Made by a program: the position numbers and the translations under genes. This document shows positions 1 to 55,752 of a stretch of 55,752 bases of DNA, in pieces. The DNA is taken from assembly GCA_012522795.1 (NCBI GenBank), contig JAAYJT010000033.1, positions 1-55,752 of the forward strand, given 5' to 3'. Position 1 is the stretch's first letter. Every line of letters begins with the position of its first letter. Under the pieces are notes generated by a model. The model saw only the letters and a program-made list of their open reading frames with translations. It was not told the DNA's origin and searched no databases. This DNA comes from Bacteroidales bacterium (GTDB taxonomy: Bacteria; Bacteroidota; Bacteroidia; Bacteroidales; JAAYJT01).

Positions 1-1149
1 ACTGACAGTTTGTTATTCACAAAAGGAACCTGGAATGCAGCACTGGAAGATTATGACTATGACAGATGGGTTATGCATGCTCCAGCTTATACTGAAGGAA
101 GAGCTGCTGCTCATGAAAAAATCGCCTTTGCTCCTAATGGACAGATTGGCTATATGTCATTACTTTGGGATAACCTTGATGGAGACCCGTTTGTAAACGG
201 AGCTGCTTTTTATCCTGTTATCTACAAAACCACTGACGGTGGTCAGACATGGACAGGCCCAACAGCAATTGTTCTTGGCGGACCTGATGGATTTGAATCT
301 GTTAAATATTATCTTACAGAAGATCAGTGGAACAATCTCTGGGTAAACCCCGAATTGGTTCATCGTGATTCAGTTGGATATACTACTGCTTTTGATCATG
401 GAATGGTTGTTGATAAAAACGGAGACCTCCATATTTCTGTTACCATTGGTGTTGCCGGAAGCGAAAGTTATTCTATCATCGCCAGCGGAGGCTATGGAGC
501 TACTTTCCATATCTACTCAGTAAATCAAGGTGCCTGCTTTGCTGCTCAGTATGTAACCCATAATAAAACTTTCAGGGGTGAATTTGGTGAAATCAGTGAA
601 GACAGCCGTTCCCAAATTTCAAGAACACAGGATGGAAGTAAAGTATTCCTTTCATGGCTTGATACTGATTTTGAAGGCGTAACTGATAATGTAATGCCCG
701 ATATCTGGTGCTGGGGATTTGACGTTGACTCACGTATGTATACTGATGTTGAAAATGTTACTTATCTGTCAGAAGGCTGGCTTGAAGCAAATATGGGAAC
801 TGCATCAAATTATGTATTTTCAAGCGGTGATACCTATACTATTCCATTCGTATACCAAACATTTACCGGTGGCGACCCCACTCAACCTGTTGAATTTAAA
901 TATATCCAGGATTTCACATTCACAAATGCAGATTTCACTAACGGACCTCACGTTCCTCCATCATGCGGAACACCCGGTGATGCTAATGGAGATGGTAATG
1001 TGAATATTATGGACGTTGTTGCAGTTATCAATTATATTATAGGTAACGCACCTGAACCATTTATTTTCACAAATGCTGATATTGATGGTAATGGTATAAT
1101 CAACGTACTTGATGCTGTTGGAATTGTCAATCTTATCCTTTCAAAATAA
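1..1149 (+). CDS. Secreted Asp-box (sialidase-like) protein with C-terminal dockerin-like repeats, 5' end missing
   Basis: The frame is already open at base 1, so the N-terminus lies outside the window and about 382 residues are visible. An Asp-box motif (TTDGGQTW, near residue 80) is typical of BNR/sialidase-type beta-propellers, but no sialidase catalytic residues could be confirmed. The last 60 residues hold two dockerin-type calcium loops: DANGDGNVNIMD, then DIDGNGIINVLD, each followed by a short helix. The protein ends immediately after the second helix. I see no typical type IX secretion C-terminal domain behind it. The product is probably exported and may bind or cleave a polymer. The substrate is unknown. 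A strong terminator follows. Confidence 0.75.
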   Translation, partial: TDSLLFTKGTWNAALEDYDYDRWVMHAPAYTEGRAAAHEKIAFAPNGQIGYMSLLWDNLDGDPFVNGAAFYPVIYKTTDGGQTWTGPTAIVLGGPDGFESVKYYLTEDQWNNLWVNPELVHRDSVGYTTAFDHGMVVDKNGDLHISVTIGVAGSESYSIIASGGYGATFHIYSVNQGACFAAQYVTHNKTFRGEFGEISEDSRSQISRTQDGSKVFLSWLDTDFEGVTDNVMPDIWCWGFDVDSRMYTDVENVTYLSEGWLEANMGTASNYVFSSGDTYTIPFVYQTFTGGDPTQPVEFKYIQDFTFTNADFTNGPHVPPSCGTPGDANGDGNVNIMDVVAVINYIIGNAPEPFIFTNADIDGNGIINVLDAVGIVNLILSK

Positions 1150-1192
1150 TACTAATAAGAAAGACATTAAGGATTAAAGATCTTTAATCAAT

Positions 1193-1232
1193 AAGAGGCT
1201 GTCCTATAAATATAAGACAGCCTCTTTTCTTT
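1193..1232 (+). terminator. Rho-independent terminator
   Basis: A perfect 11-bp stem (AAGAGGCTGTC at 1193-1203 and GACAGCCTCTT at 1216-1226) with a 12-nt loop is followed by a T-rich tail. It sits 43 bases after the dockerin-tailed gene. Confidence 0.9.
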
Positions 1233-1306
1233 TGGGTTTCAGATATTTGTAAAAATTATAATAAAACACCCTTTCAGGTTTTCAACATTCAGTCAGCTTT
1301 AATTTT

Positions 1307-2551
1307 ATGATATCATTCGACCGCTTTCAACTTGACAACGGACTCAGGGTTATTGTTCATAACGACAAATCAACTCCTATAATAGCAATGAATGTTTTAT
1401 ATGACGTTGGCGCACGCGACGAACATCCTGACAAAACCGGATTTGCACATTTATTTGAACATTTGATGTTTGGAGGTTCAGTAAATATTCCTCATTACGA
1501 TGAGCAGCTTGAAAAGGCAGGTGGCACAAATAATGCTTTTACATCAAATGATGTTACCAATTATTACCTTACAATTCCTAAAAATAATCTTGAAACCGGC
1601 TTTTGGCTTGAATCTGACAGAATGCTTAATCTGGCCTTTTCAAAAAAGAGCCTTGAAGTTCAAAAAAATGTCGTTATCGAGGAGTTCAGAGAAGTATACT
1701 TAAACAAACCATATAGAGATGCCTGGCTTCTGTTAAGTCCACTGGCATATAAAAAGCATCCTTACCGTTGGCCTACAATAGGAGCGGATATAAGGCATAT
1801 AGAAAATGTAACAATGGAAGATACCAAAGAATTTTATCAGCGCTTTTACAATCCAAATAATGCCATTGTTACAATAGCTGGTCCTGTGGAAACAAATAAA
1901 ATCAAAGAGTTAAGTGAAAAATGGTTCGGCAATATTCCTGTGGGACCACCAAATAACAGAAAATTACCGGTTGAAGAGGTTCAAACCGAAGCACGACACT
2001 TACATGTTGAAAGAGATGTTCCTGCGAATGCCATTTATAAAGCCTGGCATATACCCGAACGTACCTCAAAAGACTATTATATCTCCGATATTGTTTCTGA
2101 TATTTTGTCAAATGGTGATTCTTCGCGACTTTATATTGAACTGGTCAAGAAAAAGCAAATATTTAGCGGAATTGATGCCTATATAACCGGAAGTATTGAC
2201 CCGGGTCTGTTCATAATATCAGGCAGGCTCATGAACGGTATAAGCTTTGCTGCCGCTGAACAGGCTATTAATGATATAATTAAGGAACTTCAGGATAGTT
2301 ATGTAAAGGAACGCGAATTGCAAAAAGTAAAAAACAGAATTGAGTCAATGTTGGTTTTTACAGAAATAAAGGTACTGGAAAAGGCAATGAACCTTGCTAT
2401 GTTTGAACTTATCGGAGATGCCACATTAATGAACAAAGAGGCAGAACAGTATGCCATTGTGAACAAGAATGACATGTTAAGCTTTTCACAAAAGTATCTT
2501 ACTGAAAACAATTGTTCCACTTTATATTATCATGCCAAAAAAACTGAATAA
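1307..2551 (+). CDS. M16 family zinc metallopeptidase, catalytic subunit
   Basis: This 414-residue protein has the inverted zinc motif HLFEH (H48, E51, H52) and a downstream acidic patch (E125/E126/E129) where the third ligand of M16 enzymes falls. It is therefore the catalytic member of an M16B (processing-peptidase-like) pair. No signal peptide is evident, although such proteins are often periplasmic in Bacteroidota. Its stop codon overlaps the start of the next gene by one base (TAATG). This implies translational coupling with that non-catalytic M16 protein. The family cleaves peptides or small unfolded proteins inside a clamshell chamber; the substrate here is unknown. Confidence 0.92.
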   Translation: MISFDRFQLDNGLRVIVHNDKSTPIIAMNVLYDVGARDEHPDKTGFAHLFEHLMFGGSVNIPHYDEQLEKAGGTNNAFTSNDVTNYYLTIPKNNLETGFWLESDRMLNLAFSKKSLEVQKNVVIEEFREVYLNKPYRDAWLLLSPLAYKKHPYRWPTIGADIRHIENVTMEDTKEFYQRFYNPNNAIVTIAGPVETNKIKELSEKWFGNIPVGPPNNRKLPVEEVQTEARHLHVERDVPANAIYKAWHIPERTSKDYYISDIVSDILSNGDSSRLYIELVKKKQIFSGIDAYITGSIDPGLFIISGRLMNGISFAAAEQAINDIIKELQDSYVKERELQKVKNRIESMLVFTEIKVLEKAMNLAMFELIGDATLMNKEAEQYAIVNKNDMLSFSQKYLTENNCSTLYYHAKKTE

Positions 2552-3846
2552 TGCCAGTAGAAATTAACAGAAAAAAAGCACCCGGATCAAAACAAATCAA
2601 TTTCCGGATAAATTCTGAACCACGTTATTTCCAGCTTGGAAACGGAATACCAGTTTATATAATAGATAAAGGCATTCAGGAAGTTACCCGTATTGAACTT
2701 GTTTTTAAAGCAGGCACATATTATCAGCATCATTTTCATGCTGCCAAAGCAACAAATAAATTACTCACAGCCGGTGCAAACTCTTATTCTGCCGAAGATA
2801 TTTCAGAACATTTTGAGTTTTATGGTTCCTATATCGAAACAAATAATTCAAAGGACAACGCTTATATAAGACTATATACCTTAAATAAGTATCTGAATGA
2901 AACCCTCCCAATGCTGGCAGAGGTTGTGATGAACCCGGTATTTCCGGATCATGAAACAGATATTTATCGTTCTACCAGAAAAGAGCGTTTATACATTAAA
3001 CGTCAGAATGTTAATTATCTGGCTTCCACCCATTTTTATGAACAGGTTTTCGGTAGTACGCATCCATACGGATATATCCTTGAACCCGGGCATCTTGATG
3101 GGCTTGGCAGGGATATTCTTGCTGAGCATCATAAAAATAATTACCGAGCCAACGAATGTACCATAATAGTAAGTGGTAAAATTCCTATGCAGCTTGATGA
3201 TCTTCTGGAAAAAACATTTGGTAGTTTCTCGGGTGCGAACTCAAAAAACCGGACTTTGAATGTACCGCCAATAATTACTTCAACGGAGAAAAAACGATTT
3301 ATCCATAAAAAGGATGCAATGCAGGCTGCTTTATGTATTGGAAAAGCAACTATTAATCGTTTACACCCTGATTATCCTGAGCTTAGCATTGTGAACACTG
3401 TTTTAGGTGGTTATTTTGGCTCACGGCTAATGAAAAATATCCGCGAAGATAAAGGCTATACTTATGGTATTTCATCTGCGCTTATATCATTTCATCATAG
3501 CGGACTGTTTATTATTTTTAGCGAAGTAGGAAATAAGGTTCTTGAAGCTTCAATTGAAGAGGTATATAAAGAAATAAGGAAATTACGTGAAGAACCGATA
3601 CGACAGAAAGAATTGAAACTGGTCAAAAATTTTCTGATGGGTGCTTTAATGAGAAGCATGGACGGGCCTTTTGAAATTGCAAAAAGATTAGGCGTGGTTC
3701 TTGAATATGGGCAAACTCTTGACACTTTCAACCATTTCATAAAAAAATTAAAGGGAATAAGTCCGGAACGTATTCAAGAGCTTGCAAATAAATATCTTCA
3801 GGAGGACAGCCTGTTTCTGACAATAGCCGGGAACAATGAAGCCTGA
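2551..3846 (+). CDS. M16 family peptidase-like protein, non-catalytic partner
   Basis: The protein has 431 residues. At the position of the zinc motif it reads KAGTYYQHHFHAAKATNK, so HxxEH is absent. Its C-terminal half keeps the substrate-binding Arg/Tyr region (SRLMKNIREDKGYTYG, about residues 290-310), which is the part usually supplied by the non-catalytic subunit. The start ATG overlaps the stop of the catalytic gene, so the two products are probably made in equal amounts and form a heterodimer. Family and roles are well established, but the physiological substrate is not visible from sequence. Confidence 0.9.
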   Translation: MPVEINRKKAPGSKQINFRINSEPRYFQLGNGIPVYIIDKGIQEVTRIELVFKAGTYYQHHFHAAKATNKLLTAGANSYSAEDISEHFEFYGSYIETNNSKDNAYIRLYTLNKYLNETLPMLAEVVMNPVFPDHETDIYRSTRKERLYIKRQNVNYLASTHFYEQVFGSTHPYGYILEPGHLDGLGRDILAEHHKNNYRANECTIIVSGKIPMQLDDLLEKTFGSFSGANSKNRTLNVPPIITSTEKKRFIHKKDAMQAALCIGKATINRLHPDYPELSIVNTVLGGYFGSRLMKNIREDKGYTYGISSALISFHHSGLFIIFSEVGNKVLEASIEEVYKEIRKLREEPIRQKELKLVKNFLMGALMRSMDGPFEIAKRLGVVLEYGQTLDTFNHFIKKLKGISPERIQELANKYLQEDSLFLTIAGNNEA

Positions 3847-3903
3847 TCGCATTTGAGGGTTGTACAATTAGGAAAGAATGCGTCTTTCAGGATCTTGATA
3901 AAT

Positions 3904-4683
3904 TCACCCTCCGCCCCGACCCATTTTTAGTCTGTACGATTCAAAACATCTTATTATGGCAATACAAAGATCGTAATCAGTAGAGTTCAATATAAAATCA
4001 ATAGGAATATTACAATACTGCATGAATTTTTCACGCTCAGCTTCATCAACAATATGTGTAAGCCTATAAACAAGGTCGTGATTATACCGCTTCTCAATTT
4101 CTTCCTGTAATTGCTGAGTTTCAATTTCCTTTTCAAGTTTTCGGATTTGTTTTGCTTCCTTGCTGAAAAGGTCATAAAATGTCTGGAAAGGTCCTTTCAT
4201 AACCACACCAAATCCTTGCTGAGGCCCACTATAAACCATTGTATTAATATGTGGCATTCTCAGTTTCACTGAATCGGTTGTAGCAGGAAGTTCAATATTA
4301 ACAAATGCCTGCTTGAATTCTAGGCGTGTGCCAGGCAGGGGGCGCACTATAACTTCGCTAAGTTCAAATACTTTAGGAAGCATGATCAGTTCATACGGAC
4401 CTTCATGATTAATATGCTCCACATCAATCATTACAAAACGAACCAAATGGCTGACATGGGTTATCATAAGGCTGTCGCCCTGCATAACCGGCATTACAAA
4501 TCTGCCACTGGGGTCGCTGACAACACCAAAACGACGGTTCAGGTTGATAATATGGGCATATCCTATTTTGTTGTTATTTACATCAATGATCCTGCCTTCA
4601 AAATAGGTATATTTCTTCGGTTCATCTTCTGCCGAAACCAAAAAACCAAGAAGTAAAAAGGTAAATAACCCGACAAGTCTCAT
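3904..4683 (-). CDS. Secreted protein with carboxypeptidase-regulatory-like (transthyretin-like) domain
   Basis: I start at the internal ATG (4683), because it gives a clean signal peptide (MRLVGLFTFLLLGFLVSA) and a 259-residue protein; an upstream in-frame start at 4737 would bury that signal. Residues about 26-110 (FEGRIIDVNNNKIGYAHI onward, with the ...VSDPSGRFVM turn) resemble the CarboxypepD_reg-like beta-sandwich used by Bacteroidota envelope proteins. The C-terminal half is charged and helical (a KEAKQIRKLEKEIETQQ-type segment) and matches nothing I recognise. The gene is convergent with the M16 pair. Function unknown, probably periplasmic or envelope-associated. Confidence 0.65.
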   Translation of the reverse strand: MRLVGLFTFLLLGFLVSAEDEPKKYTYFEGRIIDVNNNKIGYAHIINLNRRFGVVSDPSGRFVMPVMQGDSLMITHVSHLVRFVMIDVEHINHEGPYELIMLPKVFELSEVIVRPLPGTRLEFKQAFVNIELPATTDSVKLRMPHINTMVYSGPQQGFGVVMKGPFQTFYDLFSKEAKQIRKLEKEIETQQLQEEIEKRYNHDLVYRLTHIVDEAEREKFMQYCNIPIDFILNSTDYDLCIAIIRCFESYRLKMGRGGG

Positions 4684-4880
4684 TTCGTAAATTAATATTT
4701 TACGAAAATAAACAGTTTGAACCAATATGGTATTCAAAAGCTGTTAAATAGTGTTAATGTAAAATGTTAAATACCCCATCAGTCCGATATCTGATAAAAC
4801 CCGAATATGGAGTCCGGCAATAGAAGCAGTTATGTTATACAGAGTCCGGTATCCAGACAAATAACCTGACTTTGGCGAAA

Positions 4881-6968
4881 TCAGTAACCTCCGGCAATAC
4901 GTCTGAAAAGCCATTCTAATGCCATTAATCCAATGATCAATGCTGCGAGCCACTTAATATCAATAAGCTCAAAATAGCTTTTATCAACATAAAAAACAGG
5001 TTTCACATCATCGCGGGCACGTATTATCTGAATAATTTCATCCATTTGGTCCGGGAAAAACATCTGACCTCCAAATCGGGAAGCCAATCCGTGCATAAGC
5101 CTGTGATCTGCAACAGTATTAACTAGTTCAATCTGAAGAGGAAGTATTGTAAAAGCTCCTTTTGCCTCCAGTTTTTCATTTGGTTGAACCGCAACAGCTG
5201 AATATGAATAATGGCCGGGAGCAAACTGCCCTACATTTAAACGATAAGAATCTTTAGTTCTGGAGAAACCAAAAGGAAATTGTTTCCCATCTTCATCGGT
5301 AATTATAAGTTCAACATCGGGTGTAGTAATGGGTTCGAAAGATTCATTATATAATTCAGCCGTAAACTCAATTATTTCATTTTCGTTCCAAATATTACGG
5401 GTGTTAACCATAAAACGTTCTTTCTTTTCACGTAAAGCAAGGTATTGAATGGTTTTACCAAGCCATTCCTGAAATGCCTGATGATTTTCTTTACGCAAAA
5501 AATTTGCAAGGCGCCAGCGCCAGATACCTTCACCGGCTATAATACCAATTTTCTTACCCGAAATATCAGAAAATGTTACTAAAGGCATATTAGTTACCAA
5601 AGAACCAATCTGGCGATAAAACAAGTTATTCCCCGCCAGCGATTCTCTGTAAATACCATAGGGACTATATAAAGGCGGAAAATATCTTATCATTTCCCTG
5701 AATTCATCACTCAGAGTAAACAATGAAAACGAAGTATTAAGAGCCGGCAGAGTTTCATCTGTTTTATTACCTGACCCTGTAATAGTAAGTCCGTATCCAA
5801 GAGTGTTAAAAACATTGAGATCAGAACCAGCACCTATAATGTGCAGTATTGGCAAACCGGAATCATTTATTTTACGAAGCAATGAAGCATCGGAGCGGTA
5901 AACTGAGGGTATCTGATGAAGCACAACAAGGTTATAGGTGTTTAGATCGCCATTAAATTTTGATGCTTCAATCACTTCGGCTTCAAGGCTCTGAAGCGAT
6001 TCAACAGTTTGCCTTATTGCCGAAATATCAGGATGTGGTGAATTGTATAGCATTAATAACTTTTGACGTGCCTCAAGCACTTCAATAAAAACATCCTTGT
6101 GATTATTTAATATTGACCACTCTCCTTCAACTGAAGTAATCTCAATCCTGTATCGCTGTATACCCGGCTGTTCGGCTTTGAGTTCTGCAGTAATAAAATG
6201 ATCATCACTATCGTCTGTGAATACAATGCGTTCAGAAAATATTATAACCCCGTTCTTAATTATCCTCAAGTTAGTGTTCATACCATTGCATAATACTCCC
6301 CTCACATGAATCTCAACCGGAAAAGTGTTTTCAAGATATGCAATACGATTATGAGTAACATTTACTATTGCAGCATCACGAACCGGAATGGTATCACCAA
6401 GGGCAAGTGTGTAAACAGGGAATGGAAGGAACTCAAGTGCATAATGTGGATGCACTCCCTGATTGAAAATACCATCGCTGGCAAGGATCAAAGCTCCAAC
6501 ATTACGGTTTAAATAACGCGAATTAAGCTCGGTCAATGCTTCTGAGATATTTGTTTGTTTATCCGAAAAATCATAGCTGATGCCTTCCCGGAACGATTGT
6601 CCTAATGAATATAGCTGAACTTCGAAATCACGACCAAGCTCTGTAACAAGGTCATTCATCAGTTTGGGATATTCCTGTTTGTAAAAGGAAGTATCACCTG
6701 AGGCTGTTACTGACAGTGAATTATCCTGAGCAATAATGATTACAGGGTCTTCAACTCTTTTTGAAGTGCTCCTGAAAAATGGAGACAAAAGCATAAAAGC
6801 CAGAAAGAACACAACCACTGCTCTGATTGCCGACATAAAAAGCCTATGCTTTGCCGAAAACTCATATCTGCGTTCGCGGAAATAGAGCAATCCTGCATAT
6901 AGCAAAGCAAGCAATACACATAATGGTATGAACCAAGCCCCGTAACTTATGATAATTTGCTGGATCAC
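4881..6968 (-). CDS. Membrane-anchored vWA-like protein (BatA-like architecture)
   Basis: The 695-residue protein has two N-terminal membrane helices (about residues 8-30 and 46-66), then a von Willebrand A-like fold with the metal-site motif DNSLS (D82, S84, S86). A long extracytoplasmic region of Ig-like strands follows, and one C-terminal helix near residues 672-690. This matches Bacteroidota proteins annotated as vWA-domain or BatA-like, but here the vWA segment is flanked by a large C-terminal part and no moxR or batB-E genes are adjacent. It begins 6 bases after the fabG stop codon with a GTG, since the first internal ATG would delete the first membrane helix. Function unknown; a scaffold or sensor role is a guess. 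Confidence 0.7.
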   Translation of the reverse strand: MIQQIIISYGAWFIPLCVLLALLYAGLLYFRERRYEFSAKHRLFMSAIRAVVVFFLAFMLLSPFFRSTSKRVEDPVIIIAQDNSLSVTASGDTSFYKQEYPKLMNDLVTELGRDFEVQLYSLGQSFREGISYDFSDKQTNISEALTELNSRYLNRNVGALILASDGIFNQGVHPHYALEFLPFPVYTLALGDTIPVRDAAIVNVTHNRIAYLENTFPVEIHVRGVLCNGMNTNLRIIKNGVIIFSERIVFTDDSDDHFITAELKAEQPGIQRYRIEITSVEGEWSILNNHKDVFIEVLEARQKLLMLYNSPHPDISAIRQTVESLQSLEAEVIEASKFNGDLNTYNLVVLHQIPSVYRSDASLLRKINDSGLPILHIIGAGSDLNVFNTLGYGLTITGSGNKTDETLPALNTSFSLFTLSDEFREMIRYFPPLYSPYGIYRESLAGNNLFYRQIGSLVTNMPLVTFSDISGKKIGIIAGEGIWRWRLANFLRKENHQAFQEWLGKTIQYLALREKKERFMVNTRNIWNENEIIEFTAELYNESFEPITTPDVELIITDEDGKQFPFGFSRTKDSYRLNVGQFAPGHYSYSAVAVQPNEKLEAKGAFTILPLQIELVNTVADHRLMHGLASRFGGQMFFPDQMDEIIQIIRARDDVKPVFYVDKSYFELIDIKWLAALIIGLMALEWLFRRIAGGY

Positions 6969-6974
6969 AAAATA

Positions 6975-7721
6975 TTACATATTCATTCCACCACAAATAC
7001 TTATAACCTGCCCGGTAATATACGACGAAAGATCGCTGGCAAGATAAAGTGCAACATTTGCAATATCTTCCGGTGTACCCGCACGTCTGAGCGGAATACT
7101 CTTAACCCATTCGTCCTTTACATCCTGTGGTAATCTGGCTGTCATATCAGTTTCAATGAACCCCGGAGCAATGGCATTACAGCGAATATTGCGCGAACCC
7201 AGTTCCTGTGCAATTGATTTGGTAAATCCAATAAGACCGGCTTTTGAGGCAGCATAATTTGACTGCCCTGCATTTCCACTAACACCAACAACCGAGCTCA
7301 TGTTGATAATACTTCCGGATCTTTGCTTCAGCATCACTTTCTGAATGGCCTTAGTCATATTAAAAATTGACTTCAAGTTAACTTTTATAACAATATCCCA
7401 ATCGGCTTCAGTCATTCGCATTAAGAGATTATCGCGGGTAATTCCGGCATTGTTCACAAGTATATCAATGGCACCAAAATCGTTGAGTACGTCATTTACA
7501 AGCTTTTCAGAATCTTCAAACGATCCTGCATCCGAAGCATAGCCTTTGGCTTTAATCCCAAAAGCAACAAGCTCCTCTTCCAATTCGCGGGCTGTTTCAT
7601 CGTATTTGATATCCGAAAAAGCAAGATTTGCTCCTTCCGAAGCAAATTTCAATGCAATACCGCGGCCTATACCTCTGGCTCCACCGGTTATTAATGCTGT
7701 TTTTCCTTTTAATAATTCCAT
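6975..7721 (-). CDS. fabG: 3-oxoacyl-[acyl-carrier-protein] reductase
   Basis: The 248-residue short-chain dehydrogenase has the nucleotide-binding TGGARGIG motif (residues 12-19), NNAG (90-93) and the catalytic set N115, S143, Y156 and K160 (YAASK). Length, spacing and the C-terminal SYITGQVISICGGMNM match FabG, which uses NADPH to reduce 3-oxoacyl-ACP in type II fatty acid synthesis in the cytoplasm. It is the first gene of a pair with the vWA-like membrane protein, which starts 6 bases downstream. No other fatty acid genes are nearby, so a paralogous reductase role cannot be fully excluded. Confidence 0.93.
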   Translation of the reverse strand: MELLKGKTALITGGARGIGRGIALKFASEGANLAFSDIKYDETARELEEELVAFGIKAKGYASDAGSFEDSEKLVNDVLNDFGAIDILVNNAGITRDNLLMRMTEADWDIVIKVNLKSIFNMTKAIQKVMLKQRSGSIINMSSVVGVSGNAGQSNYAASKAGLIGFTKSIAQELGSRNIRCNAIAPGFIETDMTARLPQDVKDEWVKSIPLRRAGTPEDIANVALYLASDLSSYITGQVISICGGMNM

Positions 7722-7944
7722 TCTTAAGGTATTTTAATGTTTTATGTTCTGGTAAATGATTTGTTTTTCATGAAGGATAATTAACCCTGACTGAATAATT
7801 CCATCACCATTTCTATTGTAAACAAACAAATCTGTTTTTTTATTGTGTTTTTTAACTAATCAAGCTAAGAGCCAGAAAAAGCCGGTATTAATTTCAATTA
7901 AAAGGCCACTGATTATCAGATATTATTTGATTTTATTCTTTCAG

Positions 7945-10900
7945 TTAAAACCATGTTACCATATTCAAATCCTGCAAGTGTGGCAATAATTCATGTTTTG
8001 GGAAAATTCTGAAAGCATAGTCATAAACCCCTGATTTCTCCGAAGGAAATTCAATGGCAAAAACAGCTTTGCTATTATCGGAGCTTATTAGTTGAAGTTC
8101 TTTAAGGAACTGGATGGTTTTCACTTCATCATTTTCCTTTTGTCCAAATAAAATCTCCAGACCTATATCGCCTGGCAAAATACCATTTAAATCAAGTGTC
8201 ACAGTAGCCTTAAACATATCACCAACATCCAGAGGCTCATTGGTAGAATCAGGAACTTTAATATCCAGCACTTCTATATTAGCCCAATCTCTTATCATAC
8301 GTCTTTTCCAGTTTGCCATATCTTTGATCAGGCGGTTATTGTTGACTTTCATCATATCAGCGCGGGCTATCAGTTTGTCATAATACTGCTTTCCGTAATC
8401 ATCAAGCATACGTTTCATTGTGAAATGTGGTGCAATTTCTGAAATAGTGTTCTTCACATACGAAATCCAGTCAATTGGCAAGCCATTCTTATCACGTTTG
8501 TAGAAAGTCGGAATTATTTCATTTTCAAGGATATTATATATTGATATAACATCGAGTTCATCCTGAAGATTCTGTTCAGTATATGATCGTTCTTCAGGTA
8601 ATGCCCAGCCGGCTTCGGGTTTATAACCTTCTGCCCACCATCCGTCAAGGACACTGAAATTGACAACTCCGTTCATAACAGCTTTTTCACCACTTGTACC
8701 GGAAGCTTCCATTGGTCTTGTAGGTGTGTTCAGCCAAATATCAACACCTTGAATAAGTTTTTTAGCCAATTCCATATCATAGTTTTCAACAAAAGTGATC
8801 TTACCAATAAAATCAGGATGTTTTGATATTTCAATTATCTTTTTAATCAGATCCTGTCCTGCACGATCAGCCGGATGTGCTTTACCAGCAAAAATCAATT
8901 GAACCGGAGATCCTGGCTTATTCACAAGTGATTTCAGGCGCTCGGTATCGGTAAAAAGTAAATGCGCTCTTTTATAAGTAGCAAAGCGTCTGGCAAAACC
9001 AATAGTAAGAGTATTTTCGTTAATAGATCCAAGTATGCGTGAAATTATCTTTGGATTATCCTGTCTGCGACGCATATCAGACTGTATCCTTTTCTTCACA
9101 TACTCTATCATTTCAGATCTGAGTGAATTCCTTATTTCCCAGATAGTTTCGTCCGGCACACTGTGAATCTTCTTCCAATGCTTAGGATTTGACTGGTCAG
9201 CGAGAAAATGCTCCCCAAAAGTATTCACATACAGATTGAACCAGCGCTTAGCCGTCCATGTGGGAAAATGAACTCCATTGGTAACATAACCTATATGAAT
9301 CTCTTCAGGATAATAACCTTCGTAAATTTTTGAAAACATTTCGCGTGTAACTCTTCCATGAATCCTACTTACTCCGTTTGCTTCCTGAGAAAGCTTCAAT
9401 GCCAGCACGCTCATGGAAAATTTCTCACTTGTATTATCAGGTGTCCATCTGCCAAGGTTCATAAAATCATTCCATGAAATATTAAGACGCTCGGCATAGT
9501 GAGGAATATATGTGCGCAGGAGGTCTTCGCTGAATTCGTCATGCCCGGCCGGTACCGGAGTATGAGTGGTAAAAAGAGATGTGGTACGTATTAGTTCAAC
9601 AGCTTGAAGGAAATTAAATTTTTCTTCCTGAACATAGTGTCTTAGTCGCTCAAGTCCGGTAAATGCAGCATGTCCTTCATTTAAATGAAAAACATCAGGT
9701 TTGAGACCTATGGCGTGGAGTGCACGCATACCACCAACGCCCAGAATCAGTTCCTGTTTGAATCTGTTTTCCCAATCTCCTCCGTAAAGCTGATGGGTAA
9801 CAACCCTGTCAATATCCTGATTTTCAACAATATCAGTATCAAGTAAATAAAGAGGTATCCTGCCAACATCAACACGCCATATTTTGGCATATATTTGTCG
9901 TCCTGGCAATGCAAGGCTAACTGTAACCCAGTTTCCGTCCTGGCTTCTCACTGGTGCCAAAGGCATACTATAAAACTTCTGAGGCACAGAATTGGCAAGC
10001 TGCTCTCCAAAAATTGAGATTTGTTGCTGAAAATATCCATAGCGGTATAAAAGTCCGATACCTATCATGTTCTTGTTTGAATCGCTGGCTTCTTTCAAAT
10101 AATCTCCTGCAAGAACCCCAAGTCCTCCGCTAAATATTTTTAAGCTGTCGTGCAAACCAAATTCCATACTGAAATAAGCAATCTGTTTTTCAGGTTTGTG
10201 TTCAGCTTCTTTTATGTAAGCCTCAAAGCGATTGTAAATAACTTCAAGTCTTTGCAGAAACTCCCGGTTCGAAGCCAACTCCTGCATCTGATGAAATGTA
10301 AGCAGTTCAAATAAAACCAGAGGGTTTTTATTTGCCTTGATCCATTTCTCAGGGTCAATACTTCTGAATAACTCTACAGCATCATAATTCCACGACCACC
10401 ACAGGTTTCTGGCAAGTTTATCGAGAGCTTCAAGATTGCCGGGTACAGCCGAACGGATAAGGATCTTTTTCCATTCATGTTTTTTTCTGGTTGGAATCGG
10501 AGGTGTAATTCTTACTACTGCCTGAAGTTTATCCTGGAAAAGATGTTTGCGTTCATCAACCTTTCTAAGTGCAATATCTTCAGCTTTATACTGGTTCTCA
10601 ATAAATTTACTCCAGCCTATCTGACTGGCAATTTTTAAAGCAGCATTTTCAAGTTCCCGAATTTTAGTATCACCGGCTTTATTCAATGAAAGTATTATAT
10701 CTGCAATCTTTCCTGCAACATCATTACCGTTATCGTCAGAACGCTGAAGCACGGTTAATTCTTCGCCTTGAACCTTAATATTCTCCTGAAGGTACAAACC
10801 TATGCCTGTTAGGGATGTAATTATGGCAGGAACCCTGTATGAAAGGCTTTCAAGCGGTGCAATTCCCCATGGTTCGTAATAAGCAGGGTAAACTGAAAGG

Positions 10901-12192
10901 TCAAATCCGGGCAGGAGATCGTAATAAGGCATATTAAAAATTCCGTCATATCCATTAAGGTAAATTGGTGCGAAAACCACCTTTACCATGTCTTCTGGTT
11001 TATTTGAAAGCCTGTTTTCCTGAAGTTTTCTCAATACAGGGTCAACATCGCGATCAAACAAAGTATGTGTGATAAATTTACCAGTACCTACACCTGAGAA
11101 ATCATGAGTTCTCAGTTTCTCCATCAATTCCCTGCGCGCTCCTGACTGATTTCCGGGCAAAGCAATAAGCGCAAGAACCACCTTTTGCGGATTCCCTTCC
11201 CTGTTTACTTTTCCGAGAGCATCAATAAACAGATCGATACCCTTGTTACGAAATTCATAACGTCCGCTTGTAAGCACAATAAATGTATCTTCAGGAAGAC
11301 GCATGCCACTGATAGCGCTACCCACTAAAAGAAGTCTTTCACGGGCTTTAAGGCGTTTTGATACAAATTCCTGGTCATCAAGTATGGAACTAAGATCAAT
11401 GCCAGATGGTGTAATTACATCCGGCTTGCGGCCTATAAAATGAAGACATTCTCTCTCAAGATAACAGCTAAGCGCAGTAAATGCATCGCAGCTAAGAGCA
11501 GCTGTTTTTTCAAGCGAATACTGCGACATTATATTAAACCTTCTTGCCATGGATTCGCCATGGTAGGTTTCAAGCTCCTTATAAAGCGGCAATCCTGCCG
11601 AGGCTATTGTCCTTCCGAGAATTGTTGAATGAACCGTGAAAATAGTAGCTACCTGAGGCACTGATTCCTTTATGTACAATACCCCCACCCCAGTCATCCA
11701 TTCATGAAACTGCGCTACAATACGATCACCGGCTGTAATATAGTATTCATAAAAACTTTCTATCACCTTGGCAGCAGCGTAACCGAAAAGTGCCGGTTCA
11801 ATATAATCCCACTGTCCGGAAATTGAATCTACTTTGTGATTCAGCCACAGTTCTTCAAAAATTTTATCCTTTGCCGAAAAATAAGGAGTAAAGTCAACAA
11901 GAATGACAACAGGGTTACCTTTTACATTCCAGCGCCCAGTTCTAAAGTGCAATCCCTGCGCAGCAGCCTTTTCTCGCCACAGCTTAAAAATGGAATTATC
12001 TTCACTAAACTCAGGATGTTCTCCCGTTTCTTTCCATACATCAGGACCTATGAGGATATAATTATCTTTAAGTTTCTTTTCTATTTCAGGAACTTTCGAT
12101 GAAATAGCTGAATGCACGCTCCCAACCTTGTTGCAGACTTCCCAGCTAACTTCAAACAAATAATCAGATGTGTACAATTGAGTATCAGTCAT
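7945..12192 (-). CDS. Bifunctional GT3-type glycogen synthase / GT35 alpha-glucan phosphorylase fusion
   Basis: The single 1415-residue frame carries two opposing enzymes of glycogen metabolism. Residues about 1-560 resemble family GT3 (eukaryote-type) glycogen synthase: an N-terminal FEVSWEVCNKVGSVHS and the catalytic E-x7-E pair E440/E448 (YEPWGIAPLES). Residues about 585-665 match DUF3417, which precedes short-type phosphorylases, and about 670-1300 match GT35 (FSMEFGLHDSLKIFSGGLG), with the pyridoxal-phosphate lysine at K1170 (GTSGEKAV). A C-terminal beta-rich domain (about 1310-1415) follows. Separate GT3 synthases and GT35 phosphorylases are common in Bacteroidota. No stop or frameshift separates them here. 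Activity of both halves is inferred. Cytoplasmic. Confidence 0.9.
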   Translation of the reverse strand: MTDTQLYTSDYLFEVSWEVCNKVGSVHSAISSKVPEIEKKLKDNYILIGPDVWKETGEHPEFSEDNSIFKLWREKAAAQGLHFRTGRWNVKGNPVVILVDFTPYFSAKDKIFEELWLNHKVDSISGQWDYIEPALFGYAAAKVIESFYEYYITAGDRIVAQFHEWMTGVGVLYIKESVPQVATIFTVHSTILGRTIASAGLPLYKELETYHGESMARRFNIMSQYSLEKTAALSCDAFTALSCYLERECLHFIGRKPDVITPSGIDLSSILDDQEFVSKRLKARERLLLVGSAISGMRLPEDTFIVLTSGRYEFRNKGIDLFIDALGKVNREGNPQKVVLALIALPGNQSGARRELMEKLRTHDFSGVGTGKFITHTLFDRDVDPVLRKLQENRLSNKPEDMVKVVFAPIYLNGYDGIFNMPYYDLLPGFDLSVYPAYYEPWGIAPLESLSYRVPAIITSLTGIGLYLQENIKVQGEELTVLQRSDDNGNDVAGKIADIILSLNKAGDTKIRELENAALKIASQIGWSKFIENQYKAEDIALRKVDERKHLFQDKLQAVVRITPPIPTRKKHEWKKILIRSAVPGNLEALDKLARNLWWSWNYDAVELFRSIDPEKWIKANKNPLVLFELLTFHQMQELASNREFLQRLEVIYNRFEAYIKEAEHKPEKQIAYFSMEFGLHDSLKIFSGGLGVLAGDYLKEASDSNKNMIGIGLLYRYGYFQQQISIFGEQLANSVPQKFYSMPLAPVRSQDGNWVTVSLALPGRQIYAKIWRVDVGRIPLYLLDTDIVENQDIDRVVTHQLYGGDWENRFKQELILGVGGMRALHAIGLKPDVFHLNEGHAAFTGLERLRHYVQEEKFNFLQAVELIRTTSLFTTHTPVPAGHDEFSEDLLRTYIPHYAERLNISWNDFMNLGRWTPDNTSEKFSMSVLALKLSQEANGVSRIHGRVTREMFSKIYEGYYPEEIHIGYVTNGVHFPTWTAKRWFNLYVNTFGEHFLADQSNPKHWKKIHSVPDETIWEIRNSLRSEMIEYVKKRIQSDMRRRQDNPKIISRILGSINENTLTIGFARRFATYKRAHLLFTDTERLKSLVNKPGSPVQLIFAGKAHPADRAGQDLIKKIIEISKHPDFIGKITFVENYDMELAKKLIQGVDIWLNTPTRPMEASGTSGEKAVMNGVVNFSVLDGWWAEGYKPEAGWALPEERSYTEQNLQDELDVISIYNILENEIIPTFYKRDKNGLPIDWISYVKNTISEIAPHFTMKRMLDDYGKQYYDKLIARADMMKVNNNRLIKDMANWKRRMIRDWANIEVLDIKVPDSTNEPLDVGDMFKATVTLDLNGILPGDIGLEILFGQKENDEVKTIQFLKELQLISSDNSKAVFAIEFPSEKSGVYDYAFRIFPKHELLPHLQDLNMVTWF

Positions 12193-12248
12193 ATATTTAA
12201 TTTTATATTCTTTATTTCAACAAAACTTTAATTTTTTTAAAAGGGCTG

Positions 12249-12256
12249 CAAAAGTA
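12249..12256 (-). promoter_or_regulatory. Candidate -7 box for the synthase-phosphorylase gene
   Basis: The minus strand reads TACTTTTG, a match to the Bacteroidota -7 consensus TAnnTTTG, 56 bases before the ATG. No convincing -33 TTTG was found at 19-20 bases. Confidence 0.5.
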
Positions 12257-12352
12257 GTAATTTTAAGCAAAGGAAACACCATAGGAGGATATCCAGCTCA
12301 GTTACAGTATTATAGCAAAACACTAATAATGAAAATATTTAGCTGGAACAGA

Positions 12353-13642
12353 TCATCCGGCAATAACAAGAAAATAATTTTTCTTACCTTTCTGAACCAG
12401 CACATAGCGCTTATTCAGCAAATATCCGGTGTTTATCATCATCTGGTCATTTGCCTTTTCCTTATTTATCAACACACCGCCATCCTTTATCATCCGTCTT
12501 GCTTCACCTCTTGAAGAGAATATATTGGTTTTATCGGCTAGAAATTCCAGAATAGGTATTTCAGATTCAAGTTCTGATAATGAGATTTGGCAGGTTGGAA
12601 CTCCTTCAAAAACTGATAATAAGGTTTTTTCATCAAGACTTTTCAGGGTCTCGGTAGTGCCTTTGCCAAACAGGATTTCAGAAGCTTCAACTGCAAGATT
12701 GAAATCGCTCTCAGAATGAACCCTGATCGTCAGATCGCGTGCCAGTTCTTTCTGCAACAGGCGCAGATGGGGAGCTTCGCTATGTCTGGAAATCATTTCC
12801 TCCACTTCGTCACGGCTGAAAAGTGTGAATATTTTTATGTATTTCTCGGCATCGACATCAGAAGTATTAAGCCAAAACTGATAAAACTGGTATGGTGAGG
12901 TTTTTTCAGGATCGAGCCATACATTACCACTCTCGGTTTTACCGAATTTTCCGCCATCGGCTTTGGTAATAAGCGGACATGTAAGAGCAAATGCTTCTCC
13001 ACCTTCAATTCGCCTGATAAGCTCAGTGCCGGTGGTTATATTACCCCACTGGTCGCTGCCACCCATTTGCAAACAGCAATTTTTAGTTTGGTACAGATAT
13101 AAAAAGTCATAACCCTGCACCAACTGGTAAGTAAATTCAGTAAACGACAATCCCAAACCCACTTCGCCTTCAATTCGTTTTTTCACTGAATCCTTTGCCA
13201 TCATATAATTTATAGTAATATGCTTGCCTATATCGCGGATAAAGTTCAAAAAGGTGTAATCTTTCATCCAGTCGTAATTATTGACCATTTCCGCTTTGTA
13301 AGGGCTGTCAGAATCGAAATCCAAAAATTTCCTTAACTGATTTTTAATACATTCCTGATTATGACGCAGGACTTTCTCGTCCATCAGATTTCTCTCCTGC
13401 GATCTTCCTGAAGGGTCGCCTATCATGCCTGTGGCTCCTCCTACCAAAGCCAGCGGCTTATGACCGCAACGCTGAAAATGTTTCAGCATCATTACTCCAA
13501 CAAGATGCCCAATATGAAGCGAATCAGCTGTGGGGTCAATACCTACATAAGCCGTACCCATCTCATTCAACAAATATTCCTCAGTTCCGGGCATTATATC
13601 GTGTATCATGCCCCGCCATCTTAATTCTTCAATAAAGTTCAT
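12353..13642 (-). CDS. tyrS: Tyrosyl-tRNA synthetase
   Basis: The 429-residue class I synthetase has the HIGH motif as HIGH (residues 43-46), the KMSKS loop as KFGKT (232-236), the tyrosine pocket GGSDQWGN and a C-terminal S4 RNA-binding domain (about 360-425). This is the bacterial TyrRS-type arrangement and normal length. It charges tRNA-Tyr with tyrosine in the cytoplasm. The gene stands alone on the minus strand with a TATCTTTG -7 box just upstream. No T-box leader is visible. Confidence 0.96.
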
Positions 13643-13658
13643 AATTACGATTTTTTTG

Positions 13659-13666
13659 CAAAGATA
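13659..13666 (-). promoter_or_regulatory. Candidate -7 box for tyrS
   Basis: The minus strand reads TATCTTTG, a perfect TAnnTTTG, ending 16 bases before the tyrS ATG. The leader would be very short. Confidence 0.55.
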
Positions 13667-13907
13667 AAACTGGATTTTAAATTTATGGGTTCAAACACGT
13701 GAAATACCATTTTCATAAACAAATCAGATGTATTTAACACCACTGAACTGATAATGTTGATTAATATTATATGCTTTGCAATTACTTTTGGGAATATCCT
13801 GAATGCAAAACTAATTAGCGGATTTTCAAAACAGGATGATAGTTCAGAAAAACATATTGATTTTTACATACCGGAACTATTAAGCCTTTAAAATCAGTCA
13901 AGTCGTT

Positions 13908-13915
13908 TATCTTTG
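13908..13915 (+). promoter_or_regulatory. Candidate -7 box for the epimerase gene
   Basis: TATCTTTG, a perfect TAnnTTTG, ends 20 bases before the ATG. TTTA lies 17 bases upstream as a weak -33. Confidence 0.55.
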
Positions 13916-13935
13916 CTCTTTAAAATCAAATTTTT

Positions 13936-14949
13936 ATGATCCTTGTAACTGGTGGAACCGGTGTTGTTGGAACACAATTACTTATTGATCTAACTATTGC
14001 TGGAAAAAATGTTAGGGCTTTAAAACGTAAGACGTCATCGCTGGAATTGACTGAAAAAATTTTCAGCCTGCAGAATCCTAAGGGCAAAGCATTATTTGAC
14101 AAAATAGAATGGATTGATGGTGACGTACAGGATATTCTGTCGCTGGAAGCTGCAATGCAGGATGTTGAATACATATATCATTGTGCTGCAATGGTTTCTT
14201 TCGACCCGAAAGACAAACCTACGATGATGCGGGTAAATGTTGAAGGAACAGCCAATATGGTAAATACAGCCTTGGCGCATAAGATCAAAAAACTGTGTTT
14301 TGTAAGTTCAGTGGCAGCACTTGGACGTTCTGAAGAGAACACTATGGTTGATGAAAACTGCGATTGGGTGAGCTCAAAAGAAAATTCGCAATATGCAGTA
14401 AGCAAATATCAGGCTGAATTAGAGGTATGGAGAGGTATTGCCGAAGGCTTGAACGCAGTAATTGTAAACCCTTCAATCATCTTTGGGCCTGGAGATGCCG
14501 ATAAAAGCTCAGCAAAACTGTTTACAACAGCTATGAAAGGCAATAAGTTTTACACTAAGGGCATAAATGCATTTGTTGATGTGAGAGATGTGAGCAGCAT
14601 TATGATTAAGCTTATGGAAAGTGATATTGTGAATGAAAGGTTCATTGTTACAGCAGGAAATTTCTCTTATGAGAAGATCCTTACTCTGATGTCAGAAGGA
14701 TTTAAAAAGCCCAAACCATCAATTCATACCAAACCCTGGTTGCTTGAAATAGTGTGGAGGCTGGATAAACTACGAAGCCTCTTTACAGGCAGCTCGCCAT
14801 TGCTTACCCGTGAAACAGCCCGTACTTCAGGTAAATCATATTATTACAACAATGAAAAGGTAGTAAAGCAACTCGGACATGAGTTCATTCCGATAGATAA
14901 AAGTATTTATGATAATTGCAGCATATTCGAAAAGCTATATAAAAAATGA
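13936..14949 (+). CDS. NAD-dependent epimerase/dehydratase family protein (extended SDR)
   Basis: The 337-residue protein opens with the Rossmann motif TGGTGVVG (residues 5-12). It has the catalytic YxxxK as YAVSK (about 154-158) with an upstream Ser in VSSVAALG, and SIIFGPGD further on. These place it among extended short-chain dehydrogenases, close to those annotated as dihydroflavonol-4-reductase- or sugar-epimerase-like. The substrate cannot be told from sequence, and no sugar, sterol or lipid genes adjoin it. It is probably cytoplasmic and monocistronic; the following C25 gene has its own promoter box. Confidence 0.85.
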   Translation: MILVTGGTGVVGTQLLIDLTIAGKNVRALKRKTSSLELTEKIFSLQNPKGKALFDKIEWIDGDVQDILSLEAAMQDVEYIYHCAAMVSFDPKDKPTMMRVNVEGTANMVNTALAHKIKKLCFVSSVAALGRSEENTMVDENCDWVSSKENSQYAVSKYQAELEVWRGIAEGLNAVIVNPSIIFGPGDADKSSAKLFTTAMKGNKFYTKGINAFVDVRDVSSIMIKLMESDIVNERFIVTAGNFSYEKILTLMSEGFKKPKPSIHTKPWLLEIVWRLDKLRSLFTGSSPLLTRETARTSGKSYYYNNEKVVKQLGHEFIPIDKSIYDNCSIFEKLYKK

Positions 14950-15068
14950 ACTGCAGCATATTATTGCAATATACAACTCAGGGTCATACTACTTATCTGA
15001 GATTCAACCATTTAAAAAGAAAATCGTAAATCTTCCGGCTTAAAACGCTTAGTTTCGGGCAGTTTGAC

Positions 15069-15076
15069 TAACTTTG
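15069..15076 (+). promoter_or_regulatory. Candidate -7 box for the C25 peptidase gene
   Basis: TAACTTTG matches TAnnTTTG and ends 44 bases before the chosen ATG at 15121. It overlaps the alternative TTG start region at 15064, which supports the downstream start. Confidence 0.55.
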
Positions 15077-15120
15077 CAGACCTGAAGAACCTTTATCTTA
15101 ATTTCAATAAAACCTTTACT

Positions 15121-17469
15121 ATGAAAAACCGTCATTTACTATTGCTATTACTGCTAATTCCACTGTTTACCACTGCTACTGAAATAAGAGTTAGATATAA
15201 TTTTCAGGCGCCCAAAATATCAGAACAGGAAGCGTATCATTTAATTTCCTTTGAAAACACATTTTTATCAGGTCTTCACGGAGAACCCACACTGCCTTAC
15301 CAGTCGGTTAGTCTGCTACTGCCGCCGGGAGAGGAAGCCCTTGAAATTGAAGTGATATTTGAAAACGAACAAGAACTTGATGGTTCTTTTATGCTTTTTC
15401 CCCGTCAGTATTCCTCGCCAATTTCAATTGGAAGTTCAGGGGAATTCATCAAGAATCAACAGATTTACAGCTCAGGTGATGCTTACCCAAATGAAGCAGC
15501 CGGGATGCTTAACACAGCATATCTGAACGGGCATTCAATTGCATTTTCGAGTTTCACACCGATAAAATATCAGCCGGCTACTGGTAAAGTCTCATGGTAT
15601 GCTCAGGTGGACGTGATAGTAAAAACAAAGCCCGCTACCAAAGCCGGGAATGCTCTTGCCAATTTATCTGACCGTCCGGAAATAAAGCAAAAGGTCGCTG
15701 CTATGGTTTCAAATCCTGAAGTACTTGACCAATATCCGGCTGTCAATAAAAAAAGTCAGCTCGATCTGCTTATCATAACACCCCAATCATTCCATAATGG
15801 ATTTAATTCCTTGCGGGAATATTATACAAATCAGGGAATTACTTCTGAAATAATCAGCCCTGCTGAAATTATATCTTCTACGCCCGGATCTGACAATCAG
15901 GAAAAAATCCGTAATTATATAATCCAACGCTACCAGCTTGATGATGTTAAATATGTTTTACTCGGTGGTGATATTGAGCATGTTCCTTACCGTGGGTTTT
16001 ATTGTCAGGTGCAGTCGTCAATGATTTATGAAGAATACAACATTCCTGCCGATCTTTATTATTCCGGTCTTGATGGTACGTGGAACGATAACGGAAACAA
16101 TAAATGGGGCGAGCCGGGTGAAGATGACCTATTACCTGATATTGCTGTTGCCAGACTGCCTTTTTCAAATATTACCGAACAAACCAATATGCTTAACAAA
16201 GTATATAAATATCAGGCTCAGCCTGTTATTAATGAATTGGACAAAAATCTGCTTGCCGGTGAGAATCTTTATGATAACCCTCTTACATGGGGTGGCGATT
16301 ATCTTGACTTACTAATTGGATATCAGAATGAAAACGGATATATCACTGACGGAATTCCGGAATCTGCAAATATTGAAAAAATATATGATCGCGATATTGG
16401 CTATTGGGGCGGTTCACAAATCAGACAAAAGATAAACAGCGGAAACACAATGATTCACCATTGTGGTCACAGCAACTGGGATTATGCAATGCGCCTGTAT
16501 AACTCAGATATTACTGATGCAAAATTCAGTCAGGTGAATGGTGTAGATCATAACTATTGTATTCTTTATTCTCATGGCTGTATTTGCGGGGCTTTTGATA
16601 AGAATGACTGTATTGGTGAAAATATGCTAAAAATTCAGAATTTTGGTGTTGCCGTTGGTTTTAACAGCAGATATGGATGGTTTAATGAAGGACAAACCGA
16701 AGGACCTTCACAGCACCTGCACCGCGAATTCGTTCATTCACTATATACTCTTGGCTACGATCGTATTGGCGAAACAGAGCAACATTCAAAGATCAGGACT
16801 GCACCATGGGTAAATGCACCCGGACAATGGGAAGAAGGAGCATTACGCTGGTGTTTTTATGCTCATAATATCCTTGGCGATCCTGCCATGATGATATATG
16901 CTGATAATCTTCCGGCTATTAATGTGAACCCGAATGAGATCTCACTTGAAATGGAAACAGGAGAAACTTTAACTATTGACCTGGAAATCACTAACAGAGC
17001 AGGTCAGTCAATCAGTTTTTACCTTACTGCAGAAGAGCCTGCCAAAAATGGTGCTGACAACGGAGAGAAAGAAAACACCGTTAGTATAAAAAATATTGAA
17101 TGGCTTTCGTTCGATACCGATCCGACCACACTTCAGCCCGGACAAACAATTGAAATGGAAATAACTGTAAACACCACCTCTGTCAGTGCAGGAAACTATA
17201 ATGCTAATCTTATTGTAAACAGCAGCGACAATTTTGCTCCACAGATCATAATTCCTGTTTCGCTGGAGGTTACTTCAGCAGATATCCTTCTGGGTGATGC
17301 CAATTGTGATAATGAGCTTAATATTCAGGATGCCGTTACAATAGTGAACTACATTATGGGCGATGATCCACAGCCTTTCTGCTTTGAAAATGCTGATATC
17401 ATCGCTGATGGAGTAATTGATTTATTTGACCTGATCGCCGATATACAAATAATTCTTGAACAGGAATAA
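15121..17469 (+). CDS. Gingipain-like C25 family cysteine peptidase with C-terminal dockerin-like repeats
   Basis: The ATG at 15121 gives a signal peptide (KNRHLLLLLLLIPLFTTATE) and a mature secreted protein of 782 residues in total; an upstream TTG would mask it. Residues about 25-200 resemble the C25 propeptide and about 215-600 the peptidase. Likely catalytic residues are His450 (in HHCGHSN) and Cys487 (in SHGCICGAF; Cys489 is the alternative). An Ig-like region (about 610-715) follows, and then two dockerin-like loops, DANCDNELNIQD and the more degenerate DIIADGVIDLFD. C25 enzymes such as gingipains leave by type IX secretion. The dockerin tail stands where a type IX C-terminal domain would be expected. 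Substrate specificity is unknown. Confidence 0.85.
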   Translation: MKNRHLLLLLLLIPLFTTATEIRVRYNFQAPKISEQEAYHLISFENTFLSGLHGEPTLPYQSVSLLLPPGEEALEIEVIFENEQELDGSFMLFPRQYSSPISIGSSGEFIKNQQIYSSGDAYPNEAAGMLNTAYLNGHSIAFSSFTPIKYQPATGKVSWYAQVDVIVKTKPATKAGNALANLSDRPEIKQKVAAMVSNPEVLDQYPAVNKKSQLDLLIITPQSFHNGFNSLREYYTNQGITSEIISPAEIISSTPGSDNQEKIRNYIIQRYQLDDVKYVLLGGDIEHVPYRGFYCQVQSSMIYEEYNIPADLYYSGLDGTWNDNGNNKWGEPGEDDLLPDIAVARLPFSNITEQTNMLNKVYKYQAQPVINELDKNLLAGENLYDNPLTWGGDYLDLLIGYQNENGYITDGIPESANIEKIYDRDIGYWGGSQIRQKINSGNTMIHHCGHSNWDYAMRLYNSDITDAKFSQVNGVDHNYCILYSHGCICGAFDKNDCIGENMLKIQNFGVAVGFNSRYGWFNEGQTEGPSQHLHREFVHSLYTLGYDRIGETEQHSKIRTAPWVNAPGQWEEGALRWCFYAHNILGDPAMMIYADNLPAINVNPNEISLEMETGETLTIDLEITNRAGQSISFYLTAEEPAKNGADNGEKENTVSIKNIEWLSFDTDPTTLQPGQTIEMEITVNTTSVSAGNYNANLIVNSSDNFAPQIIIPVSLEVTSADILLGDANCDNELNIQDAVTIVNYIMGDDPQPFCFENADIIADGVIDLFDLIADIQIILEQE

Positions 17470-17511
17470 TAATGATATGGTAAAGACAGATGATGCTGCC
17501 CTGAATAAAAA

Positions 17512-17548
17512 ACAAAGGTCGCCCGTTTAGAGCGACCTTTGTTTTTTT
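17512..17548. terminator. Bidirectional rho-independent terminator
   Basis: A perfect 11-bp stem (ACAAAGGTCGC at 17512-17522 with GCGACCTTTGT at 17532-17542) has a 9-nt loop and a T-run on the plus strand. It is A-rich on the other side, so it can serve both the C25 gene and the convergent ompH gene. Confidence 0.9.
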
Positions 17549-17561
17549 ACTTTTCTGAATT

Positions 17562-18077
17562 CTAATCAATGCCGAGCTTTTTCTTTACAAGCGACATAAT
17601 ATCATCACCGGGATCAGAATAAAGCAATAAACCTTCGGAGCTGTTAAAAATATACGTGTAGCCATGTTCTTTGGCAACAGCTTTGACAGCCTCGCGGGCT
17701 TTTTCAATTATGGGTGCTGTTAGCTCCGCTTCTTTTTCCTGCAATTCTTCTTCAGCCTGGGTACGGAAATTCTCCATGCGTGTTTGTATATCCATAATTT
17801 CACGCTCCTTGTTCTGGCGTATCAGATTCGACATGGTAGCCATATTTGACTGATAATCCTGAAGCTTGGTCTGATATTCATTAGTCATTTCAGAAAATGT
17901 TTCCTGCAAATCCTGCGTGAATTTTTCAAAAACTGCCTTAATAGAATCCTGACCTGGCATATCGGCATATAGTTTCGCAAAATCTATATGACCGAATTTT
18001 GCCTTTGACTGTGCGGAAACATTAAATGATAACAGGCTCAGCACAATGAGAGAGATGATAAAAAATCCTTTTTTCAT
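17562..18077 (-). CDS. OmpH/Skp family periplasmic chaperone
   Basis: The 171-residue protein has a signal peptide (MKKGFFIISLIVLSLLSFNVSAQ) and the OmpH start KFGHIDFAKLYADMPG. A long charged coiled coil (about residues 55-130) and a short C-terminal strand follow. Skp/OmpH trimers hold unfolded outer-membrane proteins in their tentacles and hand them to BamA. It is the last gene of the minus-strand envelope cluster, 118 bases after a second ompH copy. The bamA-ompH-ompH order is typical of Bacteroidota. Confidence 0.9.
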   Translation of the reverse strand: MKKGFFIISLIVLSLLSFNVSAQSKAKFGHIDFAKLYADMPGQDSIKAVFEKFTQDLQETFSEMTNEYQTKLQDYQSNMATMSNLIRQNKEREIMDIQTRMENFRTQAEEELQEKEAELTAPIIEKAREAVKAVAKEHGYTYIFNSSEGLLLYSDPGDDIMSLVKKKLGID

Positions 18078-18195
18078 TACTTTCAGATAATTTTAAATGA
18101 TTACTTTACTGATTAAAAGTTTGTAAAATTAGAAAATTAATTTAAACACCAACTTACTTGTTATTAAATTGCAAAATAAACCTGCTGATTCATAC

Positions 18196-18747
18196 TTAAA
18201 ATGCATAACCCATTTTTGTCAGTACTTCTTCGCTGATATCAAATTTGGGGTTGGTATAAATAAGGGATACACTACCTGCCTTATCGAAGATAACAGCGTA
18301 ATTACCAGCGTTGGCAACATCCTGAAGAGCAGTATATATTTTTTCCTGAATGGGTTTAATAAGCTCTTCACGCTTTTTGAATAAATCGCCATCCTGACCA
18401 AAACGCTTTTGTTGAAGTTCCTTTACTTCTCTTTCTTTTTGGATTATCTCTTCCTCGCGTTTGCGTTTCATTTCATCAGGCAGCAGCATTGATTCATTCT
18501 GATAATTACGATACATTTTATCAATTTCCCCGTATTTGGCTTCAATTTCTTTTTGCCATTCAGCGGTAAGGGCATCAATACGGGTTTGAGCACTATTATA
18601 TTCCGGAATGTTCTCAAGGATATAATCCGTGTCAATATAGGCAAATTTCTGTGCCGATACGGAAAAACCAGCTAACATAAACAATGATGCAATGAACAGA
18701 CCACGAAAAGCAGTCTTGCGGTTTTTAATTAATGGATGAATTTTCAT
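18196..18747 (-). CDS. OmpH/Skp family periplasmic chaperone, second copy
   Basis: The 183-residue protein has a signal peptide ending ...FSVSAQ and then KFAYIDTDYILENIPEYN. Its central coiled coil is rich in Lys and Glu (about residues 60-135), and the end DISEEVLTKMGYAF is typical of the family. It is a diverged paralogue of the neighbouring OmpH protein; tandem pairs are usual next to bamA in this phylum. It probably protects outer-membrane proteins crossing the periplasm. It lies 91 bases downstream of bamA. Confidence 0.9.
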   Translation of the reverse strand: MKIHPLIKNRKTAFRGLFIASLFMLAGFSVSAQKFAYIDTDYILENIPEYNSAQTRIDALTAEWQKEIEAKYGEIDKMYRNYQNESMLLPDEMKRKREEEIIQKEREVKELQQKRFGQDGDLFKKREELIKPIQEKIYTALQDVANAGNYAVIFDKAGSVSLIYTNPKFDISEEVLTKMGYAF

Positions 18748-18838
18748 GATTATTTTCTTTTGGTTGTATTATTATTTTTCATTTTAGCTATTTGTTACCA
18801 ATCAAACTTCCTGCCAAAGTAAATGGGATAAATTTTTA

Positions 18839-21472
18839 TTAATCAATTGACTGGTTAATAGAGAAATGGAACTGTCCTTTATTGGCTCCGGGTATTCCGG
18901 GTATAGGATCAAACCCATAGCCCCAGTCAAGACCGAGCAAGCCAAACATCGGGAGGAATACCCTTACGCCTACTCCTGCTGAGCGCTTAAGATCGAACGG
19001 ATTAAAATGTTTGAAATCCCGCCATGCATTACCGGCTTCGGCAAATCCCATAACATAAATCGTAGCACTTGGATTCAGGGATAAAGGATAGCGGACCTCA
19101 AGGGTGTTCTTATTATAAATGGTGGCACCAAGATTTTTATTGTAATAATAATCCGGGGTCATACTTTCGTTACTATAACCTCTGAAAGCAATTATCTCTC
19201 TGCCATCCAGGTTGTTATATCCTGAAAGCCCGTCGCCGCCAAGGAAAAACCGTTCAAAAGGAGTAACTCCAATATCGCGGTTATACAAACCCAGAAATCC
19301 GTAACGCGCCCTCAGACTTATCACCAGATCTCCATAAACAGCCTGATACCACGATGAGCTGAAATTCCATTTGTGATATTCCATCCATTTGAATTTTTTC
19401 TCATCGGCCATGCTTTTGTAATCCTTATTGCTGAACCAGCTATAAGGAGGAGTAGCCGTAAGCGAAAGGGTAAAATCAGAACCGGTTCGCGGATAAATGG
19501 GCTGGTCAACCGATTTTCGCCCGAAAGTTACACCGTAGTTGATGCTGTTATATTCACCATTTCCGGTGCCAAATGAAAATACCGTCCCGTAATTGTTTAA
19601 AACGTAGCGCTGAAGGCTCAGGTTCTGGATTAGCACAAAATAGTCGTCAGGCCATTGCAGGCGTTTGCCAAGAATTACCGAGAATCCGTCAATTTTGAAT
19701 GAAGCAAAATTTTCATTTTTCCTTGAAAGCCCGTTGCTGAACAGCGAATGATAATATGATAAGGTAAGGGAGTTGGGTTTTTTGCCTCCAAACCAGGGTT
19801 CAGTAAGCGAAGCACTATAACTGATATATCCGGTTCCGTACGACTGTAATCTGATACTTAGCTTCTGACCGTCGCCGGTGGGTACAGGACGCCACGCCTG
19901 ACGATTGAGAATATTACGGGTTGAGAAATTGTTAAACGATAACCCCAGCGTACCAATTATTCTGCCGTAACCCCAGCCTCCTGAAAGCTCTATCTCGTCA
20001 GCAGCAGTTTCTTCAACTTCATATATCAGATCTACAGTTCCGTCATCCGGATTGGGAATAGGTACGGGATTTATCTTTTCAGCATTAAAATACCTGAGCT
20101 GTGCCAGATCGCGGGTGGAACGAATAATATCCGAACGGTTAAATAATTGCCCCGGCTGTGTTTTCAACTCCCTTATTACTACATGGTCATTGGTTCGGGT
20201 ATTGCCTTTTATCGAAACCCGGTTTATTGTAGCCTGCTTACCCTCAAAAATCCTCATTTCCAGATCAATGGTGTCATTTTCAACCCTTACTTCTACGGGA
20301 TTGACCCTGAAAAACAAATATCCGTCATCAAGATATAAGGAACTGACATCTATTCCTTTAGGATTGTAATTAAGGTTGGTTTCAAGAATTTTCTGATTAT
20401 AAACATCGCCCTTTTCAATACCCAAAACTGCACTTAACACCTCAGTATTGTATTTTGTATTTCCAATCCAGGTGATATCACCAAAATAATATTTCGGCCC
20501 TTCTTCAATCTGCAGGTCAATTGATACATAATTATCGTCAACTCTGTAAACCGAGTCTTTTACTATCCTGGCATCGCGATAGCCATGTTCATTATATTTT
20601 CCGATAAGGTTTTGCTTATCTTTAGTAAAATCATCATCAATAAGGCGGGAACTTTTAAAAACCCGTGGTCTGATATCGTCAGTGAAAGCATTTGCAATGC
20701 TGTTACCCATTTCTATAATATCAAGTTTCACTGCAGCCTTTGCAAAATCCTTCAGCATTTTATCCATACTGTCGAAAGGCTTCATTACTCCTTTTTCCTT
20801 GGTATCCTTAAACTGACGTTTTAACTTCAGATCCGACAGTGCTGAATTTCCCTCGAAATTGATTGATTCAATACGCACACGGTTCCTTTTGTTGATATCA
20901 ATGATCAGATATACCTGGTTTATGCCTGAAGTATCACGAACCTGGCTAATATCAACGGTTGTGTTCAGATAACCCTTGCCGCTGAAATGTTTTTTTATTA
21001 TATTTTCGGTTCTGATAACAAGATGATCGGTTACCACATCATTACGGATAAGATTTATTTTATCCCGCAAATCATCGGCTTCGGACTTTCTCACACCCTT
21101 GAAAGTGAATTTACTCATCCTGGGTCTTTCTTTCATTGAAAGGTTCAAAAAGATCATTTCCCCTTCGATCCGGGTAGCTGTAATACGAATATTTTCGAAT
21201 AAACCCTGTTGCCAGAGTTTTTCAATAGCCTGACGGATACGGTCGCCCGGAATCTCAATACGGTCGCCGACACTTAAACCTGAAAGCACAATAATAACAC
21301 CATGATCAAGATATTCAATACCGCTGATAGTTATTCCGCCAATTATATATGATACCGGTCTGGTATAGTTTACTTCGGGCAGATCGGAACCTATAAGCAC
21401 CTGCGATTTGGTTTCGAGAGCACTTGTAAAGATAAGCGCAAAGCAGAGATAACAAAACAGCCTTAACCTCAT
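18839..21472 (-). CDS. bamA: Outer membrane protein assembly factor BamA
   Basis: The 877-residue protein has a signal peptide and several POTRA repeats over about residues 40-500 (for example FKGVRKSEADDLRDKINL and ITWIGNTKYNTEVLSAVLG). A 16-strand barrel with the lid-loop motif FRGYS (equivalent to VRGF) near residue 765 completes it. It inserts beta-barrel proteins into the outer membrane. The start lies one base after the uppS stop (TGAAATG), so the two genes are tightly coupled. POTRA 3/4 carry an acidic and lysine-rich insert (FKDTKEKGVMKPFDSMDKMLKDFAK region) that is common in Bacteroidota homologues. Confidence 0.95.
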   Translation of the reverse strand: MRLRLFCYLCFALIFTSALETKSQVLIGSDLPEVNYTRPVSYIIGGITISGIEYLDHGVIIVLSGLSVGDRIEIPGDRIRQAIEKLWQQGLFENIRITATRIEGEMIFLNLSMKERPRMSKFTFKGVRKSEADDLRDKINLIRNDVVTDHLVIRTENIIKKHFSGKGYLNTTVDISQVRDTSGINQVYLIIDINKRNRVRIESINFEGNSALSDLKLKRQFKDTKEKGVMKPFDSMDKMLKDFAKAAVKLDIIEMGNSIANAFTDDIRPRVFKSSRLIDDDFTKDKQNLIGKYNEHGYRDARIVKDSVYRVDDNYVSIDLQIEEGPKYYFGDITWIGNTKYNTEVLSAVLGIEKGDVYNQKILETNLNYNPKGIDVSSLYLDDGYLFFRVNPVEVRVENDTIDLEMRIFEGKQATINRVSIKGNTRTNDHVVIRELKTQPGQLFNRSDIIRSTRDLAQLRYFNAEKINPVPIPNPDDGTVDLIYEVEETAADEIELSGGWGYGRIIGTLGLSFNNFSTRNILNRQAWRPVPTGDGQKLSIRLQSYGTGYISYSASLTEPWFGGKKPNSLTLSYYHSLFSNGLSRKNENFASFKIDGFSVILGKRLQWPDDYFVLIQNLSLQRYVLNNYGTVFSFGTGNGEYNSINYGVTFGRKSVDQPIYPRTGSDFTLSLTATPPYSWFSNKDYKSMADEKKFKWMEYHKWNFSSSWYQAVYGDLVISLRARYGFLGLYNRDIGVTPFERFFLGGDGLSGYNNLDGREIIAFRGYSNESMTPDYYYNKNLGATIYNKNTLEVRYPLSLNPSATIYVMGFAEAGNAWRDFKHFNPFDLKRSAGVGVRVFLPMFGLLGLDWGYGFDPIPGIPGANKGQFHFSINQSID

Positions 21473-21473
21473 T

Positions 21474-22223
21474 TCATCTACAACTTTTAATTTGTTCGCT
21501 TACTTTTCCGAATCTTCTTTCGCGCTGCTGATAATCAATAATAGCTTCATAAAGGTCTTCCTTACGAAAATCAGGCCATAGCTTTGAAGTAAAATACAGC
21601 TCGGTATAAGCACTTTGCCATATCAGAAAATTGCTGATACGACATTCGCCGCTGGTTCTGATAAGAAGTTCCGGCTCAGGCATCCCTGCTGTATTAAGAT
21701 TGTTTGAAATAACTTCCTGGGTAATATCATCAGGATTCAGTATTCCGGATCTCACCTTATTGGCAAGCGCCTTAAAAGTTTCAGTTAATTCCCAGCGTCC
21801 GCTGTAACTCAATGCCAGCACAAGGTCCATTCTTTTATTCGAAGCCGTTGTATTCATTGCTTCGATCAGTTCTTTCCGGCAGTTTTCGTCAAGTGAGTCC
21901 AGATCGCCAATGGCTTTCAACCTGATATCATTATCAGTGAGTGTTTTTGTTTCCTGATGTATGGTTTGAACCAATAATTTCATGAGTGCCTCCACTTCAG
22001 TAGCCGGACGTTTCCAGTTTTCAGTGGAAAAAGCATAAAGGGTCAGGAATTTTACACCTATTTCGGCAGCAGCCTCGGCAGTTTCCCTTACTGAGATCAC
22101 ACCCTGCTCATGCCCGAAAACCCTGTGTTTCCCACGCATTTTTGCCCAGCGACCATTGCCATCCATAATAATGGCAATATGTTGAGGAAGATTTTTGATA
22201 TCTATTTTATCTTTTAAACTCAT
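21474..22223 (-). CDS. uppS: Isoprenyl transferase (undecaprenyl diphosphate synthase)
   Basis: I use the ATG at 22223 (249 residues) rather than a GTG six codons upstream. The signature IAIIMDGNGRWAK (catalytic Asp21) and the C-terminal RTSGECRISNFLIWQSAYTE region identify a cis-prenyltransferase. It elongates farnesyl diphosphate with isopentenyl units to the lipid carrier used for peptidoglycan and surface glycan export. It lies between porG and bamA and is coupled to bamA by a one-base gap. Confidence 0.95.
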   Translation of the reverse strand: MSLKDKIDIKNLPQHIAIIMDGNGRWAKMRGKHRVFGHEQGVISVRETAEAAAEIGVKFLTLYAFSTENWKRPATEVEALMKLLVQTIHQETKTLTDNDIRLKAIGDLDSLDENCRKELIEAMNTTASNKRMDLVLALSYSGRWELTETFKALANKVRSGILNPDDITQEVISNNLNTAGMPEPELLIRTSGECRISNFLIWQSAYTELYFTSKLWPDFRKEDLYEAIIDYQQRERRFGKVSEQIKSCR

Positions 22224-22295
22224 CTTATTAAAAACCAGCACTCAAAGTAACATCAAAAATTTATACTGATGTGTATTTATTATTGTTAAGTATTG

Positions 22296-23105
22296 TTAAA
22301 ACTTTATTCTTTCCGGCTCATCGCACCTTGCTCTACCTCTGAAATTAATCCTGAAGACTACTGAAGCACCTGCATATCCGTACCAATCATTGTCTTTTGA
22401 ATTTCCACGCTGCATTCCTTCATCATAGTTTTCACCGGGATCAACATAAACCGGATAGAACTGCTTTTCGCCATTGTCATCATATTCACGGGCAGGATAA
22501 ACTCCATGAACATCATCAATATAATCGGTCATGGTTTTTCTCATCCCCCATTCTAAAGTCAATCCAATAAAATCATTAACACTGTATTTTACACCAATGC
22601 CAAAAGGAAAGCAAACCGATACAGGTAGCAAGCCTGACACCGGAGTATAATTAACTCCTTCAGCAGGTTGATTTCTTAGAACATAAGTTTGTGACCTGTA
22701 TACAGCTTTTGGATTATACATAAAAGCACCTACACCCCCAAAAACATAAGGAGATAAATAGCTAAGGCTACTCCCAGTAAAATAATCGAAAAAATTAAAT
22801 TCGCCTACAACAGAGACTTCATAAATATCTGAACTGAAATTCAAACCACGATCAACACGATATTGGGTAATAAGATCATCGCCTCTTACATTCCCAACAA
22901 GTAACCCGGATCTTATGGCAACCCTGTTATTAAAGTTGTATCTGTAAACAAAGCCAAAAGCCGGCTGAGTGAACTCAAACAATTTTTCCGGATTCAGGTC
23001 GCCCATATAATACATTCCTCCTCCTGTTACTCCCAGTTCAATACGTTGTGCATGTATAGCCGGCACAACACCGGCAAGTAGCAATGCTACAAGATATTTC
23101 TTCAT
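22296..23105 (-). CDS. porG: PorG-like outer membrane beta-barrel protein (DUF6089 family)
   Basis: The 269-residue protein has a signal peptide (MKKYLVALLLAGVVPAIHAQ) and then ELGVTGGGMYYMGDLN. Alternating-strand segments suggest an eight-stranded OmpA-like barrel. Family and position match DUF6089 proteins between nadK and uppS-bamA. In Porphyromonas gingivalis the gene in that position encodes PorG, an outer-membrane component of the type IX secretion machinery. The symbol rests on family and synteny, not on the rest of the machinery, which is not in this window. If correct, the host has type IX secretion, in keeping with the nearby C25 peptidase. Confidence 0.75.
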   Translation of the reverse strand: MKKYLVALLLAGVVPAIHAQRIELGVTGGGMYYMGDLNPEKLFEFTQPAFGFVYRYNFNNRVAIRSGLLVGNVRGDDLITQYRVDRGLNFSSDIYEVSVVGEFNFFDYFTGSSLSYLSPYVFGGVGAFMYNPKAVYRSQTYVLRNQPAEGVNYTPVSGLLPVSVCFPFGIGVKYSVNDFIGLTLEWGMRKTMTDYIDDVHGVYPAREYDDNGEKQFYPVYVDPGENYDEGMQRGNSKDNDWYGYAGASVVFRINFRGRARCDEPERIKF

Positions 23106-23164
23106 TTTAATTTGAGGGCGCTAAATTATCACTTTTATTTATTCAGAAAAGAAAGGGATGAGGA

Positions 23165-24043
23165 TCAATTTCTGATATCCTGTCCCCAGCTAAGTTTTTC
23201 GCGTATTGTACGAAAAAAATACTGATCTTTCATCTGAAGAAGATTTATACGAAAACCGGCTTTGCTTACAACAAGCTGAGTTTCAGGATAAATAACCACA
23301 GAACGCGAATCAAGACTGGCAAGATATTCATTTTCACGACCTTCAACCCTTATACTAATAACACTTTTGTCGGGTATAACGACCGGTCTTACTGTTAAAT
23401 TGTGTGTGGCAATAGGTGTGATAACGAAATTTTCAGCATTGGGAGCTATAATAGGCCCGTTGCATGAAAGTGAATAGGCTGTGGAACCTGTAGGAGTTGC
23501 TATTATTAGCCCGTCAGCCCAGTATGAATGCAAGAATTTACCATCCACATAAACGTGGATAAGTATCATTGACGATGTATCTTTCTTATTAATTGTCAGC
23601 TCGTTAAGTGCAAAATTAAGATTGCCGAAGATGTTCCCTGTGGTTTCGAGACTTAAAAGTGCCCTTGAGTCGAGAATGTAATTGCCATTTATTACACAGT
23701 CAATAGCTGGTAAAATATCGTTTTTTGATATACTTGATAAAAATCCCATCCTTCCCAGATTAATACCCATAACGGGAATACCTGAATCGCGTACCAGTGT
23801 GATAGTATCGAGCAAGGTTCCGTCGCCTCCTATTGAAAACAGAAAATCGACTTTGCCTTTCAGAGTATCCTTGTTGCTAAACAAATCTGATACATCCCCA
23901 ACATCAACCGACTGGCGGAGTAATTCAAAAAAAGGCTGATACATCATATATTTGATACCATATTGCCTGAACTTGTCAAACAATGGCTGCAAATATAAGA
24001 TCTCATCGCGATTGGAGGTTTTACCATATAATGCTATTCTCAT
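23165..24043 (-). CDS. nadK: NAD kinase
   Basis: Starting at the ATG at 24043 gives 292 residues, the usual size, whereas the frame extends 11 codons further with no support. The glycine-rich GGDGT (residues 72-76), NELTINK and the conserved DGLIIATPTGSTAYS block are all present. The enzyme phosphorylates NAD to NADP in the cytoplasm. It is part of the minus-strand envelope cluster, 59 bases upstream of porG, an arrangement common in Bacteroidota. Confidence 0.95.
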   Translation of the reverse strand: MRIALYGKTSNRDEILYLQPLFDKFRQYGIKYMMYQPFFELLRQSVDVGDVSDLFSNKDTLKGKVDFLFSIGGDGTLLDTITLVRDSGIPVMGINLGRMGFLSSISKNDILPAIDCVINGNYILDSRALLSLETTGNIFGNLNFALNELTINKKDTSSMILIHVYVDGKFLHSYWADGLIIATPTGSTAYSLSCNGPIIAPNAENFVITPIATHNLTVRPVVIPDKSVISIRVEGRENEYLASLDSRSVVIYPETQLVVSKAGFRINLLQMKDQYFFRTIREKLSWGQDIRN

Positions 24044-24187
24044 ACAACAGGTTTGTGAGGGGGTTTGAAAATGCAAGATTACTAAAAATGTTCAAAAGTT
24101 TAGAAATTTAAATGCTGTGAGTTAAAATATTTTAGCTTTTTACGGCAAAACCCATTAGCACGGGTCATAATATTTCCAATAAAAAAA

Positions 24188-25669
24188 TCATATCGGAGCC
24201 AGAAAATGAAGAAATACCCCATGTTCGCCCTTACGGTTGATTGAATATTCGATACGCATTACCTGATCATAATAGGTTACCACATCCAGCCCAAAGCCAT
24301 TGCCCCATAAAAAACTGTTGGGTAATTTATTGTTGAACTCATTATTGTTGTTGGGTTCGTAAACATAACCCATATCGGAATGCATACCCAGATATAAAGA
24401 CAGATGCAGTTTACCGAATTTTTCAGTCGGGATGAATGGCAAATGTATGATGGTAGGTTCAAGAATACGGTATTTCAGATTCAGCTTTGTAAGTGCCGTA
24501 TGCCTGCCATCAACAACATAATATTCATAACCACGTATGAAATCGTATTTATAACCAAGCGAACTACTCATGAAGTAAGGTTGACGATCAGCAAGCGAGA
24601 ACTTCACTGAAACTCCCATAAGCAGATACCAGCGGTCGCTGAGGGTGAAATATTTTTTAAATGCTGATGCAATATCAAAAACATTTAGTTTGCTGTTCTG
24701 AAAAATTCCAAACCCCTGTTTTGAGATCCTCAAATCAAAATAATACCCGTCGGTAGGATAGTATTTCAAATTACGGTAATCGCTTCTGAACTCATAAATT
24801 AAACTCAAAAAATTGGGTTTGCTGTTACTGCTGATAAAATAATGTGGATTGAGCTTATAAATAGTATCGCTGAAGATATACTGACTGTACTGCAGTGTAA
24901 GTATATGCCTATGGTGTATCAAGGGGCGGTATAGCAGTGAGGTATTTATGTCAAACCCTTTGAATGAAAATCTACCGGGATCATCGTAATAAGCCAGTTC
25001 ATCATTTTTTGTGGCATAGGCTACTTCACGGCGACGGCTGTACGTTGCCCCGAATCCCAGCCCTATGGTCTGCGCCCGGTTAATATTGGGTTTTGAATAG
25101 GCAATACCCAGCGATTGATTATAACCCCCTATCATAACAGCCTGCAACGACTCCTTTCTGCCTCTGAAATTCTGATGGTTAAGGATAAGACCAAAATTTA
25201 TCCTCGAAAGGTCCTTTGTTCTCCACCACTCATTGAAATTCCGGTCGGCAAGCTCTACCACAGGTACGGGCCACAGATACCAGCGTTCAACAAAACTAAA
25301 AACAACATCCACAACCGGCATTTCTCCCTCAGTTCTGCTGGTTTCAATATCAACAAAATTGAACAGCGAGGTATTAAGCAGGTTTAATCTGCTTTGTTTA
25401 AGCAATCTTTCCCATACATCAGCATCTATTGTATCACCCGAGTTGAAAAGTAATTCGCGGTAAATAATACCGGAGCGGGTAGTTTTATTTTTTTCGAACC
25501 TTATCTGACCAACAATGATTTTCTGATCTGCATCATTGTTTTCTGAGAACCCGGAAGCAGGCGATTCCTGACCCAATATGCCGGAAAAACTGAATAGTAA
25601 CAGTGAAAACAGAGTGAAAATAAGTCGTATTTTACGAAAACAGTCAGTTTGCAGTTTCAATAATGTCAT
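24188..25669 (-). CDS. BamA/TamA-like outer membrane protein with a single POTRA domain
   Basis: Starting at the ATG at 25669 gives a 493-residue protein with a signal peptide (KIRLIFTLFSLLLFSFSGILGQ), one POTRA-like domain (about residues 50-130: IRFEKNKTTRSGIIYREL) and a C-terminal barrel with an RGYEYY lid-loop motif near residue 385. This is the surface-antigen (Omp85) superfamily, shorter than BamA. It could assist assembly of a particular outer-membrane protein or secrete a partner, but no partner is visible. It lies between a CBS-domain gene and nadK, 16 bases after the CBS stop. Confidence 0.8.
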   Translation of the reverse strand: MTLLKLQTDCFRKIRLIFTLFSLLLFSFSGILGQESPASGFSENNDADQKIIVGQIRFEKNKTTRSGIIYRELLFNSGDTIDADVWERLLKQSRLNLLNTSLFNFVDIETSRTEGEMPVVDVVFSFVERWYLWPVPVVELADRNFNEWWRTKDLSRINFGLILNHQNFRGRKESLQAVMIGGYNQSLGIAYSKPNINRAQTIGLGFGATYSRRREVAYATKNDELAYYDDPGRFSFKGFDINTSLLYRPLIHHRHILTLQYSQYIFSDTIYKLNPHYFISSNSKPNFLSLIYEFRSDYRNLKYYPTDGYYFDLRISKQGFGIFQNSKLNVFDIASAFKKYFTLSDRWYLLMGVSVKFSLADRQPYFMSSSLGYKYDFIRGYEYYVVDGRHTALTKLNLKYRILEPTIIHLPFIPTEKFGKLHLSLYLGMHSDMGYVYEPNNNNEFNNKLPNSFLWGNGFGLDVVTYYDQVMRIEYSINRKGEHGVFLHFLAPI

Positions 25670-25685
25670 TCCTTTTTTGCAGATG

Positions 25686-26342
25686 TCAGATGTCAAGATA
25701 AGTCATAAGGTTATCGTAACGATCTTTCAAGTCATCGTAGTATGAAGATTCGCCGTAAGTGGCTTTGATGAAATAATTATAACGGTCGAAGGTTTGCAGC
25801 ACAGGTCCTATCTCCATGCGATTTATCTTTATTGATATTTCAAGCATGGTACTGTCAGGTACAGAAGTTATGAACATACTCAGGATCTTGGCATCGTTCG
25901 ATTCAATTATCTGAGCTATTTCAGAAAGCGAATAATCGTTCTGACTGCGTTCCAGTACTATTCCCGGATTATTTATTGAGGTAATCACCGGGAAATGTTG
26001 CATGAAAGTGTCAAAAGTTATGACACCAAGATAACGATGATGTTTATCAAGAACAGGCAAGAGCGATAGCATTTCTTCAGAGAACATATTAAGCACATCA
26101 AAAATATGACAGTACTCGTCAACATAATGTTTTACAAGCGATTGCATATGTTGCCCTATGGTATCCTCAAAACGGTTCTCAATATAAATATTTTCTTCGG
26201 CAAGCAAACCAATATACTCTGTGCCGTTGACCACCGGAAGATGCGAGATCTTGTATTCATCCATCAGACTAAGTGCCTTAATAAAGGTTTCGTCAGGCAT
26301 AAGCGGAGCAATCGTAGTTGAAAGCAAATTTTTGGCTATCAT
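25686..26342 (-). CDS. CBS-domain protein
   Basis: The 218-residue protein contains two CBS repeats in about the first 125 residues (ISHLPVVNGTEYIGLLAEE; LSLLPVLDKHHRYLGVITFD) and then a C-terminal alpha/beta segment resembling an ACT-like fold (about 145-205). CBS pairs sense adenine nucleotides and regulate partner activity. The ligand is unknown here. It heads the minus-strand operon with the TamA-like, nadK, porG, uppS, bamA and ompH genes, and a TAnnTTTG box lies 25 bases upstream. CBS genes next to nadK are frequent in this phylum. Confidence 0.85.
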   Translation of the reverse strand: MIAKNLLSTTIAPLMPDETFIKALSLMDEYKISHLPVVNGTEYIGLLAEENIYIENRFEDTIGQHMQSLVKHYVDEYCHIFDVLNMFSEEMLSLLPVLDKHHRYLGVITFDTFMQHFPVITSINNPGIVLERSQNDYSLSEIAQIIESNDAKILSMFITSVPDSTMLEISIKINRMEIGPVLQTFDRYNYFIKATYGESSYYDDLKDRYDNLMTYLDI

Positions 26343-26367
26343 AAAATATACTGTTGATTTTATACTG

Positions 26368-26375
26368 CAAACCTA
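26368..26375 (-). promoter_or_regulatory. Candidate -7 box of the CBS-nadK-bamA operon
   Basis: The minus strand reads TAGGTTTG, a match to TAnnTTTG, 25 bases before the CBS ATG. Confidence 0.5.
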
Positions 26376-26426
26376 AATATTTTCTGTCAGACCGAAGTGG
26401 TTTTTATTGGGGCAGAAATAAAACAA

Positions 26427-26450
26427 CCGGGTAAGAAATTGTGAACCCGG
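26427..26450 (-). terminator. Probable terminator of the ECF sigma operon
   Basis: CCGGGT (26427-26432) pairs with ACCCGG (26445-26450), and on the minus strand a T-rich tail follows. It lies 110 bases past the stop of the membrane partner gene. The 6-bp stem is short. Confidence 0.45.
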
Positions 26451-26560
26451 TGACACCAGCTATTGCAGAAGACAATGGCAAGGATTATTAATTTCGCCGG
26501 AAAAGAGAAAAATAAAAGTAACGGTTAAATGAGCATGAGGGTTATGCCGGCAAATGCCTT

Positions 26561-27178
26561 TCATTCTTCATTCCCGAACTTCTCAACCATATTCAGGAAC
26601 GATTCTGCATCTTTAATGCTCTTATCATAAACTTTAAGGTTAAGAATTACACCAAAGATTAAACCCAGCCCGACAACACCGAAAACAGCAGGTATAAAAA
26701 CCGTGAGGTCCCCAAGAAGGTCAATACCGGCTTTGGCTTTAACTATTAGTGAAAGAAGCGTTATCCCTATTATTACGGCTATAAGATATTCTATCTTTCT
26801 GAGGCGCAGGATAAGTATCCTCAGGTTCGTCATTTTCTTCTGAAAATGCATCACACTCAAATCATAATACAGAAGATCATAAAAATGCGATGCTTTAACA
26901 GCAGAAAAAACAAAACTTACAGCACACATCAAAGAACCAATTAGTCCGGTAATAAAATATTGAGTTTCGCCTGATAGCTGTATCAGCAAAGCTATAATTA
27001 TATTAATTATACAAAACTGTATAACTAGATTCAACAGTTCAAGGATCATAGGTTTTTTCAGGGCAAAGGTGCTTTTTTCAAGGTTTACTGACCTCAGAAG
27101 TTCTTCGTTAAGCTTCAGTACTTTGCTTAACTTTTTGTCATATTGTGCCCATGCATCTTTTAATTCGTTAATTTCCAT
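26561..27178 (-). CDS. Four-helix membrane protein paired with an ECF sigma factor (possible anti-sigma)
   Basis: The 205-residue protein starts with a cytoplasmic, charged, helical segment (INELKDAWAQYDKKLSKVLK) followed by four membrane helices at about residues 46-68, 73-95, 129-147 and 157-180. The soluble loop between helices 2 and 3 is basic. It follows the ECF sigma gene by 12 bases on the same strand. This pairing is common in Bacteroidota, and such proteins are presumed to hold the sigma factor at the membrane. No zinc anti-sigma motif is present, so the regulatory role is inferred. Confidence 0.65.
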   Translation of the reverse strand: MEINELKDAWAQYDKKLSKVLKLNEELLRSVNLEKSTFALKKPMILELLNLVIQFCIINIIIALLIQLSGETQYFITGLIGSLMCAVSFVFSAVKASHFYDLLYYDLSVMHFQKKMTNLRILILRLRKIEYLIAVIIGITLLSLIVKAKAGIDLLGDLTVFIPAVFGVVGLGLIFGVILNLKVYDKSIKDAESFLNMVEKFGNEE

Positions 27179-27190
27179 GATATCAAGTTT

Positions 27191-27679
27191 TTAATGTTTA
27201 AATTCTTCTTTGATCCTTTTCTTTATACGGCTGATCTTTGTAGCCACATTTGTTTCAGAGATACCGAGTATTTCTGCCATATCCCTGTAGCTTTTATCTT
27301 CCAGAACCAGTAAAATAAGAGCTTTGTCCATTTCATTCAAACGCTCCAGATACTTATACAACAACGATATCCTTTCGTCCAGCTCAAAACCGGGTCTGGA
27401 ATCCGGCAGAGAAATTACCGATGCATCAATACCGACAGTTTTCTCATTGCGTTTTCGATCTTTCCGATAAAATGAAATAGCTGTATTCAAAGCAATACGG
27501 TAAATCCAGGTTGAGATCTTAACCCGTCCGTCGAATTTTGAAAATGAGTTCCACAATTGAATTAAAATATCCTGCTGCAAATCCTTTCTATCCTCATAAT
27601 TTGAACAATACGAATTACAAATTTTAAAGATCAGATTTTGATTGTCTTTGACTACAGAAATAAAGTTGTCTTTATTCAC
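27191..27679 (-). CDS. ECF RNA polymerase sigma factor
   Basis: The 162-residue sigma-70 family protein starts at a GTG (27679); a stop codon lies three codons upstream in the same frame. Region 2 (residues about 10-80, LIFKICNSYCSNYEDRKDLQQDILIQLW and KISTWIYRIALNTAISFYRK) and region 4 (about 110-160, LEDKSYRDMAEILGISETNVATKISRIKKRIKEE) are both complete. It redirects RNA polymerase to a specific regulon. The adjoining membrane protein is its likely regulator. The upstream DNA contains an 11-bp inverted repeat. Confidence 0.93.
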   Translation of the reverse strand: MNKDNFISVVKDNQNLIFKICNSYCSNYEDRKDLQQDILIQLWNSFSKFDGRVKISTWIYRIALNTAISFYRKDRKRNEKTVGIDASVISLPDSRPGFELDERISLLYKYLERLNEMDKALILLVLEDKSYRDMAEILGISETNVATKISRIKKRIKEEFKH

Positions 27680-27756
27680 CGGATTTTCTTAATCGTTTCT
27701 TTATTATTCGCAAAAAGTGCTTAAAAATCACATAATTAAGAAAATTTTTTCAACAA

Positions 27757-28266
27757 TTAGCTTCTAAACCAGTTTTCAATGTTTGCGAAATGCTCAATAT
27801 TTGGTTTCAGCTCAGTATTTAACTCATCTAAAAATCGATAAATTGAGTAAACACTAGTATCCATATTCAGATGCCTTCGAAAATAATCTACTGTTTTTAA
27901 TTTACTTCCCGGATAGACTAATCGACTTAAAACCGGGTTCTTGAAATAATCGCATGACCCATCAGAAGGAAAGCCGAGTTTTTTGTAGATTTTGCCGAGT
28001 ATTAATTCTGTTCCTATAATTTGTAAATGTTCATTTGCAATACTATTTACAAAGTTCTCAACCACTAAATCATCATGATCCACAAAAAGGGATTGAAGCC
28101 CCCTAAGCCGCTCCAACTCCGTTTTTGCAAGTAATAGAAACAACTCTTCTTTACGTTTAGTTTGTGTAATTCCAACAGTCTTTATTACTTTGTTGGAACG
28201 ATTATGCTTCTGCACAATCTGAATACTGATTGTGCCACTACGATTCTTATTTTTCCGAATAAACAT
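27757..28266 (-). pseudogene. Truncated IS1634-family transposase (N-terminal remnant)
   Basis: The fragment begins at ATG 28266 and has 169 residues. Its start, MFIRKNKNRSGTISIQIVQK, and the VLSRLVYPGSKLKTVDYFRR and SIYRFLDELN segments match the N-terminal part of IS1634-type transposases, which are about 550 residues long. The frame ends at ...ENWFRS before the DDE catalytic core, so it cannot be active. It lies directly upstream of the ECF sigma gene on the same strand. I could not identify terminal inverted repeats. Confidence 0.75.
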
Positions 28267-28326
28267 GTGCAAAAATAGCTCCGCATGACCCAAAATGCAA
28301 GTTAATCTAATGTAATTTACTGATAA

Positions 28327-28620
28327 TCAATACATATTTTTGATACGTTCATGTAGTGTACTAAACAGGAAATCGGGTATCCTTTGAAAAGGAGCAAGTT
28401 CCCGCTCAAGGGTCTTTTTCTCTTTTACTGTATATGCCACCTGTATATATTTTGTAAATCCATTCTTATCCCTAACCACAAAATCCACCTCCAGATTATC
28501 TGTTTTTCCTATCCAAACCTGATAATCTCTTCGCAGCAACTCAAGAAAAACGATGTTCTCGAGCAAATGTCCGGTATCTGCAGCAAATTCCTCAAACTTG
28601 TATTTATTTACAGGTTTGAG
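28327..28620 (-). pseudogene. C-terminal remnant of a DUF4143-type AAA+ ATPase
   Basis: The frame encodes ...FAADTGHLLENIVFLELL..., VDFVVRDKNG and YIQVAYTVKEKKTLEREL, the end of the DUF4143 domain in ATP-binding proteins of about 380-400 residues. The N-terminal AAA+ region with Walker motifs is missing, and the C-terminus diverges after LAPFQRI. The frame stays open towards the macroglobulin stop codon but lacks an ATG. It is a decayed fragment rather than a working gene. Confidence 0.7.
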
Positions 28621-28657
28621 GAATTTAACCGGGTTGCCGTAACAACGGATAGTAAAC

Positions 28658-31600
28658 TTATTTTATATCTACTCTGATGCCTTCGCTATGGGCTGAAAAC
28701 TCAGGAGCATACAGGCATTGAATACTGGTAATTCCGGTTGAAAAATCTCCGGTTTGAGAAACTATTACCGGATATTCAAAAACCCATGTTCCTTTTGGCA
28801 GATATTGAAAGAAAAAATGAGTAGCCAAATCACGCGGATTCTCATAATAACCCAATCCACCTTTATATCTGTAACCCGAAATTTGCTCTACAGGTTCAAA
28901 TGCCGGAGCTCTGAGATCTTTCATGTGAACATATTCCATGTCGCGGTCAACTTTTAATTCAATACGCATCACCATTTTATCCCCGATTTTCAACAATTTA
29001 TTATCTGTAATGGTTTCAAGCACTGGTCCAGCAGGCATTAAAACCTCTCGCATAATACTCCTTTTCAGTTTCAACGGAGTTTCATGTGCAGTAATTCGGT
29101 CGAGCTGCTCAAAATACTGCCAGTACAAACCACCCCATACAATAGTGTTACCTGGATTATTCACAATCACTTCTGCCATTTCCGGTTTTATCTCATCACC
29201 ATTAAATGATATCCTGAAATATCCGCTTCCGGCTTCTTCTTTAACAGCAGGATAAGTAGCCGGATTGATTTTAAGGTTGCCTATCTGAACACTGAAATCC
29301 TTATTGACACCAAAAGATTGAGTTCCGCGCATCAGAATGGCATAAACAGCTTCAGCGGTAGCCCGGCTTGATTTCCAGGCATGTGTTTGTTTCTGCTTTA
29401 TGAGCCATTGCTGCATTTTTTCAACTTTTTGCATGTCTTTGCCTATATCAGCAAAAGCTTCGATCAGCAAAGCCTGTGTTTCAACAGGGGCTTCATACCA
29501 GTACAATCCCTGACGAAGATCGCGCCAGTACATACCCATTTCCTCGCTAATAAGTGCTCTGTCGGCAACCGAGGCAATTATTTGACCAGCAATAGCATCA
29601 GAACTCAGATTATGCAATGCAATTGCTATCATACCCTGAAAATAAAGCTGCTGTCCTGTCCAGTATCTTTCAGCCTGATCTTTCCAGAACGCAAAACTCT
29701 CCTGATGTTTTCCATTCAGCGGAAACTGTGGTGTCCAATAACTTCTTGCCCACAAATAATGTATAACTCCGGGATGGAGATGATTGGTTTTAGGATCAAC
29801 AGGCTTTTGCAGCTTATTATACTCTTCAGTCATTTTCTCATCTATGTACAAAACTGCCTGTTGCATTCTTTTATACAAATCTTTTTCATCCATGATTTTC
29901 TCAATTCCCAGTGCCTGCAATCTTCCAAACCCTGCAACAAGCTGCTGAGTAACATGACGGCTGTCAGGCATACCCGGAAACCATGACCATCCTCCATTTT
30001 CAAGTTGCATGTCAAGCAACTCCCTGAAGCTTTTTTTCAGCATTGAAGCAATATTATCCCTGTCGAACAGCAAAGCAATCTGTCTTTTTTGTTCTGATTC
30101 ACCCAAAGCATCAGAAAGCCATGGAGTTTCTTCTATAACTGCAGTTTTTAGATCCTGATTTTTTTCAAGATTTGAAAGCAATGCATTTGGATCAGTTTTT
30201 TGCCATATCCTGAACACCCTTTCAATTTCAGGATGCCGGTTTATTATATGCAAAGCAAGCTGATTGGTATAATACTGCTGAAATATAGCTTCAGCACTCT
30301 TTGAATTTGGTTCTGACAAATACGGCAAAGCCTGAACTACATACCATACAGGATTTGAAGTAAACTCCAGCGTCAACTGATGGTTCACAGCAGTGGAACC
30401 GCTTTTACCCGACTTCAGCAGCTTATCAAAAACAAAGGTTTTATTCTCATTCGAACCCGCAAACATAGGCATACTTTCAGTGATCAACTGGCGGTTGGTC
30501 AGAACAGGCAACATGTTTTCTTCACCATCGCTGTGAGAACCTGCAATTGCCGCTACCCTGTATATTATTGCATAAGCACCCTTGTCCGGCACCTTAATAT
30601 CCCAGAAAATATCGCGGGAATCATGCGGAGGGATAACAATTTTCTTTTGTTCCGCGACCAGAATGTAGCTTTCATTAACTGATGCCATGGTCAGCGCATC
30701 GAAGAAATTAAGCGAGACATCGGCAACCAATTCCTTATCAGTAATATTTACCACTTTTGCCCTGAACTGCATCTCGTCGCCCTGACGTAAAAATCGCGGT
30801 GGGTTGGGGATTACCATGAGTTCACGTCCCGATTCAAAAAACTCGTCAAGCATACTTGTTCTCAAATCCTTGGTATGAGCCAAACCCATTAATCTCCAGC
30901 GTGTAAGTGATTCAGGAACAGTGAAATTCAAAGTAACGACACCATCTTTATCACTTAATAATTGCGGATAAAAGAAAGCTGTTTCTCTCAAATCCCGCCT
31001 TATCATTAGTGAAGGCATTTCAGCCCGGATGTGTTCAGGTTGTTCATCGTAAGAATCACCCCCCGAAACCGCATCATCAGCTACTGCATACGATTCTTCC
31101 ATAAGAGCCTGACTGTCAGGTGCAAGATTTCTGCTTTTTGTTAAATGTCTGCCTCCTGAACGAAAATCGAAAAACACAGGCGCATACATATCAAATCCAA
31201 ACCAATTAAGTTTATCGTACTCGCGATGAAAGTATTCGGGAAATGAGGTATATACACCTGCATGCAAGGATATTTGTCTAAAAGCTGCACCCGCATTCCA
31301 GTTTAACTGACGGCGGTAACGGTCGTACATTGTTAAAGCCCAGTTATGAGGCATTAACACATCCAGCGAAGCATCATACATTCCCGCCAGCAGTTCAGCT
31401 TTTTCCGGCTCGCCTTTATAATTACCAATAAACACCTTCCATTCTTCCTTTCCTCCGGGTTCAAGACGGTTGCGCTTTGTTTCAAGTTTAATATTCAATT
31501 GCTTGCTCTTATCAGGAACATTAACTGAAAGAGTTTCGGTAAAAACACGGTTCTGAGCCACAGCAGTGAACAATACCCTGAAACCTCCCACATGCCTTTC

Positions 31601-34600
31601 AGTAACGGGTATGGTAATGAGCATAGTGCTGTTATTTATGTTCAATCGCCGGCTTTCAACAATACTGCCATTTATTTCTATTTCATACAGCACTGTAAGT
31701 TGTATTTTCGAACCTATAAGTATTCTGGCATTTTGCCCGGGTTCAGGATCAGTAGTAAGCAATTCCGACCACCAAGGCTTTGATACAGGTACTGTTTTGT
31801 TAATTTCAGAATATACAGTGAAATATTTCCTGAATTCCACAGGTTCACCGAAAGCATCTTTACTTTTAATCTCAATTAAATAAGTCCCGGGAGTCCAGGT
31901 TTGGAATCCATCCGGAATTATCCTGTCAGCAGAACCGGTATTGAATTTACCGGCAAACATTCGTTTTTCCACACCCCACGATGAGGGATCATCTTCATTA
32001 TCATACACATCAAAGGGAAACATTTTATCATGTGTGGCTTTATCCAGTATAAAGCGGTCAGGGCGGGAAAATGGTCTTTCGCGAAACAGTTTTTTCGGCT
32101 GTATGAGTTTCTGTATTGATATTTCTCCTGTAACTTCCTGATCTATACCATTCATATTTTTTGCATCTATCCTGAAACCCTTAAAAGCTTCCTGATTCAG
32201 CATATCAGGAATTTCAGCACTGAGCAGCAAAGCAACATACCCAATACCTATACTTGTGCTGCCGCTTTGTGTTTCGCCATTAATATCGGTAACATCAGCC
32301 ATTATATTGAAAATGAATACCGGATTCCTTTCTTTTGAAAGACCAGGATCGGGGATAGCGTTAAAAGTTACAGTAAAATTCCCATTAGCATCAGTTTTTG
32401 CTGTTCCGTTCATTATCTCTGCCGGAGGCGATGACGGATAATAAATTCCTGTGCGATAAAACGGATAGGGGAACCTTATCTGTCTTGTAACCCTGAATTT
32501 TACTTCAGCATTATTGATTGGATTTCCGGCAAAAGCAAGTGCCTGTCCCTGAACAGTAACAGATTCACCTAATTTATAATTGCTTTTTATAGTGTCAAAA
32601 TCTACCTTGAAACGCGGAAGCTTATACTCTTCAACTGAAAAACTCTTATTTCCATACTGATTGCTTAATTGAAAACTGCCTGTGAGCAATCCTGACGGTA
32701 TAACAAAGCTGCCTGCAAAGCTTCCGTAATCATTGGTTGTAACTATCAGTTCCGATATTTTTTGATAATTGGCATCGTACAGAACAACATTTGTTTTAAA
32801 ATTTGTTTTAAGCCTGTGGTCTTTGCCATCTGTATCTATCATTACACCTTTGAGATAAATGGTTTGTCCCGGACGATACAAAGCCCTGTCAGTAAAAAAA
32901 TGAGTCTGTGTATGTGTATATTTCTGTTCAATGTAGGGCTGAACATAAAAATAATGGTCGGACATGAGGCGGTCATTTTTAAGTGTGAGCTCAACAGCCA
33001 TCCTGTTTGTCCGTCCTGAAGAGTCATCAGCTTCAATAGTAAATTCCCCGTCAGTATTTGTTGTATATTTAGGTCCTTTTACAATATCATATCTGCGTAA
33101 AGACTGATTATACCTTTCCTGCCACAACGTTGCCGTAACATTTTTCAAAGGTTTTCCATTATCTCTGTCCAGAACCAGAAATCTTACACTTCCATCTGTT
33201 TCTGTGCGGCTCACAAAGCTTAAAGCTGAAATCCAGAAAGATTCAAATGACAATTCATAATCTGCATTATTGTAACTCTCATCAAAACCCGCAATCACTA
33301 TATAATAGCCTAAAGGCAAAGCCTGAACCGGAATCTCAGTATTATGCATCTGCATATCGCCATCGTCAGGAAGTTCATGCTTCCACGAAAAATAGGGTTC
33401 TATTTTCAGATACTGATCAATAAGTTCTTTTGTGTTATGATATTTTTGTCTTAGTTCCCGGTCAGTTTCGGGAGCTATTCCAATTATACGCAAATACAAT
33501 TCCTTTACATTTCGGTGTGAAACCAATGCCTTGAATGGCTTACCGGGCAGGTTCACATATTCCAATTGTATATTCAGAACCGGCTCGGAAATTTGCTTGT
33601 TCAGGTTTATGCAATTCTTAGTAGAGGGCAGATCGGGAAAGCGCCTAATAGCGGTTTCGAGTTTAATTTTTGCTTCTTTCAACTTCAGGCGTGGCTCAGG
33701 ATTGTCAAGCGGGTTATAGGTATTTCCTTCCCTTATCAGCTCAGTGGAAATAGCATAAGCAATTTCAGGGAAAGCCTGTGAATCGTAATATTGCTGTTCA
33801 AGCTGCTCAAGAGCCTTCATGTATGACTCATCCTTTTTCTCAAGTGTGATATTTTCCTTTATCCATGCAAGTCGTTTAAGGTCCACATCAATCAGCGCAA
33901 GAGGGGTTTTATCAATGATATGGAAGCCAATGAGCTTTTTGAACAATGTAAGGGCATGATAATTAAACGATAGCTCGCCGGGTTTTGCTGTAGCAGTATT
34001 TACAAACTTCTCAGCAGGCTCAAATAAAGATTCATTATTTAATTCAATAGGGTCATTTACCTGAATAAGAGTAGCCTGAGGGTTCGTAAAAAAATCAAGA
34101 GCACGTTGTGCAAGAATATCGTACAGTGTAGGGCGATAAACTTTTGAACCTTCTTTTTCTTCCAGAATTTCTGAAAAACCGGAGGCATGGAGCTTTTTTA
34201 ATTCTTCAGGAGCACTGAGCGACTGTTCATAGTGAAAAACAGCCTTTTGCAGAATGCTTCTCACATCCCAGGTTTTTATATCATCGCCCGGTTCTCCTTC
34301 AATAACGGTACGGCTAAGGATCAAATGCCGGTTTACCGAAAAATAGCGATAATAAAGCTCTGCCTGTATTGAGTTCAGTATTGAAAGCGATGGCTGGGTG
34401 GTATTTGCTATATACTTGTCCACCATAACAATGCTTTTTTCAAAATGATCTTCTTCAAAATCGGCGCTCAACCTTATCTGATACAAAATAGTCCTGATAA
34501 ATTCAGGATGGTTATTTTCAGGTATAATCTGCCTTTGAATCTGATTTACAATATCCATTGCTGCCTTTGGCATTCCGGCTTTTTGCAGTGAATCAACCTG

Positions 34601-34726
34601 CTGCCATAATCTTTGGGTCTTATTTTCATTCATTGTTGATTGAGGAGTTGAAATAACCGGATTGCAACTGAGTAATACATAAGCAAGCAACAAAACCGGT
34701 ATGTTACGAAAAAATAATATTCTCAT
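28658..34726 (-). CDS. Alpha-2-macroglobulin family lipoprotein
   Basis: The 2022-residue protein has a lipobox (VLLSC, Cys21), so it is anchored as a lipoprotein. The N-terminal part is helical, with TPR-like content over about residues 25-390. Macroglobulin repeats follow (GQTIYLKGVMIDTDG, GESVTVQGQALAFAG), with a bait-like zone. The alpha/alpha-toroid domain carries GGWSWFPG near residue 1580. The expected Cys-x-Glu-Gln thioester is replaced by an NSKSAEAIFQQYY segment near residue 1475, so it cannot form the covalent trap. The family guards the cell envelope against proteases. No pbpC gene adjoins it, and it stands alone on its strand. Confidence 0.85.
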   Translation of the reverse strand: MRILFFRNIPVLLLAYVLLSCNPVISTPQSTMNENKTQRLWQQVDSLQKAGMPKAAMDIVNQIQRQIIPENNHPEFIRTILYQIRLSADFEEDHFEKSIVMVDKYIANTTQPSLSILNSIQAELYYRYFSVNRHLILSRTVIEGEPGDDIKTWDVRSILQKAVFHYEQSLSAPEELKKLHASGFSEILEEKEGSKVYRPTLYDILAQRALDFFTNPQATLIQVNDPIELNNESLFEPAEKFVNTATAKPGELSFNYHALTLFKKLIGFHIIDKTPLALIDVDLKRLAWIKENITLEKKDESYMKALEQLEQQYYDSQAFPEIAYAISTELIREGNTYNPLDNPEPRLKLKEAKIKLETAIRRFPDLPSTKNCINLNKQISEPVLNIQLEYVNLPGKPFKALVSHRNVKELYLRIIGIAPETDRELRQKYHNTKELIDQYLKIEPYFSWKHELPDDGDMQMHNTEIPVQALPLGYYIVIAGFDESYNNADYELSFESFWISALSFVSRTETDGSVRFLVLDRDNGKPLKNVTATLWQERYNQSLRRYDIVKGPKYTTNTDGEFTIEADDSSGRTNRMAVELTLKNDRLMSDHYFYVQPYIEQKYTHTQTHFFTDRALYRPGQTIYLKGVMIDTDGKDHRLKTNFKTNVVLYDANYQKISELIVTTNDYGSFAGSFVIPSGLLTGSFQLSNQYGNKSFSVEEYKLPRFKVDFDTIKSNYKLGESVTVQGQALAFAGNPINNAEVKFRVTRQIRFPYPFYRTGIYYPSSPPAEIMNGTAKTDANGNFTVTFNAIPDPGLSKERNPVFIFNIMADVTDINGETQSGSTSIGIGYVALLLSAEIPDMLNQEAFKGFRIDAKNMNGIDQEVTGEISIQKLIQPKKLFRERPFSRPDRFILDKATHDKMFPFDVYDNEDDPSSWGVEKRMFAGKFNTGSADRIIPDGFQTWTPGTYLIEIKSKDAFGEPVEFRKYFTVYSEINKTVPVSKPWWSELLTTDPEPGQNARILIGSKIQLTVLYEIEINGSIVESRRLNINNSTMLITIPVTERHVGGFRVLFTAVAQNRVFTETLSVNVPDKSKQLNIKLETKRNRLEPGGKEEWKVFIGNYKGEPEKAELLAGMYDASLDVLMPHNWALTMYDRYRRQLNWNAGAAFRQISLHAGVYTSFPEYFHREYDKLNWFGFDMYAPVFFDFRSGGRHLTKSRNLAPDSQALMEESYAVADDAVSGGDSYDEQPEHIRAEMPSLMIRRDLRETAFFYPQLLSDKDGVVTLNFTVPESLTRWRLMGLAHTKDLRTSMLDEFFESGRELMVIPNPPRFLRQGDEMQFRAKVVNITDKELVADVSLNFFDALTMASVNESYILVAEQKKIVIPPHDSRDIFWDIKVPDKGAYAIIYRVAAIAGSHSDGEENMLPVLTNRQLITESMPMFAGSNENKTFVFDKLLKSGKSGSTAVNHQLTLEFTSNPVWYVVQALPYLSEPNSKSAEAIFQQYYTNQLALHIINRHPEIERVFRIWQKTDPNALLSNLEKNQDLKTAVIEETPWLSDALGESEQKRQIALLFDRDNIASMLKKSFRELLDMQLENGGWSWFPGMPDSRHVTQQLVAGFGRLQALGIEKIMDEKDLYKRMQQAVLYIDEKMTEEYNKLQKPVDPKTNHLHPGVIHYLWARSYWTPQFPLNGKHQESFAFWKDQAERYWTGQQLYFQGMIAIALHNLSSDAIAGQIIASVADRALISEEMGMYWRDLRQGLYWYEAPVETQALLIEAFADIGKDMQKVEKMQQWLIKQKQTHAWKSSRATAEAVYAILMRGTQSFGVNKDFSVQIGNLKINPATYPAVKEEAGSGYFRISFNGDEIKPEMAEVIVNNPGNTIVWGGLYWQYFEQLDRITAHETPLKLKRSIMREVLMPAGPVLETITDNKLLKIGDKMVMRIELKVDRDMEYVHMKDLRAPAFEPVEQISGYRYKGGLGYYENPRDLATHFFFQYLPKGTWVFEYPVIVSQTGDFSTGITSIQCLYAPEFSAHSEGIRVDIK

Positions 34727-34760
34727 GATTAAAAACTTATTCGTTAATGAACCGAAGTAA

Positions 34761-34768
34761 CAAAGGTA
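34761..34768 (-). promoter_or_regulatory. Candidate -7 box for the macroglobulin gene
   Basis: The minus strand reads TACCTTTG, a match to TAnnTTTG, 35 bases before the ATG. Confidence 0.5.
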
Positions 34769-34893
34769 TCAATAATTGTTCCGCAATTATATGAAATTGA
34801 GTTCGGAAAAAGATTTTCAAAAAACTTTTATTGTTGAATACGGAAATTGCACGGTAATTGTGTGCTGAAAACCTTTGTCATGATAAAAAAGTA

Positions 34894-34920
34894 TTTTTCC
34901 GGCAGCGGTTCACGGAAAAA
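34894..34920. repeat. Small inverted repeat upstream of the TlpA-like gene
   Basis: TTTTTCCG (34894-34901) and CGGAAAAA (34913-34920) form an 8-bp stem with an 11-nt loop, 25 bases upstream of the TlpA -7 box. It could be an operator or a terminator-like hairpin. Confidence 0.4.
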
Positions 34921-34944
34921 ACATTGAGCAAACAAAGTTTATAT

Positions 34945-34952
34945 TACTTTTG
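34945..34952 (+). promoter_or_regulatory. Candidate promoter of the TlpA-DUF6029-Omp28 operon
   Basis: TACTTTTG matches TAnnTTTG and lies 38 bases before the ATG. TTG occurs 18 bases upstream as a plausible -33 element. Confidence 0.55.
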
Positions 34953-34990
34953 CACCGCATTATGAAATCATCAATTAAATTCTACCTGAC

Positions 34991-35518
34991 ATGAGAAAGA
35001 TCATTCTGCTTTTAATTGTTCTAATTGCCGGATACGTTAGCATGGCTCAATCCGGAGAGAAAACTTTTCACAAAATTCCATCAGCAGTTGTAAAAACAAT
35101 TGATGGTCGTGATTTTAACACTGCAAACATAGAAAACGACGGAAAACCTATCATCCTGAGCTTCTGGGCATTATGGTGCACACCCTGTATGCGTGAACTT
35201 TCGGCAATTGCAGAGGATTATGAAGATTGGGTTGAAGAAACAGGAGTTAAACTCATAGCTGTTTCGATTGATGATTCACGAAGTACATCTAAAGTGTTGC
35301 CCACTGTTCAGGGTAAAAACTGGGAATATGATGTTCTGCTGGATCCTAATGGTGATTTTAAAAGAGCAATGAATGTAAACCAGATACCTCACAATTTTAT
35401 TATTAACGGCAAGGGTGAAATAGTTTGGCAGCACACTTCTTTTTCGGAAGGCAGTCAACAGCAACTTATTAATCTTGTGAGAAAACTTAATGCCGGCGAA
35501 GATATTTCCGATCATTAA
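34991..35518 (+). CDS. TlpA-like thioredoxin-fold protein
   Basis: The 175-residue exported protein has a signal peptide (KIILLLIVLIAGYVSMAQ). Its thioredoxin fold has the redox motif WCTPC (Cys63, Cys66), the cis-proline loop QIPHNFIINGKGEIVW and a peroxiredoxin-like AVSIDDSR turn. TlpA/ResA-type proteins exchange disulphides in the periplasm. It is the first gene of a plus-strand trio with a DUF6029 barrel protein (55 bases on) and an Omp28 lipoprotein that also has a CxxC motif. That neighbourhood suggests a shared redox role at the outer membrane, but the substrate is unknown. Confidence 0.85.
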   Translation: MRKIILLLIVLIAGYVSMAQSGEKTFHKIPSAVVKTIDGRDFNTANIENDGKPIILSFWALWCTPCMRELSAIAEDYEDWVEETGVKLIAVSIDDSRSTSKVLPTVQGKNWEYDVLLDPNGDFKRAMNVNQIPHNFIINGKGEIVWQHTSFSEGSQQQLINLVRKLNAGEDISDH

Positions 35519-35573
35519 GCAAACAATCAATTTCCGAATCACTTAGATTATTCAATCCACTACTTTTTTTATT

Positions 35574-37256
35574 ATGACAAAAAAGCAGCAAAAAATAATT
35601 CTATTAATTGCAATCTCACTGGTTTTTATTAATCCCATACATTCTTTTGCACAGGGATTTGCCGGTCCATCAAGGGTAAGCGGCAATTTTCAGTTCGACG
35701 GTCAGTTATACAGAAGCGACACACTTATAGGAGCTCCTGAAGTGAATGAACAAATGCTGATGAATAATTTTGCCAATTTACTTTTTACCAAAGGTGATTT
35801 TACTGCCGGTTTGCGTTTTGAATATTATCTGAACCCCATCAAAGGTTATGACACAAAACCTACAGGTATAGGTATGCCATACAGGTTCATGGCATATAAA
35901 ACCGGTGATTTTGAAGTTACTGCCGGTAGTTTTTATGAACAATTTGGCAACGGGCTTATTTTAAGGGCTTACGAAGACTGGAATCTTGGTGTGGATAATT
36001 TTCTTGACGGCTTAAGGGTTAAATTCAACCCTGCAGAAGGCATTGCACTCAAGGGTGTTTACGGGAAACAGCGTTATTTCTGGGATCATTCTCCCGGAAT
36101 TGTACGTGGAATTGATGCCGATTTTTCAATCAACGATCTGGTCAATTCTATGAAGGAAAGTTCGGTAAGGATATTTGCCGGTGCAGGAATGGTAAGTAAA
36201 TATCAGCAGGATGAATTGATCATTCCCAAACCGGGCTATCGTTATAATTTACCTGAAAATGTTCCCGCTTACTCCGGTCGTTTAAATTTGAGCAGTTCAA
36301 ATTTTAGTTTTATCAGCGAATATGCATATAAGATGAACGATCCCTCATCAATTAACGGATTTATATACAAACCAGGACAGTCTTTATATCTTAGCGCAAC
36401 ATATTTCAAACCAGGTTTAAGTGTGATGGCATCTGCCAAGCACACTGATAACATGAGTTATAAATCACGCCGTACTGAATCAACAACTCTCGATATCAAT
36501 TTTCTGCCTCCATTAACGAAACAGCACACTTATAATCTGTCAGCCATGTACCCATATGCCACCCAGCCAAACGGAGAAGTGGCATTTCAGGGTCAGATCA
36601 TTTACACAATAAAGAGAAGAACTAAAATAGGAGGTAATTACGGTACTTTTATCACTGCCAACTATGCCATTGTTAATTCTTTGAACCGTAAAGCCATTGA
36701 CAACGATACACCGATAGGTGAAAAAGGAACACTTGGATACAAAGCTGCTCTGTTTGATATGGGCGACGAAAAATATTTCAGAGATCTTAATATTGAAATC
36801 TCCCGCCGTATGAACCGCGACCTGAAAGTCACTTTGCAATATCTTAATTTATTATATAATATTGATGTGATCGAAGGTCATCCCGGAGAACCCAATGTTA
36901 AAGCCAATATAGGTATTGCTGATATTCAGTATAGACTTGCACCAACAAAAACATTAAGATTTGAATACCAGCATTTGCTTACCAAACAGGATAAGGGCGA
37001 CTGGGCTATGGCTTTGGTAGAATATACCATTGCTCCGAAATGGTCTTTCAGTATCAGCGACAGCTATAATTACGGCAATCCTGAATCAGACCAGAAACGA
37101 CATTATTATAATGCTACTATGGGTTATACTCATCATTCCTCACGCATTGCACTGGCATGGGGCAGACAACGCGAAGGCATAGTTTGTGTAGGGGGAGTGT
37201 GCAGATACGTACCTGCAAGCAGCGGTTTAACTATTACAATTACAAGTTCATTTTAA
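35574..37256 (+). CDS. DUF6029 family outer-membrane protein
   Basis: The 560-residue protein has a signal peptide (KIILLIAISLVFINPIHSFAQ), then VSGNFQFDGQLYRSDTLIGAP. A long series of amphipathic strands follows, with many aromatic residues near the ends, consistent with an outer-membrane barrel. Family and context match DUF6029, which is nearly always between a TlpA-like protein and an Omp28 lipoprotein in Bacteroidota. The molecular function is not known. It probably spans the outer membrane and works with its two thiol-containing neighbours; this is inferred from gene order alone. Confidence 0.75.
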   Translation: MTKKQQKIILLIAISLVFINPIHSFAQGFAGPSRVSGNFQFDGQLYRSDTLIGAPEVNEQMLMNNFANLLFTKGDFTAGLRFEYYLNPIKGYDTKPTGIGMPYRFMAYKTGDFEVTAGSFYEQFGNGLILRAYEDWNLGVDNFLDGLRVKFNPAEGIALKGVYGKQRYFWDHSPGIVRGIDADFSINDLVNSMKESSVRIFAGAGMVSKYQQDELIIPKPGYRYNLPENVPAYSGRLNLSSSNFSFISEYAYKMNDPSSINGFIYKPGQSLYLSATYFKPGLSVMASAKHTDNMSYKSRRTESTTLDINFLPPLTKQHTYNLSAMYPYATQPNGEVAFQGQIIYTIKRRTKIGGNYGTFITANYAIVNSLNRKAIDNDTPIGEKGTLGYKAALFDMGDEKYFRDLNIEISRRMNRDLKVTLQYLNLLYNIDVIEGHPGEPNVKANIGIADIQYRLAPTKTLRFEYQHLLTKQDKGDWAMALVEYTIAPKWSFSISDSYNYGNPESDQKRHYYNATMGYTHHSSRIALAWGRQREGIVCVGGVCRYVPASSGLTITITSSF

Positions 37257-37274
37257 GTAAACAAACAGAAAATC

Positions 37275-38114
37275 ATGAAATATCGAATCATTCTGATTGG
37301 GCTATTGTCAATTATATTTGCATTTCAGTCATGTAATAAGATTGAAGAACCTTATTTAATTGAAACTGGCGAAATACAGGCTAAAAAAACTATTCTGATC
37401 GAAGAATTTACCGGGCATCAATGCCCGAACTGCCCCAGAGGAGCCAAAGCTATCGATGATATTGTGAGTGTTTATGGCGACAGAGTTGTAATTGTAGCCG
37501 TTCATGCTAACTTTAACGGACGCACAACTGCTGCTTTTCCTGCTGAATACCGTACTGAAGTAGGAAATACAATCGACGATAAATTTAAAATGGAACATTC
37601 AGGGTTACCTAAATGTATGGTAAACAGGATCGGGTATCCGGAGGATAAGCATAAAATACAACCTGAAGAATTAGCAGGCAAAGTCAGTGAAGTTATCTCA
37701 GAGGATCCGCTGATGGATATAAAAGTTATTGGTAACTACGATGAAGCAAGCAGAAAAACCAATTTCGTGGTAAACATAACTTTACTTGAAGAGATGCAGC
37801 GAAAGCTCAATCTTTCAGTATTCATTACCGAAAGCAATATTGTTTCTCCACAAAAGAACAATGAACCTGATTTTGGTCCTACGCCACAGATTGATGATTA
37901 CGTGCATAACTACGTTTTGCGGGGCTCAGTTAATGGCGCCTGGGGTGATATTATTTGTATAGGAAACCTGAACCCTGCCGGAACAAATTTCTCAAGACCA
38001 TATCAGTACACACTTGATCCTGATTGGAATGAAAATAACTGTTCGCTGGTTGCTTTTGTATATGATCCGGATACTTCCGAAGTATTACAGGCTGCTGAGA
38101 TAAAAGTAAAATAA
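37275..38114 (+). CDS. Omp28-related outer-membrane lipoprotein with thioredoxin-like motif
   Basis: The 279-residue protein has a lipobox (AFQSC, Cys20), so it is lipid-anchored. Next comes a thioredoxin-like segment with CPNC (Cys50, Cys53) inside LIEEFTGHQCPNCPRGA. The C-terminal two thirds are beta-rich. This matches the Omp28 family first seen in Porphyromonas. It begins 18 bases after the DUF6029 stop, so the three genes probably form one operon. The exposed CxxC suggests thiol chemistry on the cell surface or in the periplasm. Confidence 0.85.
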   Translation: MKYRIILIGLLSIIFAFQSCNKIEEPYLIETGEIQAKKTILIEEFTGHQCPNCPRGAKAIDDIVSVYGDRVVIVAVHANFNGRTTAAFPAEYRTEVGNTIDDKFKMEHSGLPKCMVNRIGYPEDKHKIQPEELAGKVSEVISEDPLMDIKVIGNYDEASRKTNFVVNITLLEEMQRKLNLSVFITESNIVSPQKNNEPDFGPTPQIDDYVHNYVLRGSVNGAWGDIICIGNLNPAGTNFSRPYQYTLDPDWNENNCSLVAFVYDPDTSEVLQAAEIKVK

Positions 38115-38579
38115 AACCCAAACCGGACTTTTTTAATACTTCCGCTCAATACTAATTATATATCTGGTTTTTTCGGAGCATGTTTGAAGTGGTATTTCCT
38201 ATAATTTACCATGACGATACAGGAAACAGATCAATATCATACTTACCTCTTTAAAGTGTTCCGTCATAAGATTTACGGATTCGAAACATATCAGATTTTC
38301 AAAAGAAAAACTGTTAACAGGCTGCTCATGTAATTCCCGAATGAGATCTCAGCCAATGCTAAATTTTTAATCAGACAAGGTATTTTCACGTTTATAAAGT
38401 ATCCAGGACCCAATCAATAATTCTTAAAATCAGTACTTTTACAAAATTAAGAAATGAGGTGTCTGATATTTGTTTTGTTTTGCCAATATAAAACAGATTT
38501 GAACCCTCCTGAATAATTACACCGGCTTAGTAAGGTTTGTATGTAACCCAAAAGGATTATTTACGTCAAACACATTGAT
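38115..38579. other. Gene-free region before the second ECF sigma gene
   Basis: These 465 bases contain no frame with family resemblance and no clear terminator. The only structure seen is the ECF-type promoter at 38542-38567. Confidence 0.6.
38542..38567 (+). promoter_or_regulatory. Candidate ECF-type autoregulatory promoter
   Basis: TGTAACC (38542-38548) and CGTC (38564-38567) resemble -35/-10 elements recognised by ECF sigma factors, with 16 bases between GTAAC and CGTC. It lies immediately before the sigma gene, leaving a leader of only about 5-7 bases. Confidence 0.55.
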
Positions 38580-39158
38580 ATGATTCAAACTGATGATAAT
38601 ATAATCATCGCAAGGGTACTCAACGGAGAAACTGCTGCTTTCGAAGTGCTTGTCAATCGTTATAAAGACATGGCTTTTTCGATTGCATTACGTGTCTGCA
38701 AAAACACTGAAGACGCTGAAGAAGTAGCTCAGGATGCCTTTTTGAAAGCATATCAGTCTTTGAGTAAATTCAAGCAGGAATCAAAATTTTCAACATGGTT
38801 GTATCGTATTGTTACAAATACGGCTATTTCTTCAACACGTAAAAGGAAAATTGCCATGGTTTCGCTTGATAAACCAATAATTGAGAACTACTCAGAAAAT
38901 GAAATACAAAATAATATGAACCAGTTTGATTTTGAAGAACAAAGTCGTATGATCAAAAAAACAATGCAACTACTTCATCCTCAAGACTGTTTGCTGCTGA
39001 ACATGTTCTATACTGACAATTTAAGTATTGAGGAGATTGAGGAAATAACCGGACTGACACAGACGAACATTAAAGTAAAACTTCACAGAATCAGAAAAAA
39101 ATTATATTCATTGATAAATGAACAGATGATTAAAAACAGCATACCCGTCATACATTAA
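38580..39158 (+). CDS. ECF RNA polymerase sigma factor
   Basis: The 192-residue sigma factor has region 2 at about residues 20-90 (AFEVLVNRYKDMAFSIALRV; STWLYRIVTNTAISSTRKRK) and region 4 at about 125-180 (MFYTDNLSIEEIEEITGLTQTNIKVKLHRIRKKL). The start ATG lies only 13 bases after a GTAAC-N16-CGTC promoter, so the message may be nearly leaderless. The following gene, 12 bases on, encodes a small membrane protein likely to be its regulator. It is a different subgroup from the sigma factor at 27.2-27.7 kb. The stimulus and regulon are unknown. Confidence 0.92.
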   Translation: MIQTDDNIIIARVLNGETAAFEVLVNRYKDMAFSIALRVCKNTEDAEEVAQDAFLKAYQSLSKFKQESKFSTWLYRIVTNTAISSTRKRKIAMVSLDKPIIENYSENEIQNNMNQFDFEEQSRMIKKTMQLLHPQDCLLLNMFYTDNLSIEEIEEITGLTQTNIKVKLHRIRKKLYSLINEQMIKNSIPVIH

Positions 39159-39170
39159 AAAATATATATT

Positions 39171-39608
39171 ATGGAAAGCAAAGAATTAACAGATGACTTT
39201 CTTGGAAAAGTTTTAAAAAGCACACAAACTGAAAAACCAGGACCTGATTTCACTATCAGGGTTATGAGTGATATAAGGCAAATTGAAACAGAAAAGGTTA
39301 AAAAACCGGTTTGGGCATGGAAAAACATATTAAAGGTTTTTGGCATTTTAACATTTATTGCAGCCATCTTTATTATTTTATCGCCTTTTATCGGCAATTT
39401 TGAATTATTCAACCCTGAATCTATCAGACAATATATTCAAAATTATTCTGGATACATATCCGATTTGTTTAGTGGATTTACACATTTATTTGAATTTTTA
39501 AAAGAATCTACTCTAACTTTAACTATTTTAGCTGTAATAACACTTTTACTTACAATCGAATTAATTCTCAAGAGGTTAAGTAACCGTTTTTATTTATTTT
39601 TTTTGTGA
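39171..39608 (+). CDS. Small membrane protein paired with an ECF sigma factor (possible anti-sigma)
   Basis: The 145-residue protein has a cytoplasmic N-terminal segment of about 48 residues (ELTDDFLGKVLKSTQTEKPG) and two membrane helices at about residues 50-70 and 112-133, with an extracytoplasmic loop between. It lies 12 bases after the sigma gene. No zinc motif of classical anti-sigma factors is visible. It may hold the sigma factor near the membrane, but this is inferred only from gene order. Confidence 0.6.
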   Translation: MESKELTDDFLGKVLKSTQTEKPGPDFTIRVMSDIRQIETEKVKKPVWAWKNILKVFGILTFIAAIFIILSPFIGNFELFNPESIRQYIQNYSGYISDLFSGFTHLFEFLKESTLTLTILAVITLLLTIELILKRLSNRFYLFFL

Positions 39609-39669
39609 AATTTGAAAAAGCCTTAATTTAAACTTTTTAAAAAGCACCAAATAAGAATAACAAGATATT

Positions 39670-40548
39670 ATGATTCCTGAAATATTGCATTCAGAAGTTC
39701 TGCAAACACTTAAATCTGAGATTGGAAACCAAGTAAAGATAATTTCGGTTTCACCTGTATCGGGTGGGGATATTAATCAGGCTTTCAAAATCCAAACACA
39801 AAAGGATGCATTTTTTCTGAAATATAATTTTGCGAACCGTTTTCCCGGCATGTTCCAAACCGAACACCTGGGGCTTGATCTACTCGCAGGCTCAAAGACT
39901 TTACGCATACCCAAAGTTATTAGTAATGGCGAAGCAGATAAATATAGCTGGCTTTTGCTTGAGTTTATCGAACAGGGAGCTGTTACGCATAAATTCTGGG
40001 AGGATTTCGGAACTATGCTTGCTGATTTGCATCAGAACACAAATGATCTCTTTGGGCTTGATCATAACAATTATATTGGTTCATTACATCAATCGAACCG
40101 GCAGCACGTAAACTGGTTTGATTTTTTTATTGAGGAAAGGCTTCAGAAGCAATTGAAACCGACTTACGATAAAGGACTGGCAGATAAAAAAACAATCACT
40201 CATTTCGAAAATCTGTATAAAGCCCTCCCCGATATTTTCCCTACTGAAAACCCATCACTGCTTCATGGTGATCTGTGGAGTGGTAATTTTTTGTGTGACG
40301 ACAAATCCCGGGCATGTCTGGTAGATCCTGCGGCATATTATGGTTTTCGTGAAATGGATATAGCCATGAGCAAACTTTTCGGAGGTTTTTCTTCCAGTTT
40401 TTACGAAACATATAATCAGACTTTCCCAATGGCTCCGGGTTGGCAGCAACGTATTGATATATGCAATTTATATCCGCTGTTGGTTCATGTCAATCTTTTT
40501 GGATGGAGTTATGTGGGCTCTGTAAAATCAATAGTTGGCAGATACTAA
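39670..40548 (+). CDS. Fructosamine kinase family protein
   Basis: The 292-residue kinase-fold protein has the catalytic loop LLHGDLWSGN (about residues 197-206), the metal site LVDPAAYYG (about 217-225) and the family end HVNLFGWSYVGSV. An N-terminal SPVSGGDINQAF loop replaces the P-loop of protein kinases. These enzymes phosphorylate sugar-amine (ketosamine) adducts on proteins or small molecules, repairing glycation. The gene follows the sigma-membrane protein pair by 61 bases on the same strand, but a functional link is not shown. Confidence 0.88.
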   Translation: MIPEILHSEVLQTLKSEIGNQVKIISVSPVSGGDINQAFKIQTQKDAFFLKYNFANRFPGMFQTEHLGLDLLAGSKTLRIPKVISNGEADKYSWLLLEFIEQGAVTHKFWEDFGTMLADLHQNTNDLFGLDHNNYIGSLHQSNRQHVNWFDFFIEERLQKQLKPTYDKGLADKKTITHFENLYKALPDIFPTENPSLLHGDLWSGNFLCDDKSRACLVDPAAYYGFREMDIAMSKLFGGFSSSFYETYNQTFPMAPGWQQRIDICNLYPLLVHVNLFGWSYVGSVKSIVGRY

Positions 40549-40672
40549 TAAGTATTCTCAAAATCTGGTAATTCCGGTATTTAATTACAATCTGGTCGGA
40601 CTTCTGTTAAATCAGTAATAATCTTTCTGGTATTCAATCCTTAATGGTTTCATTTTTTGAACAATGAATACT

Positions 40673-40680
40673 TATCTTTG
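40673..40680 (+). promoter_or_regulatory. Candidate -7 box for panB
   Basis: TATCTTTG matches TAnnTTTG and ends 49 bases before the ATG at 40730. It lies inside the spurious N-terminal extension of the frame (ATG at 40664), which supports the later start. Confidence 0.55.
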
Positions 40681-40729
40681 CAATCCCCAAAAATGCAAGC
40701 AAAGAATTATTTTCCTAAAGATAAATAAA

Positions 40730-41542
40730 ATGACAAAAGTAACTGCACGCAAAGTAACTACCCATGTGCTTCAGGAAATGAAGAACAGAGGAGAAAAGAT
40801 CTCAATGCTCACAGCATACGATTATTCTATGGCACGTTTGGTTGAAGCTGCCGGAATTGATGTTATTCTGGTAGGTGATTCGGCTTCAAACGTTATGGCA
40901 GGTCATAACAGTACCCTCCCCATCACCCTTGATCAGATGATCTATCATGGTAGTTCAGTGGTCAGAGCTGTTTCCAGAGCTTTTGTAGTTGTTGATATGC
41001 CTTTTGGTACTTACCAGGGAGATTCAAAAAATGCTCTTTCATCTGCTATTCGCATTATGAAAGAAACCGGTGCTGATGCCGTAAAACTGGAAGGAGGTAA
41101 GGAAATCCTTGAATCTATTGACCGTATTCTTTCAGCAGGCATACCTGTTATGGGGCATTTGGGTCTTACACCTCAGTCAATTCACAAATTTGGGACCTAT
41201 GTGGTAAGAGCAACTGAAGAAAGCGAAGCCAACAAACTGATCAGCGATGCTCATCTTATTGAACAAGCAGGCTGTTTTTCGGTAGTTCTGGAAAAAATAC
41301 CTGCAAAACTGGGTGCTAAGGTTGCCGGAGAATTAAAAATTCCGATTATTGGAATTGGAGCAGGACGTGAAGTTGATGGTCAGGTGCTGGTTATTCATGA
41401 TATGCTCGGGATCACACAGGAATTCTCACCGCGTTTCCTTCGTCGTTACAGTAACCTGAGTGAAGAAATTCAAAATGCCGTACGAACTTACATTCAGGAT
41501 GTCAAAGACCTGGAATTCCCAAACGACAGCGAGCAGTATTGA
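40730..41542 (+). CDS. panB: 3-methyl-2-oxobutanoate hydroxymethyltransferase
   Basis: Starting at ATG 40730 gives 270 residues, the usual length, beginning [18 protein letters not shown] as in other Bacteroidota PanB proteins. The metal-binding Asp lies in VGDS (D50), with AYDYS at about 29-33, and the VKLEGG and IGIGAG motifs follow. The enzyme transfers a hydroxymethyl group from methylene-tetrahydrofolate to 3-methyl-2-oxobutanoate, the first step of pantothenate and coenzyme A synthesis. The next gene starts 9 bases after its stop. No other pan genes are in the window. Confidence 0.95.
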
Positions 41543-41551
41543 TTTTTGTTA

Positions 41552-42271
41552 ATGGTGGCAATTATGCTCGACAATCTGGAATATATCAGCCGGTCAGTTC
41601 TTTATGAGGATAATCATCTTCTTATTCTGAACAAGCGTGCCGGCGACATAGTTCAGGGCGATATTACCGAAACCGAGCCTTTGCTGGAAAAAGCAAAAAA
41701 GTATATTAAAGTAAAATACAATAAACCGGGGGCTGTTTTTCTGGGGCTTCCTCACCGCCTTGATCGGCCTGTTAGCGGAGCAGTGATTTTTGCACGTACA
41801 TCAAAGGCACTTGCGCGTTTAAACAGGATACTTCACGACAGAGAAATAAAAAAGATCTATTGGGCAGTGGTAAAAAATCATCCGCCTGATAAAGAAGGGG
41901 TATTAGAGCATTTTATGTCGAGAAATAGAGAAAAAAACAAATCATACGCTTTCAGTTCGCCGCGGAAAAACACTCAACCAGCAAAACTAACATATAAAGT
42001 CATAGCTTCCAGCAATTATTACCACCTCCTTGAAGTTGAACTCATAACAGGCCGGCATCATCAGATACGCTCCCAGTTATCAGTAATTAGCTGCCCGATA
42101 AAAGGAGATCTGAAATATGGTGCTGCACGACCCAACGATGATGCAAGCATACATCTTCATGCCCGAAAATTATTGTTCACTCACCCCGTTTCGGGGATTA
42201 ACCTTAATATTATAGCACCCGTACCGAAAGATACGCTATGGTTATATTTTGAGAATATTATAGGTGATTAG
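41552..42271 (+). CDS. RluA family pseudouridine synthase
   Basis: I start at the ATG at 41552 (239 residues); an ATG at 41564 is almost as good, while the TTG at 41546 is less likely. The catalytic motif is HRLDRPVSG (Asp71), with SRSVLYEDNHLLILNK at the N-terminus and a C-terminal GRHHQIRSQL. It converts uridines to pseudouridine in rRNA or tRNA; the exact site cannot be told. It lacks the N-terminal S4 domain seen in RluC/D. It follows panB by 9 bases and is convergent with the gamma-carbonic anhydrase gene. Confidence 0.92.
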   Translation: MVAIMLDNLEYISRSVLYEDNHLLILNKRAGDIVQGDITETEPLLEKAKKYIKVKYNKPGAVFLGLPHRLDRPVSGAVIFARTSKALARLNRILHDREIKKIYWAVVKNHPPDKEGVLEHFMSRNREKNKSYAFSSPRKNTQPAKLTYKVIASSNYYHLLEVELITGRHHQIRSQLSVISCPIKGDLKYGAARPNDDASIHLHARKLLFTHPVSGINLNIIAPVPKDTLWLYFENIIGD

Positions 42272-42386
42272 GATTGACTATTAAACACCCGATTTTATGA
42301 TTAATGGTCTTCAAATAATAGAAATGGTTCGAACAGATAGATAAAAAACTCAAACAGATATACAAGCCGGAATTAATTCAGTTCTT

Positions 42387-42902
42387 TTATTCTTTATACC
42401 AGCCTGCATACATTATATAGCTATTAGCAATACGTTGTACCTGCCCTTCAAGCAAAGCTGTGTCAATATCCTTGATCTTTTTAGCCGGAATTCCGGCATA
42501 AACACTTCCGCTTTTAACAACTGTATTTTCAAGCACCACAGAACCAGCAGCAATTACTGAATTACTCTCAATTACCGCATGGTCCATGATAATAGCTCCC
42601 ATGCCAATAAGTACATTGTCGTGTATGGTACAACCGTGAATAATAGCCCTGTGCGCAATTGAAACATTATTACCAATATTTACCGGTGCTTTCTGATAAG
42701 TACAGTGTATAATCGCTCCATCCTGAATGTTCACAGTATTTCCAATCCTTATGTAGTGAACATCGCCGCGTACTACAGCATTGAACCAAATGCTGCAGTT
42801 GTTGCCCATAATTACATCGCCCACTACTGTTGCATTATCAGCGATAAAACAATCTTTTCCAAAAACGGGCCTGACACCGTTAACTGATTTTATAAGTGCC
42901 AT
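42387..42902 (-). CDS. Gamma-carbonic anhydrase-like left-handed beta-helix protein
   Basis: The 171-residue protein is built of hexapeptide repeats (CFIADNATVVGDVIMGNNCS, for example). It has the three histidines expected for the metal site: H66, H84 and H89. It resembles YrdA/PaaY-type gamma-carbonic anhydrase homologues, many of which have weak or unproven activity. It lies 66 bases after sucB on the same strand and may be read through from the sucAB promoter. A role in CO2 handling beside a CO2-releasing enzyme is attractive but unproven. Confidence 0.88.
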   Translation of the reverse strand: MALIKSVNGVRPVFGKDCFIADNATVVGDVIMGNNCSIWFNAVVRGDVHYIRIGNTVNIQDGAIIHCTYQKAPVNIGNNVSIAHRAIIHGCTIHDNVLIGMGAIIMDHAVIESNSVIAAGSVVLENTVVKSGSVYAGIPAKKIKDIDTALLEGQVQRIANSYIMYAGWYKE

Positions 42903-42968
42903 ACAATATTATTTTAGTCAGAACCAGAAAAGGAATAGAATTTCAGATTGTTCCATTTCTTTTTAAAA

Positions 42969-44264
42969 CTACAATCCCAATAAAGCTTTTTCGGGATCAT
43001 TGCCACCGAAAAGTATTTTTACCGGATTTTCAATCATTTCTTTTACCTTTACTAAAAAACTTACAGCTTCCCGCCCGTCAATTACTCTGTGATCATATGA
43101 AAGTGCCAAATACATTATAGGATGAATCTCAACCTTGCCATTAATAGCAACAGGACGTTCAACAATATTATGCATTCCAAGAATTGCGCTCTGAGGCGGA
43201 TTGATTATCGGAGTTGAAAGCATTGATCCAAATACTCCTCCGTTGGTAATTGTAAAAGTGCCTCCTGTCATTTCTTCAAGGGTGATCTTATTTTCACGGG
43301 CTTTAATTGCAAGTTCCTTAATCTTCTTTTCTATCTGATCCATAGTCATACTTTCTGCATTACGGATCACAGGGACTACCAATCCTTTGGGTGCGCTAAC
43401 AGCAATTCCGATGTCCACATAATTATGAGTAACTATCTCGTCGCCGTCAATCATGCTATTAACCTGAGGAAAAAACTTAGTGGCTTCGGCTACTGCTTTT
43501 GCGAAAAAAGATACAAAGCCTATTGAAACCCCGTATTTGTTTTTGTAAGCCTCGTTATATTCTTTTCGTAAAGCCATTACTTTGCTCATATTCACTTCAT
43601 TAAAGGTTGTAAGCATAGCTGTTTCCTGCTTCACAGCAACCAGGCGCTGTGCCAGCTTCAGGCGGAGTGTGCTCATTTTCTTACGTTCCATTTCTCTTGA
43701 GAATGGCATAGGTTTATCGCTTTCTGTAACAGATTTTGTTTTTACCGCTTCAATATATTCTTCAACATCACTCCTTGAAATACGAAGGTTCAGAAAATGT
43801 GATGCAATCTCTTCAGGCTGAAGATTATGTTCATGCATCAGTTTGCGTGCAAGAGGAGAAACACTGATCTGAATATTTTCAGGCAGTTTATGATCTTTTG
43901 CAGGAGCCTTTGCTTCTGTGAGTTTTTCTGTTTTTTCCGGCTCTTTTATTGTCTTTTCTTTAGCAGAATCCTTTGGTTCAGCCTTGGCAGGAGCTGGTTT
44001 TTCTTCAGATTTTGCTTTTTTCTCTGGTATGCCCGAAGTATTAAGTTGGGCTATAACTGTACCCACTTCAATTGTTTCACCCTCTTCAACCATAATATGG
44101 ATAACTCCACTTTCAAGTGCCGAAATTGTGAGAGTTGCTTTATCAGAGTCTATTTCGGCTATTTCAGTATCTTTTTCTACAAAAGAACCATCGCTGACAA
44201 GCCATGAAGCTAGTTGTACTTCCGAAATTGATTCACCCGGACTTGGTACTTTTATTTCAATCAT
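42969..44264 (-). CDS. sucB: Dihydrolipoamide succinyltransferase, E2 of 2-oxoglutarate dehydrogenase
   Basis: The 431-residue protein has an N-terminal lipoyl domain (residues 1-78, modified Lys42 in EIDSDKATL), a flexible Ala/Pro/Lys/Glu-rich linker (about 85-125), a peripheral-subunit-binding domain (about 133-170) and a catalytic domain ending [11 protein letters not shown] (His392, Asp396). It accepts the succinyl group from SucA and forms succinyl-CoA. It follows sucA by 91 bases. The E3 subunit gene is not in the window. Confidence 0.95.
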
Positions 44265-44355
44265 ATAGTTAATTGTTGTTTTAGGTGATTAAGTTAAATT
44301 CCACCTGATTTATTTCAATACTGATATTTAATTTTTAAATATGCCGGAATACAGC

Positions 44356-47151
44356 CTAGTCGGCATTTGTAAGAGCCGGTCTCCATTCTTTAGGTGCACA
44401 TATCATTTTACATATTAAGCTACTACGGTGGCAGTCACACTCACCAAAGGCTTTTTCAATAACTTTTCGCTGCCTTAGATTATGTAGACTTATTGATCCG
44501 GTAGCCGGACTTCCGCTCTCGGGACGTGCAGCAAGTATAAGGTCGTATTTTGGCAAACGCTTTGAAATAAATGTCCATGCCCCCATATTAGCCGGTTCTT
44601 CCTGAACCCAGATAAAAGTTTCTGCCAGAGGGTAACCTGATAAGATACTGTCAAGCTGTTTTTCAGGAAATGGATACAACTGTTCAACCCTGATAATGAC
44701 AACGTCCCATTGCTGAGTTTTTTCACGCTCTTCAACCAATTCGTAATAGATTTTCCCTGAACACAAAATAACCCTTTTTACACCTGCTGCTTCAACTAAA
44801 TCATCTTCAATCACTTCTTTAAAGCCACCTGTAATAAAATCATTAATCGGGGAAACACAAGCCGGATGACGTAACAGACTTTTAGGAGTGAACACTATCA
44901 AAGGTTTGCGAATTTCACGATATAACTGCCTGCGAAGCAAATGGAAAAAATTGGCAGGAGTGGTACAATTAGCTACCTGCATATTATTATCGGCACAAAG
45001 GTTAAGAAAACGCTCCATTCTTCCGCTGCTGTGTTCTGGACCCTGCCCTTCGTAACCATGAGGTAAAAGCATGACCAAATCGTTCATGATCCTCCATTTT
45101 TCTTCTGCACTGCTGATATATTGGTCAATAATGATTTGAGCCCCATTGTTGAAATCACCAAACTGAGCTTCCCAGATCGCAAGAGCATTGGGTGATACCA
45201 AAGAATAACCGTATTCAAACCCAAGTACTCCGTATTCTGATAAAGAAGAGTTGTAAACACTGAAATATGCCTGCTTTTTACTTATATTGTTCAACGGAAC
45301 GTAGCGTTCTTCTGAATCTTCAATGGTTAAAACCGAATGGCGGTGAGAAAATGTTCCCCGTTGCGAATCCTGTCCGCTTAATCTCACAGGAATTCCTTCG
45401 TCAAGCAGAGTACCGTATGCAAGTAACTCACCCATAGCCCAGTCAAGCTTTCCGGTTTTTTCAAGCATTTTACGCCTATCTTCCAAAAGGCGTTCCAATT
45501 TACGGAACAAGACTTTCCCCTGAGGTTTCTCAGTTATCTGATGTCCTATTCTCATTAGTGTTTCTTTTGAAACAGCAGTAACCGGACTTTTATCAAAATC
45601 ATCAGATTTAGCCTTTCTTATCCCTTTCCAAACCTCTTCGTAAAACGGGAAGATCTTAGATTTACCAGTCTGATGGGATACTTCCAGTTCTTTTTCAAGC
45701 AAATCGTTGAAGTCGGTTTCAATATTACGGGCTTCTTCATCGGTTATTACTCCTTCGGAAATAAGCTTATTAGAATAAATCTTATATGGATCCGGATGCT
45801 TTTCAATGATCTTATATAAAATCGGTTGCGTAAACCGTGGTTCATCTCCTTCGTTATGACCATATTTACGGTAACAAAGCAAATCAATAAAAACATCATT
45901 ATTGAATTTTGCCCTGTATTCCAATGCCATACGCATTACAAAAGTTAAAGCCTCAACATCATCGCCATTAACGTGAAATACCGGTGACTGAGTAGTTTTG
46001 GCAATATCAGTACAATAAATACTGGTACGTGAATCAAGATAATTAGTAGTGAATCCAACCTGATTATTAATTACCAAATGAATTGTACCACCAGTCTTAT
46101 AACCCGGCAGACCTGACATCTGTAAAATCTCATATACAATACCCTGTCCTGCAACAGAAGCATCGCCGTGAATAAGAATTGGAATAAGCTTGTTGAGATC
46201 GCCACCATATACTGAGTCAATACGTGAACGCGCAATGCCTTCAACAACAGGATTCACTGATTCAAGATGAGAAGGATTGGGACATAATGATAAAATACAT
46301 TTCTTGCCGTTTCCATTTTCATAGGATGAAGTATAACCCAAATGATATTTCACGTCGCCCAATACAGTTTCGTCTTCATATTCTTTTTGCTGAAACTCAT
46401 TGAAAATATCCTGATATGATTTTTGCATTATATTGGCAAGCACGTTCAGTCTGCCGCGATGAGCCATTCCCAGTACTATTTCCTCTACACCCATTTCAAC
46501 GCCATATTCAATAACAGCATTCAGACCGGGAATAATAGATTCCGCACCTTCGAGAGAAAAACGTTTCTGCCCGACAAACTTACGATGGAAGAATTTCTCA
46601 AGAAATACAGCTTTTGCCAGCTTTCTTAAAATTGTCTTTTTCTCCTCTACACTGAAAGTTGGAGTATTGCTTGAGGTTTCCATCCTGGTTTTGAGCCATT
46701 CATAAGCTTCTTTATCACGAATAAAAGCAAATTCTGCACCAATTGACTGACAATATGTTTTCTGCAGGTGATTTACAATTTTTTTCAGACTTGCCTTACC
46801 AATACCAATCTCGCTTCCTGCTTCAAAAATTGTATCAAGGTCTTTTTCTGATAAACCAAAATTTTCAATATCAAGAGTAGGTGAGTAACGCCGCCTTTGT
46901 CGCACCGGATTGGTCTTGGTGAAAAGATGCCCTCTCTCCCTGTAATTGTTGATAAGATTGATAACCTTGAATTCTTTTGGCATAAGATGGCTCTCAGCAG
47001 CAGGCTCAGTATAGGATTTTCGTGCAAACTCAAATCCTTCAAAGAATTTCTGCCAACCCGGATCCAATGATCCGGAATTATTCAGGTATTGCTCATAAAG
47101 CTGTTCTATCGCATTTGGCTCGGCATTCGATAAATAAGAATGTTTATCCAT
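44356..47151 (-). CDS. sucA: 2-oxoglutarate dehydrogenase E1 component
   Basis: The 931-residue thiamine-diphosphate enzyme starts with the E1o-specific N-terminus (LSNAEPNAIEQLYEQYLN). The cofactor region is seen in IHGDASVAGQGIVYE and NNQVGFTT, and the C-terminal transketolase-like part carries the family block LSGQDSQRGTFSHRH. It decarboxylates 2-oxoglutarate and passes the succinyl group to SucB. With korAB 0.9 kb away the cell has two ways of oxidising 2-oxoglutarate. Only one possible promoter (TATTTTTG, minus strand, 47340-47347) was seen, about 190 bases upstream. Confidence 0.96.
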   Translation of the reverse strand: MDKHSYLSNAEPNAIEQLYEQYLNNSGSLDPGWQKFFEGFEFARKSYTEPAAESHLMPKEFKVINLINNYRERGHLFTKTNPVRQRRRYSPTLDIENFGLSEKDLDTIFEAGSEIGIGKASLKKIVNHLQKTYCQSIGAEFAFIRDKEAYEWLKTRMETSSNTPTFSVEEKKTILRKLAKAVFLEKFFHRKFVGQKRFSLEGAESIIPGLNAVIEYGVEMGVEEIVLGMAHRGRLNVLANIMQKSYQDIFNEFQQKEYEDETVLGDVKYHLGYTSSYENGNGKKCILSLCPNPSHLESVNPVVEGIARSRIDSVYGGDLNKLIPILIHGDASVAGQGIVYEILQMSGLPGYKTGGTIHLVINNQVGFTTNYLDSRTSIYCTDIAKTTQSPVFHVNGDDVEALTFVMRMALEYRAKFNNDVFIDLLCYRKYGHNEGDEPRFTQPILYKIIEKHPDPYKIYSNKLISEGVITDEEARNIETDFNDLLEKELEVSHQTGKSKIFPFYEEVWKGIRKAKSDDFDKSPVTAVSKETLMRIGHQITEKPQGKVLFRKLERLLEDRRKMLEKTGKLDWAMGELLAYGTLLDEGIPVRLSGQDSQRGTFSHRHSVLTIEDSEERYVPLNNISKKQAYFSVYNSSLSEYGVLGFEYGYSLVSPNALAIWEAQFGDFNNGAQIIIDQYISSAEEKWRIMNDLVMLLPHGYEGQGPEHSSGRMERFLNLCADNNMQVANCTTPANFFHLLRRQLYREIRKPLIVFTPKSLLRHPACVSPINDFITGGFKEVIEDDLVEAAGVKRVILCSGKIYYELVEEREKTQQWDVVIIRVEQLYPFPEKQLDSILSGYPLAETFIWVQEEPANMGAWTFISKRLPKYDLILAARPESGSPATGSISLHNLRQRKVIEKAFGECDCHRSSLICKMICAPKEWRPALTNAD

Positions 47152-47472
47152 AATATGATACTATAAGTTTATTATCCGCTAATTTATTGGTCCGTATTTT
47201 TGTAAAAAACCTATATGATGCTTATAATCAGTGTAATATAATTTTTAATTTATTCGGAATAAAATATCTTTTATGACTGTGAATGTTTTTTTAATTTTAA
47301 ACGTCAGAAACCCAATTTTATCCTTTTATCTCTCACTTACAAAAATAAGTACTTTTATTGAGCCTGCATTGTCAAAATCAAACAAAGAACTCATGTAAAA
47401 GGTTTTATATATCAAACAAAAAAGCCCACCGGTAACGATGGGCTGATATTTTGTAGTTTTCTGCTGGATAAA
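47152..47472. other. Intergenic region between sucA and the ferredoxin gene
   Basis: These 321 bases hold the possible sucA -7 box at 47340-47347 on the minus strand and the ferredoxin terminator at 47415-47444. Nothing else was recognised. Confidence 0.55.
47415..47444 (-). terminator. Rho-independent terminator of the ferredoxin gene
   Basis: AGCCCA and TGGGCT (47423-47428 and 47439-47444) form a stem, followed on the minus strand by a T-run. It lies about 29 bases past the ferredoxin stop. Confidence 0.75.
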
Positions 47473-47640
47473 TTAAGCCGGGTGAATTGCTTCAACCGGG
47501 CAGACATCTGCGCAAGCACCGCAATCAGTGCAGATATCCGGATCAATTACATAGATATCTCCTTCAGAGATAGCCTCAACCGGGCATTCGTCTATACAAG
47601 TTCCACAAGCTGTGCAATCATCATTAATTACGTAAGCCAT
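47473..47640 (-). CDS. 2[4Fe-4S] ferredoxin
   Basis: A small minus-strand gene of 55 residues starts at ATG 47640. The protein begins MAYVINDDCTACGTC and contains two full cluster motifs, CTACGTCIDECP and CTDCGACADVCP, with the symmetry of bacterial ferredoxins. It carries electrons at low potential in the cytoplasm. It is divergent from korAB, a ferredoxin-dependent 2-oxoglutarate oxidoreductase, so it is the obvious candidate for its electron acceptor. It has its own promoter box and terminator. Confidence 0.95.
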   Translation of the reverse strand: MAYVINDDCTACGTCIDECPVEAISEGDIYVIDPDICTDCGACADVCPVEAIHPA

Positions 47641-47684
47641 AATCTTTATTTTTTAAATAGGTTTTGAACTAATAGAATTGACTG

Positions 47685-47692
47685 CAAAGATA
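47685..47692 (-). promoter_or_regulatory. Candidate -7 box for the ferredoxin gene
   Basis: The minus strand reads TATCTTTG, a perfect TAnnTTTG, 44 bases before the ATG. Confidence 0.55.
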
Positions 47693-47971
47693 ACATTAAA
47701 AAATATAACCAGTTACTTTTTTTTATTTTAGAACCATTATGAACTAGGTTTTTGTAAAATAGATTAAAGTTCTAATTTTAAACTACTTACAAAAACGACA
47801 GTAGATAAGCAAAAACAAAACCCAAATACATCTGTTTGATATTCAGAGTTTAATAAAGATATGGATTTTTATAGGATTTTGGTTCAGGCAGAAAAAATCC
47901 TGATTTTCTGGAATAAAATCCAAGCAAAACAAAAATTATGTGTCATACTTAATTTGATCAGATAAAACAAG

Positions 47972-47979
47972 TATTTTTG
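47972..47979 (+). promoter_or_regulatory. Candidate -7 box for korAB
   Basis: TATTTTTG matches TAnnTTTG and ends 24 bases before the korA ATG. A TTTG at 47953-47956 is a little too close (15 bases) for a standard -33. Confidence 0.55.
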
Positions 47980-48003
47980 CAAAAACTAATATAGCGGTTC
48001 ATT

Positions 48004-49854
48004 ATGAATAAAACTAAGGTAAAAGACATGATCCATATGGATGATGCGGTAATAAAATTTGCCGGCGACTCTGGCGATGGTATGCAACTAACCGGTACTC
48101 TGTTCTCGGAAGCTGCTGCAGTTGCAGGACGTGATCTGGCAACATTTCCTGATTATCCGGCTGAAATTCGTGCTCCGCATAACACTATTGCTGGCGTTTC
48201 GGGTTTTCAGGTTCGTATTGGTCACAAAAAAATCCATACTACAGGAGATTTATGCGATGTGATAGTAGCAATGAACCCTGCTTCGTTACGGGCAAACCTG
48301 AAATGGGCGCGGAAAGGTGCTACTATTATTGTTAACAAAGATGCTTTTGAAGAAAAAGCTATTGAAAAGGCTGGGTATAAAACAAACCCCCTGGAAGACG
48401 GCAGTTTGGTTTTATATAATGTAGTAGAAACTCCTATCTCAGAACTCACTAAAGCAAGTATTGCCGATCTTGGACACGGGCCAAAAGTTGCCGATAAAAG
48501 CCGCAATATGTTTGCACTTGGGATGATGTTGAATATTTTCAATATAAGCTTTGATTCTACTTACTCTTTCCTTGAAAAAAAATTTAAATCAAAACCGGAA
48601 ATTATTGAAGTCAATAAAAAGGTTCTACAGGCAGGATATAATTATGCCGAAAAAGCTGAAGTAGTTGAAACTAAATTTGAAGTTCCTCCGGCATCAATGC
48701 CAAAAGGACGTTATCGTAATATTACAGGTAATGTTGCCACTTCATGGGGTTTTCTTGCTGCTTCTGAACGTTCGGGCAGATCCTTGTTTTTAGGGTCATA
48801 TCCTATTACACCTGCAACTGAAATTTTGATGGATCTCGCCAAACATAAATATCTGGGAGCTAAGGTTTTTCAGGCAGAAGACGAAATTGCAGGTATCTGC
48901 TCTGCAATAGGTGCTTCGTATGCTGGTTCTCTTGCAATTACTACCACTTCCGGTCCTGGCTTATCGTTGAAAAGCGAAGCTTTGGGGCTGGCAGTAATGA
49001 CTGAATTACCAATAGTAGTTGTGGATGTTCAAAGAGGAGGACCATCAACCGGCTTGCCGACAAAATCAGAGCAATCAGATTTATTACAGGTTTTATATGG
49101 GCGTAATGGAGAGTGTCCTTTAATTGTAATTGCAGCATCAAGTTCCGCCAATTGCTTTGATTACGCTTACATGGCAGCTAAACTTGCTATGGAACATATG
49201 ACTCCGGTAGTTTTACTTACTGATGGATACCTAGGTAACGGTTCGCAGCTTTTTAAAATTCCTAAAGTATCTGACTTACCGGATATTAAGCCTCCTTTGG
49301 CAGAACCTAACACACCTTTTAAACCATATCAGCGTGATCCAATAACTCTTGCACGCAAATGGGCTACCCCTGGAACAGAAGGTTTGCGCCACAGAATAGG
49401 AGGTCTTGAAAAAGAAAATATTACAGGAAGCGTAAGTACCGACCCGCTTAACCATGAATTAATGGTTAAATTACGTCAGGAAAAAGTTGATAAAGTTGCT
49501 GATTTTATCCCTGAACAAAGCGTTACTGGTGATAAAACCGGCGATCTACTTGTAGTAAGCTGGGGAAGTACTGAAGGTTCTGTACTGACTGCCGTTCAGG
49601 AAATGCAAAAAGATGGTACCAGGATCAGTCATGCTCATTTTCATTATATTATGCCTTTACCCAAAAACACTGTTGATGTGTTCAAAGGTTTTAAGAAAAT
49701 AATTGTTTGTGAACAAAATACGGGTCAATTTGCAGGTTATCTTAGAATTAAATATCCGCAATTTACCTATGATCAGTTTAATAAAGTACAAGGCCTGCCA
49801 TTTATGGTTCAGGAACTTAAAGATAAATTCAATCAAATTTTGGAGGAAAAATGA
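48004..49854 (+). CDS. korA: 2-oxoglutarate:ferredoxin oxidoreductase, fused gamma-alpha subunit
   Basis: The 616-residue protein has an N-terminal gamma domain (about residues 12-195; FAGDSGDGMQLTG and FPDYPAEIRAPHNTIAGVS) joined to the alpha domain (about 235-600; SYPITPATEILMDLAKH, a Bacteroidota-type arrangement). With KorB it decarboxylates 2-oxoglutarate to succinyl-CoA and reduces ferredoxin. The reaction is reversible, so it can also fix CO2. The korA stop overlaps the korB start (ATGA at 49851-49854). Specificity for 2-oxoglutarate over other 2-oxoacids is inferred from similarity and from context. Confidence 0.9.
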   Translation: MNKTKVKDMIHMDDAVIKFAGDSGDGMQLTGTLFSEAAAVAGRDLATFPDYPAEIRAPHNTIAGVSGFQVRIGHKKIHTTGDLCDVIVAMNPASLRANLKWARKGATIIVNKDAFEEKAIEKAGYKTNPLEDGSLVLYNVVETPISELTKASIADLGHGPKVADKSRNMFALGMMLNIFNISFDSTYSFLEKKFKSKPEIIEVNKKVLQAGYNYAEKAEVVETKFEVPPASMPKGRYRNITGNVATSWGFLAASERSGRSLFLGSYPITPATEILMDLAKHKYLGAKVFQAEDEIAGICSAIGASYAGSLAITTTSGPGLSLKSEALGLAVMTELPIVVVDVQRGGPSTGLPTKSEQSDLLQVLYGRNGECPLIVIAASSSANCFDYAYMAAKLAMEHMTPVVLLTDGYLGNGSQLFKIPKVSDLPDIKPPLAEPNTPFKPYQRDPITLARKWATPGTEGLRHRIGGLEKENITGSVSTDPLNHELMVKLRQEKVDKVADFIPEQSVTGDKTGDLLVVSWGSTEGSVLTAVQEMQKDGTRISHAHFHYIMPLPKNTVDVFKGFKKIIVCEQNTGQFAGYLRIKYPQFTYDQFNKVQGLPFMVQELKDKFNQILEEK

Positions 49855-50888
49855 TAACAGATAATCCAACCATAAAAAGATCTGATATTCCCTTAACTAA
49901 GGAAGATTTTGTCAGCGACCAAATGGTAAAATGGTGCCCGGGTTGTGGCGCTCATGCCATTCTTGCAGCAGTGACCAATGTTTTTCCAAAAATTGGCTAT
50001 CGTAAGGAAAATTTCATGTTTGTTTCAGGCATTGGTTGCTCAAGCAGATTTCCATATTATGTTAACACATACGGATTTCATGGTATTCATGGAAGAGCAT
50101 TGCCAATTGCTTCCGGAATAAAACTATCAAATCCACATCTCAGCGTCTGGGTAGTTACCGGCGACGGCGATTCAATGGCTATTGGCGGAAATCATTTCAT
50201 TCATACCATACGCCGAAATATAGACCTTAATGTAATGTTGTTCAATAATCAGATTTACGGACTGACCAAAGGGCAATACTCACCTACTACTCCCATTGGT
50301 ACCAAAACTAAAACCTCACCATACGGGACAATTGAACATCCGTTCAATCCGGGTGAACTTGTGTTTGGCGCCCAGGGAACATTTTTTGCGCGCACAATTG
50401 ACAACAATATTAAATTAATGACCGATATCATGTTTGAGGCTGCACGCCATGATGGTACTTCAGTTATTGAAATACTTCAGAATTGTGTGATCTTTAACGA
50501 AGGTGCTCATAAACAGGTTTCTTCAAGAGAAACACGTGACGATTTCCAGATATTGCTGAAAAATGGCGAACCAATGATCTTTGGTAAGAACCGTGATAAG
50601 GGTATACGCCTAAATGGCATCAAGCTAGAAGTTGTTAAGCTGGGTGAAAACGGAATAACTGAAAATGATATTCTTGTTCATGATCAATATGAAAAAGATC
50701 CGGGATTGCATCTGATGCTTACAAAAATGAAACCACCTCTGTTTCCTTTGGCAATGGGAGTTATACGTTCAGCGGTTTTTCCGACTTATAACGATTTGAT
50801 CGTTGAACAAAATGAATATGCCAAAGCAACTTCGCCAATAAAAAATATGGACGATTTGCTGAATAGCGGCGATACCTGGGAACTATAA
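49851..50888 (+). CDS. korB: 2-oxoglutarate:ferredoxin oxidoreductase, beta subunit
   Basis: The 345-residue thiamine-diphosphate subunit has the iron-sulfur cysteines in WCPGCGAH, GIGCSSR and LQNCVIFN. The cofactor motif is GDGDSMAIGGNHFIH, ending near NNQIYGLTKGQ. It starts inside the korA stop (ATGA), so the subunits are translated together. A strong terminator follows at 50978. Electrons leave to ferredoxin, probably the divergent small ferredoxin. Confidence 0.92.
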   Translation: MITDNPTIKRSDIPLTKEDFVSDQMVKWCPGCGAHAILAAVTNVFPKIGYRKENFMFVSGIGCSSRFPYYVNTYGFHGIHGRALPIASGIKLSNPHLSVWVVTGDGDSMAIGGNHFIHTIRRNIDLNVMLFNNQIYGLTKGQYSPTTPIGTKTKTSPYGTIEHPFNPGELVFGAQGTFFARTIDNNIKLMTDIMFEAARHDGTSVIEILQNCVIFNEGAHKQVSSRETRDDFQILLKNGEPMIFGKNRDKGIRLNGIKLEVVKLGENGITENDILVHDQYEKDPGLHLMLTKMKPPLFPLAMGVIRSAVFPTYNDLIVEQNEYAKATSPIKNMDDLLNSGDTWEL

Positions 50889-50977
50889 AGTAACAATTGC
50901 TTTTTGATATTTTCAATGCAAAAGTGTTAATGGAGAGTTATATTTTTTGATCCCTGCCCGTTTCACTGAACATTAGT

Positions 50978-51017
50978 AAAAACAGCTTGTTTCCAATGCA
51001 CACAAGCTGTTTTTTAT
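50978..51017 (+). terminator. Rho-independent terminator of korAB
   Basis: AAAAACAGCTTGT (50978-50990) and ACAAGCTGTTTTT (51002-51014) form a 13-bp stem with an 11-nt loop and a T-run. Confidence 0.9.
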
Positions 51018-51044
51018 TTATTACACACTCAAATAATATTTTAT

Positions 51045-51674
51045 ATGTCATTAGTTGGAAAAAAAGCACCGTCTTTTAGAACTCAAGCTGTTATTAATGG
51101 TGAAGAAATAGTTGAAGATTTTGGGCTGGATCAGTATCTGGGAAAAAAATATGTCGTTTTCTTTTTCTATCCCAAAGATTTTACATTCGTTTGCCCTACC
51201 GAACTTCATGCTTTTCAGGAAAAACTGCCTGAATTTGAAAAACGTAATTGCGCTGTGGTAGCCTGCTCAACAGATACTGAACAGTCGCACTGGGGCTGGC
51301 TTCAGGTTCCTAAAAATCAGGGTGGAATACAAGGTGTTACCTACCCTATTGTTGCCGATACTGAAAAAACCATAAGTATGAATTTTGGAGTATTAGCCGG
51401 CAATTACGACTGGGATGACGAAGGACATACCATTGCTACAGGACCGATGGTTGCATATCGTGGATTATTTCTGATGGATAAACATGGCGTTGTACATCAT
51501 GAACTTATCAACAATTTCCCGCTGGGTCGCAATGTTGACGAAGCTTTACGCATGCTTGACGCATTACAGTATTATGAAGAAGTCGGGGAAGTTTGCCCTG
51601 CCAACTGGCAGCCCGGGAAAGAGGCAATGAAAGACACACATGAAGGTGTGGCTGAATATCTGGCAAATCATTAA
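51045..51674 (+). CDS. Typical 2-Cys peroxiredoxin (AhpC/TSA family)
   Basis: The 209-residue protein has the peroxidatic cysteine in FTFVCPTE (Cys50) and the resolving cysteine in EVCPANW (Cys184). Both lie at the spacing of typical 2-Cys peroxiredoxins. It reduces hydrogen peroxide and organic peroxides in the cytoplasm, using thioredoxin or AhpF. It lies just after the korAB terminator. Since korAB and ferredoxin chemistry is oxygen-sensitive, the neighbourhood is sensible, but no regulatory link is shown. No -7 box was found before it. Confidence 0.93.
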   Translation: MSLVGKKAPSFRTQAVINGEEIVEDFGLDQYLGKKYVVFFFYPKDFTFVCPTELHAFQEKLPEFEKRNCAVVACSTDTEQSHWGWLQVPKNQGGIQGVTYPIVADTEKTISMNFGVLAGNYDWDDEGHTIATGPMVAYRGLFLMDKHGVVHHELINNFPLGRNVDEALRMLDALQYYEEVGEVCPANWQPGKEAMKDTHEGVAEYLANH

Positions 51675-51715
51675 TAATCAGATTTTATCGGGGGCGGTAC
51701 CAGTCAAAAAGAACG

Positions 51716-52942
51716 TTATGCATCAGCACCGGCTTGTACTGCCCTGAATACACGCAGAAAGTTTTCTGACCATATTTTACTGATATCTTTTTTCGAGTAA
51801 CCTCTGCGAACCAGTTCCAGAGTGATATTTCCAATTTCACTTACATCAAAACAGTCTTCCAGACCTCCTCCACCATCAAAATCAGTACCTATACCCACGT
51901 GGTTAATACCAATGAGATTGACAATATGATCAATATGGTCAACCAGATCTGAAACTGTAGCTAATTGCCCGGGGAATTTACGCTCAATTTCATACCACTT
52001 ATCGCCGACTTTTGTCATTTCCTCTTCGCTAAGATCTTTAAAATAATTATATCTCTCCCTCAATTCTTTCAAGGCAGATTCTTTTTCAGGATTCTCAGGC
52101 AGATCCTTAACATAAGAGCTTAAAATACATACCTGTACAACTCCTCCATTTTCACGCAAAGCCAGCAGCATTTCATCAGTCAGGTTTCTGGGATTATCAC
52201 ATACAGTGCGGGCATTGGAATGAGAAGCAATAACAGGTACTTTGGTGATCTCCAGTACATCATAAAATGACTTATCTGAAATATGGCTAATATCAACCAT
52301 CATTCCAAGACGGTTCATTTCATGAACAACCTGTTTTCCAAAATCACTCAATCCGCCATGCTCTTCGTCATCGGTTGAAGAATCACAAATATCGTTATTT
52401 CTGGTATGTGCCAGAGTAATATACCGTGCACCACGGTCATAAAACTCTTTTATAATGCTCAGATCATTTCCAATAGGATAACCATTTTCAATTCCAATTA
52501 ATACCGCTGCCTTCCCTTTATTTTTAATTGCTGCAACTTCATCGGCAGTAGCAGCAGGTTCAGCCATATCAGGATGCTGAGTCAAGGCGTTTTCAATGTT
52601 TTCAAACAATTTCACTGCTTTTTGATACGCTTTTTCATGCCCTTGTTCATCACGTGGACCTTGCCCTACAAAAACAGCAAAAAACACAGCATCCAGGCCT
52701 CCTTCCTTCATACGCGGAAAATCAATCTTCCCTCCTCTGTTCCTTGCATCATTACGTTTACCAATATCATAATTCGTACGCCCAAGCATCATGGGTGTAT
52801 CAGTATGACTATCCAAAGTCAGTACCGAACGGTGAATATTTTCGGCTTTACGTTTAATACGATCCTCAGAATCAGAACAAGAACCTGAAAAAATTGCAAG
52901 AATCATGACACTAGTAGCCAACAGTCTGATTTTAACTGACAT
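51716..52942 (-). CDS. M19 (renal-dipeptidase-type) peptidase, probable lipoprotein
   Basis: The 408-residue protein starts with a signal ending in FSGSC (Cys22), so it is probably lipid-anchored. It has the zinc motif DSHTDTP (about residues 44-50), and DISHISD, VIASHSNAR and VGIGTDFDGG match further M19 metal and substrate residues. These enzymes cleave dipeptides, including D-amino-acid ones. It is convergent with the peroxiredoxin gene and has a TATTTTTG box upstream. A role in peptide scavenging or peptidoglycan peptide turnover is likely but not certain. Confidence 0.92.
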   Translation of the reverse strand: MSVKIRLLATSVMILAIFSGSCSDSEDRIKRKAENIHRSVLTLDSHTDTPMMLGRTNYDIGKRNDARNRGGKIDFPRMKEGGLDAVFFAVFVGQGPRDEQGHEKAYQKAVKLFENIENALTQHPDMAEPAATADEVAAIKNKGKAAVLIGIENGYPIGNDLSIIKEFYDRGARYITLAHTRNNDICDSSTDDEEHGGLSDFGKQVVHEMNRLGMMVDISHISDKSFYDVLEITKVPVIASHSNARTVCDNPRNLTDEMLLALRENGGVVQVCILSSYVKDLPENPEKESALKELRERYNYFKDLSEEEMTKVGDKWYEIERKFPGQLATVSDLVDHIDHIVNLIGINHVGIGTDFDGGGGLEDCFDVSEIGNITLELVRRGYSKKDISKIWSENFLRVFRAVQAGADA

Positions 52943-52981
52943 ACATCCTTTTTTAAAAGTTATTTATATTTAAAACCTCAA

Positions 52982-52989
52982 CAAAAATA
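52982..52989 (-). promoter_or_regulatory. Candidate promoter of the M19 dipeptidase gene
   Basis: The minus strand reads TATTTTTG 39 bases before the ATG. A minus-strand TTTG lies 22 bases further upstream (53012-53015). Confidence 0.55.
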
Positions 52990-53286
52990 AAACAATCGGG
53001 TAAAAAATTATCAAAAATCCAAGAAAATCCATTTAAGCCTTCAGTAATTTTTCTTATTCGTTTAATTATCAGCCGAGGTTTAATCCATAATTGTAGTAAT
53101 TGATTTATCAAATATTTTTTTCAAAACCCTATTCCGGATCTTATCTAAAAAATGACGGACTACGATCAATAAATAAACAATGACATGATCTTTTTATTGA
53201 GATATAAACGTTATAAGGTCAAGAGTATATTAATTAAACAAATTTGGCTTGAAGTTCTGTATCCATTTAATTTTAAAATATTTTTG

Positions 53287-53294
53287 TAATTTTG
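53287..53294 (+). promoter_or_regulatory. Candidate -7 box for the HhH gene
   Basis: TAATTTTG matches TAnnTTTG, 75 bases before the ATG. Confidence 0.5.
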
Positions 53295-53369
53295 CGCTGA
53301 TTATCAAAAATCTCAGCAATTTTTGCTTTAGATTAATTTTACTTATTTCGTTAACCTTAAAAAAAGATT

Positions 53370-53777
53370 ATGGCACAGAAAATTGAAGAAATCGAAGGTA
53401 TTGGCCCGGTTTATGGCGAAAAACTTAGCAGCAATGGTATTAAAACAGTTGAAGATCTTCTTGAAGCAGGAGCTACCAGAACAGGAAGGTCAAAATTAGC
53501 TGAAGCTACAGGAATTTCTGAGAAGTTTATTCTCACCTGGGTCAATATGGCCGATCTGTTTCGTATAAAAGGTATAGGACCTCAGTTTGCTGAGCTGCTC
53601 GAAGCTGCTGGCGTTGATACTGTTAAGGAACTCAGAAACCGTAATGCGCAGAATCTTCATGCAAAACTGGTTGAAGTTCAGGCTGAAAAGAAAATCACAA
53701 GAGCAGTTCCCGGATTAAGCCAGGTTGAAGATTTTATTGAGCAGGCAAAAGCTCTCCCGCCAAAAATTACTTACTAA
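53370..53777 (+). CDS. DUF4332-like helix-hairpin-helix protein
   Basis: The 135-residue protein contains two helix-hairpin-helix units (IEGIGPVYGEKLSSNGIKTV at residues 6-25 and FRIKGIGPQFAELLEAAGV at about 64-82). It is rich in charged helices elsewhere and has no signal peptide or membrane helix. HhH motifs bind DNA without sequence specificity; this family is small and uncharacterised. It stands alone with its own promoter box and a following hairpin. A role in DNA binding or repair is likely but unproven. Confidence 0.8.
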   Translation: MAQKIEEIEGIGPVYGEKLSSNGIKTVEDLLEAGATRTGRSKLAEATGISEKFILTWVNMADLFRIKGIGPQFAELLEAAGVDTVKELRNRNAQNLHAKLVEVQAEKKITRAVPGLSQVEDFIEQAKALPPKITY

Positions 53778-53909
53778 TAGTTTGAATCAGCCTTGCTGAT
53801 TTAAATATAATGTTTTCTGGTTTTCAAAAAAATTCTGGGTAGGATTCTTTATTTATAACTCAGAACCCTTTTTTATTCTCAGATGCTAAAATACAAAACC
53901 AGTATTTGC

Positions 53910-53968
53910 AAACTAAAGAAGTCAGGATGCATATTACTGCTGCCTGACTTCTTTAGTTTATTTTATTT
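53910..53968. terminator. Long bidirectional hairpin between convergent genes
   Basis: AAACTAAAGAAGTCAGG (53910-53926) and CCTGACTTCTTTAGTTT (53943-53959) form a perfect 17-bp stem with a 16-nt loop, then a T-rich tail. It lies between convergent genes and probably terminates transcription from both sides. Confidence 0.8.
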
Positions 53969-54044
53969 GGCAAACGTGTTCTGAAAAGTGCCGTTGAAAT
54001 CCTAAAACAAAAGTCCAATAATGATTTCCTGCACCATGAAGAGT

Positions 54045-54824
54045 TTATCTGATAGTATCAGCAAGCCTTTCTATTAATTTTGTCTTCAGATCCTCTTCGG
54101 TCATACCTTGCTCTTTTAGTGATCTGTTGCGGCACCGGCTGCATAATTCAGTAATGTTCTTCAATTCTCTTGCCTGTGGAACTGTGCCTTCAAAAATCTC
54201 AGAAGTTCTATCAGTATTTATGTATGAACAATCAGAGAACAAATGATATTTCGAACCTGATTTTGTCCAGTAAACATGATCCATGCCATTGTTTAACAAC
54301 TCTACTTCTCTGATTTGTTCGGTATATTGCTCAATTGAAGGAGGATTAAAGTCAATGCCCGTAATACCAGCTATTAACAAAGCAACTACAGCAATAGCCC
54401 CGGCAATTCCTTTGCTTTGTTTATTCATATCCTTGCTTGTCAGGATAAGGATCACCATAGGTAAAAATGCCAGAACTCCAAGAATTGCGCCTAACTGGTT
54501 CTGAACAAAGAATCTGAATTTGTCCTTTTCTGATGCAGGATCGAGCCTATTGGCTCTTTTCCACAAATATGACCCCGTTATCGCCAATGCCAGAATTACA
54601 ACAATGGTGATTATGAGATACACAAGGGTTTCGTCATGCAGAAGTTTAAAGATTGCAAAAGCCTGCCCTGCCATAGCAATGATCCAGGCTAATAAAGCAA
54701 ACAACCTGAGTTGTTTTGCCTTTGCTTTGTTTTCAGCACTTGCTACGAACACCCCACCACCTTTTTCAGTTGAAGAAGGGGGAACTGTGCCTCCTACTTT
54801 TGTAATTTTTTTTGTTGTTGCCAT
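54045..54824 (-). CDS. Four-helix membrane protein with a C-terminal Cys/His knuckle
   Basis: The 259-residue protein has a polar N-terminus (about 38 residues), four membrane helices (about residues 41-60, 67-87, 112-128 and 138-156), and a soluble C-terminal domain. The latter contains YHLFSDC and LCSRCR. H194, C199, C228 and C231 could bind a metal ion, as in small zinc ribbons that follow the pattern YHxxxxC...CxxC. It does not match a family with known function. The membrane part may be a carrier for this knuckle. It is convergent with the HhH gene. Confidence 0.65.
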   Translation of the reverse strand: MATTKKITKVGGTVPPSSTEKGGGVFVASAENKAKAKQLRLFALLAWIIAMAGQAFAIFKLLHDETLVYLIITIVVILALAITGSYLWKRANRLDPASEKDKFRFFVQNQLGAILGVLAFLPMVILILTSKDMNKQSKGIAGAIAVVALLIAGITGIDFNPPSIEQYTEQIREVELLNNGMDHVYWTKSGSKYHLFSDCSYINTDRTSEIFEGTVPQARELKNITELCSRCRNRSLKEQGMTEEDLKTKLIERLADTIR

Positions 54825-55027
54825 AAATCAAGAATTATTTAATTAATTAAATACGATTTCAGGAATATGAGTTTTGATATTACTTGCAAGTATTTTGCAA
54901 GGATAGCCATCCCGCAACAAATATATGATTTTCTTTCATATCCATATAAGTACGAAAGACCTGTAATTTCAATTAAGGTTTAATTGCCTGTGAAATTTAT
55001 GACAAATATAATTATTCTGTACAATTC

Positions 55028-55516
55028 TTACTTCTTTTTCAAAAATCCACCAAGAATGTTTTTTGCCATATCGGTAACTGAACCACTTGCATCTTTTTTT
55101 CCTGCTGGTTGATTTCCGGCTAATACCGAACCAAATATATCAGTCAATACCGATTCACCACCACCGGAGCTTCCTGCACTCTTGTTTGTTATCATATCAA
55201 CAAGTGACGGAACAGTAAGTTTTGCTACCATGTCAGCTATATCTTTTGATAATCCAAGCTTGCTGATCAAATTTGATACTACTCCTGAAATAATGTTGTT
55301 TTGCAAAGAATTTGCAGCACTTGTTTTTGTATCTTTCGAAAAAAGATTTGTTAGTGTTGAAAAGTTGCCACTCATCATTTGACCGGTTACTTCCTTTTTA
55401 GTAACATCACCGATAATGGAAAACACACTGTCAAGATTTGAGGTTGATATTCCGGTTTTTTGAATAACCTGATCCCCAATTTCTGATTGTAGCGACTTAA
55501 TAATGTTCTCAAACAT
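55028..55516 (-). CDS. DUF937-like protein
   Basis: I start at ATG 55516 (162 residues), since the upstream extension to 55573 overlaps a good promoter box. The protein is helical and Gly/Ser-rich, beginning MFENIIKSLQSEIGDQVIQK. Hydrophobic segments such as IISGVVSNLISKLGLSKD and a flexible SSGGGESVLTD linker follow. This resembles the DUF937 (YidB-like) group of small bacterial proteins. The function is unknown, and there is no signal peptide. Confidence 0.6.
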   Translation of the reverse strand: MFENIIKSLQSEIGDQVIQKTGISTSNLDSVFSIIGDVTKKEVTGQMMSGNFSTLTNLFSKDTKTSAANSLQNNIISGVVSNLISKLGLSKDIADMVAKLTVPSLVDMITNKSAGSSGGGESVLTDIFGSVLAGNQPAGKKDASGSVTDMAKNILGGFLKKK

Positions 55517-55545
55517 AATTTTAGATATTAATTTGAATAATCTGG

Positions 55546-55553
55546 CAAAATTA
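55546..55553 (-). promoter_or_regulatory. Candidate -7 box for the DUF937-like gene
   Basis: The minus strand reads TAATTTTG, matching TAnnTTTG, 30 bases before the ATG at 55516. Confidence 0.5.
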
Positions 55554-55752
55554 GAATATTTTTTGAGTACCACAAACTTAACTGTTCAACGACCGAATGA
55601 AAAGCGCTTTGCTTCATACTTCTTAATAATACCGATTGGAAAAATATAATAGACCAATTTTCGCTCTGCTCGATTGTTCTATATATTTAAACCATCGGCA
55701 TTTACGTTTGTAGATTTACAAAACAGTTTGGACTATTTTGTAAATACAAATC

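Follow-up and report, generated by a model that had tools for sequence, protein, structure and literature searches.

The window analysed here, i.e. the whole stretch of 55,752 nucleotides, carries a gene in which a glycogen synthase of family GT3 and an alpha-glucan phosphorylase of family GT35 form a single polypeptide (Table 1). The original prediction had placed both halves in one continuous frame, with E440 and E448 as catalytic residues of the synthase and K1170 as that of the phosphorylase. We confirm that this fusion is real. The frame of 1415 amino acids on the minus strand runs without a stop, neither a stop nor a frameshift lies between the halves, and the three residues are numbered exactly as had been given. 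The fused protein probably has both activities, judging by the family matches and conserved residues described below. Positions 7945-12192 had been reported without mention of their strand.

Table 1. Features of the fused gene and its neighbour, in coordinates of the window
Feature	Position	Strand	Basis
Fused glycogen synthase / alpha-glucan phosphorylase gene	7945..12192	-	1415 aa, stop-free frame
GT3 glycogen synthase half, residues about 6-545	10558..12177	-	Pfam PF05693; model, GYS1 fold match
Codon of H163, FHEW motif	11704..11706	-	Conservation across fused and split rows
Codon of E440, first Glu of EX7E	10873..10875	-	Alignment, conservation
Codon of E448, second Glu of EX7E	10849..10851	-	Alignment, conservation
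Linker, residues 546-573, near-constant length	10474..10557	-	Alignment length, low model confidence
DUF3417, N-terminal part of phosphorylase half, residues 584-684	10141..10443	-	Pfam PF11897, 1.2e-30
GT35 alpha-glucan phosphorylase core, residues 671-1273	8374..10182	-	TIGR02094
Codon of K1170, PLP lysine	8683..8685	-	Alignment, conservation
FabG-like reductase, directly downstream of the fusion, outside the claimed function	6975..7721	-	Profile match

In the window's genome the fusion is the only match to its own protein at E <= 0.001. The same continuous frame is found at 73% identity in another genome of the genus (G343), and 137 of 254 loci, a set that includes the window's own locus and loci fetched for other genes, have one open frame spanning both halves. 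Chance and local assembly error are therefore ruled out as the origin of the fused frame.

The first half matches the Glycogen_syn profile (PF05693) at 7.2e-84, with 283 bits against a cut-off of 27. E440 and E448 lie inside EPWGIAPLE and align with the EX7E motif of the worm and yeast (Gsy2) glycogen synthases. A predicted structure of residues 1-578 has a pLDDT of 89.4 and a pTM of 0.87, and its best match among solved structures is human GYS1 (8cvy; Z 38.1, rmsd 2.8 over 540 residues). Compared with human GYS1, yeast Gsy2 and the worm synthase, the model superposes over 529-549 residues with Z of 34-38, so that the GT3 half is predicted to adopt the GT-B fold of the solved synthases. The eukaryotic enzymes (Gsy2, GYS1) have this fold over about 540 residues and the EX7E and FHEW motifs in common with the window; they differ in sequence (about 27-29% identity), and the window has a fused phosphorylase and is without their Arg cluster, to which we return below. 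The donor of the GT3 half is probably UDP-glucose.

The remainder of the protein, residues 574-1414, is a phosphorylase half of the DUF3417-GT35 type. The Pfam Phosphorylase profile matches the fused protein at 2.3e-33, and the NCBIfam model of the alpha-glucan family phosphorylases (TIGR02094) at 7.5e-255, with 847 bits against a cut-off of 191.7. Residues 572-1414 match PDB 9l6i, a phosphorylase of the TIGR02094 type with DUF3417, at 6.6e-284; the PLP lysine motif is common to both, while the solved chain has 852 amino acids and no GT3 part. K1170 lies inside EASGTSGEKAVMNG and aligns with the same motif of solved phosphorylases, as is expected of the PLP lysine. The model of the maltodextrin phosphorylase of Thermococcales (NF041129) scores 753 bits, below its equivalog cut-off of 1500. 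Phosphorolysis of glycogen is probably the reaction of this half.

The catalytic residues were followed through 135 fused rows (including the window, with one further row that repeats it, and drawn from two collections that may share genomes) and 35 split rows, i.e. two-gene pairs. Glutamate is kept at E440 in 134 and at E448 in 133 of the 135 fused rows, R311 in 132 and K317 in 133, and all four are kept in each of the 35 pairs. In the phosphorylase half K1170, K1074, R1069 and E1162 are kept in every fused row and every pair. The exceptions are few: L138, a fused row, has E448C and K317R; L023 and L024 differ at R311; and L251 and L269, which share a genus, are without the GT3 catalytic region. 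In L138, L251 and L269 the GT3 half is unlikely to work, given these losses. Loss of key residues in one half is thus not general among relatives, and their retention in the fused rows rules out an inactive half as a general property of the family. Codon positions 1, 2 and 3 differ from those of the same-genus homologue by 0.26, 0.15 and 0.60 for one half and 0.19, 0.11 and 0.55 for the other. Since the first two positions differ far less than the third, both halves look constrained.

The fusion is the usual arrangement in the order and not a rarity. We sampled 295 genomes of the order, searched again those that were unlisted or not plainly full length, and sorted the results by hand. An unbroken frame through the junction is present in 197 genomes; in two of these GT3 carries a large internal deletion, and some of the frames are truncated by contig ends. 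One further genome has a single in-frame stop (G480, L039). In 48 genomes the two genes are adjacent on the same strand with the synthase upstream (39 recognized by reading the open frames, nine by stops counted in the match), and in eight both genes are present and not adjacent, including three f121 genomes in which GT3 has just 29-34% identity to the window. The phosphorylase half alone was found in eight genomes at E <= 1e-20, fragments in six, and no match in 27 of the 295. Open frames of 1449-1473 amino acids were considered as further fused genes; the DNA of those fetched shows two genes. The 80 named loci belong mostly to uncultured Bacteroidales.

A search for the architecture across the Bacteroidota had been proposed along with the original prediction. 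The architecture is indeed widespread within the order; outside it, the matches listed from two samples of genomes are stand-alone synthases or the phosphorylase part. Eleven of 296 genomes in a sample of the phylum match the GT3 profile, three of which belong to this order and eight of which carry stand-alone synthases. In a second sample of 198 genomes all matches listed from beyond the order are confined to the phosphorylase part, at a limit of E <= 1e-60 that would hide distant stand-alone synthases. Among plasmids, four of 510 matching records cover 80% of the query at a single site; all five rows listed are Bacteroidales, one of them a record that carries no annotation.

The two-gene pair of Bacteroides and Parabacteroides has the families, order and strand of the fusion. 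The genes are 38 bp apart in Bacteroides finegoldii and 73 bp apart in Parabacteroides distasonis, and over 35 split rows the median identity to the fused protein of the window is 40.0% and 48.4% for its respective halves. The pair differs in making two proteins instead of one, and in a residue of the synthase. H163 is histidine in 134 of 135 fused rows and in only five of 35 split rows, the other 30 having N or D at this position. We take this histidine to be at the active site of glycogen synthases. It belongs to the FHEW motif that is common to the yeast and worm synthases and to all nine eukaryote-like stand-alone rows. Since these nine and nearly all fused rows have the histidine and 30 of the split rows do not, the split state of the residue is derived. 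The sole fused row without H163, L212, adjoins the split clade in the GT35 tree.

A single change separates fused from split rows in a GT3 tree of 184 rows. Which way this change went depends on the tree. With a eukaryote-like GT3 root, a FastTree of GT3 gives one fused clade with the split rows outside, i.e. a fusion; we judge this root to be weak because the outgroup is very distant and the divergent f136 rows are basal. The GT35 tree, rooted on GT35 sequences of other classes, has the split clade inside the fused rows, i.e. a fission, and a tree that holds the fused rows together is not rejected (p-AU 0.055). Under a mixture model for 43 GT3 rows the split rows are again nested in the fused ones, and holding the fused rows together is as good, with a likelihood 1.43 higher (p-AU 0.528). 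From these trees and the derived state of residue 163 in split rows we lean to fission. A longer history can be built on this, which we offer tentatively and think rather unlikely as a whole: that the ancestor of the order was fused, that a single fission gave rise to the two-gene form of Bacteroides and its relatives, followed in most of them by the change at H163, a residue otherwise nearly invariant, and that the fused form has been kept because a GT3 lacking a glucose-6-phosphate switch depends on a tethered phosphorylase. In this history the phosphorylase would trim chains, or supply primers, at the same chain end; if it is true, most of the order would rely on one tethered pair for the turnover of glycogen.

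The synthase half can also be missing. In f55 (three genomes), f152 (one) and f121 (three) the locus reads GT4-GH57-GT35, without the GT3 part at the place of the fused gene. A debranching enzyme precedes these genes in f121, and the f55 and f152 stretches begin inside GT4. The f121 genomes have a GT3 elsewhere, and the one on the tree, L249, is eukaryote-like. In the GT35 tree the f121 rows group with 12 fused rows, those of f55 and f153 group with eight, and f152 adjoins one fused row with low support. This scatter of GT3-less rows among the fused ones suggests that the synthase half has been lost more than once. In the sample of the order no synthase of this type was seen without a phosphorylase, apart from fragments; these synthase-only fragments (G452, G481, G449, and G425, which extends past the junction) all end no more than about 80 bases from the end of a contig.

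The neighbourhood fits glycogen metabolism in some relatives. In L074 a debranching enzyme, a GT4 and a GH57 come before the fusion and a short-chain dehydrogenase after it, and open frames of similar size precede the fusion in L078 and L084. In the window's genome a GH57 is found together with a GT4-like frame on a different contig from the fusion. Eight genomes were tested for further enzymes of the pathway. Neither GlgA nor GlgC was found over the cut-off in the eight; Bacteroidetes without GlgC are described in a passage of a review (PMC10395257). All eight have a frame of 266-306 amino acids that matches GlgA over no more than roughly its first 209-224 positions, and a fragment of this kind is also mentioned in a section of PMC11046441. 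GH57 is present in all eight, and seven have Alpha-amylase_C frames of 662-703 amino acids, candidate branching enzymes by their size. UDPGP (PF01704) matches in one of the eight genomes and in none of 14 control genomes, in a search that covered this family and no GalU-type enzymes. This profile search finds no UDPGP in the window's own genome, where it was considered as the enzyme supplying the donor.

From the joining of synthesis and breakdown in one chain, the original prediction had concluded that control switches between the two halves. Such switching would amount to mutual regulation, in which an active-site ligand or an effector such as AMP or glucose 6-phosphate activates one half while shutting down the other. 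The presence of opposed activities in a single chain would suit it, as would a tether that spans 32-36 residues in fused rows (positions 540-573) and mostly keeps R548 and P572 within an otherwise variable sequence. We nevertheless think it improbable. In an alignment of 14 rows, six eukaryote-like stand-alone synthases have an xR(E/D/Q)RIxxRN cluster close to where GT3 ends, presumably the glucose-6-phosphate site and switch of eukaryotic GT3; this cluster is absent from the window and the seven other Bacteroidales-type rows. One Bacteroidales-type row, L246, has QRKK at the position of the cluster. A model of residues 1-1200 has pLDDT below 50 at 558-580 and a pTM of 0.56, where the GT3 half modelled by itself reaches 0.87, and is suggestive of a disordered linker between the domains; as this model ends before the phosphorylase does and parts of the GT35 active site also have pLDDT below 50, it says little about how the domains pack. 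Relatives, moreover, have the two enzymes as separate genes or are without the synthase half. The implied switching is therefore not supported, and given the absent Arg cluster and the low model confidence at the tether we consider a flexible tether, with control by mass action, more likely than a built-in switch.

The explanation that we consider likely is that of a bifunctional glycogen enzyme, with two working halves on a short flexible tether and the direction set by substrate levels. The sequences themselves hold the single frame, the two families, the conserved catalytic residues and, in the compared rows, the missing Arg cluster; we infer that both halves are active, what the donor is, that co-localisation is of benefit and that control is by mass action. 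The GT3 half would extend the non-reducing ends of glycogen with glucose taken from a nucleotide sugar, which is probably UDP-glucose, and the GT35 half would use phosphate to take glucose off the same ends as glucose 1-phosphate. The tether would hold both halves at the same particle and in 1:1 amounts. Net direction would then depend mostly on the level of nucleotide sugar versus those of free phosphate and glucose 1-phosphate, with no built-in glucose-6-phosphate switch. Points against this reading are the absence of a UDPGP match in the window's genome, the fused row without E448, the two genomes without the GT3 catalytic region, and the lineages that show the phosphorylase half alone.

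The GT3 half might instead mainly anchor the phosphorylase to glycogen or act as its scaffold, being a synthase no longer. Its faster divergence (a median identity to the window of 46.8%, versus 55.6% for GT35, in 132 fused rows) and its whole or partial loss in some lineages agree with this, but a pure anchor would have no need of E440, E448, R311, K317 and H163, which are kept in 132-134 of the 135 fused rows, and we regard this role as quite improbable. We give still less credence to a partly synthetic phosphorylase half that makes or repairs primers for the GT3 half, in the place of glycogenin. Phosphorylase is reversible, and in the two-gene lineages, as in the fusion, synthase and phosphorylase are encoded side by side; phosphorylases, however, themselves require a primer. 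That eukaryotic GT3 requires one is stated in a section of PMC11046441. Although the genome is a draft in 100 contigs, a sequencing or assembly artefact has practically no chance of accounting for a frame that is continuous in 137 loci from many assemblies and in G343.

Other fusions are known in the glycogen pathway. TreS-Mak/Pep2, GlgA-GlgB and MalQ-GlgB, as listed in a part of PMC11046441, likewise combine two steps of glucan metabolism in a single polypeptide, and none of those listed couples a synthase with a phosphorylase. No description of a GT3-GT35 fusion was found in the literature searched, including passages of PMC11046441, PMC10395257 and PMC5702140. A synthase and the opposing phosphorylase in a single polypeptide is unusual, and what we describe is a real and widespread domain architecture built from known enzymes.

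The order provides its own natural controls, in fused, adjacent two-gene, GT3-less and GT3-deleted forms, and the role of tethering in glycogen turnover is therefore directly testable. The fusion may also help to explain how glycogen is synthesized in the eight genomes tested, which have no GlgC or GlgA over the cut-off.

In two fused genes the GT3 half carries a large deletion: residues ~270-530, both catalytic glutamates (E440 and E448) among them, are gone from frames of 1188 aa (locus L251, genome G440) and 1157 aa (L269, G327), and the phosphorylase half can nonetheless be aligned along its whole length. Both genomes come from one genus. At other loci (L258-L261 and L266-L268) the gene order is GT4-GH57-GT35, with the fused gene's GT3 half missing; the f121 genomes (L266-L268) encode a different GT3 elsewhere. 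A partial GlgA-like frame of 266-306 aa, matching only about the first 209-224 positions of GlgA, was found in 8/8 genomes tested (L162-L169).

A Bacteroidales-type fused gene also lies on a contig assigned to a Heimdallarchaeota bin (L148). It is 49% identical to that of the window and, because it clusters among the Bacteroidota rows, this placement likely reflects bin contamination.

Elsewhere in the window, the C25 peptidase weakly resembles PorU, the type IX secretion sortase, and the frames of the M16 pair overlap by one base.

Features of the window
Feature	Position	Strand
Two M16 peptidase genes	1307-3846	+
Codon of H163 (GT3 FHEW motif)	11704-11706	-
C25 peptidase and its propeptide	15064-17469	+

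When fused and split rows are aligned, H163 is present in 134 of the 135 fused proteins, whereas 30 of the 35 two-gene synthases have N or D there. The latter retain the catalytic residues that were checked and may differ from the fused form in their mode of action.
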